Assembly: GCA_027038965.1 (NCBI GenBank)
Contig: JALWFG010000011.1
Coordinates: forward strand, 124,001-188,000
Source: Candidatus Desulfofervidaceae bacterium
GTDB taxonomy: Bacteria > Desulfobacterota > Desulfofervidia > Desulfofervidales > Desulfofervidaceae
DNA: 64,000 bases
Direction: 5' to 3'
The position numbers and the translations under genes were made by a program. The notes beneath the pieces are model-generated. The model worked only from the letters and a program-made list of their open reading frames with translations, made no database searches and was not told the origin of the DNA. Shown here in pieces: positions 1-64,000 of the stretch (the stretch's first letter is position 1; every line of letters begins with the position of its first letter).

Positions 1-1300
1 AAAGGTTATTTAACTTAGCGATAAAGTTGATATTTTTCCGAAACCGCTTGGCGATTTTCCAAAGACTGTCTCCAGATTTGACACAATAGGTTCGAAAGTG
101 AGAAAAGACTTCCCGAATCTCTTCTTGTTCTTGAAGATAGGCTATTACTATGTCTTTTTTTTCTCTAGGCACCCGCAAAAAATATGGATAAGGAGGAGAA
201 AAAACGGTTTTTAAGGCGGGATTTAAGTGCCTTAGTTTGGAAAGTTTGATATGGGTCTTTTGAGCTAAATATGAAATATCCACTAGCCCTGGGGTTTCCA
301 CCTTTTCATAGGTCCAAGGGAGAGAAGGAGGGTCACTAAACCCATATTTCTTAGGGTTTTTAGCAATGATGATGGTAGCCAACCATTTGGGCACATAATA
401 CTTGGTTTCCCTTTTTATTCTGGCCCTTTTAACCAGTTTCCAGAAGTTTTTTGTTTTGCATTTTTTTATGGCCCTGGCAATGATGCCATCTCCAGCATTA
501 TAAGCGGCGGCGGCTAAATACCAATCCTGAAATTGATTATAAAGGTCTGATAAATACCTTGCGGCAGCTTTAGTAGCCAGCTCTGGGTCCCTTCTTTCGT
601 CCACCCAATAGTCAATTTTTAACCCGTATCTTCTCGCCGTGCTGGCAATGAACTGCCAGGGGCCACAGGCATGAGATGCCGAATAGGCATGGTTGTCAAA
701 GCCGCTTTCAATAAAGGCCAGATAAAAGACTTCTTTAGGTAGCCCCATTTTGACCAAGATTCGCTCCATGAAGGTTTGATATTCTTGAGCCCGCTTTAAG
801 GTGCGCTGAAAATGAACCCTTCCGGAGGGATTTTTAGTGTAAAAGTTAATATATGCTTGAACCTGTTTGTTGATGATGATTGGGACAGCAGAAGAAAGAG
901 GGGAGGGGGTTGAAGGAGAAGGTAAAGACGGGGGCTTATTAGACACATTTGATAATGTTGTTTTCTTTACCTTTAGGGGATGAGGGGGTTTTTCCTTTGT
1001 CTGGGTTTGTTGTAAGACCATCTTTGTATCCAACCTAGGAGGAATAATTTTGGATTGTTCCTTTTTGGATGTTGGGAAAACTGTTGACTTTTGACTCAAC
1101 CTTGAGGCAACGATTGCCTTTTTTTCGGCTTTATTTTGCTGAGATGGTTGAGGGACTGCTTTCTCAAGTTTAGAAGGCAGGATTTGGGGCTTTATATTGA
1201 TATCGCATCTCGGGGGATGATGTTTAGGAATCCTATAAGATGCGCAACTAAGACAAAATATCAACAATAAGTATATTAAATAGAGCCTTCCTTTTCGCAT
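1..1300 (-). CDS. mltD: Membrane-bound lytic murein transglycosylase, MltD-like (3' end outside window)
   Basis: I translated this reading frame directly; it runs off the left edge with about 433 codons visible. It should cleave peptidoglycan glycan strands in the periplasm. The N-terminus has a hydrophobic stretch ending in Cys19, a weak lipoprotein-like signal, then about 130 residues of low-complexity Lys/Pro/Ser linker. The SLT domain follows, with the catalytic Glu at about residue 198 in an ESGF context, then GPWQF and AYNAG motifs. One LysM-like module lies near residues 333-375 and a second (KSGDSLWKIAKRF) starts near 415 and is cut by the edge. Family and domain order match MltD. The start at 1300 is the only good ATG before the signal region; its ribosome binding site is weak. 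Confidence 0.85.
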   Translation of the reverse strand, partial: MRKGRLYLIYLLLIFCLSCASYRIPKHHPPRCDINIKPQILPSKLEKAVPQPSQQNKAEKKAIVASRLSQKSTVFPTSKKEQSKIIPPRLDTKMVLQQTQTKEKPPHPLKVKKTTLSNVSNKPPSLPSPSTPSPLSSAVPIIINKQVQAYINFYTKNPSGRVHFQRTLKRAQEYQTFMERILVKMGLPKEVFYLAFIESGFDNHAYSASHACGPWQFIASTARRYGLKIDYWVDERRDPELATKAAARYLSDLYNQFQDWYLAAAAYNAGDGIIARAIKKCKTKNFWKLVKRARIKRETKYYVPKWLATIIIAKNPKKYGFSDPPSLPWTYEKVETPGLVDISYLAQKTHIKLSKLRHLNPALKTVFSPPYPYFLRVPREKKDIVIAYLQEQEEIREVFSHFRTYCVKSGDSLWKIAKRFRKNINFIAKLNNL

Positions 1301-1373
1301 GACAAATAACCCTTTATTTATTTGGACTTTTGTTTTAATATACTAACCAAGTTTATTTGGCAAGTGTTAAAAA

Positions 1374-2684
1374 ATGCGCAAGGTTTATCTTCTGGCTTTA
1401 GGATGTCCTAAAAATTTGGTAGATAGTGAGATTTTATCTAGTCTGCTTTCTCAAAATGGATTAGAACTTGTAGACAGGCCTGAGCAGGCCGATGTGTTTA
1501 TTGTGACTACATGTGCCTTTATTCGGCCGGCTGTAGAAGAAAGCATTGAAGCCATTTTAGAACTGGCCCAATTGAAAAAAAGACACAACCGCCTCATCGT
1601 AGCAGGTTGTTTAGTAGAAAGATATAAGAATGAGCTTCCTTCCCTTATGCCAGAAGTAGATAGCTGGATAGGATTTAAGGCCCTGTCCCAATTGCCTCAA
1701 TGGATAAAAAACGATACATTTCCCACCCTGGTCTTGACTGGTTCAGAATGGGAGCAAAGGGATTATTTGTCTCGTGTTCCTTCCCATCCCTTTAGTGCCT
1801 ATTTAAAAATTGCTGAGGGGTGTTCTAACCATTGCTCTTTTTGCACCATTCCCTTTATAAGGGGCAAATTGAGAAGTCGTCCGTTAGAGGAAATTTTGGA
1901 AGAGGCCCAGCGATTGGTCCAAATGGGAGTAAAAGAGCTTATTCTGGTTGCCCAAGAAACCACGGCCTATGGGATAGACCTTTATGGTCGGCCTTTGCTT
2001 AACGAACTGCTTTTTGAGCTTGACAAAATAGGGGCCCAATGGGTAAGAGTGCTTTATGCCCATCCCAAAAGAATTTTGTCTCTTATTGATGCTTACTCTA
2101 AGTGCAAATCTTTGGTTCCTTACCTAGATGTTCCCATTCAGCACGTTGATGATGAGGTCTTAAAGGCCATGAACAGGGGAATGGGAGGGCAGGAGTTAAA
2201 AGATAACCTTCTGACTTTCAGAAGGGAATTACCTCATGTAAAATTGCGCAGTACTGTAATGGTGGGCTTTCCTTGTGAAACCAAAATGGCCTTTCAAAGA
2301 CTTACCTCCTTCCTAGAACAAATAAGATTTGACCATTTAGGCGTTTTTAAGTATTATGCAGAAGAAGGCACAAAGGCCTATGAGTGGGGAGACCCTATTT
2401 CGGACGAAGAAAAGGAAGAAAGATATCGGGCTGTTATGGACCTTCAATACCAAATTGTAAAAGAGAAATATCAGACGCTTATTAACACCCGACATGAAGT
2501 CTTCATAGATAGGTTTGAAGAGGGTTATAAAGGCGTAGGACGTACCTCTTGGCAGGCCCCAGAGATTGATGGGGAGGTCTTTATCGTAGAGGGAGAGGCA
2601 AATCTTGGAGAAATAGTTCCCGTGAAGATTGTGGATGCCTATGATTATGACCTAATGGGCGCCTGCGATAGGAAGCTAAAATAA
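1374..2684 (+). CDS. rimO: Ribosomal protein S12 methylthiotransferase RimO
   Basis: A 436-residue radical SAM enzyme that adds a methylthio group to the conserved Asp of ribosomal protein S12. The N-terminal UPF0004 domain starts with the RimO signature LGCPKNLVDSE. The radical SAM cluster is GCSNHCSFC at about residues 149-157. A TRAM domain occupies the last 65 or so residues. The LGCPKN start separates it from the tRNA enzyme MiaB. Length is normal for RimO. It is divergent from the transglycosylase gene with a 73-bp gap. No clear Shine-Dalgarno precedes the ATG. Confidence 0.93.
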   Translation: MRKVYLLALGCPKNLVDSEILSSLLSQNGLELVDRPEQADVFIVTTCAFIRPAVEESIEAILELAQLKKRHNRLIVAGCLVERYKNELPSLMPEVDSWIGFKALSQLPQWIKNDTFPTLVLTGSEWEQRDYLSRVPSHPFSAYLKIAEGCSNHCSFCTIPFIRGKLRSRPLEEILEEAQRLVQMGVKELILVAQETTAYGIDLYGRPLLNELLFELDKIGAQWVRVLYAHPKRILSLIDAYSKCKSLVPYLDVPIQHVDDEVLKAMNRGMGGQELKDNLLTFRRELPHVKLRSTVMVGFPCETKMAFQRLTSFLEQIRFDHLGVFKYYAEEGTKAYEWGDPISDEEKEERYRAVMDLQYQIVKEKYQTLINTRHEVFIDRFEEGYKGVGRTSWQAPEIDGEVFIVEGEANLGEIVPVKIVDAYDYDLMGACDRKLK

Positions 2685-2726
2685 AAGGGTACTCCAGGGC
2701 GAGATTAATTTATTAGGAGGTAAGAA

Positions 2727-3167
2727 ATGGCCGTTTTAATAGATTTTGAGGAAGAGCTTAGGAGAATGCAAGAAAGGGTTAAGAATGTTATGGATACCTT
2801 TTTGCGGACTCCAATGTTTATTCCCCAAATGGCAACTGAGTCTTGGGTACCAGATATGGATGTCTTTGAAACCGAAGAAGAAATTTGCATTATGGTGGAT
2901 GTGGCCGGATTGAATAAAGAAGATATCAATATCACACTTGAAGGAGATATGTTGTACATAAGAGGCCAGAGGAGAAATTTTTCTACCTCGGATCCCAAAA
3001 AATACCATCAAATAGAACTACGCTATGGGCCTTTTGCTAGGACATATCGTCTCCCGTGTAGCATAGAAGAAGACAAAGTAACTGCCTCTTACAGAAATGG
3101 AATTTTGGAAATAAGGCTGCCTAAAAAGAAACCAGTAGTGAGGATACTTAAAAGTGAGGGAGAATGA
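2727..3167 (+). CDS. Small heat shock protein, Hsp20/alpha-crystallin family
   Basis: A 146-residue ATP-independent holdase chaperone. The alpha-crystallin domain covers about residues 45-135, beginning at the WVPDMDVFETEEE segment, and includes the A-x-x-x-N-G-I-L motif (SYRNGILEIRLPKK). The start has a strong AGGAGG site seven bases upstream. The stop overlaps the lon start codon (ATGA), so translation is coupled to Lon protease. I see no CIRCE or HAIR operator upstream. Confidence 0.93.
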   Translation: MAVLIDFEEELRRMQERVKNVMDTFLRTPMFIPQMATESWVPDMDVFETEEEICIMVDVAGLNKEDINITLEGDMLYIRGQRRNFSTSDPKKYHQIELRYGPFARTYRLPCSIEEDKVTASYRNGILEIRLPKKKPVVRILKSEGE

Positions 3168-5533
3168 TGGAAGAAAACAAAATTGTTGCTAGTGCAAGTG
3201 AAGTTCCTCAAATTCCCTCTGAACTTCCAGTCATGCCTTCAAGGGACCTTATTTTATTTCCCAAAATGGTCCTGCCGTTTATGGTAACAGACCCCAACTT
3301 GATTAAACTTGTGGATGATGCTCTCAATAAGGACAAAATTGTTGCTGTAGTGGCCATGAAAAGGGGAGAGGAAGAAGGTCAAAAACCTCCCAATAATCTT
3401 TATCGAGTAGGATGTGCTGCCCAGATTTTAAAGATGGCCAAGGTGCCTGATGTTGGAGTCAAGCTTTTGATCCAGGGCATTGCTCGAATTCGAATTATGG
3501 GCTACGTCCAGGAGGAACCATATCTCAAGGCCATTGTTTCTCCTCATTATGACGAATATCAAAAAGATGTGGAGTTAGATGCCTTGATGACCAATGTTCG
3601 GGGGTTGTTTCAAAAGGTGGTTCAATTATCGCCTTATCTCCCCCCTGATCTGGGTGTTATGGCTATGAGTGTAGAAGAACCTGGTGTTCTTGCGGATATG
3701 GTGGCCTCTACCCTGAACATTGCTAAAGAGGAGAAACAAAGAATCCTTGAGACATTTGACCTAAAAGAGCGGCTGAAGGAAATTATTAGGTTTTTAAATC
3801 GGGAAATTGAGGTATTGGAGCTGGCCAATAAGATTCAGACTGAGGCCAAAAAGGATATAGACAAGGCGCAACGGGAATATTTTTTGAGACAGCAGCTTAA
3901 GGCCATCCAAAAGGAACTGGGAGAAAAGGATGAACGTGAGGCCGAAATAGAGGAGCTCAGACAAAAGCTTAAAGAGAAAAAGTTGCCTGAAGCGGCTTAT
4001 AAAGAGGCCGAAAGGGAACTCAACCGTCTGGCCAGAATGAATCCGGGCTCCCCTGAATATGTAGTAGCCAGGACCTATCTTGATTGGATTTTGGAATTGC
4101 CATGGAGCGAAGGCACTGAGGACAATTTGGATCTTGAAAGGGCAAAGGGAATTTTAGACAAGGACCATTATGATTTAGATAAGGTAAAGAAACGCATCTT
4201 GGAATATCTAGCCGTCCGAAGGCTTAACCCTAATGTCCGAGGGTCCATTCTTTGCTTTGTGGGACCGCCAGGGACAGGTAAGACCTCTTTGGGGAGGTCA
4301 ATTGCTGCTGCCCTGGGAAGGAAGTTTGTACGCATTTCCCTAGGGGGGGTGAGGGACGAGGCCGAAATCAGGGGTCACAGGCGAACCTATATTGGGGCCC
4401 TTCCGGGTAAAATCATCCAGGGGATTAAAAAGGCGGGTTCCAACAATCCCGTATTTATGTTGGATGAAATTGACAAACTAGGGGCTGACTTTAGAGGGGA
4501 CCCTGCAGCGGCCCTGCTTGAGGTCTTAGACCCAGAACAAAACTATGCCTTTGTAGATCACTATTTAGGGGTGGAATTTGACCTTTCTAAGGTGATGTTT
4601 ATCACTACCGCCAACATTTTGGATACCATACCAGCCCCTTTAAGGGATAGGATGGAGATATTGGAGCTTCCTGGCTATACCGTGACCGAAAAGGTTAAAA
4701 TTGCTCAAAGGTATCTTATCCCCCGGCAACTGAAGGAGCATGGTTTAACCCCGGCCAATCTTCAATTTGAGGAAGAGGCCATTAAAAAGATTATTCTGGG
4801 CTATACTCGCGAGGCAGGATTGCGCAATTTAGAAAGACAAATTGCCTCTGTCTGTCGTCAGGTAGCCATGGAAGTGGTTAAAGACAAGACTCAAGGCACG
4901 AATTTAAGCCCAGAGCTCGTAGAGAAGTTTTTGGGCCCCCCTCGCTTCCATCGTGAAATAGCCGAAAGAATCACAGAACCAGGTATTGCTACAGGCTTGG
5001 CTTGGACGCCCACCGGAGGGGACATTATCTTTGTAGAGGCTACAAAGATGAAGGGGAAGAAATCTCTAATCCTGACGGGCTCTTTAGGGGAAGTCATGAA
5101 GGAATCCGCTGAAACGGCCTTGAGTTATGTTCGTTCCAAGGCCGCCCAATTTGGTATAGATGAAGACTTTTATGAAAAACACGATATTCACATTCACGTG
5201 CCTGCCGGGGCCATCCCTAAAGATGGGCCTTCAGCAGGAGTAACCATCTGCACGGCCTTAGTATCACTTCTTACCGAAAAACCGGTGCGGAGTAATTTGG
5301 CGATGACGGGTGAAATCACCTTGCGGGGGCTGGTTTTGCCCGTAGGTGGAATTAAAGAAAAGGTGCTTGCTGCCCATTTGGCAGGCATAAAATATGTGGC
5401 CTTGCCTAAGAAAAATGCCAAGGACCTAGAAGAGATACCTCAGGATGTAAAGGGAGAGATAAAGTTTATTTTGGCGGAAAAGGTAGAAGAGATTATCAAT
5501 TTTGCCCTACAACAAAAACAGGAGCAAAAATGA
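3164..5533 (+). CDS. lon: ATP-dependent Lon protease
   Basis: A 789-residue serine protease of the AAA+ class that degrades misfolded and regulatory proteins. An N-terminal LON substrate domain comes first (residues ~20-210), then a coiled-coil region, then the AAA+ module with Walker A GPPGTGKTS near residue 367 and Walker B FMLDEIDK near 430. The C-terminal protease domain has the catalytic Ser in KDGPSAG (about residue 689) and the catalytic Lys in GGIKEKVLAAH (about 732). Two ATGs lie at 3164 and 3167; either could be used. It overlaps both hsp20 and the next gene by 4 bases, so hsp20-lon-PHP form one proteostasis transcript. Confidence 0.96.
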   Translation: MMEENKIVASASEVPQIPSELPVMPSRDLILFPKMVLPFMVTDPNLIKLVDDALNKDKIVAVVAMKRGEEEGQKPPNNLYRVGCAAQILKMAKVPDVGVKLLIQGIARIRIMGYVQEEPYLKAIVSPHYDEYQKDVELDALMTNVRGLFQKVVQLSPYLPPDLGVMAMSVEEPGVLADMVASTLNIAKEEKQRILETFDLKERLKEIIRFLNREIEVLELANKIQTEAKKDIDKAQREYFLRQQLKAIQKELGEKDEREAEIEELRQKLKEKKLPEAAYKEAERELNRLARMNPGSPEYVVARTYLDWILELPWSEGTEDNLDLERAKGILDKDHYDLDKVKKRILEYLAVRRLNPNVRGSILCFVGPPGTGKTSLGRSIAAALGRKFVRISLGGVRDEAEIRGHRRTYIGALPGKIIQGIKKAGSNNPVFMLDEIDKLGADFRGDPAAALLEVLDPEQNYAFVDHYLGVEFDLSKVMFITTANILDTIPAPLRDRMEILELPGYTVTEKVKIAQRYLIPRQLKEHGLTPANLQFEEEAIKKIILGYTREAGLRNLERQIASVCRQVAMEVVKDKTQGTNLSPELVEKFLGPPRFHREIAERITEPGIATGLAWTPTGGDIIFVEATKMKGKKSLILTGSLGEVMKESAETALSYVRSKAAQFGIDEDFYEKHDIHIHVPAGAIPKDGPSAGVTICTALVSLLTEKPVRSNLAMTGEITLRGLVLPVGGIKEKVLAAHLAGIKYVALPKKNAKDLEEIPQDVKGEIKFILAEKVEEIINFALQQKQEQK

Positions 5534-6408
5534 AGGATTTGATTGATTTGCACACTCATTCTACGGCTTCTGATGGTAGTTTTAACCCTAAGGAAATTGT
5601 TCAGATGGCCAAAGAAGTTGGACTTCGGGCCGTTGCCTTAACAGATCACGACACAGTTGCGGGGCTGGAAGAATTTATGCAAGAAGGAAACCGTTTGAGA
5701 ATAGAAACAGTGCCTGGAACCGAGCTCAGCGCCTATTTTGAAAGGGGAACATTACATATCTTGGGATATTTTCTTGATTTTAAAGATGAAAAGTTACTTA
5801 ACCGTCTTAAGAAACTTCAAGAGGCAAGGGCAGAGCGAAATCCCAAGATCGTCCAGAAACTACAGGCCTTGGGCATACCAATTACCTATGAAGAAGTTAT
5901 TTCTATTTCAGGTGGAGGCCAAGTTGGTCGACCCCATTTTGCCAAATTACTTTTACAAAAAGGCGTTGTTCAAACCTTTGATGAAGCCTTTGAAAGATTT
6001 TTAAAAAAAGGGGCCCCAGCCTATGTAGAAAAGGACAAAATTGAGCCTAGAGAGTGTCTTGAAATTATCCTTAAAGCAGGAGGAATTCCTGTGCTGGCTC
6101 ACCCCTTTACCTTACATTTAACTAGTAATGAATTAGATGGCTTTGTTAAAAAAATGCGAGATTGGGGACTTATGGGTATTGAGGTTTATTACACTGAGCA
6201 CAGCCCTCAACAAATTGACACTTATTTAGGTTTGGCCCGAAAATATAATCTTTTAGTAACCGGGGGGTCCGATTTTCATGGGAAAAATAAGCCTGAGATT
6301 AAGTTGGGATTTGGGTTTGGAAATCTCAGGGTCCCTTATGAATTACTAGAAAAATTAAAGGAGGTAAAGAATGCCCAAAGTCACAAAGGCAGTATTGGCG
6401 GAAATTGA
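5530..6408 (+). CDS. PHP-domain phosphoesterase (RNase AM / nucleoside 3',5'-bisphosphate phosphatase type)
   Basis: A 292-residue metal-dependent phosphatase of the polymerase-and-histidinol-phosphatase superfamily. Metal ligands are visible in DLHTHSTASDG at the N-terminus, LTDHDTVAG near residue 40, VLAHPF near 190 and GGSDFHG near 248. Members of this branch (YciV/TrpH) trim 5' ends of RNA or dephosphorylate 3',5'-bisphosphonucleotides; which substrate applies here cannot be told. The start overlaps lon by 4 bases. The end overlaps the next gene by 38 bases. Confidence 0.88.
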   Translation: MKDLIDLHTHSTASDGSFNPKEIVQMAKEVGLRAVALTDHDTVAGLEEFMQEGNRLRIETVPGTELSAYFERGTLHILGYFLDFKDEKLLNRLKKLQEARAERNPKIVQKLQALGIPITYEEVISISGGGQVGRPHFAKLLLQKGVVQTFDEAFERFLKKGAPAYVEKDKIEPRECLEIILKAGGIPVLAHPFTLHLTSNELDGFVKKMRDWGLMGIEVYYTEHSPQQIDTYLGLARKYNLLVTGGSDFHGKNKPEIKLGFGFGNLRVPYELLEKLKEVKNAQSHKGSIGGN

Positions 6409-6892
6409 AAGGAGGGAGAAGGAATTAATGGAATTTTACACCCAGGCCAAAGAGAAGGTGAGCAGTCCTGTGTGTATAAAGGTCTTTGAAACCTTGCTTT
6501 CAGGGCATCAAAGGCATCTTGAAAGATTGGAAGAGATTAGGGCCCACGCGGCTCAGGGAAAGAGTTGGTTGGTGGACCGTTGGATGTGGGATGTGGGACT
6601 TGGTATTCCCAATCCCTTGACCAAGATTTCTGAAATTGTAAAGGAGCATCCCCTTTGTTCGGCTGAAGAAATAAAATGGCTAGATACTGCCATGGAAAAG
6701 GAAGAGGCATATTTCCATTATCTGGACAATCAGGCCGCTTCTGCCCTACAATCCTTGACAAAGCGTTTTTATATGAGCCTGGCTTATGAGGGCAGGGGTT
6801 ATTATTTACTGTTGTTGGATACCAAAGATTGCGTTGCCCATCCTGATTTGTGGCAACATCCTTTAGAAGGAGTATTGGTAGACGGAATTTAA
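6371..6892 (+). CDS. Ferritin-like / rubrerythrin-type protein
   Basis: A 173-residue predicted four-helix protein. Glu/His-rich helices are spaced as in ferritin-like di-iron proteins: E-x-E-L-M-E-F-Y near residue 16, GHQRHLERLEE near 47, MEKEEAYFHYL near 120 and YEGRGYY near 145. Pro-Leu and Trp-rich loops separate the two helix pairs. No rubredoxin-type Cys motif is present. The start is fixed by a strong AAAGGAGGTAAAG site inside the 3' end of the PHP gene. It sits in an overlapping operon with a flavin reductase and a beta-lactamase-fold protein, which would suit peroxide or oxygen defence in an anaerobe. That role is inference. Confidence 0.65.
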   Translation: MPKVTKAVLAEIERREKELMEFYTQAKEKVSSPVCIKVFETLLSGHQRHLERLEEIRAHAAQGKSWLVDRWMWDVGLGIPNPLTKISEIVKEHPLCSAEEIKWLDTAMEKEEAYFHYLDNQAASALQSLTKRFYMSLAYEGRGYYLLLLDTKDCVAHPDLWQHPLEGVLVDGI

Positions 6893-7437
6893 TGAGATTG
6901 CTTGCCATTTATGGGAGTCCTAGGGCCGGTGGGAATTCAGACCTGCTTTTAAGCTCCTTTGTGGAAGGGGCAAAAAGAGTGGGTTTTTCAATTAAAGAGG
7001 TTTATGTGAGAGACCTTAAAATAATGCCCTGCAATGGCTGTGGACAGTGTAGTCAGAAGGAATTTTGCCCGTTAGAGGACGATATGCAGTGGGTCTATAA
7101 AGAGATAGAAGGGGCCGATGTTTTGGTAGTAGCTACTCCAGTCTATTTTTATAATGTGCCTGCTCCTTTAAAGGCTCTTGTTGATCGCTCTCAGCTCCTT
7201 TGGCATAAGGGACTTAGGAGTGAAAAACCAGGTTATCTTTTGAGTGTAGGCGGAAGTAAAGGGCAGCGGCTCTTTGAAGGTGTGGTTTTAACAGTAAAAT
7301 ACTTCTTTGAAGCCTGTGGTTTTTATCTTAAGCAACAATTTTTTTATAAGCAAATTGATAGCTTTGGGGAGATAAAAAGACATCCGGAGGCCTTGAAAGA
7401 GGTCTATAGAGCAGGATTGAATTTATGCCAGAAGTAA
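6892..7437 (+). CDS. NADPH-dependent FMN reductase / iron-sulfur flavoprotein family
   Basis: A flavodoxin-fold protein of 181 residues when started at the ATG at 6892, which overlaps the preceding stop in TAATG. The FMN phosphate-binding loop is IYGSPRAGGNSDLL at the N-terminus, and TPVYFYNVPAPLKALVDR near residue 82 matches the family. A Cys motif CNGCGQCSQKEFC near residues 44-56 resembles the compact cluster-binding motif of archaeal and anaerobe iron-sulfur flavoproteins. An upstream in-frame ATG at 6850 would lie inside the previous gene and add a non-homologous extension, so I reject it. Likely an electron-transfer partner for the ferritin-like protein. Confidence 0.82.
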   Translation: MRLLAIYGSPRAGGNSDLLLSSFVEGAKRVGFSIKEVYVRDLKIMPCNGCGQCSQKEFCPLEDDMQWVYKEIEGADVLVVATPVYFYNVPAPLKALVDRSQLLWHKGLRSEKPGYLLSVGGSKGQRLFEGVVLTVKYFFEACGFYLKQQFFYKQIDSFGEIKRHPEALKEVYRAGLNLCQK

Positions 7438-8186
7438 TTATTGTAGGTTCTGGAACAGGGGTTCCCTCTTTAAAAAGGGCATCTCCGGCGGTTTTAATTA
7501 AGACACATCAAACGAATATCCTTCTGGACAGTGGTCCAGGGACATTGAGAGAGCTTTTGAGAACGAATGTCCATTATGCCCAGCTTGATATAATTCTTTA
7601 TACCCATTTCCATCCTGACCATATATCGGATTTGATTCATTTTTTATTTGCCGCCAAATATGAACCTGCCTTTAGTCGTGAGATGCCAGTCTTTGTAGGT
7701 GGGCCGCCTGGTTTTTTAAACCTCTATGGAAGATTGAGGGGAGTGTTTGGACATTGGGTAGAACCCCCAAAACAAAAGGTATCCTTGTTTGAAATAGGAC
7801 CTCAAGGGGCTTGGATATATGACCAAGATATAAAGGTAACGGCCTTTAAAACGACTCATACCGAGGAAAGTCAGGGTTACCTCCTAGAGGTTTCTAACAA
7901 AAAAATTGCCTATACTGGTGATACCGATTATGATGAGCATCTAACTGAATACTTTCAAAAGGCAGATCTACTGATTTGTGAGGCGTCTTTCCCTGAAAGC
8001 CATAAAGTGGAAGGTCATCTTACCCCTGTTTTGGCTGGACAACTGGCGGCTCAGGCCAGAGTCAAGGCCTTAGTTTTGACCCATATCTATCCTGAATGCG
8101 ACCAAACCGATATTCTGAATGCCTGCCGTAAGGTCTATCAAGGGCCTTTGTTTGTGGGCTCTGATGGTCTTTGTATATTTGTGTAG
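7425..8186 (+). CDS. Metallo-beta-lactamase fold hydrolase, RNase Z-like
   Basis: A 253-residue MBL-fold protein. The zinc motif is THFHPDHISD at about residues 61-70, with further ligands in TGDTDYD near 164 and LTHIYPE near 214. The GSGTGVPSLKRASPAV start resembles the RNase Z/ElaC branch, but the family also contains cyclic-nucleotide and arylsulfatase-like hydrolases. The substrate is not determinable. It overlaps the flavin reductase gene by 13 bases and closes the operon. Confidence 0.82.
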   Translation: MPEVIIVGSGTGVPSLKRASPAVLIKTHQTNILLDSGPGTLRELLRTNVHYAQLDIILYTHFHPDHISDLIHFLFAAKYEPAFSREMPVFVGGPPGFLNLYGRLRGVFGHWVEPPKQKVSLFEIGPQGAWIYDQDIKVTAFKTTHTEESQGYLLEVSNKKIAYTGDTDYDEHLTEYFQKADLLICEASFPESHKVEGHLTPVLAGQLAAQARVKALVLTHIYPECDQTDILNACRKVYQGPLFVGSDGLCIFV

Positions 8187-8432
8187 TCTAACTTATACTA
8201 ATTCCAATATGGTTTGTCCTGATGAAATACGACACTTGCTGTCTAAGCGATGGGTGATCAAACAACGGGTTAAGGGCTCAAGGCTAAGGGCTAAGGGCTA
8301 AGGGAAATATGAATTAAAGCTAAGGTTTTTCCTTGTACCTTTAGCCTTTTGTCTTTTGTGTCCTTTGCCTTTTGCCTCGCACATTCATTACCCGACTTAG
8401 ATACAAGCTAAGTTTGTATAAAAGGAAGGATA
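8187..8432. repeat. Gene-free spacer with a CTAAGGG triplet repeat
   Basis: The spacer between the convergent MBL-fold gene and porin gene holds three perfect tandem copies of CTAAGGG (8284-8304), preceded by the related GTTAAGGG and GCTCAAGG. It then has a pyrimidine-rich strand built from near-repeats of CCTTTTGCC and CTTTTGT (about 8335-8376). ATACAA/TTGTAT (8401-8419) is a short hairpin. I see no reading frame with a start site or codon pattern here. Confidence 0.6.
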
Positions 8433-8460
8433 AGGGGCAATGCAACTACTCATTGCCCCT
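8433..8460 (-). terminator. Stem-loop terminator for the porin gene
   Basis: A perfect 10-bp stem (AGGGGCAATG / CATTGCCCCT) with an 8-base loop lies 15 bases beyond the porin stop codon. On the minus strand it is followed by a moderately T-rich stretch. It sits between convergent genes, so it may also stop plus-strand transcripts. Confidence 0.7.
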
Positions 8461-8475
8461 CATAAATGGATTTAT

Positions 8476-9576
8476 CTAAAATTTAAAGCCCACTTCGGCA
8501 CATACATACCATTTGTGGTTCTGGGACTGTCCCCAGCCGTTTTCAAAGCCATGGTTGTTGTGAACATAGCCACCCTCGGCCCTGACATAGGTATTTTCAG
8601 TTGGATAAATGGTTGGGGTGAAGGTAACGGCATAGATGTCTCCTGCCCCAGCGGTATAAATCTGGCTTTGACATTGGTCAATGTATTCAATCCTTAGGGG
8701 CAATTCAAAATATTTGTTTACCTTGGCAGACACATAAAGCGCGGCCCCGATGGAATGATCTCCCCTTATGCCTTCTTGCCTTCTTAAAAAACTGCTCCAT
8801 TTCCAGTAGTCCATGTTAAAGGCAAGATAAAGGAAGCCAATCTCCTTCTCAGCCACGATACCGGTCAGGGAACGAAGGCCACTTACATGATAGTGATAAA
8901 GGGTAATATCAGTGTCCAAAATATTGGTGCTGATGCCCGTTTCCCAAGCATCATGAGGTTTTAAACCGCCAGGGGATTCATATTCCGTATCATCCAGTCT
9001 GTTCCGATAATATCCAAAATAGGCATCTAAATTAGGACCGCCATATCCTTTGAGGCTGTAGGTTGCCCTGGCACCATAGGCATTGTAGGGCTGTTGAGAG
9101 GCCAATACACCTACAGTAATATTTTTGTTGTTGAAGGTATAGGTGTCTTCATATCCCGCCACCGGTTGTAAAAGCCCTGTTTCTAAAGTGAGATTTTTTA
9201 TTGGGCTTATGGAAAAATCTGCATACTCCACCCTCCAACCAGGGGCACTGTCATCAGGATTGTCAAGCAAAGAGGGTGTTGCTACTCCTCCAAGCCCCAC
9301 ATCCAGAGAAACAGGATAATCTTTGGATTCCAGAGATAGGTCAAATAGGGCGTTGGTGAGGACAAATTTACTTTCCCGGTTTTTGCCATGCCCTGCTCCG
9401 GCATTGTTAGTATAAAAATATCCGCCACTTACTCCGCCTGAAAGCTTAGCTTCCAAATTGGCCACGGTTGTTTTGATTAAGCTTCCTTCAGATTGTTCAG
9501 CCCATGCGGCAAAGGGGAAAACCAATGCGGCAAGTAAGAGTAATCCTCCCATTAATCTCATCAAAGACCTCTTCAT
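8476..9576 (-). CDS. Outer-membrane beta-barrel porin (BBP2/OmpL-like)
   Basis: A 366-residue outer-membrane protein. A clear Sec signal peptide has a Lys/Arg start, a hydrophobic core and an AWA cleavage site at about residue 26. The rest is amphipathic strands rich in Tyr, Gly and Asn, ending in a C-terminal Phe (EVGFKF) as outer-membrane barrels do. The style and the last 60 or so residues resemble the porin at 23122-24126, including the NTYVRAEGGYV-type strand. A GGAGGA site precedes the ATG. Substrate unknown. It lies downstream of feoB, separated by structured RNA. Confidence 0.75.
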   Translation of the reverse strand: MKRSLMRLMGGLLLLAALVFPFAAWAEQSEGSLIKTTVANLEAKLSGGVSGGYFYTNNAGAGHGKNRESKFVLTNALFDLSLESKDYPVSLDVGLGGVATPSLLDNPDDSAPGWRVEYADFSISPIKNLTLETGLLQPVAGYEDTYTFNNKNITVGVLASQQPYNAYGARATYSLKGYGGPNLDAYFGYYRNRLDDTEYESPGGLKPHDAWETGISTNILDTDITLYHYHVSGLRSLTGIVAEKEIGFLYLAFNMDYWKWSSFLRRQEGIRGDHSIGAALYVSAKVNKYFELPLRIEYIDQCQSQIYTAGAGDIYAVTFTPTIYPTENTYVRAEGGYVHNNHGFENGWGQSQNHKWYVCAEVGFKF

Positions 9577-9645
9577 TTACTTCCTCCTTAACAAAGTATT
9601 TTTTAAAATAATGGAACTCCTTCTGAAAAGGCACTCTTTTGTTTT

Positions 9646-9713
9646 ATCACCTCCTTCCTTTGAATAATAGAAAGGCCACAAAGCCCCTTTGTCAGAAAAG
9701 GACCTTCGTGGCC
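9646..9713 (-). promoter_or_regulatory. Structured region and perfect anti-SD match upstream of the porin
   Basis: On the minus strand, GGCCACGAAG (9713-9704) pairs with CTTTGTGGCC (9683-9674), one pair being a G-U. This stem could end the feo transcript. The right arm overlaps a second possible partner: AAAGCCCC at 9728-9721 pairs with GGGGCTTT (9687-9680), so the two stems exclude each other. Further down, AAGGAGGTGAT (9656-9646) is an 11-base perfect match to the 16S rRNA 3' end with no start codon at a usable distance. The porin has its own site nearer its ATG. Confidence 0.5.
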
Positions 9714-9788
9714 CGATTGCGGGGCTTTTAGCATATTGTGTTATACTTGTCAAACAAAAAGTTCTCATGACTAATTTTCCTTTAAATA

Positions 9789-11795
9789 TTAAGCAAAAAT
9801 CCTTCCCATCTGATAAAACAACACAGCCATTGTCCAGCCCACAAACAGACTCCAGCCCACAGCTAATGCCGTCCATTTCCAAGAGTTTGTTTCCTGCTTA
9901 ATCACCCCAATTGAGGCAATGCAAGGGATATAAAGCAGAGACATTACCATAAAGGAAAAGGCCGAAAGCTTAGAAAAATACTTGGGCAAAACTTTATTTA
10001 GTCCCTCTTCCTCTACCCCATAAAGGGTGCCCAAGGTGCCCACCACTACTTCCTTGGCCAAGATGCCAAAGATGAGGGCCACTGCGGCCTGCCAGAAACC
10101 AAATCCAGCCGGCTTAAATAAGGGTGCAAAGAACTTACCCAGATGTCCAATCCAGCTTTGGGCACTGGCATATTCTACTCCAGGGGGCATAGAAGAAAGA
10201 AACCAAATCAAGACCACACCAGATGCAATAATTGTCCCTGCCTTCTTAACAAACATAAACGAACGCTCCCACATGTGCAAAAGCACCCCTTTCAGGGTAG
10301 GCAGCCGATATGGGGGCAGTTCCATAATCAAAGGCGCTGCCTCGCCCTTGAAAAAGATGTTTTTAAACAAAAGTCCAGTCAAAACTGCCACCACAATACC
10401 CAGGGCATACATAACAAAGATGACTGTGCCGGCGTGTTTGGGGAAAAAGGTCCCTGCAAAAAGCACATATATAGGAAGTCTGGCAGAGCAGGACATAAAG
10501 GGATTGATCAAAATAGTCAAAATCCGGTCTTTTTTTGATTCAAGGGTGCGGCAGGCCATAATGCCTGGGATGTTGCAACCAAATCCCAAGACCATTGGGA
10601 TAAATGACTTGCCGTGAAGTCCCAAGGCATGCATGAACCTGTCCATAACAAAGGCCGCCCTTGCCATGTAGCCACAATCCTCTAAGAAACCAATCATCAA
10701 AAAGAGGATGAGAATGTTGGGCAAAAAGACCAGCACCGAGCCTACACCGGCAATGACACCATCACTTAGCAACGAAGAAAACCAATTTTGTCCCAGTAGA
10801 TGCTTGGTAGCCTCTCCCAGCCAGCCAAAAAAGGCGTCAATGTAATCTGCAAAGGGACCGCCCACATCAAAAACAAGTTTAAAGGTAATCCACATAAAGA
10901 ACAAAAACAAAGGGATTCCCAGCCAGCGATTGATTACCACCTTGTCTATTTTATCTGAAAGGGTCAATTTTTCCTCTACAGCGGTTGGTTTACGAAGGCA
11001 TTCCTTTACCAGACCAGAAAGGAAGCCGTATCTTCTTTCAATTAGATAGCTTTCTATGTCCTCACCTAGACGGCCCTCCAGTTCTTTTCTTATGTCATCG
11101 GCTGCCCGGATGATTTTTCCTGTTCCTGCCACGGCCTGAAGCCATTCATTCACTTGGGAGTCGTTTTCTAGGAGTTTTATGGCTAGCCATCGGGACGATA
11201 TGTTAAAGTTTTTATCTTTTTTGGAGTTTATCAAATCTGTTAATTTATTTAACATTTCTTCCACATCACGACCGTAATCAATTTTTAAAGGTACTGGAGT
11301 TCTGCTTTTAAGTTCCAAAATGGCTGTTTTTAATTTCTCAAGCCCTTCCTTTTTGGTAGCCACGGTAGGAATAACAGGGGTATTTAAGACCTGAGAAAGC
11401 TTGTCTATATCTATCTGCCAACCCTTTTTATGCACCATGTCCATCATATTAAGGGCCACCACGACATTGGCACCCATTTCAAGCAGTTCCAGCGTCAAAT
11501 AAAGGTTTCTCTCCAGATTAGTGGCGTCCACAATGGTAACTACTACCTGAGGGTGTTCTTTAATTAAAAAGTCCCTGGCGACACGCTCGTCTAACGAGTA
11601 GGCGGTTAACGAATAGGTCCCAGGCAAATCTACTACATGAATGCGGTTGCCCTGCTCTAAAAATTCTCCTTCCTTTTTTTCCACCGTCACTCCAGGCCAG
11701 TTCCCCACCTTTTGATGGGCACCAGTTAAGGCATTAAACATAGTGGTTTTCCCACTATTGGGATTACCGGCCAGCGCGATTACCAGCTCACTCAT
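9789..11795 (-). CDS. feoB: Ferrous iron transporter FeoB
   Basis: A 668-residue inner-membrane Fe(II) permease with a cytoplasmic GTPase domain. G1 is GNPNSGKTT at about residue 10; the FeoB switch motif VTVEKKEG and G3 DLPGTYSLTAYS follow, and the NxxD box is NMMD near residue 117. The membrane part carries two gate repeats, including IPMVLGFGCNIPG (~400) and the later GILAKEVVVGTLG (~585). It ends without the Cys-rich FeoC-like tail seen in some enterics. A GGAGGAG site precedes the ATG. It closes the feoA-feoA-feoB order. Confidence 0.96.
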   Translation of the reverse strand: MSELVIALAGNPNSGKTTMFNALTGAHQKVGNWPGVTVEKKEGEFLEQGNRIHVVDLPGTYSLTAYSLDERVARDFLIKEHPQVVVTIVDATNLERNLYLTLELLEMGANVVVALNMMDMVHKKGWQIDIDKLSQVLNTPVIPTVATKKEGLEKLKTAILELKSRTPVPLKIDYGRDVEEMLNKLTDLINSKKDKNFNISSRWLAIKLLENDSQVNEWLQAVAGTGKIIRAADDIRKELEGRLGEDIESYLIERRYGFLSGLVKECLRKPTAVEEKLTLSDKIDKVVINRWLGIPLFLFFMWITFKLVFDVGGPFADYIDAFFGWLGEATKHLLGQNWFSSLLSDGVIAGVGSVLVFLPNILILFLMIGFLEDCGYMARAAFVMDRFMHALGLHGKSFIPMVLGFGCNIPGIMACRTLESKKDRILTILINPFMSCSARLPIYVLFAGTFFPKHAGTVIFVMYALGIVVAVLTGLLFKNIFFKGEAAPLIMELPPYRLPTLKGVLLHMWERSFMFVKKAGTIIASGVVLIWFLSSMPPGVEYASAQSWIGHLGKFFAPLFKPAGFGFWQAAVALIFGILAKEVVVGTLGTLYGVEEEGLNKVLPKYFSKLSAFSFMVMSLLYIPCIASIGVIKQETNSWKWTALAVGWSLFVGWTMAVLFYQMGRIFA

Positions 11796-11820
11796 TGGCT
11801 GCTCCTCCTTAATATAGAAT

Positions 11821-12045
11821 TTAAAGGGGCTTTACCAAAATCCGATGGGCCATACCCAGACCTAAACCAAAACGCTTTTCACCCACAGCTATAATTACTG
11901 GCCCGGGACGGCCGTTACTTAATACCCTGATAGTTGTTCCGGGGTAAAGACCCATCCGACTTAACTTTTTGGCCAGACCAAAACCGCCCCTTATATCCAA
12001 AATCTGCACTTCTCTTCCATTTTCTACCATGCTTAAGGGACACAT
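11821..12045 (-). CDS. feoA: FeoA domain protein (second copy)
   Basis: A 74-residue SH3-like FeoA protein that probably modulates FeoB. It shows the family pattern: a leading Leu/Met-rich turn (KKLSRMGLYPGTTIRVLS), then GPVIIAVGEKRFGLGLGMAHRILV. It starts 4 bases after the stop of the upstream feoA with an AGGTGAT site, so the two are co-translated. Two separate FeoA proteins before feoB is a common arrangement in anaerobes. Confidence 0.9.
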   Translation of the reverse strand: MCPLSMVENGREVQILDIRGGFGLAKKLSRMGLYPGTTIRVLSNGRPGPVIIAVGEKRFGLGLGMAHRILVKPL

Positions 12046-12049
12046 CGCT

Positions 12050-12274
12050 TTAAATCACCTCTACTTCCACACAACTTGCTTCATCCTTCCTCAGAGAAAG
12101 GTGGTATCCTTTCACCAATACATCTATAGGGCTGCCCAAAGGGGCCACCTTTTCCACCGCAATTGTTTCTCCAGGTACAATCCCCATCTGCATCAGCCTT
12201 TGCTTTACAACCCCATTTGTTTTTACGGATTTTACCCTGGCCTTTTGACCTTTTTTAAGCGATGTAAGCTGCAT
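12050..12274 (-). CDS. feoA: FeoA domain protein (first copy)
   Basis: A 74-residue FeoA protein with the family motifs LMQMGIVPGETIAVEKVAP and a C-terminal HLSLRKDEASCVEVEV. It differs strongly from the downstream copy, so the two are not a recent duplication. A GGAGG site lies 10 bases before the ATG. First soluble component of the feo transcript. Confidence 0.9.
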   Translation of the reverse strand: MQLTSLKKGQKARVKSVKTNGVVKQRLMQMGIVPGETIAVEKVAPLGSPIDVLVKGYHLSLRKDEASCVEVEVI

Positions 12275-12300
12275 TTCTTAAACCTCCTTAAATTGATATT

Positions 12301-12648
12301 TTATGCCCTATGTAGAAATGTAGAAACAATAGATGCTACTTTAACCCCCAAAAGCACAAAAAGGGCAATAATAAAGGTTTCTATTCCTGCTTCAAGACTG
12401 ATTTCTCGCATAAGTAAGGCTGCACCAAAGTCTGTCAGAATGCAGAAACCAAGTGCACCTGGAAGCCCAAATCTCTTAAAAATTAAGACCATTGCAATGG
12501 TTAAAGGTAAAGAAAAAATGGTGCCAACAATAGCCACTTTAATTAAACTTATCTTAGTAGCCTTACTAATTGCATAAGCCATACCTGCCATACGAGGACA
12601 TACAATAAACAACCCAAAGGCCAGTCCAATTAAGACTAAATCAGCCAT
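12301..12648 (-). CDS. Small membrane protein of unknown function, first gene of feo transcript
   Basis: A 115-residue protein with three predicted membrane segments (about residues 3-22, 37-57 and 88-110) and a short acidic loop (MREISLEAGIE). I do not recognise the family. It begins 37 bases after a strong sigma70 promoter and lies 26 bases before feoA, so it is expressed with the ferrous iron transporter. A role as a Feo accessory membrane subunit is plausible from position only. Confidence 0.75.
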   Translation of the reverse strand: MADLVLIGLAFGLFIVCPRMAGMAYAISKATKISLIKVAIVGTIFSLPLTIAMVLIFKRFGLPGALGFCILTDFGAALLMREISLEAGIETFIIALFVLLGVKVASIVSTFLHRA

Positions 12649-12688
12649 TTTCCCCTCTCTTTATTCAATTATTGAGCCAAGTAGCACT

Positions 12689-12717
12689 CTTATAATCTAA
12701 CCAATAATTTTTGTCAA
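12689..12717 (-). promoter_or_regulatory. Sigma70 promoter of the feo genes
   Basis: On the minus strand TTGACA, 17 bases, TATAAG, 40 bases before the ATG of the small membrane protein: full -35 consensus and five of six -10 bases. No convincing Fur box overlaps it. Confidence 0.8.
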
Positions 12718-12739
12718 GATTTTAATTTTGTTAAAGTTA

Positions 12740-13510
12740 TTAACATCCGGCCATGGACCTTATTGGGAAATAAAGCTCAAATTTGGTTCCCTTTTTCAAT
12801 TCACTTTCCACATGCACCCATCCCGCCTGGGCGTCCATTAAGGCATACACTACGGCCAAACCCAGACCATGATTTCTACAACCCTTTTTAGTAGAAAAAT
12901 AGGGGTCAAAGATGCGCGGTAGGTCTTCGGGTGAGATCCCAGGCCCATTATCCACTACCGTTAAGGTTACAAACTTACCGGGATAGGCATTGGCATGTTC
13001 TAGGCAATCATTCTCTGTTACCGTAACTACAGAAGTCTTGATTGTGATTACACCGCCGGGACTAAGCGCCTGGGCGGCATTTAAAACCAAATTGGTGATA
13101 ATTTCTGTTATGGCCGTGGAGTCGGCGTAAATTAAGGGCAGGGCGGGATCCAAATCCATTTTTATTTTAATTGAGGGTGAAATCATGTCCCTCAACATTT
13201 GCAGATTTTTCTCTACTTCTTGATTGAGGTTTAAACGGCTAGGCCTTAATTGACACCCATTTTTGGTTAAGAGAAGCATCTTTTTTATCATGTCTGTCAT
13301 CTTTTCACAGAGCCGGGCAATGCCAACGCATTTCTTTCTTATCTCTTTATCCAATGTTAGCCTTTGAATGGAAGAAGAATAAGTCCAAATGCCCATTAAA
13401 AGGTTATTTAGGTCGTGAGACATACCGGCTATCATAAGCCTGATAGCCTCCATCCGATGGGCCTGAATGGCCTCAATGCATTTATGCCTCTGGCAAACAG
13501 GCGTCTTCAT
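12740..13510 (-). CDS. Orphan soluble sensor histidine kinase
   Basis: A 256-residue histidine kinase reduced to its catalytic core. The phospho-acceptor is His32 in MSHDLNNLL. The ATP-binding domain has the N box NLVLNAAQAL near residue 142, G1 VDNGPGIS near 193, the F box DPYFSTKKG near 208 and a G2 loop GLGLAVV. Only about 30 residues precede the H box, with two Cys and three His, so no membrane or PAS sensor exists. It overlaps the upstream DUF2325 gene by 29 bases, which suggests that protein supplies the input. No response regulator is nearby. Confidence 0.85.
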   Translation of the reverse strand: MKTPVCQRHKCIEAIQAHRMEAIRLMIAGMSHDLNNLLMGIWTYSSSIQRLTLDKEIRKKCVGIARLCEKMTDMIKKMLLLTKNGCQLRPSRLNLNQEVEKNLQMLRDMISPSIKIKMDLDPALPLIYADSTAITEIITNLVLNAAQALSPGGVITIKTSVVTVTENDCLEHANAYPGKFVTLTVVDNGPGISPEDLPRIFDPYFSTKKGCRNHGLGLAVVYALMDAQAGWVHVESELKKGTKFELYFPIRSMAGC

Positions 13511-13820
13511 GACCTTTCCCCTTCCTTACTAACCATTTACTTAACGCCCTTTTAAATTCATTGACACTAGAACGCGGCAGAAAAAAGGCGGGTTTTCGTT
13601 GCTTTTTACAACTTTCCTTTACTATCTTACAGGCCGTGTGAGAATTGACATCCAGCGGACAGAATACCACATCTACCTGGGCGACAAAGCGACGTAACCT
13701 TTCTTTGCCCCCATTACAATGGCCACAGTGGTGACATAACTGACAACCAAGTCTAACGGCTTCTTCCTTATACCTGCTTACCAATCTATCAAATCCCCCT
13801 ACAATTAAGACCTTGGACAT
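13482..13820 (-). CDS. DUF2325 domain protein
   Basis: A 112-residue protein starting KVLIVGGFDRLVSRYKEEA, the usual DUF2325 opening, with a Cys/His cluster CQLCHHCGHCNGG at residues 26-38 that could bind metal or an iron-sulfur cluster. Later parts match the family (VDVVFCPLDVNSHTACKIVKE). Function is undescribed in general. It has an AGGAGGA site and is translationally coupled to the histidine kinase, so the two may form a metal- or redox-sensing pair. Confidence 0.8.
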   Translation of the reverse strand: MSKVLIVGGFDRLVSRYKEEAVRLGCQLCHHCGHCNGGKERLRRFVAQVDVVFCPLDVNSHTACKIVKESCKKQRKPAFFLPRSSVNEFKRALSKWLVRKGKGHEDACLPEA

Positions 13821-13861
13821 AGGTCTTTCCTCCTGATGGAAATTTTTGGGCCCCTTTATAT

Positions 13862-14596
13862 CTATTCCACTGGACTGACCATTATCTTTTCAGCCATGCC
13901 ATGACCTATGGAGACGCAAACCCCTGATTCTACAGTCAGATAAAAAACGCAACCCAGGTGTTTAGCCGGTCCAGAGGCAGCCTTTATTGAAGCCAGTTTG
14001 ATGTTTTTACCCCTTTCTAGACCGGCCTTTTTAAGCCTTTCCTCTAAGGCAATTCCGCTAATAACGCCTGTCAGTTCGCCTTCAGTTCCGGCCTCAAGCT
14101 GGCAGAGCTGTAAGATGTTATCTCCGATTTTTACCAGTAGTTTGGAGGCCTCTCCTGTGCAAAGTTCGATTTGCTGTCCATTGGCCTCAAGGGTATAAAT
14201 CTCTTCTGCCACATGACCCTTGACCTTTATATTCAATCCCTCCTTTAAACCCAGTTTCTCAAGCCCATCCTTTACCTCTTTCCCGGCTTCAAAACCTTTG
14301 ATTATTCCATTGTCACCAGCCTCTAATGCCAGAAGGTGCTTCTGATTGCCATTTACTTCCACAAGCACCTTGTTGGCGAGTCCCTGAGCCAAGATTACCT
14401 CTTTTCCGTCTCTCTCTACTGCCAACGGCCCCCGATGTTCATGGGTGAGGGTGGATTCAAAAACGACCTCCTTGCCCTCTTCAATGCCCAGTTCTCTAAG
14501 ATATTCTTTTAAATCCCTTCCTCCTTCAATCCTTACTACCTCAAACCTGACCTGTTCGCTCCCTAGCCAATCCGTTAAGCGTTTAACATCAGCCAT
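13862..14596 (-). CDS. Protein with three FeoA-like repeats
   Basis: A 244-residue soluble protein made of three successive FeoA-type units: residues ~20-85, ~95-165 and ~180-242. Each has a Leu-Lys-x-Leu-Gly-(I/L)-x-x-G-K turn (LRELGIEEGKEV, LEKLGLKEGLNI, LKKAGLERGKNI), then a strand with a Cys or Gly and a closing K-(L/V/I)-(L/M)-V strand. Start chosen at 14596 because of an AAAAGGAGGTTT site; an ATG at 14653 would lie inside the preceding gene. The acidic charge and triple repeat suggest a scaffold or metal-dependent binding protein acting with Feo. The repeat reading is mine from sequence; no family name is known to me. Confidence 0.78.
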   Translation of the reverse strand: MADVKRLTDWLGSEQVRFEVVRIEGGRDLKEYLRELGIEEGKEVVFESTLTHEHRGPLAVERDGKEVILAQGLANKVLVEVNGNQKHLLALEAGDNGIIKGFEAGKEVKDGLEKLGLKEGLNIKVKGHVAEEIYTLEANGQQIELCTGEASKLLVKIGDNILQLCQLEAGTEGELTGVISGIALEERLKKAGLERGKNIKLASIKAASGPAKHLGCVFYLTVESGVCVSIGHGMAEKIMVSPVE

Positions 14597-14622
14597 AACC
14601 AAACCTCCTTTTTGTTTATTTT

Positions 14623-15105
14623 TCACGGCAAACGCCGCACCCGGCCGCCACATTTAGGGCATGTCATTTGCCGACAAGGCACCCCTGACTGACCGGTGAA
14701 GATATAGCCACAACTCACGCACACACACCTTTTGTTCCGAGCCTGGTAGTTGAAAAAGCCCCGGCCTATAATGCCAGGTATAGGTAGGGGCTCTTTATAA
14801 AGGCCCTGATTGAAAAGGCGGAGATTTTCCTTTACATTTTCTACCTTGGCCTTAAAGACCTTTACCTGTCCTTGGCCCAAAACGCAAAGGGCGTTAATTC
14901 CAATATTTTTTACAAAAACATTTTTTACCCCTTGATTAACCAACCATTGGGCCACCCTGATACCTACACCCCTTGTCTCGTTTAAATAGGGGTTTTCCAC
15001 AATCCGACCATTTTGGCCATCAGTAAGATAGAAAAACCTTGCCCTGCCAAACCTTTCATTAAGTTTTAGTTCTTGCTTTTTCTGTCTTATTGGAAAGGCC
15101 GTCAT
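14623..15105 (-). CDS. NifX/NafY-type dinitrogenase cofactor-family protein with C-terminal zinc ribbon
   Basis: A 160-residue protein. The first ~110 residues match the dinitrogenase iron-molybdenum cofactor biosynthesis fold (LNERFGRARFFYLTD, then RGVGIRVAQWLVNQGVKNVFVKNIG and a final KVFKA strand). The last 30 residues carry a CxxC...C-P-K-C zinc ribbon (CVSCGYIF and CPKCGG). Members without nif genes are small metal-cluster carriers of uncertain job. No nif genes are present here. An AGGAGG site precedes the ATG. Position suggests iron handling. Confidence 0.8.
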   Translation of the reverse strand: MTAFPIRQKKQELKLNERFGRARFFYLTDGQNGRIVENPYLNETRGVGIRVAQWLVNQGVKNVFVKNIGINALCVLGQGQVKVFKAKVENVKENLRLFNQGLYKEPLPIPGIIGRGFFNYQARNKRCVCVSCGYIFTGQSGVPCRQMTCPKCGGRVRRLP

Positions 15106-15141
15106 TGTTAACCTCCTAAAAAATGTTATAAAACTTAACTT

Positions 15142-15774
15142 TTAGGGCAAAAGAACAGACCAATTCTCACAATATTCCCAATATTTATCACAATTGACAT
15201 CCCAAGGAGAAAAACATAGATATTTCTTATTTTTAAAGGCCTCTTTAGGCAGGATATAAAATATAAACCCCGAGGATAAATAAAGGGCCACCACCACGTA
15301 GTTGATATGCTTAAAACAAGAACTTCTGTGAGAAATAAGCCTTACTACAAAGTATTTGTGCCCATTCATTTGAGTTACTCTAAAACCCACCTTTACTTTG
15401 ATAAGTTTACCGTTTTTCAAGCTTATTTCCGACAACCGGGCATCACAATTTATCTGAGGCCACAGTCCTAGCCCCTCAAGTCTTTCTAAGATAGAATATA
15501 GAGCCTGAGACCTTAAATGCCCTTTTCTAGAAAGGATTTTGCATCTTCTCATCAAAGAAAAAAATTTCTTTCTTCCCTGCAACTTTTCCTTTCGCCAGGA
15601 CAAGAATCCCTTCCCATAAGTAAGGTCGCAAATTTGTCTTATTCTTTCTCGGCTTATCCCGTATTTCTTTGCGATAAGACTGCCATTGATTACAGGGTCC
15701 TGGATGAGCCGATTTAGATCAGCCAAAAAGGCACTTCCGTATTTTCTTTCCATCTTTGCCAACACAGCATCCAT
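15142..15774 (-). CDS. Helix-turn-helix protein of unknown function
   Basis: A 210-residue protein. Residues ~30-55 form a sigma-region-4-like HTH (GSLIAKKYGISRERIRQICDL). The C-terminal half (residues ~105-205) is beta-rich with a K-x-K-V strand and a hydrophobic VVVALYLSSGFIFYILP strand, loosely like PD-(D/E)XK or homing-type nuclease folds, but I see no complete active site. It is the first gene after a sigma70 promoter and a Fur-like site, and may be the regulator of the downstream iron cluster or a domesticated mobile-element protein. It has an AAGGAGGG site. Confidence 0.6.
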   Translation of the reverse strand: MDAVLAKMERKYGSAFLADLNRLIQDPVINGSLIAKKYGISRERIRQICDLTYGKGFLSWRKEKLQGRKKFFSLMRRCKILSRKGHLRSQALYSILERLEGLGLWPQINCDARLSEISLKNGKLIKVKVGFRVTQMNGHKYFVVRLISHRSSCFKHINYVVVALYLSSGFIFYILPKEAFKNKKYLCFSPWDVNCDKYWEYCENWSVLLP

Positions 15775-15803
15775 TTTTACCCTCCTTATAAGAACTTTTT
15801 AAG

Positions 15804-15832
15804 TCCATAACACAAACATGAACAAATGTCAA
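15804..15832 (-). promoter_or_regulatory. Sigma70 promoter of the HTH / NifX / FeoA3 genes
   Basis: On the minus strand TTGACA, 17 bases, TATGGA, 30 bases before the ATG at 15774. The -35 is perfect, the -10 moderate. Confidence 0.6.
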
Positions 15833-15867
15833 GAAATTTAATAAAGTTTATTTTTTTAACTTCATGG

Positions 15868-15882
15868 CAATAATAATTATCA
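15868..15882. promoter_or_regulatory. Fur-box-like site
   Basis: Read on the minus strand, TGATAATTATTATTG matches the 7-1-7 Fur pattern TGATAAT-N-ATTATCA at 12 of 14 arm positions. It lies about 36 bases upstream of the -35 box at 15827-15832, and some 90 bases upstream of the recJ promoter on the other strand. The match is by eye and AT-rich spacers give chance hits. Confidence 0.5.
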
Positions 15883-15969
15883 ATCGTCCCAGACAGCAAT
15901 TCCATAAATTTTGGATTTTTGGTTCTGGGTGTTAAGCGATGGGCTGTAGGGGATTAGATATCTTTTTAC

Positions 15970-15997
15970 TTGACTCTAATTTAATCCCTGCTATACT
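15970..15997 (+). promoter_or_regulatory. Sigma70 promoter of recJ, predicted leaderless
   Basis: TTGACT, 16 bases, TATACT. The -10 ends 8 bases before the recJ ATG, placing the expected transcription start at or within two bases of the start codon. The intervening TCCTCCAA has no Shine-Dalgarno. Confidence 0.8.
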
Positions 15998-16005
15998 TCC
16001 TCCAA

Positions 16006-17754
16006 ATGGATACTGAATGGCAAATACTTCAGGCAGACGAAGGCTGTGTTAGGAATCTGTGTCGCAATTTAAAAATTCCCCTTCTTCTGGCCCAAGTGCT
16101 TTTCAATAGAGGCATTACCAGTTCAGAAGAGGCATACAGATTCCTTTATCCCCGCTTGGCCTATCTCCATAATCCCTTTACCTTTAAAGATATGGAAAAG
16201 GCCGTAAAAAGGGTTTACCAAGCCATTTTAAGGCAAGAGCAGGTGGTTATCTATGGGGATTATGACGTAGATGGTGTCACAGGAACGGCCATCTTATATC
16301 TTTTCTTATCCCCTTTATTATCTCGGATAGATTGTTATATCCCCCATCGGATAAGGGAAGGTTATGGGCTCAATCCAGAAGCCATAAAAAAGATAGCGGC
16401 CTTGGGAACGAGCCTTTTGATTACGACTGATTGTGGAAGCAGCGATGTTGAAGAAATAAAACTGGCCAGGTCTTTGGGCATGGATGTGATTGTCATTGAC
16501 CACCATGAAGTGCCCAAGGACATTCCTCCTGTTTATGCCTTAATAAATCCTAAGAGGCCTGATTGTGCCTTTCCCTTCAAGGACTTGGCCGGAGTAGGAG
16601 TAACCTTTAATTTTCTGATTGCCTTACGCCAATTTTTGACAAGGCACAATTTCTGGTCTCAAGACCAAGTTCCTAACCTCAAAGAGTACTTAGATTTGGT
16701 AGCTTTGGGGACAGTGGCCGATGTAGTGCCTTTAAGGGACGAAAATCGCATTTTTGTGAAATATGGGCTGGAGCTTCTTTCATCTGGCAACGAGATAGAT
16801 AGGCGTCCTGGGTTAAAAAGCCTAAAGAAAATTAGCGGCTTAAATGGACAAGTTTCTGTCCAGGATATTGCCTTTAGGCTTGGTCCTCGGATTAATGCGG
16901 CAGGGAGAATGTCCGTCCCTCAAATGGCATTAAGGCTATTGATTACCAAAGACTGCCAAGAGGCAGATTATCTGGCTCAAGAACTGAACGAATTGAACAA
17001 AAAAAGACAGCGGGTTGAAGAACAAATTTTACGAGAGGCAGAGCAAATATTTAAGCAGACTGGCAAAGGTGTCTTAGCAAGCAAAGACTGGCATCCTGGC
17101 GTCATTGGAATTGTAGCCAGCCGGTTAACAGAAACCTTTAAAAGACCCTTTTTACTTATAAGCTTAAATGAGGAATTGGGAAGGGGGTCTGGAAGGAGTA
17201 TAGAAGGTTGTGATTTGTACGCCATGCTTTCTGAGTGTCAAAATTACCTTTTAGGATACGGAGGCCACAAAATGGCCGCTGGTTTTACCATTTCCCCAGA
17301 AGATTTAGAGGCATTTGTGAACCAATTTGAGGAAGTCGTTAAAGAGGTGTTTATAGACAGGGCCCAAAAACAGGACAAATGTCGTCTTACGATTGATGCC
17401 GAAGTTAAATTGGCCGAACTGTCTTCTTGTTTTTGGACATATCTGTCTCTACTGCCTCCATATGGAGCTGGCAATCCTGAACCTGTATTTTGTGCCCAAA
17501 ACTTAAAGGTAAAGTTTTCCAATTTAATAGGTGGGAAACATCTTAAAATGGTGGTTACCCAGTCAAACACAGGTCGAACAAGTAACCTTGGCCCAGGTTG
17601 TCCCAGTTTTGAGGCCATTGGTTTCAATCTGGCCTCTTTTTACCCTCCGCCTAATTCCCTTCACCTGGCCTTCAGTCCTTATGAAGAGATTTGGCAAAAC
17701 AGGCGTTTTTGCAAGCTTCGTATCCAATCCTTAAAGCCTATTAAGCCCAATTAA
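16006..17754 (+). CDS. recJ: Single-stranded-DNA-specific exonuclease RecJ
   Basis: A 582-residue DHH-family 5'-3' exonuclease used in recombination and mismatch repair. Motif I is VIYGDYDVDGVTG near residue 82, the DHH motif is VIDHHEVP near 164, and motif IV lies in LDLVALGTVADVVPL near 228. The DHHA1 domain includes GRGSGRSIEG (~395) and GYGGHKMAAGFTI (~418), followed by an OB-fold tail. Length is typical. Predicted to be translated from a leaderless mRNA. A gene on its own promoter, possibly followed by rsmB. Confidence 0.95.
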   Translation: MDTEWQILQADEGCVRNLCRNLKIPLLLAQVLFNRGITSSEEAYRFLYPRLAYLHNPFTFKDMEKAVKRVYQAILRQEQVVIYGDYDVDGVTGTAILYLFLSPLLSRIDCYIPHRIREGYGLNPEAIKKIAALGTSLLITTDCGSSDVEEIKLARSLGMDVIVIDHHEVPKDIPPVYALINPKRPDCAFPFKDLAGVGVTFNFLIALRQFLTRHNFWSQDQVPNLKEYLDLVALGTVADVVPLRDENRIFVKYGLELLSSGNEIDRRPGLKSLKKISGLNGQVSVQDIAFRLGPRINAAGRMSVPQMALRLLITKDCQEADYLAQELNELNKKRQRVEEQILREAEQIFKQTGKGVLASKDWHPGVIGIVASRLTETFKRPFLLISLNEELGRGSGRSIEGCDLYAMLSECQNYLLGYGGHKMAAGFTISPEDLEAFVNQFEEVVKEVFIDRAQKQDKCRLTIDAEVKLAELSSCFWTYLSLLPPYGAGNPEPVFCAQNLKVKFSNLIGGKHLKMVVTQSNTGRTSNLGPGCPSFEAIGFNLASFYPPPNSLHLAFSPYEEIWQNRRFCKLRIQSLKPIKPN

Positions 17755-17775
17755 CCAACAGTAACATGGTAGGTT

Positions 17776-17804
17776 TTGACAAGCTTGAGCTAATTTGTTA
17801 GGTT
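17776..17804 (+). promoter_or_regulatory. Possible sigma70 promoter of rsmB
   Basis: TTGACA, 17 bases, TAGGTT. Perfect -35, weak -10, ending 11 bases before the ATG at 17816, so any 5' leader would be only a few bases. Confidence 0.45.
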
Positions 17805-17815
17805 TTGGTCTTGTT

Positions 17816-19159
17816 ATGAAGGCCCGTTCAATTGCATATCAACTTGTTAGCCAGTGGACAAACAATCAGGGTTACCCCGAGGCCTTGCTGCAAAGGGCCT
17901 TTTCTCACCATCCCAAGCTTTCAAGACAAGACAAGGCCTTGGTTACAGAGCTTTTTTATGGCACCATTCGGTGGCTCAATCAACTTGATTATATTATTGA
18001 TTTAATCTCTTCTGTTAAACCTGACAAAATTGAACTTAGAGTGAGAAATCTATTACGGATTGGCCTTTATCAAATCTTTCATACCCATATCCCAGACCCC
18101 ATTGCCGTATATGAGACCGTTGAGATAGCCAAAAAACACTTCCCTAAGTGGTTGGTAAGGTTTGTCAATGCCCTTTTACGGACGGCGGTCAGAGAAAAAC
18201 AAAATATTCGCTTTCCTGAAAGGGATTTGATGTGTTGTCTTGCCTTAAAATACGCCCACCCTTTATGGTTGATAAAACGCTGGGTGAGGGAATTTGGCTT
18301 AGAGGAGACTACGGCCATGTGCACTTTTAACAATCAGCCTCCTCTATTAACCCTTAGGACAAATACCTTAAAGGTTAAGCGCTCGGTCTTGAGGCAATGC
18401 TTAGAAGAGGCAGGAGTGGAGGTAGAAGAAGGCCTTGCTCCAGAGGCCCTGATTGTAAAACGGATGCCCTGTTCCCTTCACGAATTACCTGGGTTCAAAT
18501 CAGGGCACTTTTTGCCTCAAGCAGAAGTTTCTCAACTTATCTCTCATTTGTTGTCTCCCAAACCAGGTGAAGTGGTGCTTGATGCCTGTGCTGGAATAGG
18601 GGGTAAGACCACTCACCTCGCTCAACTAATGCGTAACAAGGGACAAATTTTTGCTATAGAGCCAAACTTAAAGAGGTTTAATCGTCTCAAAAGGTCCTTG
18701 AAAAAATTGGGCATAGATATTGTTTATCCCAAACATGGGGCAATTGAAAAAATCGTTACGGCCTTTCCTGAAAACTATTTTGATCGGATATTGATAGATG
18801 CCCCTTGTTCAGGGTTAGGGGTGCTTCGCCGGAATGTAGACCTAAAATGGCAAAGAAGAGAGGAAGATATCCTGGCCTTGGCCTCGCTTCAATATGCCTT
18901 GTTGGAAGCAGTGGCCCCTTATCTAAAAAGGGGTAAAAGCCTTCTTTATGTTACCTGTACCCTTACTCAAGAAGAAAATGAAGGGGTAATAAAAAGGTTT
19001 TTAGAAAAATTTCCTGATTTTCAAATAGAGTCCTTGGTTTCACTCTTTCCTGCTTATGCAAAGTTCTGCACTTCAGAGGGTTTTTTTAAGACCCTTCCCT
19101 TTAAACACCATGTGGAAGGCTTTTTTGCCGCCAGGCTTAAAAAAGGCCTTTTTAGTTGA
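17816..19159 (+). CDS. rsmB: 16S rRNA (cytosine-967-C5) methyltransferase RsmB
   Basis: A 447-residue SAM-dependent RNA m5C methyltransferase. The N-terminal NusB-like RNA-binding domain (~1-140) is followed by the Rossmann domain with VLDACAGIGGKTTHLAQL near residue 257. The catalytic Cys lies in IDAPCSGLGVLRRN near 335 and the second conserved Cys in YVTCTLTQEENEGV near 382. I chose the ATG at 17816; a TTG at 17795 would add seven residues of non-family sequence. No clear Shine-Dalgarno. Confidence 0.93.
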   Translation: MKARSIAYQLVSQWTNNQGYPEALLQRAFSHHPKLSRQDKALVTELFYGTIRWLNQLDYIIDLISSVKPDKIELRVRNLLRIGLYQIFHTHIPDPIAVYETVEIAKKHFPKWLVRFVNALLRTAVREKQNIRFPERDLMCCLALKYAHPLWLIKRWVREFGLEETTAMCTFNNQPPLLTLRTNTLKVKRSVLRQCLEEAGVEVEEGLAPEALIVKRMPCSLHELPGFKSGHFLPQAEVSQLISHLLSPKPGEVVLDACAGIGGKTTHLAQLMRNKGQIFAIEPNLKRFNRLKRSLKKLGIDIVYPKHGAIEKIVTAFPENYFDRILIDAPCSGLGVLRRNVDLKWQRREEDILALASLQYALLEAVAPYLKRGKSLLYVTCTLTQEENEGVIKRFLEKFPDFQIESLVSLFPAYAKFCTSEGFFKTLPFKHHVEGFFAARLKKGLFS

Positions 19160-19171
19160 GGGGAGTAGGGT

Positions 19172-19238
19172 TGGACATATTGTAGGTTCGTCAAAATTAT
19201 TCGTAACCACATAAATTTTTACTTGACTTTTTTCTGTT
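19172..19238 (+). repeat. 67-bp direct repeat, left copy
   Basis: This 67-bp stretch recurs at 30614-30680 in the same orientation with a single difference (C at 19227, T at 30669). Similarity stops abruptly at both ends. It contains an AT-rich segment ending in TTGACTTTTTT that could act as a -35 region. It has no reading frame and resembles the end of a lost insertion sequence or a small miniature element. The two copies bracket the urea block. Confidence 0.9.
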
Positions 19239-19358
19239 ATGTTAATCTTTCAATTAAACATTTTTCCACTTTTAAGAAGACTGATTAAGATTGAAGAAAA
19301 ATCAGGGAACGATTTGCGATTTGACTGGGTAGCCAAAAGTGTCCAGTAGGAAGTGTAA

Positions 19359-19652
19359 GTCTATAAAGTAATTGGTGGATGCGGATGTAATGGCATAAAG
19401 TATCTAGCCTCCCAGAATTTAAAGGATACCTATCTTATTCTGGCAGAAAGAGACCTGCCCCTTTATTCTCTTTTGGAAAACATACTGCGTCTGGCTAAAG
19501 CCGGAGCTACTATTTTACCAGCCATGCCTGGTTTTTACCACAAACCTGAGACGGTCCAAGATTTGGTAAATTTTGTTGTGGCGCGGGTGTTGGATCATTT
19601 AGGGTTAGAACATGATTTAGCAAAAAGGTGGGGAGAGGAAATTACAGTGTGA
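19359..19652 (+). pseudogene. Remnant of a UbiX/MqnM-type flavin prenyltransferase gene
   Basis: An open frame of 97 codons without a usable start codon. From codon ~22 it matches the C-terminal half of UbiX: AERDLPLYSLLENILRLAK, AGATILPAMPGFYHKP, then DLVNFVVARVLDHLGLEHDL and a terminal KRWGEE. The N-terminal FMN-binding half (GASG motif) is missing, and the first 20 codons (VIGGCGCNGIKYLA) align only loosely with the PCSM region. The stop overlaps the end of urtE on the other strand by 11 bases. It is a truncated gene left at the edge of the urea block. Confidence 0.75.
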
Positions 19653-20331
19653 GGAAATCTCTAAGCGCTTTTTCATCCGCTTTTTCTCTGGTGGTTTCGT
19701 AAATAAGTTTTCCCTTTTCAATGATGTAAAAGCGGTCAGATGTTTCCAAAGCAAAGTTTAGAAACTGCTCTGTGAGCAAAATAGATATTCCTTTTTCTTT
19801 TTTAAGAATATTTAAAACTTTTGCTATTTCTTCAATGATAGATGGTTGAATACCTTCAGTGGGCTCGTCCAGAAGAATGATCTTAGGATTTGAAACCAGA
19901 GCCCTAGCTATTGCTAATTGTTGCTGTTGCCCACCACTGAGGTTGCCACCTTTGCGGTTTAACATATCTTTTAATACCGGGAATAAGTCGAATATAAAGT
20001 CAGGAATAGTTTTCTCAGAAACTGTTTCTAATCCTACTTCAATATTTTCCTGTACTGTGAGATAGGGAAAGATTTCCCTTCCTTGCGGCACATAGGCTAT
20101 GCCCTTGTTTATTTTTTCAAAGGGTTCAAGAAAAGTGATGTCTTCGCCATTTAAAGTAATTTTACCTTCTTTTGGCCTAAGAAGTCCCATGATAGCCTTA
20201 ATAAGAGTGGTTTTACCCATTCCGTTACGGCCGAGGATACAAATCGTTTCGGCCTTTCCTACCTCAAAAGAAACACCTTTTATTATATGGCTTTCTCCAT
20301 AATAGACGTGTAAATCATTAATTTGCAGCAA
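19642..20331 (-). CDS. urtE: Urea ABC transporter ATP-binding protein UrtE
   Basis: A 229-residue LivF-type ATPase. Walker A is GRNGMGKTTL near residue 34, the signature LSGGQQQQLAIARAL near 131 and Walker B IILLDEPTEG near 152. The start is a TTG at 20331 with an AGGAGGT site 7 bases upstream; it overlaps the urtD end by 14 bases. Assignment to urea rather than branched-chain amino acids rests on the UrtA neighbour and the urease genes. Last gene of the urt operon; no terminator is visible before the convergent ubiX remnant. Confidence 0.9.
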   Translation of the reverse strand: MLQINDLHVYYGESHIIKGVSFEVGKAETICILGRNGMGKTTLIKAIMGLLRPKEGKITLNGEDITFLEPFEKINKGIAYVPQGREIFPYLTVQENIEVGLETVSEKTIPDFIFDLFPVLKDMLNRKGGNLSGGQQQQLAIARALVSNPKIILLDEPTEGIQPSIIEEIAKVLNILKKEKGISILLTEQFLNFALETSDRFYIIEKGKLIYETTREKADEKALRDFLTL

Positions 20332-21085
20332 CTTTGTAACCTCCTAAATAAACTTCTTGCACTTTGGGATCGTTATGAACCCTTTGAACACTACCTTCAC
20401 ATAACACCTTCCCTTGGTGCAAAACAGTAACACGCTGGGCAATATTTTTAACAAATTCCATATCATGTTCAATAACGACAAGCGAACGACCTGGAGCAAT
20501 TTTTTTTAATAAACCAACAGTTTTTTCCCTTTCTTTTGCACTCATGCCAGCCACAGGTTCGTCTAATAGAATCAATTTAGGGTCCTGGATTAAAATCATA
20601 CCAATTTCTAACCATTGTTTTTCCCCGTGTGAAAGTAAACCGGCTTTAAAATGCATTTTGTCAATTAAGCCTATAGATTCAAGCACCTTTTCTATCTTTT
20701 CTTTGTCTTGGGCTGATAATCTAGAGAAAACTGCATTAAAAACCGTTTTCCTTTTAGGATAAGAAATAGCTAGATTTTCAAATACCGTTAGGTCTTCATA
20801 GACCGAAGGAGTTTGGAACTTTCGTCCAATACCAAGGCGAGCAATCTCGTGCTCTTTCATTTTGGTTAAATCTATTTTTTCATAAAATAATACTTTGCCT
20901 TTTTCTGGTTTAGTTTTACCACAGATAACATCAAGTAAGGTAGATTTTCCGGCGCCGTTAGGTCCAATCACAACCCGCAGTTCATTTTCTTCTACATAAA
21001 AGCTTAAGTCGTCTAGAGCTTTAAAACCATCAAAACTAACAGTTAAACCTTCAATATAAAGAATGTGTTTAACCTGTTCAGACAT
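20318..21085 (-). CDS. urtD: Urea ABC transporter ATP-binding protein UrtD
   Basis: A 255-residue LivG-type ATPase. It has Walker A GPNGAGKSTLLD near residue 41, the LivG-specific GRKFQTPSVYEDLTVFENL segment after the Q loop, the unusual signature LLSHGEKQWLEIGM (HGEKQ, typical of UrtD rather than LivG LSYGQQR) and Walker B LILLDEPVAGM. It overlaps urtC by 8 bases and has a GGGAG site. Energises the urea importer with UrtE. Confidence 0.92.
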   Translation of the reverse strand: MSEQVKHILYIEGLTVSFDGFKALDDLSFYVEENELRVVIGPNGAGKSTLLDVICGKTKPEKGKVLFYEKIDLTKMKEHEIARLGIGRKFQTPSVYEDLTVFENLAISYPKRKTVFNAVFSRLSAQDKEKIEKVLESIGLIDKMHFKAGLLSHGEKQWLEIGMILIQDPKLILLDEPVAGMSAKEREKTVGLLKKIAPGRSLVVIEHDMEFVKNIAQRVTVLHQGKVLCEGSVQRVHNDPKVQEVYLGGYKVAAN

Positions 21086-22154
21086 GTTTCACTCCCATAG
21101 ATAGCTTTTGCCGTTTTAATAAATTTGATGAAAAGGGTTTTGTAAATAAACTTGCCAACCCTTCCGGTAAAAAGCGCACAACAATAATGAAGAGTAAACC
21201 TAAGAAATAAAGCCAAATTTCAGGAAAATTTTCACTAAGAAGACTTTTGGCTGTATTTACAAGCAAGGCCCCTATGACAGCTCCAATCAGTGAAGTTCGT
21301 CCTCCTATAGCTGTCCAAATAACCATTTCAATAGAAGGAACAACGCCAAAAATAGATGGAGAAATTAAACCTTCTTGCAGGACGAATAATGCACCGGCAA
21401 TACCCGCATAAACCGCTGAAATGCCAAATATTATTGTCTTAAAGTTATCGGGGTTGTAACCAGAAAAACGCACCCGGTTTTCTCTATCCCTAATGGCAAT
21501 TAAGATTTTGCCAAATTGACGATTAACCAACCATTGGCCTAAAAGAAGAAGGACGAAGAGGAAAAGAACAGTAAGATAATAGATAACATGCTGCGATGTT
21601 CTACTAAAGAGTCTGTAACCAAATATGGTGGAAAAGTCTGTTATGCCGTTTGTGCCTCCTGTATATCCTTGCTGTCCAATAAATAGAATGAAGAAAACTA
21701 GGGTTAAAGCCTGAGAAATAAGTGAGAAATAAACACCAGAAATCCTCCTTTTGAAGGTAACAAATCCTATCAAAAGGGCAAGGCATAATGGTAAGATAAT
21801 GACCATGGAGAAGGCAAATAAAGGATTTTTAAACGGCTTCCAGAACCAGGGTAAGGCTGTGAGGCCATTCCAAAACATAAAATCAGGTAAATCAGCGCCT
21901 GAGGCTTCCAGTTTTAGATACATTGCCATGGCGTAGGCACCAAGGCCAAAGAATATGCCCTGCCCCAGACTTAAAATGCCTGTATATCCCCAAGAAAGTG
22001 AAATACCCATGGCCACGATAGAGAAGGCCAAAAATTTGCCTACCAGGTTCAAACGAAAGTCAGAAAGAATAAATGGAAACACTACCAAACTGCCAAAGAA
22101 AAGTAGATAAAAACTCAAATTTAGCCATTTTTTATTAAACTGAAATTTTCTCAT
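21078..22154 (-). CDS. urtC: Urea ABC transporter permease UrtC
   Basis: A 358-residue LivM-type inner-membrane permease with about ten predicted membrane segments. The family motif GYTGILSLGQGIFFGLGAYA lies near residue 56, and the EAA-like cytoplasmic loop is around AIRDRENRVRFSGYNPDNFK near 221. It starts two bases from the urtB stop. Together with UrtB it forms the membrane channel. Confidence 0.93.
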   Translation of the reverse strand: MRKFQFNKKWLNLSFYLLFFGSLVVFPFILSDFRLNLVGKFLAFSIVAMGISLSWGYTGILSLGQGIFFGLGAYAMAMYLKLEASGADLPDFMFWNGLTALPWFWKPFKNPLFAFSMVIILPLCLALLIGFVTFKRRISGVYFSLISQALTLVFFILFIGQQGYTGGTNGITDFSTIFGYRLFSRTSQHVIYYLTVLFLFVLLLLGQWLVNRQFGKILIAIRDRENRVRFSGYNPDNFKTIIFGISAVYAGIAGALFVLQEGLISPSIFGVVPSIEMVIWTAIGGRTSLIGAVIGALLVNTAKSLLSENFPEIWLYFLGLLFIIVVRFLPEGLASLFTKPFSSNLLKRQKLSMGVKHV

Positions 22155-22155
22155 C

Positions 22156-23058
22156 TTAAGCCCTCACCCGCATGGAAAAGAGACCTTTAGGTCTTATCTG
22201 TAATAAAATAATAATGCCAACCAAGGTTATTACCTTTGCCATACTAGAACTGGAGAAAAACTCAGCCACAGACTGAATTTCACCAATTGTAAATGCACTT
22301 AAAATAGTGCCAAGTAAACTTTTTATACCTCCCAAAATTACTACCATAAAGGAATCAACAATATAATTCTGTCCAGTAGAAGGTCCGACAGAACCAATCA
22401 TGGTCAAAGCACTCCCAGCTATACCAGCCAAACCAGACCCTAATGCGAAAGCAACCGAATCTACTTTGCGTGTGTTTATACCTAAAGCTGAGCTCATATT
22501 CCTGTTTTGGGTGACAGCCCTTATCCTTAATCCCCATCTGGTTTTAAAGAGGAATAAAGTTATACCTCCAACGCATAATATAGCTAACAAGAGAATAAAT
22601 ATTCGGTTGTAAGGGAGGTTAAAATCTTGTGAAATTGCAAACGAACCAATTAACCACTTAGGCATGTCCACGTTGACATTGTTAGCACCAAAGATATTCC
22701 GAAAAGATTGCTGTAAAATCAAGCTCAAGCCCCATGTGGCCAGTAATGTGTCCAATGGCCGTTTGTATAAATGTTGAATGAGTGTTTTTTCGGTTAAAAA
22801 ACCAATAAATGCTGTTAAGAAAAAGGATGAAATTAAAGCAACAAAGATATACATACTGAAAGCACCATTCACATACTTGCTGAAAAATATTTCTATAACA
22901 TAGGTTGTATAAGCACCTATCATCATAAATTCACCATGGGCCAGATTTATCACACCCATTAAGCCAAAGATGATGGCCAAACCAAGGGCCATGAGTAACA
23001 AAATGGAAAATAAGCTCAGGCCGTTAAAAACTTGGGTTAATAGGACTCCTGTATCCAT
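22156..23058 (-). CDS. urtB: Urea ABC transporter permease UrtB
   Basis: A 300-residue LivH-type permease. The motif GLMGVINLAHGEFMMIGAYTTY lies near residue 32, and the EAA-like loop RAVTQNRNMSSALGINTRKVDS near 180. I chose the ATG at 23058 because AGGAG ends five bases before it; the GTG two codons upstream overlaps that site. Eight or so membrane helices. A hairpin separates it from the porin gene upstream. Confidence 0.92.
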   Translation of the reverse strand: MDTGVLLTQVFNGLSLFSILLLMALGLAIIFGLMGVINLAHGEFMMIGAYTTYVIEIFFSKYVNGAFSMYIFVALISSFFLTAFIGFLTEKTLIQHLYKRPLDTLLATWGLSLILQQSFRNIFGANNVNVDMPKWLIGSFAISQDFNLPYNRIFILLLAILCVGGITLFLFKTRWGLRIRAVTQNRNMSSALGINTRKVDSVAFALGSGLAGIAGSALTMIGSVGPSTGQNYIVDSFMVVILGGIKSLLGTILSAFTIGEIQSVAEFFSSSSMAKVITLVGIIILLQIRPKGLFSMRVRA

Positions 23059-23085
23059 CTTCACTCCTCGTTTTTGATTTGAATA

Positions 23086-23110
23086 GGGAGAGGGATTTAC
23101 TCCCCCTCCC
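23086..23110 (-). promoter_or_regulatory. Intra-operon hairpin between porin and urtB
   Basis: A 9-bp stem with one mismatch (GGGAGGGGG / CCCTCTCCC on the minus strand) and a 7-base loop sits between the porin stop and the urtB start. It is not followed by a T run, so it more likely protects the upstream urtA-porin message or slows read-through than fully terminates. Confidence 0.5.
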
Positions 23111-23121
23111 GATGAAAAACA

Positions 23122-24126
23122 CTAGAATTTGATACCCATTTCCAAAACTAATCTTGTCTGGGTGTTTTTGGTAGCATTTTCATAGAGCTTATCATCCAGA
23201 TAGACAAACGATCCCTCTCCTCTGACGTAGAAATATTTGTTAAAGGAATATTTTGGCGTAAGGGTGAAGGTGTAAGCCTCATTGTTAGCACCGATGTTAT
23301 AAGCGTCATTTTTACTGTTATCAATGTATTCAACCCTGCCTGCAAGGCTAAAGGCCGGGTTGAATGTATAGGTGCCCATGAGGATATAGCCTACAGAATT
23401 GTGGCTATCCTTTCTAAGGATATCCACGGCTGCAGATAAGGCCAACTTATCCAGGCTGTAATTAAGCATGAAATCATAAATCTGAAGATAATTTGCATCC
23501 TTTTTATCTGGTAAAAGGGTGTTGAAACTTACAGACAGGTTTTCAATTGGAGAGATTCCAAGGCTACCTTCAAAGGCGTAGTGGCCATCATTTGAGCCCA
23601 TGTCATGAATACCTGTAAGCCAGCTTATTGGCCCGATATTGCCCGACATCCTTGCGCCAGTATAAAAGGTGAGAAGCTCACCCCACCACACCAGACCTTT
23701 TTCAATAAATGGGTCTGCATAGTTCAATCCACATTCTGGCCCGATGATAGAACCGTATTTGCCCGCTTTAAACTTTACATAGGGCGTTTGGTACTCTACA
23801 TAGCCCTGTAAAAGTTCAAATGAATTGGGTTTGTTATCTTTTGTTTCATCTATACCAATGGGAGAAGGCCACCATTTTCCGTATTGGACAAAAAAGCCAA
23901 AAGGACTCTCTTCCGTAGCATCCTTATGCAACCATAACAGAGCTGTGCTTACATTAATTTGGGACAGATTTTTGTTGTAATCGCTTCTGTCGAAAGTATA
24001 AAACCCCATTGCACTTACAGATCCGTTTAATTGAACACCATCTAAAGCCAAGTCTAACGAAGCAGAAAAGGCATTTAGAGCCATGAAGATTATCAATATA
24101 TTAGCTAAAACAAATTTCCTCATCAT
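23122..24126 (-). CDS. Outer-membrane porin inside the urea operon (BBP2/OmpL-like)
   Basis: A 334-residue outer-membrane barrel protein with a short signal peptide (cleavage near residue 22, NAFSAS), amphipathic Tyr/Gly/Asn-rich strands and a C-terminal Phe (LVLEMGIKF). The end resembles the porin at 8476-9576. It lies between urtA and urtB with a GGAGGG site 30 bases after urtA, so it is co-expressed with the importer. Known parallel: FmdC of Methylophilus, a porin for urea and short amides made under nitrogen limitation. The role as a urea porin here is inference from position. Confidence 0.78.
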   Translation of the reverse strand: MMRKFVLANILIIFMALNAFSASLDLALDGVQLNGSVSAMGFYTFDRSDYNKNLSQINVSTALLWLHKDATEESPFGFFVQYGKWWPSPIGIDETKDNKPNSFELLQGYVEYQTPYVKFKAGKYGSIIGPECGLNYADPFIEKGLVWWGELLTFYTGARMSGNIGPISWLTGIHDMGSNDGHYAFEGSLGISPIENLSVSFNTLLPDKKDANYLQIYDFMLNYSLDKLALSAAVDILRKDSHNSVGYILMGTYTFNPAFSLAGRVEYIDNSKNDAYNIGANNEAYTFTLTPKYSFNKYFYVRGEGSFVYLDDKLYENATKNTQTRLVLEMGIKF

Positions 24127-24156
24127 TTCCCTCCTTTTTCATTTTTTCTCTATTTT

Positions 24157-25428
24157 TTATTTCCTTTTGCCTATACCGGTTTTGGGATACCTAAGCCAGT
24201 TGCAAACCTTATTTGAAACAATGGCAGGAAATGGATCTGGCTTTACAGGTTTTTTAGCATCCCAAATGATGTCAAATTGACCGTCTGTTCTAATCTTGCC
24301 TATACGAGGTGTCTTCCATAAGTGTTGGTTTTCTGGATCAATTTTGACATGTCCTTCTGGGGCATCCATTTCAACGCCACGTGCTGCTTCACGCACTGCA
24401 TCAACATCTGTTGTCTTTGCTTTTTCTACTGCTTTTGCCCAGAGGTATACCTGTATATAGCCTGCCTCAATTGGGTCATCCGTAACGCGGTGCTCACCAT
24501 ACTTTTTCTTAAAATTCTCCACAAACTTCTTGTTGATGGGATTGTCTAAGGATTGGAAGTAGTTCCAGGCACAGAGATGACCCTCAACCAGTTCACCACC
24601 AATACCTCTTAGTTCGTCTTCAGCTATACTGACGGACATTACAGGGATGTCATCGGCAGTAATGCCAGCATTCTTTAATTGTTTAAAAAAGGCCACATTA
24701 CTATCACCATTAATGGTATTAAAAATAACATCTGGTTTTTTCGCCTTAATTTTGTTAATGATGGTACTAAATTCCATGTGACCTAAAGGTACATACTCTT
24801 CTGCTACCATGATTCCACCTTCGTGTTTCAACTGTGCTTTGATAATCAAGTTTGCCGTGCGGGGAAAAACATAATCAGAACCAAGGAGATAAAACTTTTT
24901 GCCAACATTTTTCAACAACCAGGACACAGCTGGCATAATTTGCTGGTTGGGAGCAGCACCTGTGTAAAACACATTGCGGGAGCATTCCATTCCTTCGTAT
25001 TGAACTGGATACCACAAAAGACCATTGTATCTTTCAAACACGGGTAAAACAGCCTTCCGGCTAGCAGAAGTCCAACAACCAAATACAGTAGCTACCTTGT
25101 CTTTAAGTAACAATTTTTTGGCTTTTTCCGCAAAAGTAGGCCAATCAGAAGCACCATCTTCTATCACTGGCACTATCTTTTTGCCCAAAACCCCTCCGTT
25201 CCGGTTCAATTCCTCAATTGCCATCAATTCTGCATTTGCTACCGAGACCTCACTGATGGCCATTGTCCCACTGAAAGAATGCAGAACTCCAACCTTAATC
25301 ACATCTTCTTTTGCCCAGACCTCTTTCGTCCAATTTCCCCCAGATAAAAGACTTAAACCCATCGCTCCTACACCTGTACCAATTGTTCTTTTTAAAAAAT
25401 CCCTTCTACTTAAACCTTTACTACCCAT
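24157..25428 (-). CDS. urtA: Urea ABC transporter substrate-binding protein UrtA
   Basis: A 423-residue periplasmic binding protein. A twin-arginine export signal [18 protein letters not shown] opens the protein, with cleavage near residue 40. The mature part carries the UrtA signature segments [44 protein letters not shown] and YTGAAPNQQ, which separate UrtA from LivK and AmiC. Start at 25428 is supported by a GGAGGG site; an ATG 21 codons upstream lies beyond the sigma54 promoter and is rejected. Twin-arginine export suggests folding before export. Confidence 0.95.
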
Positions 25429-25466
25429 TATACAACCCTCCTTAATTGGATTTGTCTTTTGTAGAG

Positions 25467-25482
25467 AGCAAGAGGTGTGCCA
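25467..25482 (-). promoter_or_regulatory. Sigma54 promoter of urtA operon
   Basis: On the minus strand TGGCACACCTCTTGCT: GG and GC are exactly 10 bases apart and 12 of the conserved positions of the -24/-12 consensus fit. It lies 38 bases before the urtA ATG, giving an expected transcription start near 25457. Confidence 0.88.
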
Positions 25483-25561
25483 AAAGAACAATTTGCTTTA
25501 AGACAGAAAAAGGATGATAAATTTTATGGTAAAAGTAAAAGCTACCCTTTATCTAAGAACA

Positions 25562-25591
25562 ACAAAAGTGTTAATTACAAAAGTGTTAATT
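25562..25591 (-). promoter_or_regulatory. Tandem activator-binding sites upstream of urtA
   Basis: Two perfect, directly abutting 15-bp copies of ACAAAAGTGTTAATT (25562-25576 and 25577-25591). Each contains the dyad (A)ACA-AAAG-TGT(T). They sit about 110 and 125 bases upstream of the predicted sigma54 start, the usual place for enhancer sites. The same dyad lies upstream of ureA. Confidence 0.75.
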
Positions 25592-25635
25592 TTTAACAAA
25601 AATAGAATTTTTTCACGAAGGAGGTAAATTGGGAT

Positions 25636-27375
25636 TTAAGGATTTATGTTATACTTCTTTATCCTATACTCCAATTGTCTCCGGGTAAATCCCAATTCTC
25701 TAGCTGCCTTAGTTAAAATCCACCTGTGTTTTTTTAAGGCCTTAATAATTTCCTCTTTTTCTATTTCCTCAATTTGACTCAATAGTTTTTTCTTTGAGGC
25801 GGTTTTTTCAGAATGTTCTTCTTTAGAAGGTAAAAAAGAAGGTTGGATATCCAAATCGTCTAAGTCCAAAACTCCATCTTTATCAAGGGTATAAGATTTC
25901 TTTAAAAGCAATTTAAGGTCTTCAAAGCTTTGTAAACTGTCTAGATTCTTTATGTAATTAAGATATTCTGAAGAAATGGTTTTGTTTTCTTTGAAAACTT
26001 CATTTAATTCTTTCATATAGCGCCTAATGTGATTATTCATATGTGAACGTAATGCTTTGTTATGTTTGATTAATTTAAGAGGAAGGTCATCTACATCTAT
26101 TACATTGTCATCGTCTAAGGCAACAGCTAATTCTAAGACATTTTCCAATTCTCTAATGTTTCCTGGCCAATCGTAGTCTTTAAATAAAACATAGGCCTTT
26201 CGGGAAATATTTATTTGTTTATGATAGCGTTCTTTTAATTTTGCTAGAATATTTTTTAAAATACTTTCAAATTCACCTGTTCTTTCCCGTAAAGGTGGCA
26301 AGCGAATTTCAATTCCACTAATCCGGTAAAAGAGGTCTTCTCTAAACTGTCTTTCTTGGACCATAAATTTTAAATCTCTATTAGTAGCAGAAATAAATCT
26401 AACATCAATAGAAATAGATTTAGTACCACCTATCCTTTCTATTGTTTTTTCCTGAATAGCATGTAGGAGTTTTGGCTGTAACTCTAAGGGCAAATCTCCA
26501 ATTTCGTCTAAAAAGACAGTTCCCCCGTGAGCAAGTTCTAATTTCCCCTTTTTTGTTGTCGTTGCTCCTGTAAATGCCCCTTTTTCATAACCAAAAAGCT
26601 CTGCTTCTAACAATTCTTTCGGTATAGCTGCACAATTTATGACAACAAATGGTTTATTTTTTCTATAACTTATTTCGTGGATATGTCTAGCTAGAGAAGA
26701 TTTACCTGTTCCACTTTCTCCAGTGAGAAGAATATTAATGTCAGTATTTGCTATTTTTTCCAGTTTTGGAAATAACTTTTCCGTAAAACCGGTTGGACCA
26801 TTATAAATGATATCTTCCATGTTTTTAATGGTCATTTGCAGCCTTTCTTTCTCTTTTTGAACGGCCTTATACAATTCTATATGATGTCCCACCACAGAGG
26901 CAGCTATTTCCAAAAATTCAATATGCCATCCTACTGGTATCTCATCACCCGTTTTGTATGAAGCAGTTAGGACTCCAATACTTTTCTTCTTCTCATCAAG
27001 GATAGGGACAACAAAGAACGTAAGATTTTCTAAACTTCTCCTTTTTAAAAGATTTTTAAATTCTTTTATTTCAGCGAGGTTATCAATTATCTCTGGATAG
27101 CCTAATTGAGCAATTTTGCCAATGATACCTTGTCCTAGCTTGATTTGGAGTGATTTTAAATCACTAACATTATCAGCACTGACATAGACTAGTTTCAAAT
27201 AGTTGTCTTCCTTAAGCCACAAAGCTACATCTTCATACAGCATATATTCTCGCAGGGTGTTTAAGGCCGTGCAAATATAAACAAATAGCGGTTTTTCTAC
27301 CCCAAAGGCCTTATTTAACCTCTGCAGTGCTTCTATCTCTCGCTTCCTAACTTTTAATAAATCAACTGCTCGCAT
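25636..27375 (-). CDS. GAF-domain sigma54-dependent activator of the urea genes
   Basis: A NifA-like one-component activator of 579 residues from the ATG at 27375. An N-terminal GAF domain (~25-175) is followed by a linker and the AAA+ domain. Walker A GESGTGKSSLARH lies near residue 221, the sigma54-contacting GAFTGA loop near 264, Walker B TVFLDEIGDLP near 283 and the R-finger region SATNRDLK near 330. A Fis-type HTH closes it (ILTKAARELGFTRRQLEYRI). No receiver domain, so it senses a small molecule or partner through GAF. An upstream ATG at 27465 is possible but would swallow the promoter and operator. It is placed between the two operons it probably controls. Confidence 0.9.
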   Translation of the reverse strand: MRAVDLLKVRKREIEALQRLNKAFGVEKPLFVYICTALNTLREYMLYEDVALWLKEDNYLKLVYVSADNVSDLKSLQIKLGQGIIGKIAQLGYPEIIDNLAEIKEFKNLLKRRSLENLTFFVVPILDEKKKSIGVLTASYKTGDEIPVGWHIEFLEIAASVVGHHIELYKAVQKEKERLQMTIKNMEDIIYNGPTGFTEKLFPKLEKIANTDINILLTGESGTGKSSLARHIHEISYRKNKPFVVINCAAIPKELLEAELFGYEKGAFTGATTTKKGKLELAHGGTVFLDEIGDLPLELQPKLLHAIQEKTIERIGGTKSISIDVRFISATNRDLKFMVQERQFREDLFYRISGIEIRLPPLRERTGEFESILKNILAKLKERYHKQINISRKAYVLFKDYDWPGNIRELENVLELAVALDDDNVIDVDDLPLKLIKHNKALRSHMNNHIRRYMKELNEVFKENKTISSEYLNYIKNLDSLQSFEDLKLLLKKSYTLDKDGVLDLDDLDIQPSFLPSKEEHSEKTASKKKLLSQIEEIEKEEIIKALKKHRWILTKAARELGFTRRQLEYRIKKYNINP

Positions 27376-27387
27376 AAATTTTTCACA

Positions 27388-27416
27388 TTTATGTAAAAAA
27401 ATAACACTTTTGTTAA
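27388..27416 (-). promoter_or_regulatory. Regulator promoter with overlapping operator
   Basis: On the minus strand TTAACA, 17 bases, CATAAA, 12 bases before the activator ATG. The -35 box lies within the dyad TAACA-CTTT-TGTTA (27402-27415), the same element found upstream of urtA. Binding here would block the regulator's own promoter while serving as the enhancer for ureA, about 100 bases upstream of its sigma54 start. Confidence 0.65.
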
Positions 27417-27482
27417 TTTTGGCCCTAATGAAATTTAAACATATCCTTTTTTGAAACTCTGTCAAGCAATAAGAATACCATT

Positions 27483-27498
27483 TGGCATGATTTTTGCC
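27483..27498 (+). promoter_or_regulatory. Sigma54 promoter of ureABC
   Basis: TGGCATGATTTTTGCC: GG and GC 10 bases apart with the conserved TGGCA and TTTGC blocks. It ends 42 bases before the ureA ATG. No sigma70 promoter is evident in this gap. Confidence 0.85.
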
Positions 27499-27538
27499 TT
27501 TTTGTTTAGCAAAAAATTAAATTAAAGGAGGGTTAAAA

Positions 27539-27841
27539 ATGCGTTTAACGCCCCGAGAGATGGAAAAACTGCTGGTGTATGTAGCGGCTAAATTGGCTTG
27601 GGAACGGAAGGCAAAGGGATTGAAGTTAAATTACCCAGAAGCCGTAGCTATAATTTCGGCTCACATTATGGAAGGAGCAAGAGAGGGAAAGACAGTAGAG
27701 CAGCTAATGAAAGAAAGTGGTGAAATTTTAACACGAGAAGATGTTATGGAAGGCATACCAGAAACGATTGACATGGTGCAGATAGAAGCCACTTTTCCAG
27801 ATGGAACAAAATTAGTGACTGTGCATAATCCAATAAAATAA
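27539..27841 (+). CDS. ureA: Urease subunit gamma
   Basis: A 100-residue subunit with the family opening [20 protein letters not shown], the [20 protein letters not shown] helix and the closing [21 protein letters not shown]. Full family length. A strong GGAGGG site precedes it. First gene of ureABC, 15 bases before ureB. Confidence 0.97.
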
Positions 27842-27855
27842 AGGGAGGTTTAAAA

Positions 27856-28224
27856 ATGAGACCCGGCGAAATTTTTTTTGGCAAAGAAGAAATTCCTTTA
27901 AATCAGGACAAGGCCGTTGTTAAATTAAAAGTGATCAATACCGGAGATAGACCTATTCAAATTGGTTCTCACTTTCATTTCTTTGAAGCCAATAAATATC
28001 TTAAATTTGACCGCAAGGTTGCCTATGGCAAAAGGCTTAATATTCCTGCTGGGGGAGCGGTTAGATTTGAACCAGGGCAGGAAAGAGAAGTGGAACTGAT
28101 AGATTATAGTGGGAAAAGATACATAGAAGGGTTTAATGGTTTGGTAAATGGTTTTTTAGATAATCCTACGGTTAGAGAGAAGGCCTTTAAAAAAGCCAAA
28201 GAATTAGGTTTTATGGAGGGATAA
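27856..28224 (+). CDS. ureB: Urease subunit beta
   Basis: A 122-residue subunit opening [16 protein letters not shown], with the conserved [19 protein letters not shown] motif at about residues 30-48 and [22 protein letters not shown] near 70. The C-terminal extension of about 15 residues is a little longer than in enteric UreB. Its stop is one base from the ureC start. Confidence 0.97.
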
Positions 28225-28225
28225 A

Positions 28226-29929
28226 ATGAAGATAGAAAGAGAACAATATGTTGAGATTTATGGCCCAACTGTTGGTGATAAAATAAGGTTGGGAGATACC
28301 GAGTTAATGGCTGAAATAGAAAAAGACTATACCATTTATGGCGAAGAAGTTGTGTTTGGTGCTGGAAAGAACATTAGAGACGGTATGGGACAAACGAACA
28401 CCAATCTGAATGTACCTGATGTGGTAATTACCAATGTTGTTATTATGGATTACTGGGGTATTATTAAAGCGGATATAGGAATAAAAGATGGATACATCTG
28501 TGCCATTGGTAAAGCTGGTAACCCTAACACCATGGATGGTGTAACACCAGGGCTAGAGGTTGGTCCCTTTACAGAAATAATCTCTGGTGAAGGAATGATT
28601 GCCACTCCTGGTGGCATTGACACTCATACACATTTAATCAGTCCTCAGATTGTTTGGGAGGCACTTTCTAACGGCGTTACGACTTTAGTCGGTGGTGGTG
28701 TAGGCCCAACCACGGGTACCAATGCTACCCTTTGTACCCCAGGTCCTTGGAACATTCAACGCATGCTTGAAGCTGTGGAAGGACTACCAGTAAACATTGG
28801 TTTATTAGCCAAAGGTAATTCTTCTAACCCCAAGGCGTTGATAGAACAATTAAAAGCAGGGGCAATGGGTTTAAAAATTCATGAGGACTGGGGGTCAACG
28901 CCTAACGTCATTGACACTAATTTAAGTGTAGCTGATGATTATGATGTCCCCGTGGCCTTGCATACAGATACTCCTAATGAAGCGGGCTATGTAGAAAATA
29001 CCATTGCTACCTTTAAAGGCAGAACGATTCATACTTATCACTCTGAAGGCGCTGGTGGGGGACATGCACCTGACCTTTTAAAAATTACAGGTCTGCCGAA
29101 TGTATTACCTTCCTCTACTACTCCAACAAATCCTGCTACGATAAACACGGTAGTGGAACATTTAGACATGCTTATCGTCTGCCACCATTTAAACCCTGAA
29201 ATACCAGAAGATGTGGCCTTTGCGAAGTCAAGAATAAGAGCTCAAACCATTGCCGCCGAAGATGTATTACATGACTTGGGTGTGATTAGCATGATGTCCT
29301 CTGATGCCCAAGCAATGGGAAGGATTGGTGAAATCATCACCCGCACCTGGCAAACTGCTCATGCCATGAAGGTGCAAAGAGGGAAATTGCCAGAAGATGC
29401 AGAAGGTAACGACAATTTTCGGATTAAGAGGTATATTGCCAAATATACCATTAACCCTGCTATTACCAATGGCATAGCTAAATATGTTGGAAGCATTGAA
29501 GTTGGCAAAGTGGCAGACATTGTGCTTTGGGAACCCAAGTTTTTTGGTGTTAAACCCAGTCTTGTGTTAAAGAGCGGTTTCATCGTATGGTCTCTTATGG
29601 GGGATGCCAATGCTTCCATCCCTACCTGTGAACCATTTGTGTATAAACCCATGTTTGGCAGTTTTGGAAAAGTTGGGCAAAGCTTATCAATTACATTTGT
29701 CTCCCAAGCCGCCTGTGCTAATAATATTCAGGAGAAACTCGGGTTGAACCGTCAGCTAAAACCCGTTGGCCATTGCCGGCAGATAGGGAAAAAAGATATG
29801 ATATTGAATGACTTTGTGGGTGAGGTATATGTTGATCCCAAAACCTACGAAGTCTTTGTGAATGGTAATAAGATTGAATCGGCTTTTATGAAAGAATTAC
29901 CTCTAGCCCAAAGATATTTCCTGTTTTAA
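28226..29929 (+). CDS. ureC: Urease subunit alpha (catalytic)
   Basis: A 567-residue nickel amidohydrolase that splits urea to ammonia and carbamate. Nickel ligands are in [10 protein letters not shown] near residue 133, the carbamylated Lys in [12 protein letters not shown] near 217, His ligands in ALHTDT near 246 and [13 protein letters not shown] near 271, and the catalytic flap His in [11 protein letters not shown] near 319; DAQAMGR follows near 361. All catalytic residues I could check are present and length is normal. No ureD, ureE, ureF or ureG follows: the operon ends in a terminator 28 bases downstream. Confidence 0.97.
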
Positions 29930-29957
29930 GTTATTTCATTTAAGTTTTTGAGTCTAT

Positions 29958-29996
29958 AAAGCGCTACCTCTTTCAATGAGAGGTAGCGCTTTTTTT
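29958..29996 (+). terminator. Rho-independent terminator of ureABC
   Basis: A perfect 14-bp stem (AAAGCGCTACCTCT / AGAGGTAGCGCTTT) with a 7-base loop, followed by a run of T. It closes the urease operon directly after ureC. Confidence 0.95.
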
Positions 29997-30001
29997 CTAT
30001 C

Positions 30002-30030
30002 TTGACAATTTAACCAATCTGATTTGTATT
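30002..30030 (+). promoter_or_regulatory. Sigma70 promoter of the truncated ubiA
   Basis: TTGACA, 17 bases, TGTATT, about 30 bases before the ATG at 30059. It indicates that the 5' end of the ubiA gene, with its control region, is original and only its body has been lost. Confidence 0.6.
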
Positions 30031-30058
30031 AACAGGTAAAATCCGAAGAGGTCTTAGT

Positions 30059-30298
30059 ATGCTGAAAAAAATCAAACTTGCCCTGGATATGATTAAATTT
30101 GAGCATAGTATCTTTGCTTTGCCCTTTGCCTTTATCGGGGCCTTTCTTGCCCAGGGAGGAATGCCGCCGTGGGATAAAATCCTTTGGATATTAGTAAACT
30201 TGGCTTTTATGATACAGGTAGCAATGCTAATGGAGTCACCCTTTCAAGCGATGGTCGGTGTCAAAGGGGGCAGGTCTCCACATTTGACATTTGATTGA
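30059..30298 (+). pseudogene. Truncated UbiA/MqnP-type prenyltransferase
   Basis: The first ~47 codons match the N-terminus of 4-hydroxybenzoate-type polyprenyltransferases (DMIKFEHSIFALPFAFIGAFL, then a WDKILWILV helix). The similarity then stops: the conserved NRxxDxxxDxxNxRT motif is absent, and the frame runs into unrelated sequence before ending after 79 codons. A normal protein is about 290 residues. It is a 5' fragment cut by whatever formed the debris downstream. Confidence 0.8.
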
Positions 30299-30610
30299 TT
30301 TCTGCTATTGAATTTTTATTATGATTATGATGTACTCCTTAAGGCTTTTTCTTGAGAATGCATTCTATCACATAAGCGCAAGAGATGAATATCGGTAATG
30401 TACGATATTTTGTGTAAGTTGGGAAAATGGAGTAGCTTCCTGGGGAATAACCAGAGAAAACCTATAACCCCAGGAGGTGAAGATGAAACTAAAGAATTCT
30501 ACCAGACATTATTAAAAAGGTGGTAAACAAATCTTATCATAAATATGGTGGCTGAAGGATAATTATTTATCTTTAGTGCTGTTGAGAAGCTCGTTTACCT
30601 AATGTCATAA
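30299..30610 (+). mobile_element. Degraded mobile-element debris
   Basis: No intact gene. An inverted repeat CCTGGGG / CCCCAGG (30439-30445, 30468-30474) would fold over a strong AGGAGG site at 30472-30477, and the ATG at 30483 opens a frame stopped after ten codons. This layout, with a ribosome site buried in a hairpin before a short dead frame, resembles the leader of a transposase gene. The motif GTCACCCTTT-N-AAG occurs just inside the ubiA fragment (30234) and again at 30701. Family not identifiable by eye. Confidence 0.45.
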
Positions 30611-30613
30611 GGC

Positions 30614-30680
30614 TGGACATATTGTAGGTTCGTCAAAATTATTCGTAACCACATAAATTTTTACTTGATTTTTTTCTGTT
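30614..30680 (+). repeat. 67-bp direct repeat, right copy
   Basis: Same sequence and orientation as 19172-19238 apart from one base. It marks the right limit of the urea block, outside the ubiA fragment. The sequences flanking the two copies differ. Confidence 0.9.
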
Positions 30681-30760
30681 TAGTAGTGTAAAACTACCTG
30701 TGTCACCCTTTGAAGGGAGAGGAGTAATGGAAGATACTTATTTTAGCGTCCTTAACAAGT

Positions 30761-30786
30761 GTTCTGCACCCCTGGGGGTACAGAAC
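30761..30786. other. Strong isolated stem-loop
   Basis: GTTCTGCACCCC and GGGGTACAGAAC form a 12-bp stem with one mismatch and a 2-base turn, between the mobile debris and the yjfB-like gene. No T run follows on either strand, so it is not a standard terminator. Confidence 0.4.
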
Positions 30787-30815
30787 AAATTGTAATGAAA
30801 CGTTGGAGGTAAAAG

Positions 30816-31031
30816 ATGGCCAATTCAGCTTCAAATGTAGATGTGCGGGTGTCAACCAGTATCTTTGCCCTCAAGAAGCTGATGGATTTAAACAAGGAAA
30901 TGGTGCAAACTCTGCTTCAATCAGCGACGAATCAAACAAATGTTCAAAATCAAGGAGTCCAAACCAATAAGGCTACTAAAGCAGTCAATGTATCCAATTT
31001 TAAGCCAGGCAAGGTTAATATTTTGGCTTAA
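30816..31031 (+). CDS. YjfB-like putative motility protein
   Basis: A 71-residue protein. The N-terminal amphipathic helix (STSIFALKKLMDLNKEMVQTLLQS) and the following Gln/Asn/Val-rich tail ending in a short hydrophobic stretch match the YjfB_motility family, whose job is unknown. A GGAGGT site lies nine bases upstream. No flagellar genes adjoin it. Confidence 0.65.
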   Translation: MANSASNVDVRVSTSIFALKKLMDLNKEMVQTLLQSATNQTNVQNQGVQTNKATKAVNVSNFKPGKVNILA

Positions 31032-31036
31032 GGCAG

Positions 31037-31065
31037 TTGCATAAGAAAACCCGTTCGGTTATTAT
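31037..31065 (+). promoter_or_regulatory. Sigma70 promoter of tsaD operon, predicted leaderless
   Basis: TTGCAT, 17 bases, TATTAT, ending exactly six bases before the tsaD ATG. No Shine-Dalgarno is present in the six bases between. Confidence 0.75.
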
Positions 31066-31071
31066 GCCTTC

Positions 31072-32088
31072 ATGTTGATTTTGGGTATAGAAAGTTCTTG
31101 TGACGAAACGGCAGCCGCAGTTGTGGCTGACGGAAAGGTCATAAAGTCCTCTGTTGTCTATTCTCAAATTGCTTTCCATCGGCCCTATGGTGGAGTGGTG
31201 CCTGAAATTGCTTCTAGAAAGCACATTGAAGTCATTATTCAGATAATAGACCAGGCCTTAAAGGAAGCGGGTCTATCTCTTAAAGAAATAGACGGAGTGG
31301 CGGTTACTCAAGGGCCTGGACTTGTAGGGGCCTTATTAGTAGGTATTTGTGTTGCAAAGGCCATCTCCTTTGCCTTGAAAAGGCCCCTTGTGGCTGTTAA
31401 TCATTTGCATGCCCACCTCATGGCCATTTTTTTGGAAAGAGAGGTATCCTTTCCCTTCATAGGGATGGTCGTCTCTGGAGGGCACACCAATCTTTACCTG
31501 GCTAGGGACTTTTTCACCATTGAATCCTTAGGGCAAACCCTTGATGACGCAGCAGGGGAGGCCTTTGATAAGGTGGCCAAGATGTTGAATTTGCCATATC
31601 CAGGTGGTGTTTCAATTGAGAAGCTTGCCCAAGAGGGAAATCCTAGGGCGGTGTCTTTTCCCAGACCCATGCAAAACAGCAAGGATTTCAATTTTAGTTT
31701 TAGCGGGTTGAAGACCGCAGTGGCCAACTTTCTGCGCCAATTGGATACGGATCAAATTAGCAGGGCAGATATTGCGGCTTCTTTCCAAGAGGCGGTTGTA
31801 GATACCCTAATCGGTAAATGTCTTCAGGCCACTAGGGAATTTGGATTGCCTCGCTTAGTGATAGCAGGGGGGGTAGCCGCCAATAAACGATTGAGAGAAA
31901 AATTGCTAAATCAAGCCGCCCAAGAAGGCATTGAGGTCTATTTCCCCTCCTTACACCTTTGCACTGACAATGCCGCTATGGTGGCCGCCTTGGGGTATCA
32001 TTATCTGAAGGCAAATAAACTGGCCTCTTATGAATTTGATGCCATATCAAGGTATCCCTTATGCACGTTTCACCCAAGGCCATCTTAG
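31072..32088 (+). CDS. tsaD: tRNA N6-threonylcarbamoyladenosine transferase TsaD
   Basis: A 338-residue ASKHA-fold enzyme of the t6A tRNA modification complex. It starts LILGIESSCDETAAAVV; metal ligands are in NHLHAHLMA near residue 110, and the phosphate loop SGGHTNLYL near 131. AGGVAANKRLRE near 264 and the closing CTDNAAMVAALG complete the family pattern. First gene of an overlapping housekeeping operon (tsaD-rsmA-rph-rdgB-M16). Confidence 0.96.
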   Translation: MLILGIESSCDETAAAVVADGKVIKSSVVYSQIAFHRPYGGVVPEIASRKHIEVIIQIIDQALKEAGLSLKEIDGVAVTQGPGLVGALLVGICVAKAISFALKRPLVAVNHLHAHLMAIFLEREVSFPFIGMVVSGGHTNLYLARDFFTIESLGQTLDDAAGEAFDKVAKMLNLPYPGGVSIEKLAQEGNPRAVSFPRPMQNSKDFNFSFSGLKTAVANFLRQLDTDQISRADIAASFQEAVVDTLIGKCLQATREFGLPRLVIAGGVAANKRLREKLLNQAAQEGIEVYFPSLHLCTDNAAMVAALGYHYLKANKLASYEFDAISRYPLCTFHPRPS

Positions 32089-32903
32089 CTCAGTATGGCC
32101 TTAAGCCTCAAAAACACCTAGGCCAAAATTTTTTAATAAATCCCCTTACATGTCAGCAGATTGTGGCTAAAGGCCAAATTGGGCCTTCAGATGTGGTGGT
32201 GGAAATCGGGGCCGGATTAGGCAGTCTTACCTTACCCCTCTCTCAAAGGGCAAAGCAGGTGATTGCTATAGAATTTGATCCTAAATTGGCCGAGATACTT
32301 GAGGGCATTTTAAAAGAACAGGAAGTGCAAAATGTAAAAATATGGATAGGAGATGCCTTAAGGTTTAATTACGAGGCTGTATTCAATGCTCATGGCCAAA
32401 AAATAAAGATTGTAGGCAATCTTCCTTACCAGATTTCTTCCCCCCTTCTTTTCTTATTTCTTGAGAAGAGGCATGTTACAAAGTCTTTAACCCTTATGTT
32501 CCAAAAGGAGGTAGCAGAGCGGCTTATGGCCAGACCTAGAAGTAAAAAGTATGGGCTTTTAAGCGTTCTCTATGGGCTTACCGCTCAAATTCATCCCATT
32601 TTAAAACTGAAACCCGCCAGTTTTTACCCGCCTCCCAAGGTAGGCTCTGAGGTAATCCAAATTGAGTGGAGGCTCCCTGCCCCTGAAATTCCCTCTAGCT
32701 TCATTACATTTTTAAAAAGGCTCTTTGGACAGAGGCGCAAGACTATTTTGAATTGTCTCAAGGCAGTAGGACCCAAAGAAACCATAGAAAGGCTGATTCG
32801 GGATTTAGGGCTCAATCCTTTAGACCGGCCTGAGGTAATTTCGCCTCAACAATTGCTTAGGCTGTTTTGGCAGTTGCAAAGGAGCAAGGCAGTAAAACGG
32901 TAG
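32061..32903 (+). CDS. rsmA: 16S rRNA dimethyladenosine transferase RsmA (KsgA)
   Basis: A 280-residue SAM methyltransferase that dimethylates A1518 and A1519 of 16S rRNA. Motifs: [13 protein letters not shown] near residue 18, SAM loop [15 protein letters not shown] near 47, catalytic [13 protein letters not shown] near 118 and the C-terminal [12 protein letters not shown] near 222. The start overlaps tsaD by 28 bases. Confidence 0.95.
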
Positions 32904-32953
32904 TGAATAAGGATTATTGCGTTTGTTTTGAAACCGTGATAATAAATCTCCAA

Positions 32954-33700
32954 ATGAGAAACGATGGTAGAGCTTTGGAGGAAATAAGACCTATTTCGTT
33001 TATTCGCCCCTTCAGCCGGTATGCAGAGGGCTCTGTCCTTGTTTCTATGGGTGAGACAAAGGTTATTTGCACTGCCTCAGTAGAAGAGACCGTTCCTGCC
33101 TTTCGCAAAGGGACTGGAAAGGGCTGGATTACGGCAGAGTATAATATGCTTCCGCGGGCTACTCAGACCCGAATCCCAAGGTTTGAGGCTGGAAGGGTAA
33201 AGGGACGCACCTATGAAATTCAGCGCCTGATTGGAAGGTCTTTGCGAGGGGTAGTGGACCTGGAGGCATTGGGTGAGAGGACTATTTGGATTGACTGTGA
33301 TGTAATTCAGGCCGATGGGGGCACTAGAACCGCCGCCATCAATGGAGCCTTTGTGGCCTTATGTGATGCCTGTAGCTGGTTGGTAGATGCAGGTATATGC
33401 CTGGAGTTCCCAATAAGGGATTTTTTGGCGGCTGTCAGTGTGGGAATTGTAAACCAAGAGGTCCTTTTAGATTTAAATTATGAAGAAGATGCGGCTGCCT
33501 CGGTAGATGCCAATTTTGTAATGACAGGAAAGGGGCAATTAATGGAGGTTCAAGCTACAGGAGAAGGGGGACCCTTTGAATGGAAAACCTTTGTCACCAT
33601 GTATGAAATGGCATGGAAAGGAATCCAAACAATTATTGCCAAACAAAAAGAGGTTTTAAGGGACTTGCCTTATGAAATTGGTATTGGCTACAAGAAATAA
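32954..33700 (+). CDS. rph: Ribonuclease PH
   Basis: A 248-residue phosphorolytic 3' exoribonuclease for tRNA maturation. It opens [14 protein letters not shown], then [20 protein letters not shown], the [16 protein letters not shown] segment that binds phosphate, and DADGG-like [11 protein letters not shown]. The ATG at 32954 gives the canonical start; an ATG at 32867 inside rsmA would add 29 non-homologous residues. A possible TTGCGT-15-GATAAT promoter ends ten bases before this ATG. The 3' end overlaps rdgB by 29 bases. Confidence 0.94.
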
Positions 33701-34292
33701 AGGTAAAGTGGCTGAAATAAAGAAGATTTTAGAAGATTTGCCTGAAGTGGAACTTTTGTCGCTAAGGGATTTTCCTGATTTAGCTCCGATAGAAGAAACG
33801 GGAAAGACATTTCAAGAAAATGCTATTTTAAAGGCAAAGACAGTAGCCAACTCCACGGGATGCTGGGCTTTGGCGGATGATTCTGGTCTTGTAGTAGAGG
33901 CCTTAAATGGGGCTCCTGGGGTTTACTCGGCCCGATATGCAGGCAAGAATGCCACTGATACCTCTAATAACCAAAAATTACTTAAGGCCCTAGAGAAAGT
34001 TCCTTGGGAAAAGAGAAGGGCAGCCTTTGTGTGCGTCATGGCCCTTTGTTCCCCCAAGGGCAAATGCTACACCTGCGAGGGGCGATTTGAAGGCATTATC
34101 AGTTTTGAACCCAAAGGGAATGCGGGTTTTGGCTATGACCCCGTTTTTTATGTGCCTGAATATGACAAGACTGTAGCTGAACTTACTCCTGAAATAAAAA
34201 ACATGATCAGCCATCGGGCTCAGGCCTTAAAAAAAATTAAACCTCTTCTGATTCAAATTATTCGTAGTTCTGAAAGCAATCCTTTGGAGTAA
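33672..34292 (+). CDS. rdgB: XTP/dITP diphosphatase RdgB (HAM1)
   Basis: A 206-residue house-cleaning nucleotidase removing non-canonical purine triphosphates. Family motifs: [16 protein letters not shown] at the N-terminus, [11 protein letters not shown] near 46, [26 protein letters not shown] near 65-90 and [16 protein letters not shown] near 150, with SHRAQAL near the end. Full length. Confidence 0.95.
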
Positions 34293-34293
34293 G

Positions 34294-37023
34294 ATGTTTA
34301 TTGTGCCGTCCTTAAAGCCTTTATACTTCACACTAGCCCCTTTTCATGTTATTGAAAGCAACGTGTTGCGACGGATTGTTTTAGGAATAATGATTTTGTG
34401 TTTAGGAGGACTTATGGAAGCAAAGGTCAAGGCGCAGTCCCTACAAATCTGGAAAGAACCTTCTGGGTTAGAAGTGGTTTTTCAGTCAACAAGAACTGAG
34501 GACGACAATAATACTACCCCCGCTGTTGCTATCCAAATATGGGTAAAGACAGGAAGCACACATGAAAAAGAAAATGAAGCGGGCATCAGCCATTTTATAG
34601 AACACATGGTATTTAAGGGCACCAAACACTATCAGCCCAGCAAAATTGCAGGGCTCATAGAGGGTAACGGTGGGGCCATTAATGCCTATACCAGTTTTGA
34701 TTATACAGTCTTCCACGTAATAATGCCCAAAGACAAGTGGCAGGTGGGATTGAACATCCTTTCTGATATGGTCCAACACGCTGTCTTTGATCCCCAAGAG
34801 TTGGAAAGTGAAAGGCAGGTAGTCTTGGAGGAAATCAGAAGAGACAAAGATTCGCCATATTATGTGCTCTCGGACAGCCTTTTTGCTACTGTGTATAAGA
34901 AATATCCTTACCGCCGTCCTATTATTGGATATGAAAAAGTCGTAAAAAGACTTTCTCGCCAAGATGTTCTTGCCTATTATCAGAAATGGTATTGTCCCTC
35001 TAATATGGTTTTGGTAGTGGTGGGGGATATAGAGAGAAACAAGTTAGAAAAGGAAATTAAAAGACTTTTTCCCCAAGAGGCAGTTTGTAAGGCTCAATTT
35101 TATCCCCCCAAAGAGCCTAAACAAAGGAAGTTAAGATTGAAAGTGCTTTCTAAACCCTTCAAAGAGACCTATTTTGCCCTGGCCTTTCCCATCCCAGGGT
35201 TAGGGCATCCTGATGTTTATGCCTTAGATGTCCTTTCTGAAATCCTAGGCGAGGGAAATAGCTCTCGTTTAAATCTGCATTTAAAGTTAAAAAAGGCATT
35301 GGTGCATTCTATTGCCACTCATGCCTTTACCCCTATGGGACCAGGGGCATTTGCCTTTCAGGTTGTTTGTGAAGAAGACAAACTAAAACCTGCCCTCAAG
35401 GAAATTTTCTCTGAGATAGAAAAGATTAAAACCCAAGGGGTTTCTCCTTCAGAACTTGAAAAGGCCAAGCTAAATTTAGAATCAGACTTTATCTATGACC
35501 AAGAGACCATGGAAGGGTGGGCAAGGACGCTAGGAGTATTTCAAGTCACAGAAGGCAATGCTCAGAAATATAGAGAATATGTGCAAAAAATTAGGGCTGT
35601 AACTGCCAAAGAGGTAAAGGAGGTAGCTTGCAAATATCTTTCTTTGAACAAACTTTCGCTTGTTGCGGTTTTGCCTGAAACATCCTCACAAAAGCTGACT
35701 CCAAATGATGTAATTGCCTTATGGCCTCAAAAGCGGCTGACTCAAAAGGCGATTGGAGGCGAGGTCAATAAAGGAGCCACTCAAAAATTCGTTTTAAAAA
35801 ATGGCCTTACCTTACTGGTAAAGGAGAACCACCGGTTACCTACCTTTGCTGTAAGCGCGGTTTTTATGGGAGGACTTAGGGTAGAAACCGAAGACACAAA
35901 TGGTATTTGTCACTTTGTTTCTCAGATGCTCACCCGAGGGACTCATAAATATTCAGCAGAAGAGATTGCCCAGCGGGTTGACCGAATGGCAGCCAGCCTT
36001 GATACCTTTTCTGGCTGGAACACCTTTGGCGCGACAGGGCATGGCCTTTCCCGCTTTTTCTCGGATTTTATTTCTCTCTTTGCTGAGATAATTAAAGAAC
36101 CTTCTTTTGAGCCTGAGGAAATTGAAAAGGTGCGGATGCTTACCTTGGCCTCTATTAAGCAAAAGGAAGATCGGCCGTCAGCCTTGGCCATTTCTGAATT
36201 TTATCGAATTCTATTTGGCAAACATCCCTATCATATGGACATTTGGGGGACTCCTCAAACAGTTTCTAAGTTTAGGCAAAATGACCTAAAAAAATTCTAT
36301 GAAACCTATGCTGTTCCTACCAATATGGTTCTGAGCGTTGTAGGGGACGTAAATACTCATGAGGTGTATGAAACCATAAAAAGGCTTTTTGGCGATTGGT
36401 CTCAACAGAGGACAGGGCCAGGAGAAAAGGTCCAGCTTTCCAAACCACCCCTGCCTTTGAGGCCCCAAAAACCGATTATAGGCCGAAGGAAACTAGACAA
36501 AGAGCAGATTCATTTTGTGCTTGGAAATCTAGGTCCCAGCATTTACGCACGGGATAAATATGCCCTAACTTTGCTTGATGCAATCTTGTCTGGACAAGGA
36601 GGTCGGCTTTTTATCAATTTGAGGGATAAACAAGGATTGGCTTATGCCCTGAGTTTCTTGCATCGGGAAGGCCTGGATACAGGGATGTGGGGCGTGTATA
36701 TGGCTACAAGCAAGACAAGGCTCGATGAGGCGGTAAAAGGGGTTATAAAAGAACTAAACCAATTGAAGGAATCTGGTGTAACCAAGGAGGAGCTTAAACG
36801 AGCCAAAGAATATGTCCTTGGAAACTTTGCTATTGGGCTTCAAACCAATTCTCAACAGGCCCTTTCTATGGCCCTAAATGAGAGATATGGACTTGGCTAC
36901 AATTATGATAAGATTTTCATCCAGGAAATAAAAAGGTTAACTCTCAGAGACCTAAGGCAAGTTATTAAAAAATACATTACACCCAATGCGTATGTGCTCA
37001 CCTTTGTAGGCCCTATAGATTAA
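34294..37023 (+). CDS. M16 zinc peptidase, two-unit (active plus inactive half), exported
   Basis: A 909-residue insulinase-type peptidase. An N-terminal hydrophobic segment (~28-42) looks like a signal peptide. The first unit (~50-480) has the inverted zinc motif HFIEH near residue 105 with the downstream Glu in VVLEEIRRD. The second unit (~495-909) keeps the fold (GICHFVSQMLTRGTH), but the HxxEH positions read HFVSQ, so it is non-catalytic and carries a later R/Y substrate pair (the GRLFINLRDKQGLAYAL region). Many bacteria make these halves as two proteins; here they are fused. Probably processes periplasmic peptides. Start has GGAG five bases upstream. Confidence 0.9.
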   Translation: MFIVPSLKPLYFTLAPFHVIESNVLRRIVLGIMILCLGGLMEAKVKAQSLQIWKEPSGLEVVFQSTRTEDDNNTTPAVAIQIWVKTGSTHEKENEAGISHFIEHMVFKGTKHYQPSKIAGLIEGNGGAINAYTSFDYTVFHVIMPKDKWQVGLNILSDMVQHAVFDPQELESERQVVLEEIRRDKDSPYYVLSDSLFATVYKKYPYRRPIIGYEKVVKRLSRQDVLAYYQKWYCPSNMVLVVVGDIERNKLEKEIKRLFPQEAVCKAQFYPPKEPKQRKLRLKVLSKPFKETYFALAFPIPGLGHPDVYALDVLSEILGEGNSSRLNLHLKLKKALVHSIATHAFTPMGPGAFAFQVVCEEDKLKPALKEIFSEIEKIKTQGVSPSELEKAKLNLESDFIYDQETMEGWARTLGVFQVTEGNAQKYREYVQKIRAVTAKEVKEVACKYLSLNKLSLVAVLPETSSQKLTPNDVIALWPQKRLTQKAIGGEVNKGATQKFVLKNGLTLLVKENHRLPTFAVSAVFMGGLRVETEDTNGICHFVSQMLTRGTHKYSAEEIAQRVDRMAASLDTFSGWNTFGATGHGLSRFFSDFISLFAEIIKEPSFEPEEIEKVRMLTLASIKQKEDRPSALAISEFYRILFGKHPYHMDIWGTPQTVSKFRQNDLKKFYETYAVPTNMVLSVVGDVNTHEVYETIKRLFGDWSQQRTGPGEKVQLSKPPLPLRPQKPIIGRRKLDKEQIHFVLGNLGPSIYARDKYALTLLDAILSGQGGRLFINLRDKQGLAYALSFLHREGLDTGMWGVYMATSKTRLDEAVKGVIKELNQLKESGVTKEELKRAKEYVLGNFAIGLQTNSQQALSMALNERYGLGYNYDKIFIQEIKRLTLRDLRQVIKKYITPNAYVLTFVGPID

Positions 37024-37132
37024 GTTGTTTTTTAAATAGAAGGATTTGCAATTTGGAGTTTATCTTCTTCTCACTATTTGCTTTACTCTCACTTGTGTTT
37101 TTTTGCTTCAACTGTGGTTTGAGAATATAAAC

Positions 37133-37161
37133 TTGATTTTTGCTTTTAAAACAATTATTCT
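37133..37161 (+). promoter_or_regulatory. Sigma70 promoter, predicted leaderless start of DHH gene
   Basis: TTGATT, 17 bases, TATTCT, ending six bases before the ATG at 37168. No Shine-Dalgarno in between. Confidence 0.7.
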
Positions 37162-37167
37162 AATTTC

Positions 37168-38163
37168 ATGTTCTTTCGGTTTAAAAGGGAAAAACTTCAA
37201 AGACTCTTTGAAGTTTTGAATCACAACGACAGATTAGGAATCTTTATTATGCCTGACCCTGATGCTATTTCTAGCGCTTGGGCCTTAAAACGATTGTTAA
37301 AGAACAAGGTGGGTGGAAGCGATATTATCATGGTAAGAAAGACAGAACGGCTTGATAACTTGGCCATGATAAGACTCCTTCATATCCCCTTACGTTTTCT
37401 TTCAGATATTGCCCCTGATAGTTATACCAAATTGGCCATTGTTGATTCCCAGCCGCAGCATTTAAAAGAATTGGAACAATTAAAATTTGATATTATTATT
37501 GACCACCATCCATGCCAAACAGAACTCAATGTTCCTTTTCAAGATATCAATCCTGATTATGGGGCTACAGCCACCATGCTGACCGAGTACCTCAAGGGGC
37601 TTCAAATCAAACCTTCTACCTATTTGGCCACCGCCCTTTTTTATGGAATTAAGACCGATACTCATAACTTTACCCTGCGAGGGGTAGAGAATGATATCAG
37701 GGCCTTTCGTTACCTATTTAACTATGTTAATCAGACTGTCCTCCGTAAGATAGAGACCTCAGAGCTTAGCCTTAAAAATCTATCCTACTTTAAGAAGGCC
37801 TTTAATTCTATGGAAATTAATCTAAAGCGGCATAGTGTTTTTTCCTTTTTAGGAAAGGTGGATTCTGCAGATATCTGCGTGATTTTAGCGGATTTTTTGC
37901 TCAGGATTTATGAGATATCTTGGAGCATTGTGGCGGGTTTGATAGAAGATATGTTGGTAATCATTTTTCGCAGTAGCGGATATCGGCGTAATGCTGGGCA
38001 GTTAGCAACTAAGCTCTTTGGGGAATTGGGAAAAGCAGGAGGCCACAAGGAAATGGCTAGGGCAGAAATCCCACTGGAAAAATTGAAACCAGTTTTAAAA
38101 CAACAAACCCAACAAGAAATTAAAACTTTTCTTAAAAACAAACTTAGAATGATGGGGTTATAA
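37168..38163 (+). CDS. DHH/DHHA1 phosphoesterase, NrnA-like
   Basis: A 331-residue DHH-superfamily protein. The metal motifs are MPDPDAIS near residue 27, AIVDSQP near 92, IIDHHPC near 111 and GIKTDTHNF near 161. DHHA1 motif GGHKEMARAEI near residue 292. The architecture fits oligoribonucleases / pAp phosphatases (NrnA) and the transmembrane-less cyclic-di-nucleotide hydrolases; the substrate is not settled. Three bases separate it from the next gene. Confidence 0.85.
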   Translation: MFFRFKREKLQRLFEVLNHNDRLGIFIMPDPDAISSAWALKRLLKNKVGGSDIIMVRKTERLDNLAMIRLLHIPLRFLSDIAPDSYTKLAIVDSQPQHLKELEQLKFDIIIDHHPCQTELNVPFQDINPDYGATATMLTEYLKGLQIKPSTYLATALFYGIKTDTHNFTLRGVENDIRAFRYLFNYVNQTVLRKIETSELSLKNLSYFKKAFNSMEINLKRHSVFSFLGKVDSADICVILADFLLRIYEISWSIVAGLIEDMLVIIFRSSGYRRNAGQLATKLFGELGKAGGHKEMARAEIPLEKLKPVLKQQTQQEIKTFLKNKLRMMGL

Positions 38164-38165
38164 AA

Positions 38166-39221
38166 ATGCCGCTTCCATTAGAACAGCTTAGTTATCAGGA
38201 AAGATTAGCACGTTTTTTGTACTTTTACTTACAAGAAGAACTGGATAAAGTGCTTATTAAAAAAGCCCTGATTGATTCCTTTGACCGGTTTTGGGAACAA
38301 GGTCAAGACTATCCTTTTGTAGATAAGCGAGAGTTAAAACCCAGGGCCCGAATCTATGAAAAGGAGTATGCCTTGCATAATGCCTTTTTGGTGATTTTTA
38401 CCGAAGGTAGTCTTCCCAGCCACTGTAAGCGTTATGTCCGCTTTTTTGAGACCAACAAACTTATCAAGGAAAACCTTGAATATGTAGCCGACTTTAAGCT
38501 TTATAAGGATTTTACCAAAAATCTAGCCTATTTTGAGCAAAGCGACTTTTTTACCCTTTTAGAACAGCTTCTTCCTGTGGACTATGCCCTATTGATTCAA
38601 AAGGATAGCACTATCAAAAGGACTCGTTATACTCTTTCTCACTTTCGGGTTAAAATAGATTGGCCTATTGATGCTGCTGCCGAGGACCTGGCCAAGTCCT
38701 TACGTTATGTATCTAAGGACCTTTATGAAAAAGGAGAAAAATATGCCGAGATGCTTCAACAAAAGTTGTTTGAGTATTATAGCTTTCATCATACGGCTGG
38801 GGGCAGGCGCACCGCCGCCATCATTGCAGCTCAATACTTAAAAAGCCTTGATTTCATTGCTACCATTTATGTAGCTAGCACCAGTTGCCGCACCCTTACC
38901 AAAATCAGGACCGATGATAAATTAAGCAAATATGTCCTTTTCCGTCTGTCCAATGAGGAAATAAAGGAAATTGCCGAAACAAACGGAATGACTGAGGAAA
39001 AATTTGAAAAAACTTACCTCTTTCACCGTTTTAAAGACTACGGCGTGGGTCTGTTTCAGGTAACCTATGTCCATACTGAATATTCTACCCCACCGGCCGA
39101 TGGCAAACTGCGAGAGCTTAACCCTGATTATTACTGGTTGGTAGTAGATAAGCAACTTCTTCTGCCAAACTTTAAACAAACCGATGCCCGACCATTGGTT
39201 TATAAGACATTATATGCTTAG
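38166..39221 (+). CDS. Protein of unknown function
   Basis: A 351-residue predicted soluble protein; I do not recognise its family. It is rich in Tyr, Phe and Lys, with mostly helical predicted content in the first 200 residues and a more mixed second half. A run HHTAGGRRTAAIIAAQYL near residue 215 looks like a nucleotide- or phosphate-binding loop followed by a helix. A later Cys lies in YVASTSCRTLTKIR. No signal peptide or membrane segment. It sits between a DHH phosphoesterase (three bases away) and the trehalose fusion (13 bases to the next start), so it is in the trehalose operon. Confidence 0.8.
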   Translation: MPLPLEQLSYQERLARFLYFYLQEELDKVLIKKALIDSFDRFWEQGQDYPFVDKRELKPRARIYEKEYALHNAFLVIFTEGSLPSHCKRYVRFFETNKLIKENLEYVADFKLYKDFTKNLAYFEQSDFFTLLEQLLPVDYALLIQKDSTIKRTRYTLSHFRVKIDWPIDAAAEDLAKSLRYVSKDLYEKGEKYAEMLQQKLFEYYSFHHTAGGRRTAAIIAAQYLKSLDFIATIYVASTSCRTLTKIRTDDKLSKYVLFRLSNEEIKEIAETNGMTEEKFEKTYLFHRFKDYGVGLFQVTYVHTEYSTPPADGKLRELNPDYYWLVVDKQLLLPNFKQTDARPLVYKTLYA

Positions 39222-39234
39222 AAAAAGGGAAAAA

Positions 39235-41436
39235 ATGAAGCGAATGGTAATTGTTTCTAATCGTCTTCATCTTAATGTCATTAAAAAAGGCAAAAAGTTA
39301 GTTTTTCAAAGAAGTGCTGGAGGATTGGCTACTGGTTTGGCCTCATTCTATAAGCACTATCACACCTTTTGGATTGGCTGGCCGGGAGTCGTCAATGAAG
39401 GGCTTAAAGGCATTGATAAAACTCAAATTATAGAAAGATTAAAAGCAGAAAGGAGTTATCCTATTTTTTTATCCCAAAAGGATGTTGACCTTTATTATCA
39501 TGGTTTTGCCAACAAAACCATTTGGCCTTTGTTCCACTATTTCCCGTCTTATACCCAATATAACCAGCAATTCTGGGATGGTTACAAAAATGTTAATCAA
39601 AAATTTTGTGAGGAAATCATTACCCAAATAAAGCCTCAAGATGTTGTCTGGGTTCATGATTATCACTTGATGCTTCTGCCACGGTTAATTAGAAAGAGGA
39701 TGCCTGAAGCCACGATAGGATTTTTTCTTCATATTCCCTTTCCTTCTTATGAGCTATTTCGGTTGCTACCTTGGAGGGAGGAAATCCTTAAAGGGCTTAT
39801 GGGGGCAGACCTAATTGGGTTTCATAATTACGATTATGCCTTAAACTTTTTGAATAGCATTCGGCGTCTTTTGGGTTATGAACACACCATTGGTCAAATA
39901 GAGGTCAATAACCGCATTATCAAAGTGGATGCCTTTCCTATGGGTATCAATTACGAAAAGTTTGCTAAGGCCTTCCAAATTTCAAAGGTGGCCAAAGAAA
40001 TTGCCAGGGTAAAGGAGAAAATAGGACAAAGAAAGATTTTGCTTTCTATTGACCGGTTAGATTACACAAAGGGGATTCCTCAGCGGCTGGAGGCATTTGA
40101 GGCCTTTTTAGAAAAATACCCCAGATTTAAAGGGAAAGTAAGTCTCATTTTGGTGGTAGTGCCTTCAAGAACCAAGGTAGAGTATTATGCCTCTTTAAAA
40201 AGACAAATAGACGAAATGGTGGGACGAATCAACGGCAAATACAGTACAATTGGTTGGACTCCAATCTGGTATCTTTACCGTCTTTTACCATTTGAACAGT
40301 TAACAGCCCTTTACAATGTGTCTGATGTGGCGGTGATTACCCCTTTAAGGGATGGCATGAACCTGATTGCCAAGGAATTTATTGCTAGTAAAGAAAATAA
40401 ACCTGGGATGCTGATTTTGAGTGAAATGGCTGGGGCGGTAAAGGAATTAGGAGAAAGCATTGTTGTTAACCCCAATAACAAAACTGCCTTTGTGGAGGCC
40501 ATTAAAACGGCCTTGGAAATGAAAGAGGAAGACCAGATTTTAATTAATTCCTCCATGCAAAGTCGGCTCAAACGCTATAATGTAGAGCGATGGGCCCGTG
40601 ATTTTATGGAGAAACTTTCCCAGATAAAGAGTGTTCAACACAATCTAAACAAAAAGATGTTAGATCAAAAGTCCCAAGATGTGATCAAACAGCATTATAT
40701 GAGGGCAACCTCTTCCCTATTTTTTCTTGACTATGATGGTACCCTTATTCCCTTTGCCAGCACGCCTCAAGAGGCGCTCCCTGACGAAAGGCTTTTAAGC
40801 CTGCTTTCAGAACTATCTCAAAGGGCGGAATTGGTTATTATTAGTGGTCGTGATAAGGATAGCTTAGAAAAATTTTTTCCTGATTTGGATGTCTCTTTTG
40901 TGGCAGAGCATGGTGTGTGGATAAAAGAAAGGAACAAGAATTGGGAACTTATAGAACCACTCCAAAACGAATGGAAGAAGGAAATAAGGCCTATTCTTGA
41001 ACTCTATGTGGACAGAACCCCTGGGGCGTTTATTGAAGAAAAAGACTTTTCTCTGGTTTGGCACTATCGCAAGGCAGACCCTGAGCTGGCGGTGGTAAGG
41101 GCCAGGGAGTTAAAGGATGCCCTTTTACATCTTACCTCAAATCTCAATTTAGGGATTCTTGAAGGGAATAAGGTCATTGAGGTAAAAAATGTGGGCATTA
41201 ATAAGGGACTGGCGGCTGTAAAGTGGCTTAGTAGGAAAGAATGGGATTTCATCTTGGCCATTGGGGATGATTGGACAGATGAAGACTTATTTAATGTTCT
41301 TCCTCAAAAAGCATACTCCATAAAGGTTGGATTGACTTATTCTAAGGCTCGGTATAATGTTCCTTCCTACCAGCAGGTGAGAAACTTTTTGTCTTATTTG
41401 GCCGATATTAATACCCAGACCCTGGGAAAAGGGTGA
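39235..41436 (+). CDS. Bifunctional trehalose-6-phosphate synthase / phosphatase
   Basis: A 733-residue fusion. Residues ~1-465 are a GT20 synthase: SNRLHLNV and RSAGGLATGL at the N-terminus, WVHDYHLMLLPRLIR near 140, SIDRLDYTKGI near 272 and RDGMNLIAKEF near 373. Residues ~490-730 are a HAD phosphatase: FLDYDGTLIPFAS near 500, IISGRDKDSLE near 544 and AIGDDWTDEDLF near 680. It makes trehalose from UDP-glucose and glucose-6-phosphate in one chain. I took the ATG at 39235 (AAAAAGGGA upstream); an ATG at 39184 lies inside the previous gene. Confidence 0.94.
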   Translation: MKRMVIVSNRLHLNVIKKGKKLVFQRSAGGLATGLASFYKHYHTFWIGWPGVVNEGLKGIDKTQIIERLKAERSYPIFLSQKDVDLYYHGFANKTIWPLFHYFPSYTQYNQQFWDGYKNVNQKFCEEIITQIKPQDVVWVHDYHLMLLPRLIRKRMPEATIGFFLHIPFPSYELFRLLPWREEILKGLMGADLIGFHNYDYALNFLNSIRRLLGYEHTIGQIEVNNRIIKVDAFPMGINYEKFAKAFQISKVAKEIARVKEKIGQRKILLSIDRLDYTKGIPQRLEAFEAFLEKYPRFKGKVSLILVVVPSRTKVEYYASLKRQIDEMVGRINGKYSTIGWTPIWYLYRLLPFEQLTALYNVSDVAVITPLRDGMNLIAKEFIASKENKPGMLILSEMAGAVKELGESIVVNPNNKTAFVEAIKTALEMKEEDQILINSSMQSRLKRYNVERWARDFMEKLSQIKSVQHNLNKKMLDQKSQDVIKQHYMRATSSLFFLDYDGTLIPFASTPQEALPDERLLSLLSELSQRAELVIISGRDKDSLEKFFPDLDVSFVAEHGVWIKERNKNWELIEPLQNEWKKEIRPILELYVDRTPGAFIEEKDFSLVWHYRKADPELAVVRARELKDALLHLTSNLNLGILEGNKVIEVKNVGINKGLAAVKWLSRKEWDFILAIGDDWTDEDLFNVLPQKAYSIKVGLTYSKARYNVPSYQQVRNFLSYLADINTQTLGKG

Positions 41437-41508
41437 GAATGATGTGCTAATGTGGTAATACAAACGCTCTAAGCAATAAAGCTTTCTATTTTAGTAAGGG
41501 GTATTTTT

Positions 41509-42177
41509 ATGGAAGAAACCACACCCTTTGCAGTTAAAGATTGTGCTTTGATTTCCATTGCCACAGGCGTTAGGGTCCAAACCCTCAGGGAACTAAAGGA
41601 TAAATTGAGCACCGTTCATCCAGGAAGCATTTATTACCACTTCTGGGGGCGGCTGCTATTGCCTCGGTTTGAGGAAACCGAATATCATAATGATTTTGCC
41701 ACTTGGGTTTATCAGGAACTCAGGGATGATGTTTTGGCCGAGCGCTTAGCGGCCGTAGACCCTTTGGAGTTTAGCGATATTGATGACTTAAGGAACGAAC
41801 TTATAGAAATTATTGAAGAAAGGTTGGATGAATTAGAATACATTCCCTGGGCCAAGTCAGAATTTCATTTCAAAAGGGCCCAAATTGTAGTATTTGATAC
41901 CCATCACCGCATTCATGATCCTAAAGAATTGGCTCAAATTGTGCCTAAGATGACTTTAAGTAGCATCTTTTATCACTTTATAGAGGCCAGGAGACGTACC
42001 CCTGAGCATATAGACGATTTTCGAAGTTGGCTTTTGGGATTTGATGGAAAGTACAAAGGTCTCTGTCAAAGTTTGGCCAGTATAGACCCCTATTTTACTC
42101 CTCTTAGCACCTTGAGAGAAAAATTAATAGAGGTGTTTTCAAACTATTTTGAGACCGCATTTGAGGGAGAAAAATGA
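41509..42177 (+). CDS. DUF5752 family protein
   Basis: A 222-residue soluble acidic protein of two similar halves. Each has a (S/T)-(I/L)-(F/Y)-Y-H-F motif (HPGSIYYHFWGRLLLPRF near 37 and LSSIFYHFIEARRRTP near 157) followed by a D-F-x-x-W (NDFATWVYQEL, DDFRSWLLGF). This family is found beside trehalose synthase genes; its job is not established. An AAGGGG site precedes the ATG and its stop overlaps the treT start by four bases, which links it to that enzyme. Confidence 0.8.
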   Translation: MEETTPFAVKDCALISIATGVRVQTLRELKDKLSTVHPGSIYYHFWGRLLLPRFEETEYHNDFATWVYQELRDDVLAERLAAVDPLEFSDIDDLRNELIEIIEERLDELEYIPWAKSEFHFKRAQIVVFDTHHRIHDPKELAQIVPKMTLSSIFYHFIEARRRTPEHIDDFRSWLLGFDGKYKGLCQSLASIDPYFTPLSTLREKLIEVFSNYFETAFEGEK

Positions 42178-43412
42178 TAAATCTTGAGTCCTATGCCGAA
42201 ATTGTAGGCCAGGATGTCATAGAACATTTACATCAATTGGCGGAAAGGCTTAAAGGGGTAAAGGTGATACATGTGAATTCTACCCGTGAAGGTGGGGGGG
42301 TGGCAGAAATCTTAAGGAGACTTGTTCCCTTAATGCAAGAATTAGGCCTTGAAGTTAGCTGGGAGGTAATTACAGGTGACCCTCGTTTTTTTCACTGCAC
42401 CAAGACAATGCACAATGCCCTTCAGGGCAAGAGGGTAGGTATTTCGGCCCAGGAAATTGCCCACTATGAGGAAATCAACCAAAAAAATGCCGTCCTTTTA
42501 TGTCCCCGCCTAGAAGAGGCCGATGTGGTGTTTGTTCATGACCCTCAACCCGCGGCCCTAATTAAGTTTTGTTCAAACCGCAAAGGGAAGTGGATTTGGC
42601 GCTGCCATATTGATATCAGCAAGCCCTACCGCCCCGTCTGGAAATATTTAAGACAATTTGTCGTTTCCTATGATGCCAGTGTCTTTCATTTGGCCGATTT
42701 TGCTCAGCCTTTACCCCATCTTCAATTTTTGATTCCCCCGAGTATCGATCCTTTAAGTGAAAAAAACATAGAGCTCTCTTCAGAAGAAATAAGGGAGACC
42801 TATGAAAGGTTTGGAGTGGATTTAGAACGTCCTATAACGCTTCAGGTCTCTCGCTTTGATCGGTTTAAGGACCCTATTGGGGTAATTGAGGCCTATAAAT
42901 TGGCCAAGAAATTCATTCCTTCCCTTCAGTTGGTATTGGCAGGCGGTGGAGCCCAGGATGATCCTGAAGGGCAGATTGTCCTAGAAGAAGTAAAACAGGT
43001 TTCTCAAGAAGATCCCGATATCCATGTCCTTTTTTTGCCAGCCAATGCCCATCGGACCGTGAATGCCTTACAACGAGGGGCAGACATTGTGCTTCAAAAG
43101 TCTATTAAGGAGGGATTTGGTCTTACTGTAACTGAAGCCATGTGGAAAGAAAAACCGGTAATTGGGGGGAACGCCGGAGGGATAAGGCTTCAGGTAGTCA
43201 ATCATCACACAGGTTTTCTTGTCAGCACACCAGAAGGGGCTGCTTTGAGGATGCGGTATCTTTTCCAGAATCCCCACAAAAGGAAACAGATGGGAGAAAA
43301 GGCCAAAAAGTTTGTCTTAGAAAATTTTTTAATCACCCGCCACCTTCGGGATTACCTTACCTTAATGGTTAGCCTTCTTTACAATGTGGAAGAGAGAATA
43401 GAACTGGGATAA
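42174..43412 (+). CDS. treT: Trehalose glycosyltransferring synthase TreT (GT4)
   Basis: A 412-residue retaining GT4 enzyme that joins NDP-glucose and glucose to trehalose in one reversible step. N-terminal HVNSTREGGGVAEILRRLVP near residue 35, then HDPQPAALI, WRCHIDIS near 142, and the nucleotide-sugar motif SIKEGFGLTVTEAMWKEKPVIGG (as two blocks, from about residue 308). Length and motifs match archaeal and bacterial TreT. With the TPS-TPP fusion upstream, the cell has two separate trehalose routes in one operon. Confidence 0.9.
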   Translation: MINLESYAEIVGQDVIEHLHQLAERLKGVKVIHVNSTREGGGVAEILRRLVPLMQELGLEVSWEVITGDPRFFHCTKTMHNALQGKRVGISAQEIAHYEEINQKNAVLLCPRLEEADVVFVHDPQPAALIKFCSNRKGKWIWRCHIDISKPYRPVWKYLRQFVVSYDASVFHLADFAQPLPHLQFLIPPSIDPLSEKNIELSSEEIRETYERFGVDLERPITLQVSRFDRFKDPIGVIEAYKLAKKFIPSLQLVLAGGGAQDDPEGQIVLEEVKQVSQEDPDIHVLFLPANAHRTVNALQRGADIVLQKSIKEGFGLTVTEAMWKEKPVIGGNAGGIRLQVVNHHTGFLVSTPEGAALRMRYLFQNPHKRKQMGEKAKKFVLENFLITRHLRDYLTLMVSLLYNVEERIELG

Positions 43413-43466
43413 CCTGGGTTTATGCAAAATTGCCGTTATTTTTTCCTATTTGGTGCCCTTGAGTTC

Positions 43467-43495
43467 TTGACCATCGTTCCCTTATGTGTTAATTA
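43467..43495 (+). promoter_or_regulatory. Possible sigma70 promoter of TPR gene
   Basis: TTGACC, 17 bases, TAATTA, ending seven bases before the ATG at 43503. Good -35, poor -10. Counted among the candidate leaderless starts with lower weight. Confidence 0.45.
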
Positions 43496-43502
43496 GCCTA
43501 GC

Positions 43503-44171
43503 ATGGTTAGAAAGATTAAGAAAAAGAGACCAATTGCTGCACCTGATGAATTTATCGCCCTACCCAATCGAATTTTGGATTATATAAGAGATAATTGGCA
43601 AAAATGGGTAAATATAGCCTTAGGGTGTCTTATTGTTTTCTGTCTCATTTTTATTGTGAAATACTGGTGGCAAAAAAAGAGGGAGCATGTGCTCCTTTCC
43701 TATACAGAGGCAGAGCAGCTTTTGGCTCAAGGACAAGTGGAAAGGGCAGAAAAAATTTTAAGGAGTGTAAGAGGTAGCCATGCAAAAATAGCCAAGTTTG
43801 CCGCTTTAGACCTCGCCTATATTGCTGAGCATAAAGGGAAGCTAGAAGATGCGGCTAAAGAGTATCAATTTTTTTTCAAAAGGGCCTCAAAAACAAATAG
43901 CCTTCTTCCCTATGTGTTTCACGCTATTTCTTGTGATTACATAAATGCAGGCCGTCAAATTGAAGCCCAGCGGTTTTTGAATAGGCTAATAAAAAGATTT
44001 CCCAAGCACCCCCTTGCTGCTTGGGCCTATTTAAATCAAGGGTTGCTATTGGAGAAAAAGAGGCCCAAAGAGGCCCTGAAACTATATCGTAAATGTGTGA
44101 AATCCAAAGACAATCCATTTGTACCAGCTTGGTTGGAACTTAAAATAAAAACAATTTCTTCAGAAGGTTAG
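43503..44171 (+). CDS. Membrane-anchored TPR protein, YfgM-like
   Basis: A 222-residue protein with a basic N-terminus, one membrane segment (~37-58, [19 protein letters not shown]) and a periplasmic helical-repeat domain. Repeats such as [36 protein letters not shown] and [19 protein letters not shown] are tetratricopeptide-like. This layout matches YfgM-type ancillary proteins of the Sec translocon and periplasmic chaperone network. The precise partner is unknown. Confidence 0.75.
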
Positions 44172-44181
44172 GGAGCGGGCA

Positions 44182-45486
44182 ATGATATACAACGATGAAT
44201 ATGAAACCATGCCTAGAGAGGCCTTAGAGGCCATTCAATTAAGGCGTCTAAGGCAAACAGTAGAGCGAGTTTACAATACAGTCCCCTTCTATCGAAAGAG
44301 GTTTGATGAAGCTCACGTCAAACCTGAAGATATAAAGAGTTTGGATGATCTTAAGCGGCTTCCCTTTACTACCAAACAGGATATGCGTGATAACTACCCT
44401 TTTGGACTTTTTGCTGTACCTATGGGGCAGATTGTAAGAATTCACGCTTCTTCAGGCACTACAGGTAAGCCCACAGTAGTTGGTTATACTAGAAGGGATA
44501 TCAAGGTATGGTCAGAGTTAATGGCTAGGGCCTTGGCAGCGGCTGGAGTTACTCAAAATGATATTATTCACAACGCCTATGGTTACGGGCTTTTTACAGG
44601 AGGATTGGGAGTCCATTATGGAGCTGAAACCCTTGGGGCTTCTGTTATTCCAGTATCTGGAGGCAATACCAAGAGGCAGATTACCATTATGAGAGACTTT
44701 AGGCCTACTGTACTTACCTGCACCCCTTCATACTCACTTCATCTAGCCGAGGTAGCTCAAGAAATGGGGGTGGATTTTAAGAAAGATTTGGCTATTAGGG
44801 TAGGTATCTTTGGGGCTGAGCCCTGGTCTGAGGCCATGCGTCAAGAAATTGAAAAGAAACTGGGCATTGATGCGGTAGATATCTACGGGCTGAGTGAGAT
44901 TATGGGGCCAGGTGTAGCCATTGAATGTATTGAAGCCAAAAATGGACTTCACATATTTGAGGACCACTTTATTCCAGAAATCATTGATCCAGAAACCGGT
45001 GAGGTCTTACCATACGGAGAAACAGGAGAACTAGTATTGACGACGATTACCAAAGAGGGTATTCCTTTAATTAGATACCGCACCAGGGACATTTCTACCC
45101 TTTACAAAGAACCATGCAGGTGTGGGCGAACTCTGGTCAGAATGGCCAGGGTGAGAGGAAGAACCGATGATATGCTGATTGTAAGAGGGGTAAATGTTTT
45201 TCCATCTCAAATTGAAAGCATTCTTATGCAATATGAAGAGGTGGCCCCACATTACGTCATTATTGTGGACAGGAAAAAGGCCTTGGACACATTAGAGGTG
45301 CAAGTAGAAATAACCCAACAACTATTTTCTGATGAAGTCCGCAAACTGCAGGAGCTTGAAGGGAAGATTGAAAAGGACATTAAAGAGACCCTAGGTATTT
45401 CCTGTAAGGTAAAATTGGTGGAACCTAAATCCATTGAAAGAAGTGTAGGGAAGGCCAAGCGGGTAATTGATAAAAGGCAGCTTTAA
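44182..45486 (+). CDS. paaK: Phenylacetate-CoA ligase family enzyme
   Basis: A 434-residue AMP-forming aryl-acid CoA ligase. The AMP-binding motif is [17 protein letters not shown] near residue 90; [12 protein letters not shown] near 233, [22 protein letters not shown] near 276 and [21 protein letters not shown] near 328 follow. It forms a pair with the downstream ACT protein, a pairing common in anaerobes where it may serve aryl-acid by-products of aromatic amino acids. Substrate is inferred from family only. Confidence 0.88.
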
Positions 45487-45501
45487 ATTGAGGGGGGTTA
45501 A

Positions 45502-45933
45502 ATGAAGGTCATTCAAATATCTGTTTTTTTGGAAAATAGGGCTGGGCGTTTGGCTGAAGTAACAAAGGCCTTGGCCGAGGCCGACATCAATATCCGAGCA
45601 CTTTCTTTAGCGGACACCAGCGATTTTGGCATCTTACGTCTTATTGTAAACAATACAGAAAAGGCATTTGAAGTCTTGAAAGACAATGGGTTTACTGTAG
45701 GTAAAACTGAGGTAATTGCGGTAGAGGTGCCAGACAGACCTGGTGGACTGGCTGCCATTATGGATATCTTGGCCAAAGAAGATATTAATGTGGAATATAT
45801 GTATGCCTTTGTCCAACAAAGTGGGGCCAATGCCGTGATTCTCTTTCGCATAAACGAATTGGATAAAGCGGTGGATGTCCTCACCAAAAATGGTGTTTCT
45901 GTACTTCCCGGGGAAAAGGTTTATCAACTTTAA
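45502..45933 (+). CDS. Tandem ACT domain protein
   Basis: A 143-residue protein of two ACT domains. Residues 1-70 open [29 protein letters not shown]; residues ~72-143 open [28 protein letters not shown] pairs bind amino acids. It lies 15 bases after paaK with a GGGGG site and probably senses an aromatic amino acid for that ligase. No catalytic domain. Confidence 0.9.
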
Positions 45934-45936
45934 ATT

Positions 45937-47238
45937 ATGTCCATTATCATTATTGGCGGAGGGTTGGCAGGGGTAGAGGCCGCTTGGCAAATTGTGAGAC
46001 ATGGGCAAAGAGTGATTCTCTATGAAATGCGCCCTCATAAGACCACTCCAGCTCATAAAACTTCCTATTTAGCAGAACTTGTTTGTAGCAATTCCTTACG
46101 GTCTAAAGAAATAAGTACTGCTGTAGGTCTTCTTAAAAAAGAAATGCATCATTTGGGGTCTATTGTTATAGAGGCGGCTTCAAAAACCGCCGTTCCTGCA
46201 GGAAAGGCCTTGGCAGTAGATAGGGAAAGATTTGCCCGATATATCACCCAAAAAATCATTTCTCATCCCTTAATTGAAATTAAAAGAGAAGAAGTAAAAC
46301 GGATACCTGAAGAACAGGTTGTAATCCTGGCCACAGGCCCCCTCACTAGTGATAGTTTGGCAGAACATCTTAGGGAAATAACTGGTCAAGAACATCTTCA
46401 CTTTTATGACGCCATCTCCCCTATTATCTATGCAGATTCTATAAACATGGATATAGCCTTTTTTGCCTCACGCTATGGAAAGGGTAGGGATTATATCAAT
46501 TGTCCCTTAGAGCAAAGGCAATACGAGCGGTTTTATCAAGCCTTGCTTAAGGCCGAGAGAGTGCCTTTGCATGATTTTGAGGAACCGAAATATTTTGAAG
46601 GGTGTCTGCCCATAGAAGTAATGGCCGAACGGGGGAAAGATACCTTGCGTTTTGGTCCTATGAAACCGATAGGTATTGTTGACCCCCGAACAGGTAAGCA
46701 ACCTTATGCCGTAGTCCAACTCAGGCAGGACAATAAAGAGGGCACCTTATACAACATGGTAGGATTTCAAACCAAGCTTAAATGGCCAGAACAAAAGCGT
46801 GTTTTTCGTCTCATTCCAGGGCTTGAGCAGGCAGAGTTTGCTCGCTATGGTAGCATTCATCGCAACACATTTTTGGATGCCCCTAGGGTATTAGATCGAT
46901 ATCTGCGCCTTAAGCGTTGCCCCAATATCTTTGTGGCCGGACAATTGAGCGGGATTGAAGGCTATGTAGAGTCAGCGGCTACAGGAATTCTGGCTGGGTT
47001 GAATGCGGTAAGATACATTAAAAATAAAGGTCTCGTTGTTCCTCCACCTACGACGGCCTTGGGTGCCTTGGTAACTCACTTAACCAATACCGTGAGCAAA
47101 AATTTTCAACCGATGAATATCAATTGGGGACTTTTCCCAAAATTGGATAAAAAGGCACCTAGAAAAGAGCGGGGCAAATTATATGCCCATCGGGGGGAAA
47201 TTGATTTTGAGGCCTGGCTTAAAGATGCCCTCCTATAA
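45937..47238 (+). CDS. trmFO: tRNA (uracil-54-C5) methyltransferase, folate-dependent, TrmFO
   Basis: A 433-residue FAD enzyme that makes ribothymidine at tRNA position 54 using methylenetetrahydrofolate. FAD loop IIIGGGLAGVEAAWQIV at the start, EMRPHKTTPAHKTSYLAELVCSNSLRS near 32-60 (read as the two family blocks), DAISPIIYADSINMD near 155, and GQLSGIEGYVESAATGILAGLNA near 332. It begins four bases after the ACT gene without its own clear ribosome site. Confidence 0.95.
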   Translation: MSIIIIGGGLAGVEAAWQIVRHGQRVILYEMRPHKTTPAHKTSYLAELVCSNSLRSKEISTAVGLLKKEMHHLGSIVIEAASKTAVPAGKALAVDRERFARYITQKIISHPLIEIKREEVKRIPEEQVVILATGPLTSDSLAEHLREITGQEHLHFYDAISPIIYADSINMDIAFFASRYGKGRDYINCPLEQRQYERFYQALLKAERVPLHDFEEPKYFEGCLPIEVMAERGKDTLRFGPMKPIGIVDPRTGKQPYAVVQLRQDNKEGTLYNMVGFQTKLKWPEQKRVFRLIPGLEQAEFARYGSIHRNTFLDAPRVLDRYLRLKRCPNIFVAGQLSGIEGYVESAATGILAGLNAVRYIKNKGLVVPPPTTALGALVTHLTNTVSKNFQPMNINWGLFPKLDKKAPRKERGKLYAHRGEIDFEAWLKDALL

Positions 47239-47887
47239 AGAAGCCGTTCAAATCCAGCAGAGGCTAAGAGAGAAGGTCGTTTTGAAACCTCCCTTAGGCT
47301 TCTTTCCCCATCTAGTAGCGGGCACCGATGTTTCTTATAGTCGGGAAGATAAGATGTTTTATGCGGTAGTAGTAGTCTTGGAATTAAAAAGCTTGAGTTT
47401 AATTGAAAAACAGGTTGTGATAGGCAGGACAGAATTTCCCTATATCCCCGGCCTTCTCTCATTCCGTGAAGCCCCCTTTTTAATAAAAGCCATTGCCAAA
47501 CTAAAGCATCGGCCAGAAGTTATTTTGGTAGATGGTCAGGGCATTGCCCATCCCAGAAGGATTGGACTTGCTAGCCATCTGGGAGTATTATTACAAATAC
47601 CCACAATTGGATGTGCCAAATCCAGATTGGTTGGCACATATGGTCACTTACCTGATAGAGCTGGCTTTTACAGTATCCTGAAGGATAAGGGAGAGGAGGT
47701 TGGAATCGTATTGCGGACACGTCGAGGGGTAAAACCCATATTTGTTTCCCCGGGCCATTTAATGGATATAAAAACGGCCTATCAGTTGGTCATTCGGTGT
47801 CTTAAAGGCTATCGTTTGCCTGAGCCTATTAGAATGGCCCATATTGTAGCCAATCAAACCCGCCTAGCAGTAACAAGACAAGGGTAG
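47225..47887 (+). CDS. nfi: Endonuclease V
   Basis: A 220-residue endonuclease cleaving near deaminated bases such as inosine. Active-site blocks: VAGTDVSYSR near residue 34, FPYIPGLLSFREAP near 73, VDGQGIAHPRRIGLASHLG near 104 and GCAKSRLVG near 130. I chose the ATG at 47225, giving a 14-base overlap with trmFO; an ATG at 47183 would give 56 bases of overlap and extra non-family residues. Confidence 0.92.
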   Translation: MPSYKEAVQIQQRLREKVVLKPPLGFFPHLVAGTDVSYSREDKMFYAVVVVLELKSLSLIEKQVVIGRTEFPYIPGLLSFREAPFLIKAIAKLKHRPEVILVDGQGIAHPRRIGLASHLGVLLQIPTIGCAKSRLVGTYGHLPDRAGFYSILKDKGEEVGIVLRTRRGVKPIFVSPGHLMDIKTAYQLVIRCLKGYRLPEPIRMAHIVANQTRLAVTRQG

Positions 47888-47891
47888 GTTT

Positions 47892-48812
47892 ATGAAGATC
47901 CTTATTATTCACTTTGGGGCCTTAGGCGATTTACTTTTATCCAGGCTTAGCCTATTGAGCCTTAGAGATTTTTTTAAACAGGCCGAATTTCATTTTATTG
48001 GGCATTCTTATTTGGTTTCTCTTATCAAAGAAGAAATGGACATAAAACATATTTACGAAGCCGATAAATTTTTGTTTCTTTTGTATCAAAAAGAGGGCAA
48101 AAAACTGTGGGAGAAGTATGACAAAATTGTGATTTTTGCGAGAAAATTTCCATGTCAGTGGCAGGAAAACCTCAAAAATGTTCCCACCCTATTTATTCAA
48201 ACTATCCCGGCCGAAGATATAAAAATACCCATTTTTGAATTTCAATTTAACCAAATAAGAAGATGTCTACCCATAGAAGGAAAGTTATCGTTTAAACCTT
48301 TAAAAGTCAAAAATAAAAGGAGTTTTACCTTTGATCTTTTAATCCATCCTGGCAGTGGAAGCCCCTTTAAAAATTGGCCTGCCAAAAATTTTGTAAAGGT
48401 AATAAGGCATTTTGCCCATTTTAAACTGGGTCTCATTTCAGGACCTGCAGATGAAGCCCCCACTCAGGAGATTGTAAGCCAATTAGGGGAGGCATCGTTT
48501 AAATTATCCGTTTTAAGAGGACATTCCCTGCCTGAAATAGCCAGAATTATAAAAGACAGCAAGGCCTATTTGGGAAATGACTCTGGAATAAGCCATTTAG
48601 CCGCGGCAGTAGGCACTTCTAGTTTTATAATCTTTGGCCCTACTGATTTCCATCTATGGCGCCCTTGGGGTGAGACCACCATATTTGCCCCTAAGATTGA
48701 TTGCGCCCCTTGTGATGAAGTCCTTCGAAGAAAATGCCCTCACAGAAAATGTCTGGAACAAATCCGTCCTGAGGAGGTTATAGCAACCTTAAAAAGGCAC
48801 TTTTGCCTTTAA
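47892..48812 (+). CDS. Glycosyltransferase family 9 (heptosyltransferase-like)
   Basis: A 306-residue GT9 protein. N-terminal motif IIHFGALGDLLLSRLSLLSLRD; C-terminal nucleotide-sugar site HPGSGSPFKNWPAKNF near 153 and AYLGNDSGISHLAAAVGTSSFIIFGPTD near 219-248, followed by a Cys-rich segment CAPCDEVLRRKCPHRKCLE as in WaaC/WaaF relatives. It should transfer a heptose or other sugar to LPS core. It lies four bases after nfi and faces manC. Confidence 0.85.
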   Translation: MKILIIHFGALGDLLLSRLSLLSLRDFFKQAEFHFIGHSYLVSLIKEEMDIKHIYEADKFLFLLYQKEGKKLWEKYDKIVIFARKFPCQWQENLKNVPTLFIQTIPAEDIKIPIFEFQFNQIRRCLPIEGKLSFKPLKVKNKRSFTFDLLIHPGSGSPFKNWPAKNFVKVIRHFAHFKLGLISGPADEAPTQEIVSQLGEASFKLSVLRGHSLPEIARIIKDSKAYLGNDSGISHLAAAVGTSSFIIFGPTDFHLWRPWGETTIFAPKIDCAPCDEVLRRKCPHRKCLEQIRPEEVIATLKRHFCL

Positions 48813-48852
48813 GAGATGGTTCATGGTGAATTAGTTGAGCAGATAAAAATGT

Positions 48853-50241
48853 CTATTTTCGTCCATAGACGTCCTCAAAACGGACAATGTCGTCTTCTTC
48901 CACATATTCACCTACTTGAATTTCAATGATTTCAAGGGGAATTTTCCCGGGATTTTCCAGTCTGTGGGTAGTGGATTTGGGGACATAGGTGCTTTCGTTT
49001 TCATGGACGTAGTATTCTTTGTCTCCAATGGTAACCTTGGCGGTACCCTTTACCACAACCCAATGTTCACTCCTATGATAATGCATTTGTAAAGAAAGTC
49101 TTTCCCCTTGGTTGACCACGATTTTCTTTATTTTATATCTGGGACCCTCTTCAAGGACGGTGTAATTACCCCAAGGGCGATAGGTAGTTACATGCTCTAT
49201 GGCCTCTTTCCTATGATTTTGCTTTAAGGTTTTTACAATTTCTTTTACCTCTTGGGACCTGCCTCGCTTGGCTAGAAGCAAGGCATCATCAGTTTCAACA
49301 ACGATCATATCTTCAAGTCCAATGGTGGCTAAAAGACGCCTGCCTCCTATAATTAGGCTATTTTTAGTGTCATTGGCAATGACATTTCCCCTCTTTATAT
49401 TTCCTTTAGTATCCTTTTCAGAGATTTCATAGACGCTATCCCAAGAGCCTACATCTGACCAAGTAAGATTGAGAGGAAAGACAGCCACATCTTGGGATTT
49501 TTCCATGACGGCATAGTCTATAGAGATTGCAGGCATGGCCTCAAAGTTGGCTATAAATTCCTCAAACCCACCTTGATAAATCTGCTCATATATCGCAGGG
49601 GCATGTTGTTTAAAATTTTTGAGCATATCCTTCATAGAAAAGACAAAAATACCTGCATTCCAAAAATAACATCCCTCTAAGAGATACTTCTTGGCAGTTT
49701 CCAAATCGGGTTTCTCCACAAATTTTTCTACCTTATATGCCTCATCAGAGATTGGCTCACCGGCCTTGATGTATCCATAACCCGTCTCGGGCCGATAGGG
49801 TTGTATGCCAAAGGTAAAAATATACCCTCTTTTTGCTAATGTAGCTGCCTTTCTTACACAGTCGGCAAAATCATCTTCAGGAGAAATGATGTGATCAGAA
49901 GGGCAAACAAGTAAAACTTCCTTCTCTTTACAGCCAAGTTTATTGAGAAGGTAGCTTATGGCCAAGGCAATGGCTGGAGCGGTATTTTTGGCCACGGGCT
50001 CTAAGACTATCTGGTCTATTTTAACTCCGATTTCTTCTAACTCGTTTAAGACATGGAATTTATAGGCTTCATTGGTCATAATGACAACGTCTGAAGGAGA
50101 AACAAATTTGAGACACCTTTTGACCGTATTTTGCAAAAGAGATTGGTCGTTTTGTAAGTGCAGGAATTGTTTGGGATAGTTTTTGCGGGATATGGGCCAT
50201 AGTCTTGTGCCACTTCCCCCAGCAAGAATAACGGCCTTCAC
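48853..50241 (-). CDS. manC: Mannose-1-phosphate guanylyltransferase / mannose-6-phosphate isomerase
   Basis: A 462-residue bifunctional enzyme for GDP-mannose. N-terminal nucleotidyltransferase motif ILAGGSGTRLWPISRKNYPKQF; FVEKPDLETAKKYL near 165 and WSDVGSWDSVYEI near 258; C-terminal cupin isomerase domain with SLQMHYHRSEHWVVVKGTAKV near 382. The start is GTG at 50241, with GGAG eight bases upstream. Supplies GDP-mannose for polysaccharide or LPS. Confidence 0.94.
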   Translation of the reverse strand: MKAVILAGGSGTRLWPISRKNYPKQFLHLQNDQSLLQNTVKRCLKFVSPSDVVIMTNEAYKFHVLNELEEIGVKIDQIVLEPVAKNTAPAIALAISYLLNKLGCKEKEVLLVCPSDHIISPEDDFADCVRKAATLAKRGYIFTFGIQPYRPETGYGYIKAGEPISDEAYKVEKFVEKPDLETAKKYLLEGCYFWNAGIFVFSMKDMLKNFKQHAPAIYEQIYQGGFEEFIANFEAMPAISIDYAVMEKSQDVAVFPLNLTWSDVGSWDSVYEISEKDTKGNIKRGNVIANDTKNSLIIGGRRLLATIGLEDMIVVETDDALLLAKRGRSQEVKEIVKTLKQNHRKEAIEHVTTYRPWGNYTVLEEGPRYKIKKIVVNQGERLSLQMHYHRSEHWVVVKGTAKVTIGDKEYYVHENESTYVPKSTTHRLENPGKIPLEIIEIQVGEYVEEDDIVRFEDVYGRK

Positions 50242-50310
50242 CTTAAGCTCCTTTTGAAGATTCCAAAAGCCAAACTGAAATTTTAGCCAATTTTAAATAA
50301 TATGTTGCTA

Positions 50311-50339
50311 AGTATGACACAGCCTATTCAGGAAGTCAA
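50311..50339 (-). promoter_or_regulatory. Sigma70 promoter of manC
   Basis: On the minus strand TTGACT, 17 bases, CATACT, about 70 bases before the GTG start. The -35 lies at the edge of the repeat that flanks the coiled-coil gene. Confidence 0.55.
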
Positions 50340-50433
50340 TTACTTAATCTCTAGTTGTTAAACTTTAAGTGTTAAGGAAGGATTTTCTATTTACCCATTC
50401 AATCTTGACTGTCCACTATCAACCAAATTAAGA
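50335..50433 (+). repeat. Imperfect direct repeat, left copy
   Basis: Shares an ordered set of blocks with 50995-51103: GTCAAT, TTAGTTGTTAA-type, TTTTAAGT/GTTAAG, GAAG-TTTTCT, TTACCCATTC and ACTATCAAC. The two copies have the same orientation and flank one gene. The copies have drifted, chiefly in the number of GTTTTAA/GTGTTAA units. Confidence 0.65.
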
Positions 50434-50439
50434 TTTTAA

Positions 50440-50964
50440 CTACAATACTCCCCTAGGGGGCAAGAGTTTTTCTATGAGGCCTTTAAGAAAGGCAAGTTCC
50501 TTTTCATGGGCCTTAAGGGTGGATTCAAGACTGGTTTGTCTTTTCTGCATCTGCCACTGCATACGTAAAACAAAGCCCATAATCACTAGCGAAATGGTAA
50601 TAAAAACTCCAAACATCCATTGCAGGGTGTCAAAGCGGCCATTCATTTCGGCCCGCAGGTCATCAATACGTCTATTAACATCATCAATGCGCTTGTTAAC
50701 ACCATCAATCCGTCCATTAAGCTTTTTATCCAAATCGTCAATGCGTTTATTAAGCTTTTTATCTAAATCATTAATGCGTTCATTAAGGCTTTTATCTAAG
50801 CCATCAATCCGTTTATTTAGGGCCTTCTGTCCCTCTTCTAGCCGAGTTAGCCTTTCTACGATTTCTCTGTCGGTTATCCTTGGAGCTACCTGAACGGCAC
50901 TGCTCGTCAGGGGGGATGACAACAATATTGTAATAATTAAAACAAAAACAGCTCTTCTTTCCAT
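50440..50964 (-). CDS. Coiled-coil protein with heptad repeats and C-terminal membrane anchor
   Basis: A 174-residue protein. Signal-like N-terminus (~1-24), then a long coiled coil (~35-110) made of 11-residue repeats of the type (N/D)-(E/K)-R-I-(D/N)-D-L-D-K-K-L, at least six in a row; one membrane segment near residues 116-137 and a second short coil. Similar proteins are common orphan genes in Desulfobacterota and related to DUF1640/hemolysin XhlA-like coils, with no known function. Promoter TTGACA-17-TAAGTT ends six bases before the ATG. Confidence 0.75.
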   Translation of the reverse strand: MERRAVFVLIITILLSSPLTSSAVQVAPRITDREIVERLTRLEEGQKALNKRIDGLDKSLNERINDLDKKLNKRIDDLDKKLNGRIDGVNKRIDDVNRRIDDLRAEMNGRFDTLQWMFGVFITISLVIMGFVLRMQWQMQKRQTSLESTLKAHEKELAFLKGLIEKLLPPRGVL

Positions 50965-50970
50965 GCTTCT

Positions 50971-50999
50971 AACTTACCAAAATGGGCTGGCCATGTCAA
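50971..50999 (-). promoter_or_regulatory. Sigma70 promoter of coiled-coil gene, predicted leaderless
   Basis: On the minus strand TTGACA, 17 bases, TAAGTT, six bases before the ATG. The -35 uses the first bases of the right repeat copy. Confidence 0.75.
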
Positions 51000-51103
51000 T
51001 CAATTAGTCCTTAGTTGTTAAGTTTTAAGTTTTAAGTGTTAAGTGTTAAAGAAGTTTTCTCCTCTACAACCTCTACTTACCCATTCACTATCAACTAAAA
51101 TAT
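50995..51103 (+). repeat. Imperfect direct repeat, right copy
   Basis: Partner of 50335-50433. It contains four GTT(T/G)TAA-type heptamers in tandem (51016-51050). It lies exactly between two divergent promoters, and both of their -35 boxes touch its ends. Confidence 0.65.
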
Positions 51104-51131
51104 TGACTAAATAGGAAGCATGATTTAAAAC
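51103..51131 (+). promoter_or_regulatory. Sigma70 promoter of ahbC-hemB, predicted leaderless
   Basis: TTGACT, 17 bases, TAAAAC, ending nine bases before the ahbC ATG. The intervening AAAACCACT has no Shine-Dalgarno. Confidence 0.7.
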
Positions 51132-51140
51132 AAAACCACT

Positions 51141-52325
51141 ATGATTGGGATATCAAAATTATATTGTGGCACGGTAGAACCGTCTGATCCCTTAAGATAC
51201 GGACGGAAGACGAAAAAATTGCCTTCTCATTTGCTTCAGTTTGCCCTGGACAAAAAGCCTATTGTGGTCTGGAATTGTACTAGAAGGTGCAATTTAAAAT
51301 GTAAACACTGTTATGCCCAGGCAGAGGATAGAGATTTTGCTAATGAATTGAGCACCGAAGAGGGCAAATGCTTGATTGATGACTTGGCTCAGTTTGGTTG
51401 CCCAGTCCTTCTCTTTTCTGGCGGAGAGCCTTTGGTAAGAAAGGATGTCTTGGAACTGGCTGCCTATGCTGTCAAGAAGGGACTAAGGGTGGTGTTTTCT
51501 ACTAATGGGACTTTAATTACCAAAGAGATGGCCAAACGCCTTAAAGAAATTGGCACTTCTTATGTTGGTATCAGCCTTGATGGGACCGAACCCGTCCATG
51601 ATGCCTTTAGGGGCGTTGCCGGGGCCTTTAAAAAGGCCATAGAAGGCATAAGAAACTGCAAGGAAATTGGGCTTAAAGTAGGATTACGTTTTACCATTTT
51701 TAAGGGAAATTATCAAGAGATTCCCGCTATATTCGACCTCGTAGAGAAAGAAGAGATAGATCGGGTTTGTTTTTATCACTTAGTTTATTCAGGTAGGGGT
51801 AGTGCCTTGATTAAAGAGGACCTCTCCCATGAAGAGACTAGAAAGGTGGTGGACTTGATAATTGATCGTACCTATGACCTTTTTAGGCGGGGTAAACCCA
51901 AAGAGGTTTTAACAGTCGATAATCATGCCGATGGTCCCTATGTTTACTTGAGGATGTTAAAAGAGGGGAATCCTAGGGCCCCTGAAGTGCTGGAGCTTCT
52001 GAAGATGAATGAAGGTAATAGTTCTGGTGTGGGCATTGGATGTGTAAGTTGGGATGGTGAGGTATATGCCGATCAATTCTGGCGGCAACATAGCTTTGGG
52101 AATATCCGTAAGCGGCCTTTTAGTGAAATTTGGACTGATACCTCAAATCCCCTTATGGCGAAGTTGAAGGAGAAAAAGAAACATGTCAAGGGGCGTTGTA
52201 GCCAATGCAGATGGCTCGATCTGTGTGCTGGCAACTTTAGGGCCCGGGCTGAGGCGTATTATGGGGATATCTGGGCCCCAGATCCTGCTTGTTATTTGAC
52301 CGATGACGAAATCGGCCTTAAATAG
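51141..52325 (+). CDS. ahbC: Radical SAM Fe-coproporphyrin III synthase AhbC
   Basis: A 394-residue radical SAM/SPASM enzyme of the siroheme-dependent heme pathway; it removes the two acetate side chains of 12,18-didecarboxysiroheme. The opening [20 protein letters not shown] is characteristic. The SAM cluster is [12 protein letters not shown] near residue 47 and the GGEPL motif lies near 93. The SPASM Cys set is at the end ([23 protein letters not shown]). Next to hemB, 11 bases away, as in other sulfate reducers. The related AhbD is less likely because of the N-terminal signature. Confidence 0.83.
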
Positions 52326-52336
52326 AGGAGGCTAAC

Positions 52337-53308
52337 ATGTTTTTCCCGATTTATCGACCCCGTCGTTTACGCAGGAATGAAAGCCTGCGTCGTATGATTC
52401 GCGAAACCCACTTGAGAAAAGACGATTTTATTTTTCCTATGTTTGTTGTGCCTGGCAAAAGAGTAAAAGAACCAATTCCTTCTATGCCAGGGATATTTCG
52501 CTTTTCTATCGATGAACTTGTTAAAGAGGTTAAGGAAGTTTATAGCCTTGATATCCCGGCCATTATTCTCTTTGGTATCCCTGAAAAGAAGGATGAGGTA
52601 GGTAGCGAGGCCTATGCTAAAGATGGCATTATTCAGAGGGCCATCGCCGCTATAAAGGATGCTGTTCCAGAAATGATTGTAATTACCGATGTTTGCCTTT
52701 GTGAATATACCAGTCATGGGCACTGTGGGATTATCAAAAACGGAGAAGTAGATAACGATGCTACCTTAAAACTGTTGGCCAAGGAGGCGGTTACTCATGC
52801 CGAGGCCGGGGCAGATATGGTGGCGCCATCTGATATGATGGATGGTAGGGTAAAGGCCATAAGGGATGCCCTTGATAAGGCAGGTTTTTCCCACATTCCC
52901 ATTATGTCATATGCCGTAAAGTATGCCTCTGCCTTTTATGGTCCTTTCAGAGATGCAGCCGAGTCAGCACCTCAATTTGGCGATAGAAGAAGCTATCAAA
53001 TGGATCCCCCAAATGCTAGGGAGGCGATTAGGGAGGCAAATTTGGATGTGGCCGAAGGGGCAGATATTATCATGGTAAAACCGGCCTTGCCTTATTTGGA
53101 TATTGTTTATCGGGTAAAAGAAGCAGTTAATCGTCCTATTGCTGCTTATAATGTCAGTGGTGAATATGCAATGCTTAAGGCAGCGGCTGCCAATGGTTGG
53201 CTTGATGAAAAGAGGGTGGTGTTAGAGGCCTTGGTCAGTATTAAAAGGGCGGGAGCGGATTTGATTCTTACTTATTTTGCTAAAGATGTAGCCAAATGGC
53301 TTGATTAG
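52337..53308 (+). CDS. hemB: Porphobilinogen synthase (delta-aminolevulinate dehydratase)
   Basis: A 323-residue enzyme joining two 5-aminolevulinate molecules. Opening [19 protein letters not shown] and FPMFVVPG; zinc site [13 protein letters not shown] near residue 120; Schiff-base lysines in [14 protein letters not shown] near 195 and [12 protein letters not shown] near 248; a family block [17 protein letters not shown] lies near 164. An AGGAGG site precedes the start. Co-transcribed with ahbC. Confidence 0.96.
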
Positions 53309-53365
53309 GTTGAGGTTATTAATCTAACGAGCATCTGTCTTAAAGTTTCATTAAACTCAAGTAAG

Positions 53366-53394
53366 TTGACGTCTACTTTTTTTTGATGTAAGAA
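53366..53394 (+). promoter_or_regulatory. Possible sigma70 promoter of HTH-PBP regulator
   Basis: TTGACG, 17 bases, TAAGAA, ending six bases before the ATG at 53401. Good -35, weak -10; fits the leaderless pattern seen elsewhere in the window. Confidence 0.5.
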
Positions 53395-53400
53395 AGTTGC

Positions 53401-54285
53401 ATGGAGGAGTCTAAATTACTTACTACCAAAGAAGTTGCCAAATATTTAAAAATCAACGAAAAAAAGGTCTATCAGCTTGTTAAAGAGAGGGCTATCCCTT
53501 GCACTAGAGTGGCAGGAAAGTGGCTCTTCCCCAAGGACCTTATTGATGAGTGGATTAATGAAAGTGTTCAGAGAAGGCGGGATATATTTATTGCCGGTAG
53601 TAACGATCCCTTTTTAAGTTTTGTGATTAACCTTTATACTAAACGTTTTTTCCCTGATTCTCTGGTTTATTATGCTAGTATTGGAAGTGCTAAAGGGCTT
53701 GAGGCCTTAAGCCAACACAAGGCCACTATTGCTGCCACCCACCTTTTTGATCCCGAGTCAGAGGATTATAATCTGCCTTACTTGCCTAAATATCTGGGGT
53801 CTAGCGAGATTATAGTGATTAATTTGACTTATAGGGAGCAGGGATTTATATTGCCCAAGGGGAATCCTCTAAATATAAAAGATTTTAGTGATTTAGCTGC
53901 TAAGAAAGTGAGATTTATAAACCGAAACTTTGGTTCGGGAACAAGATTACTGTTGGATTATCATTTATCTCAAAGGGGCATAAAACCAGACGAGATAAGG
54001 GGCTATGAAAAGGAGGTAAACACCCATTTAGAGGTAGGCCTGTCCATTTTGAACAAAGAGGCTGATGTAGGGATTGGGATTCATTATATTGCTAACACCC
54101 TAAACTTAGATTTTGTGGCTATTGGTTGGGAGAGATTTGACCTTGTTTTGCGCAGAGAGGATTATTACCTCAGTTCTATAAAGAATTTTTTAAGCTTGTT
54201 GGATCCCTTAGATATTAGTCTTTATGCAAAACAGTTTCCTGGATATGATTTTAAGGATACAGGAAAAATTTTATTTCGAAATTAA
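53401..54285 (+). CDS. One-component regulator: HTH plus periplasmic-binding-protein-like domain
   Basis: A 294-residue cytoplasmic protein. Residues 1-55 are a MerR/excisionase-type HTH (LLTTKEVAKYLKINEKKVYQLV, then GKWLFPKDLIDEWI). Residues ~60-290 are a type-2 PBP domain of the molybdate/tungstate-binding kind (FVINLYTKRFFPDSLVYYASIGSAKGLEAL and NRNFGSGTRLLLDYHL). Such proteins sense a small ligand, often an oxyanion, and repress or activate nearby genes. It is three bases from a LytTR regulator and shortly upstream of acs. Confidence 0.82.
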   Translation: MEESKLLTTKEVAKYLKINEKKVYQLVKERAIPCTRVAGKWLFPKDLIDEWINESVQRRRDIFIAGSNDPFLSFVINLYTKRFFPDSLVYYASIGSAKGLEALSQHKATIAATHLFDPESEDYNLPYLPKYLGSSEIIVINLTYREQGFILPKGNPLNIKDFSDLAAKKVRFINRNFGSGTRLLLDYHLSQRGIKPDEIRGYEKEVNTHLEVGLSILNKEADVGIGIHYIANTLNLDFVAIGWERFDLVLRREDYYLSSIKNFLSLLDPLDISLYAKQFPGYDFKDTGKILFRN

Positions 54286-54288
54286 GCG

Positions 54289-55113
54289 ATGGAATTGAAA
54301 ACCCTTATTATAATGGCCAATTGTCAGGAAAGGGCTCAATTAAGGAAGCTTTTGGAAAATGCCGAAAATATAGTTGTGATCGGAGAAACTCCTTCAGGAA
54401 AAGAGGCCTTCCGTTTGGTGCGAGCTGTGCCATATGACCTGCTTTTTGTAGACATGACCTTGGAGGATATGTCGGGTCCCATGTTTGTTAAATTAATTTC
54501 GAAGATGGGTTTTGCTCCTCTAATTGTCTTTCTCTCTGAAAAAGAGACCGATGCCGCTGAGGCCTTTGAACTTGAAGCCGCAGATTTTTTGTTAAAGCCC
54601 CTGGCTAAGGAGCGTCTTGTTAAGGCAATTGAGCGCGTGCAGCGTTTAGGCAAATTGATTAAAACAAGAGAAGGAGAAGATAGAGAGAAGATTTCTATTC
54701 CTCCTCAGGCCTTTGACGAGTCTGAGCTTTTAGATGCCTTGGGCAGAACTTGGCGTAAGGACCATACAGAACTTATATGTATTCAAAAATTGCCAGTAGA
54801 AAAAGGGGGAAGACATATCCTGATTCCTTATGCCAAAATTATTTTTGCCGAGGCATGGGGAGACTACACCTACATTTATACCTCTGAGGAGAAGCTTTTC
54901 ACCAATTATAGCCTAAAAACTTTAGAAGAGCGATTTAAGGGCACTTCCTTTTTCAGAGTGCACCGCAAATATCTAGTAAATTTAGACCAAGTTGTAGAGA
55001 TTGCTAATGTTCCTGGAGGAAGCTTTTATCTGCGCACCACAGGAAAACATAAGATAGAAATTCCCATTAGCAGACGTAGGTTGAAACAATTAAAGGAAAT
55101 TTTAGGCCTTTGA
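54289..55113 (+). CDS. LytTR-family response regulator
   Basis: A 274-residue two-domain regulator. The receiver (~1-120) has the phospho-acceptor Asp in LLFVDMTLEDMSG near residue 52 and the conserved Lys in DFLLKPLAKER near 100. The acidic pair at the N-terminus is weak (MANCQERAQ in place of the usual DD), so phosphorylation may be impaired. The LytTR DNA-binding domain (~170-274) has YAKIIFAEAWGDYTYIYT and FFRVHRKYLVNLDQVVEI. No partner kinase adjoins. Probable control of acs downstream is inference. Confidence 0.85.
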   Translation: MELKTLIIMANCQERAQLRKLLENAENIVVIGETPSGKEAFRLVRAVPYDLLFVDMTLEDMSGPMFVKLISKMGFAPLIVFLSEKETDAAEAFELEAADFLLKPLAKERLVKAIERVQRLGKLIKTREGEDREKISIPPQAFDESELLDALGRTWRKDHTELICIQKLPVEKGGRHILIPYAKIIFAEAWGDYTYIYTSEEKLFTNYSLKTLEERFKGTSFFRVHRKYLVNLDQVVEIANVPGGSFYLRTTGKHKIEIPISRRRLKQLKEILGL

Positions 55114-55315
55114 GCAAGTCTTTAGACCATCCGTTATTGGTTTTAAACCGTTTGTCTCTAAAACACTCCTTTCATCTGTTTATATATAGACTTTTAAATA
55201 TAATCTATGTAAACAGAAATTTAGCTACAGCTTCAAATACTTTTTATGTATTCATAAGGTGATTTTAGTAAACACGTTTTAAAACTCAAACAAAAAACAA
55301 AAGAAGGAGGTTAAA
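55114..55315 (+). promoter_or_regulatory. acs control region with a long palindrome
   Basis: The 200-bp gap before acs has an imperfect 41-bp inverted repeat (55176-55216). Its arms CTGTTTATATATAGA and TCTATGTAAACAG surround a TATAAT (55199-55204) that could be the -10 box. A second small dyad, AATAC-TTTTTAT-GTATT, follows at 55237-55253. LytTR proteins usually bind direct repeats, so the palindrome may serve another dimeric factor. Confidence 0.55.
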
Positions 55316-57250
55316 ATGGCTCGCAAAGGAAAAGAAGCTGTAAAAGAGGCCACCGAGGCTTTGTTGGAAGAACAAAGAGTATTTCGGCCATTGCCAGAGG
55401 TAGTAGTAGAAGCCAATGTAAGCCCTAAGGAATACCAAGAAGCTATAGAAAAAGGGTTAACAGATTTGGAGGGTTTTTGGGAAGAAGCAGCCGAAGAGTT
55501 GGATTGGTTTAAAAAGTGGGACAAGGTGTTGGATGAAAGCAATGCCCCCTTTTACAAATGGTTTACAGGGGCTAAGTGCAATATTACTTACAATGCCGTT
55601 GATAGGCATATTAAGACCCATCGCAAAAATAAGGTGGCCATCATCTGGCAAGGAGAACCACCTAACGAAAAGAAAAAGCTCACTTATTACGAGCTATATC
55701 GTCGGGTAAACAAATTTGCCAATGTCTTAAAATCTCTTGGACTTAAAAAAGGTGATAGGGTGGCCATTTATATGCCTAATCTTTTAGAAACTGCTATTGC
55801 TATGTTAGGTTGTGCTAAATTGGGTGTAATTCATACTTTAGTCTACGCTGGGTTTAGTGCTTTGGCCCTAAGGGAGAGGGTCAACGATGCTAAGGCTAAA
55901 GTTATTGTTACGGCCGATGGACTCTACCGTAATGGAAAAATTATCAACCTAAAGGAGACTGTCGATGAGGCCATGATCGAGTGTCCTAGTGTGGAGCATG
56001 TAATTGTTGTCCAAAGGACAGGCCAGCCTATTGATATGAGTGATGGTCGTTATCTTTGGTGGCACGACTTAATGGAAGGCGTATCAGATGAATGTGAACC
56101 AGAAATCCTTGATTCAGAGCATCCCCTTTTTATTCTTTATACTTCTGGGACTACAGGTAAACCGAAAGGAATTTTACATGTTCATGGTGGCTATATGGTA
56201 GGAATAAACCGCACTTTGAGGTGGGTATTTGATTTAAAAGAAACAGATATTTATTGGTGTGCGGCCGATGTGGGTTGGATCACCGGGCACAGCTACATCG
56301 TTTATGGACCTCTAATTTGTGGTGGCACTACTGTGATGTATGAGGGGCATCCTCTTTATCCTAAGCCAGATCGGATGTGGCAAATCATTGATAAATTTGG
56401 AATTAATATTCTCTATACGGCCCCTACTACTATAAGGATGCTTATGAGATTTGGTTCTGAATTACCAAGGCGTTATAGCCTTAAGACCTTAAGACTTTTG
56501 GGAACAGTGGGAGAACCTATTAATCCCGAGGCCTGGATGTGGTACTACCAGAATGTAGGACGGGAAAGATGTCCGATTATGGATACTTGGTGGCAAACAG
56601 AAACCGGCATGTTTATGATAGCTCCCCTTCCTTTAAGCCTGCTCAAACCAGGTTCTGCTACCAAGCCATTTCCAGGAATTCATGCCGATGTGGTGGACAA
56701 GGAAGGGAAGCCTGTGCCAGTAGGTAAGGGTGGATTTTTAATTGTTAAAAAACCGTGGCCTTCCATGTTACGCACCCTTTGGGGTGATCCAGAAAGGTAT
56801 GTAAAGCAATACTGGGATGTAATTCCTGGGGGTGTTTATACCACTGGGGATGTAGCGAGGAAAGATGAAGATGGGTATTTCTGGATTCAAGGTCGGGCCG
56901 ATGATGTGATGAATATTGCAGGCCACAGAATTGGCACTGCTGAGGTAGAAAGCGCCTTTGTAGCTCATCCGGCGGTGGCTGAGGCGGCCTGCATTGGGGT
57001 GCCGGATCCGGTAAAAGGTGAGGTGGCCAAAGTCTTTGTTATTTTAAAGAAGGGTTATGAACCTAATGATGAGCTTGATAAAGAACTTAGACAACATGTG
57101 AGGAAGGAACTTGGTCCCATTGTGATTATTAAGTCTATCCAATTTGTGGAAAGCCTGCCCAAGACCAGAAGTGGTAAGATTATGAGACGAGTATTGAAGG
57201 CCCAAGAATTGGGTATGGACCCTGGAGATCTGACTACCTTAGCAGATTAA
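55316..57250 (+). CDS. acs: Acetate-CoA ligase (acetyl-CoA synthetase)
   Basis: A 644-residue AMP-forming enzyme activating acetate. It has [19 protein letters not shown] near residue 277, [19 protein letters not shown] near 321, WWQTETG near 424 and the acetylatable Lys motif [14 protein letters not shown] near 618. The N-terminal ACS domain is present. An AAGGAGG site precedes the ATG. With the acetate channel downstream it would take up and activate acetate. Confidence 0.95.
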
Positions 57251-57256
57251 GCAAGG

Positions 57257-57288
57257 ACCTCCCTATCTGAAGATAGGGAGGTGTTTTT
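57257..57288 (+). terminator. Rho-independent terminator after acs
   Basis: An 11-12 bp stem (ACCTCCCTATC / GATAGGGAGGT) with a small loop, followed by GTTTTTG. It lies seven bases after the acs stop and 20 before satP, so the channel gene depends on read-through or its own promoter. Confidence 0.85.
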
Positions 57289-57309
57289 GCAAAAAATATA
57301 AAGGAGGCG

Positions 57310-57852
57310 ATGATGGAAGGCAACAAACTAGCAAATCCCGCTCCATTAGGACTTATGGGATTTGGAATGACGACGGTTTTGCTCAACTTGCACAATGCGG
57401 GCTTCTTCCCCTTGGGGACTATGATTTTGGCGATGGGGCTTTTTTATGGTGGTATTGCTCAAATCATTGCAGGTATCCTAGAGTGGGCTAAGGGAAATAC
57501 CTTTGGGGCGACTGCGTTTACTTCTTATGGGTTATTTTGGGAAACATTAGTTTTTCTACTTTTAATGCAACATTGGGGATGGTGGAATGGACCGGCCAAG
57601 ACGGCTATAGTGGCCTATCTTGTGATGTGGGGGATTTTTACCTTTTTTATGTGGGTTGCCCTTTTCTTAAGTAAACATGGGGCCGGCATTCAAGCCGTAT
57701 TCATCACTTTATGGATTCTTTTCTTTTTATTGGCTCTTGGGGATGCGACTGGTAACCTTGCCATAAAGAGATTTGCCGGTTATGAAGGCATCTTATGCGG
57801 TGGTTTAGCCATGTATGTTGCCCTCTCTACCGTTATCAAAGAGACACAATAG
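57310..57852 (+). CDS. satP: Acetate/succinate channel, GPR1/FUN34/YaaH (SatP) family
   Basis: A 180-residue inner-membrane protein with six predicted helices. The family signature NPAPLGLMGFGMTTVLLNLHNAG (as NPAPLGL then a helix) opens the protein, GLFYGGIAQIIAGILEWAKGNTFGATAF follows near 45-72 in two blocks, and the last helix is followed by a short tail. Two ATGs at 57310 and 57313 follow an AAAGGAGG site. Likely moves acetate for Acs. Confidence 0.9.
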   Translation: MMEGNKLANPAPLGLMGFGMTTVLLNLHNAGFFPLGTMILAMGLFYGGIAQIIAGILEWAKGNTFGATAFTSYGLFWETLVFLLLMQHWGWWNGPAKTAIVAYLVMWGIFTFFMWVALFLSKHGAGIQAVFITLWILFFLLALGDATGNLAIKRFAGYEGILCGGLAMYVALSTVIKETQ

Positions 57853-57858
57853 CTAATT

Positions 57859-57893
57859 TTAAGGTGAGGGTGTTTTGTTTGCCCTCGCCTTAA
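57859..57893. terminator. Stem-loop between convergent satP and glnB
   Basis: TTAAGGTGAGGG and CCCTCGCCTTAA pair over 12 bp with one U-G; the loop is 11 bases. It lies between two stop codons and probably serves both genes. Confidence 0.7.
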
Positions 57894-57895
57894 TG

Positions 57896-58252
<357 letters not shown>

Positions 58253-58261
58253 TTAAACGCT

Positions 58262-58291
58262 ATTTTAGTGCTTTTAATTTGTGAAAGTCAA
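58262..58291 (-). promoter_or_regulatory. Sigma70 promoter of glnB
   Basis: On the minus strand TTGACT, 18 bases, TAAAAT, 27 bases before the ATG. No sigma54 element is visible here, unlike the urea operons. Confidence 0.6.
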
Positions 58292-58321
58292 GTGGATAGT
58301 TAATAGTTGATGATTGATAGT

Positions 58322-59608
58322 TTATTTTTCCAACCTCTTTTTGACGCTTGCAGCATGGGCCGTGAGTCCTTCAATCTGGGCCAACTTTATGGCCTTTTCC
58401 CCTAAAATTCGACAGCCTTGACGGCTAATACCTAGTAGGCTGGTGCGTTTTAAAAATGTTTCTGAAGATAAAACTGAAGAAAAACGGGCCGTACCAGCAG
58501 TGGGCAGGGTGTGATTGGGGCCTGCAATATAGTCTCCTATCGGTTCTGGAGAAAATGCCCCTAAGAATATAGCCCCTGCATGTTTGATTTTGTCTAGCAA
58601 ACTAAAGGGATCATTGACCAATAACTCTAAATGCTCAGGGGCAATGATATTTACAACCTGGGCCGCCATTTCTAAATTGGGAACAACGAACAACTTCCCA
58701 TGATTTTCCAGAGAGGCCTTAGCAATTTCTCTTCTGCTTAAGTCAGAGAGTTGTTTATGGACTTCTTCTTCGACACGGCCTGCATATTCTAAAGAGGTTG
58801 AAATTAGCAAAGCACTGGCCATTTCATCATGTTCTGCCTGGGAGAGCATATCTGCAGCACACCATTTGGCAGGCGCACTCCCATCAGCCACAATGGCAAT
58901 CTCGCTGGGACCTGCTACCATATCAATACCCACATCTCCAAAGACCAACTTTTTGGCTGCAGCGACATAAATATTGCCTGGCCCGCAGATAAAATCCACC
59001 TTGGGCATGGTTTCTGTCCCATAGGCCATTGCTGCAATGGCCTGGGCTCCACCTAGACGAAATATTCTGTTTACGCCTGCAATTCTGGCAGCAATCAAGA
59101 CCGCAGGAGAAATTTTCCCCTGGGGTGTAGGCACACACATAATGATTTCTTCCACCCCTGCCACCCTAGCTGGAATAACATTCATAAGGACCGATGAGGG
59201 ATAAGCGGCTTTTCCCCCTGGACAATATACTCCAACTCTGTCTACGGCAGTAAACCGTTGCCCCAAAATGTTTCCGTATTCATCTGTAAAAAACCAATTT
59301 CTGGGCATGGCCTTTTGGTGAAATTCTTCTATTCTTAAGGCGGCTGTTTCTAACAAGGACACGAGCTCTTTGTTTTCCTTACAGGCCTTGTTGATTTCTT
59401 CTGGAGGTATTTCCATACCAACTTCACTTAGATCAAGTCTATCAAACTGCCAGGTATATTCTTTTAAGGCCTCATCTCCCTTTTCCTTGACATGAGCAAT
59501 GATTTCCAAAACCCGATTTAAAATTTGGTGGTCAATAGTATTTCTTTTCTGCCACCTTTCTTTAAAAGTAGTCAGTTCTTTAATGTTATTTATTCGAATT
59601 TTCTCCAT
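58322..59608 (-). CDS. hisD: Histidinol dehydrogenase
   Basis: A 428-residue zinc enzyme for the last two steps of histidine synthesis. Motifs: YCPGGKAAYPSSVLMN near residue 127, ICGPGNIYVAAAKK near 205, GPSEIAIVADGSAPAKWCAADMLSQAEHDE (zinc ligands Gln/His) around 231-260, and EHLELLV and GPNHTLPT near the end. Start at 59608 is supported by AGGAGGA; an in-frame ATG at 59635 lies before that site. Overlaps moaC by 23 bases. No other his genes are adjacent. Confidence 0.95.
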   Translation of the reverse strand: MEKIRINNIKELTTFKERWQKRNTIDHQILNRVLEIIAHVKEKGDEALKEYTWQFDRLDLSEVGMEIPPEEINKACKENKELVSLLETAALRIEEFHQKAMPRNWFFTDEYGNILGQRFTAVDRVGVYCPGGKAAYPSSVLMNVIPARVAGVEEIIMCVPTPQGKISPAVLIAARIAGVNRIFRLGGAQAIAAMAYGTETMPKVDFICGPGNIYVAAAKKLVFGDVGIDMVAGPSEIAIVADGSAPAKWCAADMLSQAEHDEMASALLISTSLEYAGRVEEEVHKQLSDLSRREIAKASLENHGKLFVVPNLEMAAQVVNIIAPEHLELLVNDPFSLLDKIKHAGAIFLGAFSPEPIGDYIAGPNHTLPTAGTARFSSVLSSETFLKRTSLLGISRQGCRILGEKAIKLAQIEGLTAHAASVKKRLEK

Positions 59609-60107
59609 TATCCTCCTCCGCCAAATAAGTTCCACTTTTTCCGCCAGTCTTTTTTATCAATCGAATATCGGTGATCCGCATTCCTCGGTCTACAGCCTTG
59701 CACATGTCATAAATGGTTAAGGCTGCCACCGAGACAGCAGTCAAGGCCTCCATTTCTACACCAGTGCGGCCTACGATTTTCACACTGGCCTCAATTTCTA
59801 TGGCGCTTTGCTCTTTTTGAAGATTAAATTTTACATCCACGTGGGTGAGATTGAGGGGGTGGCACATGGGGATAAGATAACCTGTTTGTTTTGCAGCCAT
59901 GATGCCCGCAATTTTGGCCGTGGTAAGCACATTTCCCTTTTTTGCCCTACCTGTAGTGATAAGCTCAAAGGTTCTAGGTTGCATATAAACGCAACCTTTA
60001 GCTACGGCCTCTCGCACGGTTTCTGACTTGACACTTACATCTACCATTTGGACACGGCCCTCTTGATCCAAATGGGTCAATGAAGGCCGATGGGTATCCT
60101 TTTTCAT
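59586..60107 (-). CDS. moaC: Cyclic pyranopterin monophosphate synthase MoaC
   Basis: A 173-residue enzyme of molybdopterin synthesis. Family blocks: LTHLDQEGRVQMVDVS at the start, AKIAGIMAAKQTGYLIPMCHPL near 65, GRTGVEMEALTAVSVAALTIYDMCKA near 110 and GMRITDIRLIKKTGGKSG near the end. I chose the ATG at 60107: it fits the usual length and follows a TTGCCT-17-TATAAG promoter by ten bases. An ATG at 60188 would add 27 non-family residues and overlap the opposite gmhB promoter. Confidence 0.9.
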   Translation of the reverse strand: MKKDTHRPSLTHLDQEGRVQMVDVSVKSETVREAVAKGCVYMQPRTFELITTGRAKKGNVLTTAKIAGIMAAKQTGYLIPMCHPLNLTHVDVKFNLQKEQSAIEIEASVKIVGRTGVEMEALTAVSVAALTIYDMCKAVDRGMRITDIRLIKKTGGKSGTYLAEEDNGENSNK

Positions 60108-60117
60108 AGCAACCAAA

Positions 60118-60146
60118 CTTATACCATGAGAGAGATGAGAAGGCAA
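60118..60146 (-). promoter_or_regulatory. Sigma70 promoter of moaC, near-leaderless
   Basis: On the minus strand TTGCCT, 17 bases, TATAAG, ten bases before the ATG at 60107; expected 5' leader of about three bases and no Shine-Dalgarno. Confidence 0.6.
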
Positions 60147-60181
60147 TTGATGAAGGGCGATGAAAACACCTTTTCCTTTTA

Positions 60182-60209
60182 TTGACATTATCTATTTTTT
60201 TGTTAACCT
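60182..60209 (+). promoter_or_regulatory. Possible sigma70 promoter of gmhB
   Basis: TTGACA, 16 bases, TAACCT, nine bases before the gmhB ATG. Perfect -35 and weak -10. Confidence 0.45.
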
Positions 60210-60218
60210 TCATAGTTT

Positions 60219-60803
60219 ATGAGGTCCCCGGCCGTTTTTTTAGATAGAGATGGCACCATAAATGAGGAAATGGGCTATATCAATCATCCTGAGCGCTTTA
60301 TTATCTTGCCCAAGGTGGTTGAGGCCATCAAGTTCCTTAAGGCCCATAAATTCAAGGTCGTGGTTGTAACCAACCAAGCAGGGGTGGCCAGAGGGTATTT
60401 CCCTGAAGGTCTGATTGAAAGAATTCATAAACTTTTACAAGCCCACCTCAAGTCTAAAGGGACCTGTTTAGATGCCATTTATTATTGTCCCCATCACCCT
60501 AATGCCTTGGTTCCAGAATATAGGAAAGACTGCCCTTGCCGCAAACCTCGGCCGGGATTGGTGTATAAGGCTGTTAAAGACCTTAACCTGGATTTGGATA
60601 GGTCTTACGTAGTAGGAGACCGTTTTACCGATATTGAATTGGCCCACAATTTAGGAATAAAGGGAGTTTTAGTCCTGACTGGATATGGTAAGGGAGAATT
60701 GGAATATATTGCCCCTAAACACCCCTTGAGACCCCACTTCATTGCCAAAGATTTGTATGAAGCTGCCTGCTGGATTGTAAAAGATGCGCATTCTGATCGT
60801 TAA
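60219..60803 (+). CDS. gmhB: D-glycero-D-manno-heptose 1,7-bisphosphate 7-phosphatase
   Basis: A 194-residue HAD phosphatase of the ADP-heptose pathway. Motif I is FLDRDGTINEE, motif II VVTNQAGVARGYF near residue 48; the zinc loop is CPHHPNALVPEYRKDCPCRKPRPG (from about 89, with Cys and His ligands), and motif IV is VVGDRFTDIELA near 133. It overlaps the heptosyltransferase by 20 bases, forming an LPS core pair. Confidence 0.93.
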   Translation: MRSPAVFLDRDGTINEEMGYINHPERFIILPKVVEAIKFLKAHKFKVVVVTNQAGVARGYFPEGLIERIHKLLQAHLKSKGTCLDAIYYCPHHPNALVPEYRKDCPCRKPRPGLVYKAVKDLNLDLDRSYVVGDRFTDIELAHNLGIKGVLVLTGYGKGELEYIAPKHPLRPHFIAKDLYEAACWIVKDAHSDR

Positions 60804-61779
60804 ACTCAGCTCTTTGGGAGATATTATCCATACCCTCCCCGTGCTTGGAGCGATAAAAGATGCCTATCCGAATGCCCAAATTGACTGGGTAACCGAGGAG
60901 GTCGGACAGGAGCTCTTACAAGACCATCCTATGATTAATAGACTTATTGTTTACCGTCGCAACAGGTGGCCTAGATTGCTAAAAGGAGGGAATCTAGCTC
61001 AGTTTATTAAGGAATTTCTCTTTTTTAAAAAAATGCTTTTCCAGCAAGAGTATGATTTGGTCATTGATTTTCAGGGGTTGCTTAAAAGCGGTTTTATTAC
61101 CTGGATAGCCAAGGCTAGAGAAAAAATTGGTTTCCAAAATGGAAAAGAGGGAAGTTCATTGTTTCTAGATAAAAGATATGAAGCAGACTATGACGAGCAC
61201 GCCGTTGTTAGATATCTTAAGCTACTTTCGTTTGCAGGCATACCTGTGGATTTTGAACACATAACTTTTCCAATAGCACCAAGGCCAAATAACCTTTCAT
61301 TTGCAACTCCTTATATTGTCATTAATCCCATGGCCCGCTGGCCTAGCAAGATGTGGCCTAGGAACAAGTGGTTAAAGCTTGCCAATGTCCTTACCAACAT
61401 GGATTATACCCTTGTCTTTACAGGCACCCAAAAGGATTGGGCTTGGATAAATGATATATGTAAACATTTTCCTCGTGCCATTAACCTTGCAGGCAAAACG
61501 AAGTTAAGAGAGCTTATTCCCATTTATCAAAAGGCATTTTTAACAATTTCTGTAGATACGGGCACAATGCATCTGGCGGCTGCCGTTGGAAGTCCTGTCA
61601 TTGCCCTTTTTGGCCCTACGGCCCCATGGCGCACAGGTCCCTTTGGCCCAAACCACACAGTAATTTATAAAGGCCTTCCTTGCCAACCCTGTTTTAAAAG
61701 GCAATGTCCAGAGCGAAGGTGCTTAAATGAAATCAAGATTGCCGAAATAATAGAAGCGGTGAAAAAATATAGGAAATAA
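60784..61779 (+). CDS. waaC: Lipopolysaccharide heptosyltransferase (GT9, WaaC-like)
   Basis: A 331-residue GT9 enzyme. N-terminal ILIVKLSSLGDIIHTLPVLGAI is the WaaC form of the motif; LVIDFQGLLKSGFITW near 96, NPMARWPSKMWPRNKW near 183 and SVDTGTMHLAAAVGSPVIALFGPT near 258 follow, with a Cys-rich CQPCFKRQCPERRCL tail. Should add the first heptose to lipid A-Kdo. Coupled to gmhB. Confidence 0.88.
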   Translation: MRILIVKLSSLGDIIHTLPVLGAIKDAYPNAQIDWVTEEVGQELLQDHPMINRLIVYRRNRWPRLLKGGNLAQFIKEFLFFKKMLFQQEYDLVIDFQGLLKSGFITWIAKAREKIGFQNGKEGSSLFLDKRYEADYDEHAVVRYLKLLSFAGIPVDFEHITFPIAPRPNNLSFATPYIVINPMARWPSKMWPRNKWLKLANVLTNMDYTLVFTGTQKDWAWINDICKHFPRAINLAGKTKLRELIPIYQKAFLTISVDTGTMHLAAAVGSPVIALFGPTAPWRTGPFGPNHTVIYKGLPCQPCFKRQCPERRCLNEIKIAEIIEAVKKYRK

Positions 61780-61794
61780 CATAGGTTCCCTTGC

Positions 61795-61823
61795 TTGACA
61801 CATAAGTAATGGTTGAGTAAATT
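61795..61823 (+). promoter_or_regulatory. Sigma70 promoter of FlgT-like gene and purH
   Basis: TTGACA, 17 bases, TAAATT, about 45 bases before the ATG at 61868. Unlike many others here it leaves room for a normal leader. Confidence 0.65.
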
Positions 61824-61867
61824 TAGCTTAAAATTGGTTTTCAAGAGCTTGGACAACGAGGGCCCCA

Positions 61868-62728
61868 ATGAAAAGGGATGTTTTTCTTAAAGTTATTCTT
61901 TTTATGATAGGTCTTTCTTTAATGGCCAACTGTGGTCTTTTTAAGAATGCCCCTCAATCTCCAACTGATGATTGGGAAGAAAAGATTGACCAATCCCCTT
62001 GGCTGATCACAGGCGACTATTTTCGGCAACAGGCCAAGCAAGAATCAAAGAAACCACTTATTTCCAGACCTGCTTCTCATCAGCATTATTTGCGGCGAAA
62101 GGTTTTGATTTGCTGTTTTTTGCCTCAGGGAAGGTGTCAAAAATGGAATTTGTTGGGCAGGCAACTGGAGTGTAGCCATAAAGTGATTGTGGTAGGACAT
62201 AAAGATTTGGTCCCCGTTTTGACAAAATTTAATTTTTCTAAAAGGGACCTTTTGAAGTCAGAGGTAAGGGATAAAATAGGTAATTTGATAGGACTTCAGG
62301 CCTTTTTGTTCCTCAAATCTTCTAAAAATGGCCAGGTAAGTCTTGAGGTATACGACAATCAGGGGGTAATGTTGACCAAATTTGTCTTTAATGAAGGACA
62401 AGACTTCCAGAGATTATCTTCAAAGATTGCGGATTATATTTATAATCACACATGTTGGGAAGGTAGAATTGCCTATATAGAAAATGACAGGGTTTACCTC
62501 AATGTAGGCAGGCTTTCTGGTCTTAAAGAAGGGCAAGTTTTGGCAGTTTATGCTCAGGGAAGAAAAATTGTTAATCCTGTAACAGGGGTATCTTTAGGTT
62601 ATTTAGCCAAGAAAAAGGGCGAAATTAAAGTAGTGTCTTTTTTTGGTGAAAATGCCGCTGTAGCCAAAATAATTGCCGGGACTGGTTTCCAAATAAACGA
62701 TATTGTGCGTATAGAGGGAGAAAAATGA
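61868..62728 (+). CDS. Probable lipoprotein with FlgT-like C-terminal domain
   Basis: A 286-residue exported protein. Hydrophobic signal (~8-22) ending at Cys23 in LMANCGLF; Asn before the Cys is unusual for a lipobox. Residues ~75-190 form an alpha/beta domain like CsgG/TolB-type anchors. The last 90 residues (GRIAYIENDRVYLNVGRLSGLKEG, then PVTGVSLGYLAKKKGEIKV) resemble the FlgT C-terminal domain found in flagellar and secretion lipoproteins. It overlaps purH by four bases. Function not established. Confidence 0.65.
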   Translation: MKRDVFLKVILFMIGLSLMANCGLFKNAPQSPTDDWEEKIDQSPWLITGDYFRQQAKQESKKPLISRPASHQHYLRRKVLICCFLPQGRCQKWNLLGRQLECSHKVIVVGHKDLVPVLTKFNFSKRDLLKSEVRDKIGNLIGLQAFLFLKSSKNGQVSLEVYDNQGVMLTKFVFNEGQDFQRLSSKIADYIYNHTCWEGRIAYIENDRVYLNVGRLSGLKEGQVLAVYAQGRKIVNPVTGVSLGYLAKKKGEIKVVSFFGENAAVAKIIAGTGFQINDIVRIEGEK

Positions 62729-63999
62729 AAGACATCAAAAAAATTTACAAAGAAGTCATTTTTGACCATTTCCCAGAGACCATAAAAATTTCTATTGGGG
62801 ATCAAATTCTTGTCTATCAAAAGCGCGTTTGGAAGGTGGCAAACGAAAAGAGGGGATTGAGATATGGTGAAAATCCCCATCAAGAGGCAGCCCTTTATGA
62901 GTTGGTTAATGGCAACTTGGTTTTAGGAGATTGCCGTTTTGTGGGTGAAGGAGAAGGCATTGTAAGTAGCCTGAAAGAGGCGGACTTTTTGCAATTTGGT
63001 AAGCATCCAAGTATGATTAATATGACGGACCTTGATAGAGGACTTCAGATTTTGAGATATTTGATGAAGAAACCGTGTGTGGTAATCATTAAGCATAATA
63101 ATCCCTGTGGTGTGGCTTATGGTAATACATTGGCAGAGGCCTTTGAACGTGCCTATTTCGCCGATCGGATTGCTGCCTTTGGGGGATGTGTAGTCTTAAA
63201 TCAGACGCTGGACAAAGATACGGCCGATTTGATCAGTCAGTATTATGTAGAAGTAGTGGCCGCTCCTGACTATGCCCCAGGTGTGGTAGACGTCCTTAAG
63301 AAAAGAAAGAATCTTCGTATTATAGAAATAAGGAAGATAGAACGATTGGCCGAGTATACCTCTAAACGCTGGCTGGATATCAAGGCCCTTATGGATGGCG
63401 GTCTTATTCTTCAACAGTCTCCGTATACCAAGATAAAGAGTAAGTCTGATTTTATTCCTGCAGAGGCCACCTATAAAGGGGAGACTTATCGCATTAAAAG
63501 GTTACCTACAGAGAAGGAGTGGAACGATCTCCTGTTTGGTTGGTATGTGGAACAAGGGGTTACTTCTAATTCCGTGCTTTTTGTAAAGGATGAGGCCACG
63601 GTGGCCATTGGGACTGGCGAACAGGATAGGGTAGGGGTAGCAGAGATTGCTATTTATAAGGCCTATACCAAATATGCTGATGCGTTATGTTTCAAAAGGT
63701 ATGGAATTCCTTACAAGATTTTAGAAATGGAAATTGCGCAGGGCAAGCGTCCTCGGAAACAAAAAGAGGAAATAGATTTTGAGACCAGGCAGGCCAAGGG
63801 CGGGCTTAAAGGGGCAGTAATGATCTCTGATGCCTTTTTCCCTTTTAGAGATGGCGTAGATGTGGCCATTAAAGAAGGAATTACTGCCATTGCCCACCCT
63901 GGAGGTTCTATCAGGGACTTTGAATCTATTTTGGCATGCAATGAGGCCGAACCCCCAGTGGCCATGGTCTTTACTGGGGAAAGGGCCTTTAGACATTAA
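62725..63999 (+). CDS. purH: Stand-alone AICAR transformylase (PurH-like)
   Basis: A 424-residue phosphoribosylaminoimidazolecarboxamide formyltransferase. It contains only the transformylase half of PurH: LRYGENPHQEAALYE near residue 47, KHNNPCGVAYGNTLAEAFERAYFADR near 112-137 (KHNNPCG holds the catalytic Lys-His), AAFGGCVVLNQ, and GGLKGAVMISDAFFPFRDGVD near 358-378, ending in an AHPGGSIRD block. The N-terminal IMP cyclohydrolase domain of about 190 residues is absent, so inosinate closure must be done by another protein, such as a PurO-type enzyme. The stop at 63997-63999 is inside the window. Confidence 0.9.
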   Translation: MKDIKKIYKEVIFDHFPETIKISIGDQILVYQKRVWKVANEKRGLRYGENPHQEAALYELVNGNLVLGDCRFVGEGEGIVSSLKEADFLQFGKHPSMINMTDLDRGLQILRYLMKKPCVVIIKHNNPCGVAYGNTLAEAFERAYFADRIAAFGGCVVLNQTLDKDTADLISQYYVEVVAAPDYAPGVVDVLKKRKNLRIIEIRKIERLAEYTSKRWLDIKALMDGGLILQQSPYTKIKSKSDFIPAEATYKGETYRIKRLPTEKEWNDLLFGWYVEQGVTSNSVLFVKDEATVAIGTGEQDRVGVAEIAIYKAYTKYADALCFKRYGIPYKILEMEIAQGKRPRKQKEEIDFETRQAKGGLKGAVMISDAFFPFRDGVDVAIKEGITAIAHPGGSIRDFESILACNEAEPPVAMVFTGERAFRH

Positions 64000-64000
64000 G

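Follow-up and report, generated by a model that had tools for sequence, protein, structure and literature searches.

An expanded feo operon encoding a DUF2325 protein and an HTH protein with a PD-(D/E)XK-type domain in a Candidatus Desulfofervidaceae bacterium

DUF2325, a widespread protein family without known function, belongs with the iron uptake system Feo. Among the 78 genomes of the phylum that carry both genes, feoB lies within 8 kb of DUF2325 in 47, representing 23 families, where about one such genome would be expected by chance; in all of the 48 DUF2325-feoB pairs the two genes share a strand. Such a locus lies in the window analysed here, a stretch of 64,000 nucleotides from a Candidatus Desulfofervidaceae bacterium, in which the feo genes form part of a long minus-strand operon together with a gene for an HTH protein. 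The strong one-strand linkage in 23 families points to a testable role of DUF2325 in iron homeostasis, in agreement with the iron responsiveness of Cj1384c, a DUF2325 protein of Campylobacter. From gene linkage, fold and conserved cysteines we infer metal binding, DNA binding and an interaction of the HTH protein with DUF2325, and tentatively propose, at somewhat less than an even chance, that the expanded feo operon is governed by these two proteins acting as a metal- or redox-responsive regulator.

The operon starts at 15774 and contains, in this order, the genes for the HTH protein, a NifX/Zn-ribbon protein, a triple-FeoA protein, DUF2325, a histidine kinase and a small membrane protein, followed by feoA-feoA-feoB-porin. 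An earlier note on this DNA had read most of these genes as an iron- or redox-sensing relay built around Feo. Open reading frames and domain matches confirmed that the genes it named are real and lie on the minus strand where it had placed them. The features are as follows:

15868..15882, minus strand, putative Fur-box-like 7-1-7 site TGATAATTATTATTG upstream of the -35 element, with 2 mismatches to TGATAATNATTATCA
15804..15832, minus strand, likely sigma-70 promoter of the operon read from the sequence (TTGACA, 17 nt, TATGGA)
15142..15774, minus strand, HTH protein with a sigma-70 region 4-like HTH and an I-Ssp6803I-fold C-terminal domain (profile matches, AlphaFold2 model, Foldseek, VIA-align)
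14623..15105, minus strand, NifX/ORP-type (Nitro_FeMo-Co) protein with a C-terminal zinc ribbon (PF02579, 2.7e-16)
13862..14596, minus strand, triple-FeoA protein (PF04023 in three stretches, 7.1e-24; likely start 14596, the longest ORF starts at 14653)
13482..13820, minus strand, DUF2325 protein of 112 aa (PF10087, 84 bits; alignment; model pLDDT 88)
12740..13510, minus strand, sensorless histidine kinase core (HisKA and HATPase_c above cut-off)
12301..12648, minus strand, small hydrophobic protein with about three transmembrane segments (hydropathy)
12050..12274, minus strand, feoA (PF04023, 8.3e-24)
11821..12045, minus strand, second feoA (PF04023, 4.2e-17)
9789..11795, minus strand, feoB (TIGR00437, 1.9e-216, 720 bits)
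8476..9576, minus strand, BBP2-type outer-membrane porin (PF07642, 3e-24)

The transport genes make up a Feo system, with the FeoB_N, FeoB_Cyto, Gate and FeoB_C domains of FeoB all over cut-off and two feoA genes alongside. The BBP2 porin gene (9576-8476) follows feoB, has a terminator-like hairpin downstream of it (8463-8430) and is found at the same position in G001, a relative of the same genus. The small membrane protein (12648-12301), left out by the earlier note, gave no match in Pfam or NCBIfam; a homologue sits between FeoB and DUF2325 in another relative (G009). Feo operons with tandem feoA, feoB and an associated porin, as in the window, have been described in deltaproteobacteria, where Fur-type control was proposed (Rodionov et al. 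2004, PMC545781). However, those operons were not described with a triple FeoA, a NifX/Zn-ribbon protein, DUF2325 or an HTH/PD-(D/E)XK protein. The earlier note knew of no described system with these parts, and none was found in the literature under open licence.

The NifX-type protein scores 60 bits against PF02579 (cut-off 26.3) and thus carries a Nitro_FeMo-Co domain, and its C-terminal end reads CVCVSCGY...PCRQMTCPKCGG. Its gene also adjoins the triple-FeoA gene in G002 and at a second G003 locus, these being relatives from two other genera. Homologues of the triple-FeoA protein start at MAxVxRL, equivalent to position 14596, which is preceded by a good ribosome-binding site. Hence the NifX and FeoA genes do not overlap, the apparent overlap being an artefact of the first ATG; of the overlaps reported earlier, that between the DUF2325 and kinase genes stands. 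In G003 and in a Chloroflexota contig the triple-FeoA gene immediately precedes DUF2325, and in G002 a single inserted gene separates the two. The DtxR-family regulator PgMntR, with its twin FeoA domains, likewise has more than one per chain (PMC4805248), whereas the triple-FeoA protein has three and no DNA-binding domain.

The window DUF2325 protein scores 84 bits against a Pfam cut-off of 33.6 and has the conserved GG...D...SH pattern of PF10087. It contains the stretch CQLCHHCGHC, and the alignment revealed this CxxCxxCxxC motif plus conserved C54, H61, C64 and C71; Cys54 and Ser60-His61 are invariant, Cys71 is nearly so and the further cysteines occur in the same order. Cj1384c of Campylobacter jejuni is likewise a short Cys-rich DUF2325 protein, with 7 cysteines (PMC9426514); it responds strongly to iron and has a motif for repression by Fur (PMC4491227). 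Unlike the window gene, it is linked to katA and heme trafficking. No convincing sequence relative of DUF2325 was found in the PDB. The model (pLDDT 88) predicts a four-stranded alpha/beta fold. When it was compared with structures using VIA-align, the best rows were response-regulator receivers (BaeR, Z 11.1), with TIR domains and dehydroquinases scoring nearly as high. Although the fold thus suggested a receiver, four strands are predicted and not five, the acid pair after strand 1 is replaced by G8-G9, and strand 3 (51-55) ends in C54-P55 in place of the phosphorylated Asp, with D50 at its start. Because both the phosphorylated Asp and the acid pair are missing, membership among the receivers was rejected.

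The HTH protein consists of two domains, a sigma-70 region 4-like HTH (about residues 20-60), recognised by a profile match to SigA, and a C-terminal domain (82-210). The latter matched the PD-(D/E)XK homing endonuclease I-Ssp6803I (PDB 2ost) at the profile level (E 2.3e-4) and, in an AlphaFold2 model with a pLDDT of 71, by Foldseek (E 5.4e-4) and by VIA-align (Z 13.2, rmsd 2.5 over 121 residues; next row 9.3). In comparison to I-Ssp6803I, which is encoded in an intron, the window protein is the product of an operon gene, has an added HTH and lacks a conserved acidic residue in the shared fold. Neither the catalytic D nor the (E/Q)xK could be found, no acidic residue being invariant or nearly so among 10 aligned members; the window protein has K-V-K where (E/Q)xK would be expected, in a stretch where the alignment is uncertain. 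Judged by these residues, the domain is probably catalytically dead. Full-length relatives are rare; for 9 of the 12 strong ones, spread over six families, DUF2325 is no more than about 3 kb away. In one genome of another family (G369), DtxR, FeoA, DUF2325, HTH, FeoA and FeoB genes are clustered on the same strand. The HTH/nuclease pair was also considered as a defence system. PADLOC gave nothing for the window proteins, and elsewhere no more than a weak homing-endonuclease match in one relative (E 0.0013) and coiled-coil-type matches to the long form of DUF2325; given these matches and a neighbourhood of iron uptake genes, the defence reading was dropped.

The Fur-like site at 15868-15882 deviates at 2 of 14 defined positions, and no other site in the 64 kb window is as good; 34 sites of this quality occur in the genome, compared with 10 for the reversed control. 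It resembles the classical 7-1-7 Fur box and not WTGAAAATNATTTTCAW of Rodionov et al., whose dFUR box (TGAAAATNATTTTCA) is not enriched in the window. The genome has one Fur-family gene. The earlier placement of the HTH gene beneath a Fur-like site is correct for this genome, but no comparable site was found at the corresponding promoters in G002 and G003, and the HTH protein has a second domain besides. TTGACA and an AT-rich -10 element precede the HTH gene in G002 and G003 too. A palindrome over the HTH promoter that might serve as operator stands out in G003 and can still be made out in G002. None is recognisable in the window, which weighs against the two-protein regulator, and no palindrome common to all HTH promoters was found.

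If the HTH protein and DUF2325 do govern the operon, FeoB, the two FeoA proteins and the outer-membrane porin would form its transport part, and the HTH protein would bind the operon promoter. The Cys/His-rich DUF2325 protein might switch the HTH protein in response to a redox signal or to bound Fe(II) or a bound Fe-S cluster, in a manner similar to the joint action of WhiB and WhiA. FeoA stabilises GTP-bound FeoB (PMC8980893), and the triple-FeoA protein may tune the GTPase activity of FeoB or hold several FeoB units; the NifX/Zn-ribbon protein could carry iron or an Fe-S precursor, and the kinase would be a lineage-specific extra. Such control would help to explain how strict anaerobes, being dependent on Fe(II), control its import by more than Fur alone.

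Co-control by WhiA and WhiB was shown in Streptomyces (PMC4850268). Like the HTH protein, WhiA couples an HTH with a homing-endonuclease-type domain in which catalytic residues are not conserved, and its partner is again a small Cys-rich protein; co-control by the HTH protein and DUF2325 would extend the likeness. In WhiA, however, a LAGLIDADG-type domain stands N-terminal to the HTH, whereas in the window protein a PD-(D/E)XK-type domain comes after it. WhiB, an Fe-S protein, and DUF2325 are unrelated, and the target genes are not the same. The VIA-align rows for the HTH protein, which do not cover every fold, included no LAGLIDADG row. By analogy, the pair could be an undescribed class of metal- or redox-responsive regulator, WhiA/WhiB-like by independent origin, in which a sigma-region-4-like HTH, an inactive domesticated PD-(D/E)XK domain and a small Cys/His-rich DUF2325 sensor of receiver-like fold control Fe(II) uptake. 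We regard this as doubtful; if true, it would be a second example of a tamed homing endonuclease used as regulator, with another nuclease fold.

DUF2325 might instead be a cytosolic handler of metal, heme or Fe-S fed by FeoB; the NifX-type protein would then be another carrier and the HTH protein a separate, co-travelling regulator. In some genomes DUF2325 is accompanied by FmdE, CbiM or CbiX-like chelatase genes, which suggests metal handling beyond iron, or a chaperone instead of a switch, and counts against the two-protein regulator; bacterioferritin and flavodoxin genes are further neighbours elsewhere, and Cj1384c is encoded next to katA and to cj1386, a heme-trafficking gene (PMC9426514). 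Moreover, the majority of DUF2325 genes across the phylum have no HTH neighbour, and DUF2325 can therefore act independently of the HTH protein. Nevertheless, the HTH/DUF2325 pair is kept in six families, genes for signalling proteins (kinase, STAS, GGDEF, HD-GYP) recur near DUF2325, and no heme motif was seen; a pure handler is rather unlikely. The deltaproteobacterial Fur regulon was likewise predicted to include GGDEF and HD-domain genes (PMC545781).

It is less probable still that an ordinary feo operon has gathered dispensable hitch-hikers (extra FeoA, porin and lineage-specific genes) that form no functional unit and are now being lost. In G001 the HTH, NifX and DUF2325 genes are gone, which also speaks against the two-protein regulator, a stub of 32 residues is left of the kinase, and both the triple-FeoA and the feoB reading frames are disrupted; G002 and G003 carry kinase stubs of 70-77 residues, and the Fur site is not conserved. 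This decay is set against a DUF2325-feoB linkage far above chance and always on one strand, and against dN/dS values of 0.24-0.50 for the HTH, triple-FeoA and DUF2325 genes (G002 vs G003). In relatives DUF2325, and largely also the HTH and triple-FeoA genes, stay with feo, whereas the kinase and, in most relatives, the small membrane protein do not.

The kinase has HisKA (29 bits) and HATPase_c (81 bits) domains, both above cut-off, intact H, N, G1 and G2 boxes and, as noted before, no sensor, since only about 20 residues precede the H-box region. Its gene overlaps that of DUF2325 by 29 bases (13482-13510), as the earlier note observed, and a 26-base overlap of similar kind occurs in G002. A relay in which DUF2325 responds to iron or redox state and governs the kinase, which in turn phosphorylates a response regulator encoded elsewhere, draws on this overlap, the intact boxes and the receiver-like model, but is very unlikely: the kinase is intact only in the window genome, its gene is absent from another relative, none of the operon genes between 8476 and 15774 encodes a response regulator, and DUF2325 has Gly-Gly and Cys-Pro at the two acidic positions. 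Thus, of the relay proposed earlier, the linkage of the extra genes to Feo stands, but the kinase relay is not supported. In favour of the relay, the N-terminal kinase stub is under purifying selection, with 7 synonymous and 1 non-synonymous changes over 44 codons between G002 and G003.

The genes which the earlier note had placed upstream of feoAAB all lie on the minus strand, in the order listed here and with short gaps between them.

Features of the feo operon, in transcription order
15832-15804, minus, likely sigma-70 promoter TTGACA-17-TATGGA, 5' of the HTH gene
15774-15142, minus, HTH protein, first gene
15105-14623, minus, NifX-type protein with zinc ribbon, second
14596 (best start) to 13862, minus, triple FeoA protein, third
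13820-13482, minus, DUF2325 protein, fourth
13510-12740, minus, histidine kinase, fifth, overlapping DUF2325
12648-12301, minus, small membrane protein without Pfam, NCBIfam or PHROG match, sixth
12274-12050, minus, feoA, seventh
12045-11821, minus, second feoA, eighth
11795-9789, minus, feoB, ninth
9576-8476, minus, BBP2 porin, last
8463-8430, minus, terminator-like hairpin 3' of the porin gene (hairpin scan)

Apart from the DUF2325/kinase overlap, intergenic gaps measure 4-91 bases as far as feoB, and 212 bases precede the porin gene. Promoters resembling TTGACA-17-TATGGA are also present 5' of the HTH gene in the relatives G002 and G003. The same hairpin scan, in which terminator-like sites were overall about as frequent as in shuffled sequence, revealed no further such sites from the HTH gene to feoB except inside reading frames. 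The whole operon is likely a single transcript. It is a feo operon of a known kind, and its families have already been named, except the HTH/PD-(D/E)XK and the small membrane protein. New are the phylum-wide linkage of DUF2325 with feo, the recurring HTH/PD-(D/E)XK partner and the triple FeoA protein. In the genome G009, a relative of the small membrane protein is encoded between FeoB and DUF2325; other copies lie away from feo.

DUF2325 was found in 88 of 395 genomes of the phylum, and 80 of these were searched for FeoB_C. In at least 47 of at least 78 genomes having both, DUF2325 and feoB lie no more than 8 kb apart (mostly less than 4 kb), compared with about 0.8 genomes expected by chance under a simple uniform null, the genomes not being independent. 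This signal survives any reasonable correction of the null and of non-independence. The linked pairs number at least 48 from at least 23 families, and every pair listed is on the same strand. Thus, DUF2325 does belong with Feo, as had been proposed. On named contigs, DUF2325 adjoins FeoA/FeoB in a Desulfovibrio sp., Desulfobulbaceae, Chloroflexota and a GoM-Arc1 archaeon; on others, flavodoxin, bacterioferritin or CbiX-like genes are nearby. The Campylobacter DUF2325 protein Cj1384c, which has seven cysteines and is encoded beside katA (PMC9426514), is highly iron-responsive and carries a Fur repression motif (PMC4491227).

Several neighborhoods differ in content. In G033 (contig L061, 9573-14087), DUF2325, a FeoA-GGDEF protein (FeoA directly fused to a c-di-GMP enzyme) and an HD-GYP protein precede feoA-feoB, and DUF2325 is likewise close to feoB in further genomes of this family. 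In G003 (L049, 11444-15390), genes named from sequence as ExbB-, ExbD-, TonB- and TonB-dependent receptor-like lie between DUF2325 and feoB. CbiX-type proteins are encoded beside DUF2325 in a GoM-Arc1 archaeon (L089, 6467-13776), a Chloroflexota contig (L086) and G002 (L052, 9196-10581); the L089 protein includes an FmdE-like part, and both it and the L052 protein have an N-terminus like a signal peptide. DUF2325 also adjoins FmdE in L144 (G233) and L147 (G211), the latter with CbiM nearby; from these neighbors, the metal in some genomes may be nickel or cobalt.

An alignment of 25 DUF2325 sequences revealed invariant D50, F53, C54, S60, H61 and K76 and near-invariant G8, G9, G33, P55, A63, K68 and C71. 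C26, C32, C35 and C64 are also kept within the order, and the full CxxCxxCxxC is shared with G005 (L082) and absent from the closest relatives. In its four-stranded model (pLDDT 88), the protein resembles receiver and TIR domains as well as type II dehydroquinases. DUF2325 was not filed as a receiver, because Gly-Gly stands in place of the receiver acid pair and Cys-Pro in that of the phosphorylation site.

The HTH protein matches sigma-70 region 4 in its N-terminal part. For the C-terminal part, I-Ssp6803I was the match in profile searches (E 0.009; 2.3e-4 with ten members), Foldseek (E 5.4e-4) and VIA-align (Z 13.2, rmsd 2.5 A over 121 residues; next row 9.3). Confidence in the model, made with three sequences, is moderate (pLDDT 71). 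No acidic residue of the PD-(D/E)XK domain is conserved among the ten members, and nuclease activity is therefore unlikely. Strong relatives number 12 in the 395 genomes; in nine, from six families (G000, G002, G003, G005, G008, G211, G233, G369 and G122), the gene lies within about 3 kb of DUF2325. G369 carries, on one strand, DtxR, FeoA, a hypothetical gene, DUF2325, HTH, a short ORF, FeoA and FeoB. In G211 (L145, 527-2959), the HTH/PD-(D/E)XK, STAS-domain and DUF2325 genes overlap one another head to tail; in other genomes, different signalling genes hold the place of the STAS gene.

On the leading but tentative reading, to which we give somewhat less than even weight, the HTH protein and DUF2325 would together regulate the feo operon in response to metal or redox state. 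In the main rival reading, the role of DUF2325 is to handle iron or heme and not to sense it. For a regulatory HTH/DUF2325 pair, the closest working model is WhiA/WhiB, where DNA is bound jointly, and in mutual dependence, by an Fe-S protein and an HTH protein whose homing-endonuclease domain is inactive (PMC4850268). The likeness is one of logic, not of membership, as WhiA and the HTH protein have different nuclease folds and WhiB and DUF2325 are unrelated.

The relay through a sensorless kinase that the earlier note had suggested is not supported. The kinase, with both domains and every catalytic box, is intact in this genome only, and the relay is therefore no conserved part of the system. 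The locus of G001 (same genus) retains 32 residues, stubs of 70-77 residues are left in G002 and G003, which belong to other genera of this family, and the kinase is missing from the related contig L081; tblastn with its C-terminal part detected no remains at these loci. G001 has also lost the HTH, NifX and DUF2325 genes, and its reading frames for triple FeoA and feoB are disrupted, to which assembly error may contribute. The stubs of G002 and G003 differ by seven synonymous and one non-synonymous change in 44 codons (P ~2.5e-4 if neutral); given such strong purifying selection, the short form may function as a microprotein. Stubs with the H-box of the kinase N-terminus are located at L052, 8584-8817, and L049, 9810-10022.

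The Fur-like site described above the HTH gene is the best in the window, with 12 of 14 defined positions right, but is absent at the same promoter in G002 and G003. The source genome has one Fur-family gene. In G003, a long palindrome (L049, 8089-8127), recognizable in G002, extends across the HTH gene's -10 region and leader and is a candidate operator or leader hairpin.

Within the family, the triple FeoA protein occurs in G000, G001, G002 and, in two copies, G003; a Chloroflexota contig with FeoAB encodes a relative (30% identity) directly upstream of DUF2325. FeoA stabilizes GTP-bound FeoB in Bacteroides fragilis (PMC8980893), hence several FeoA units could tune FeoB. In G003, NifX and triple FeoA genes occur as a pair a second time (L050, 5662-8940), 3' of a TonB-dependent receptor gene.
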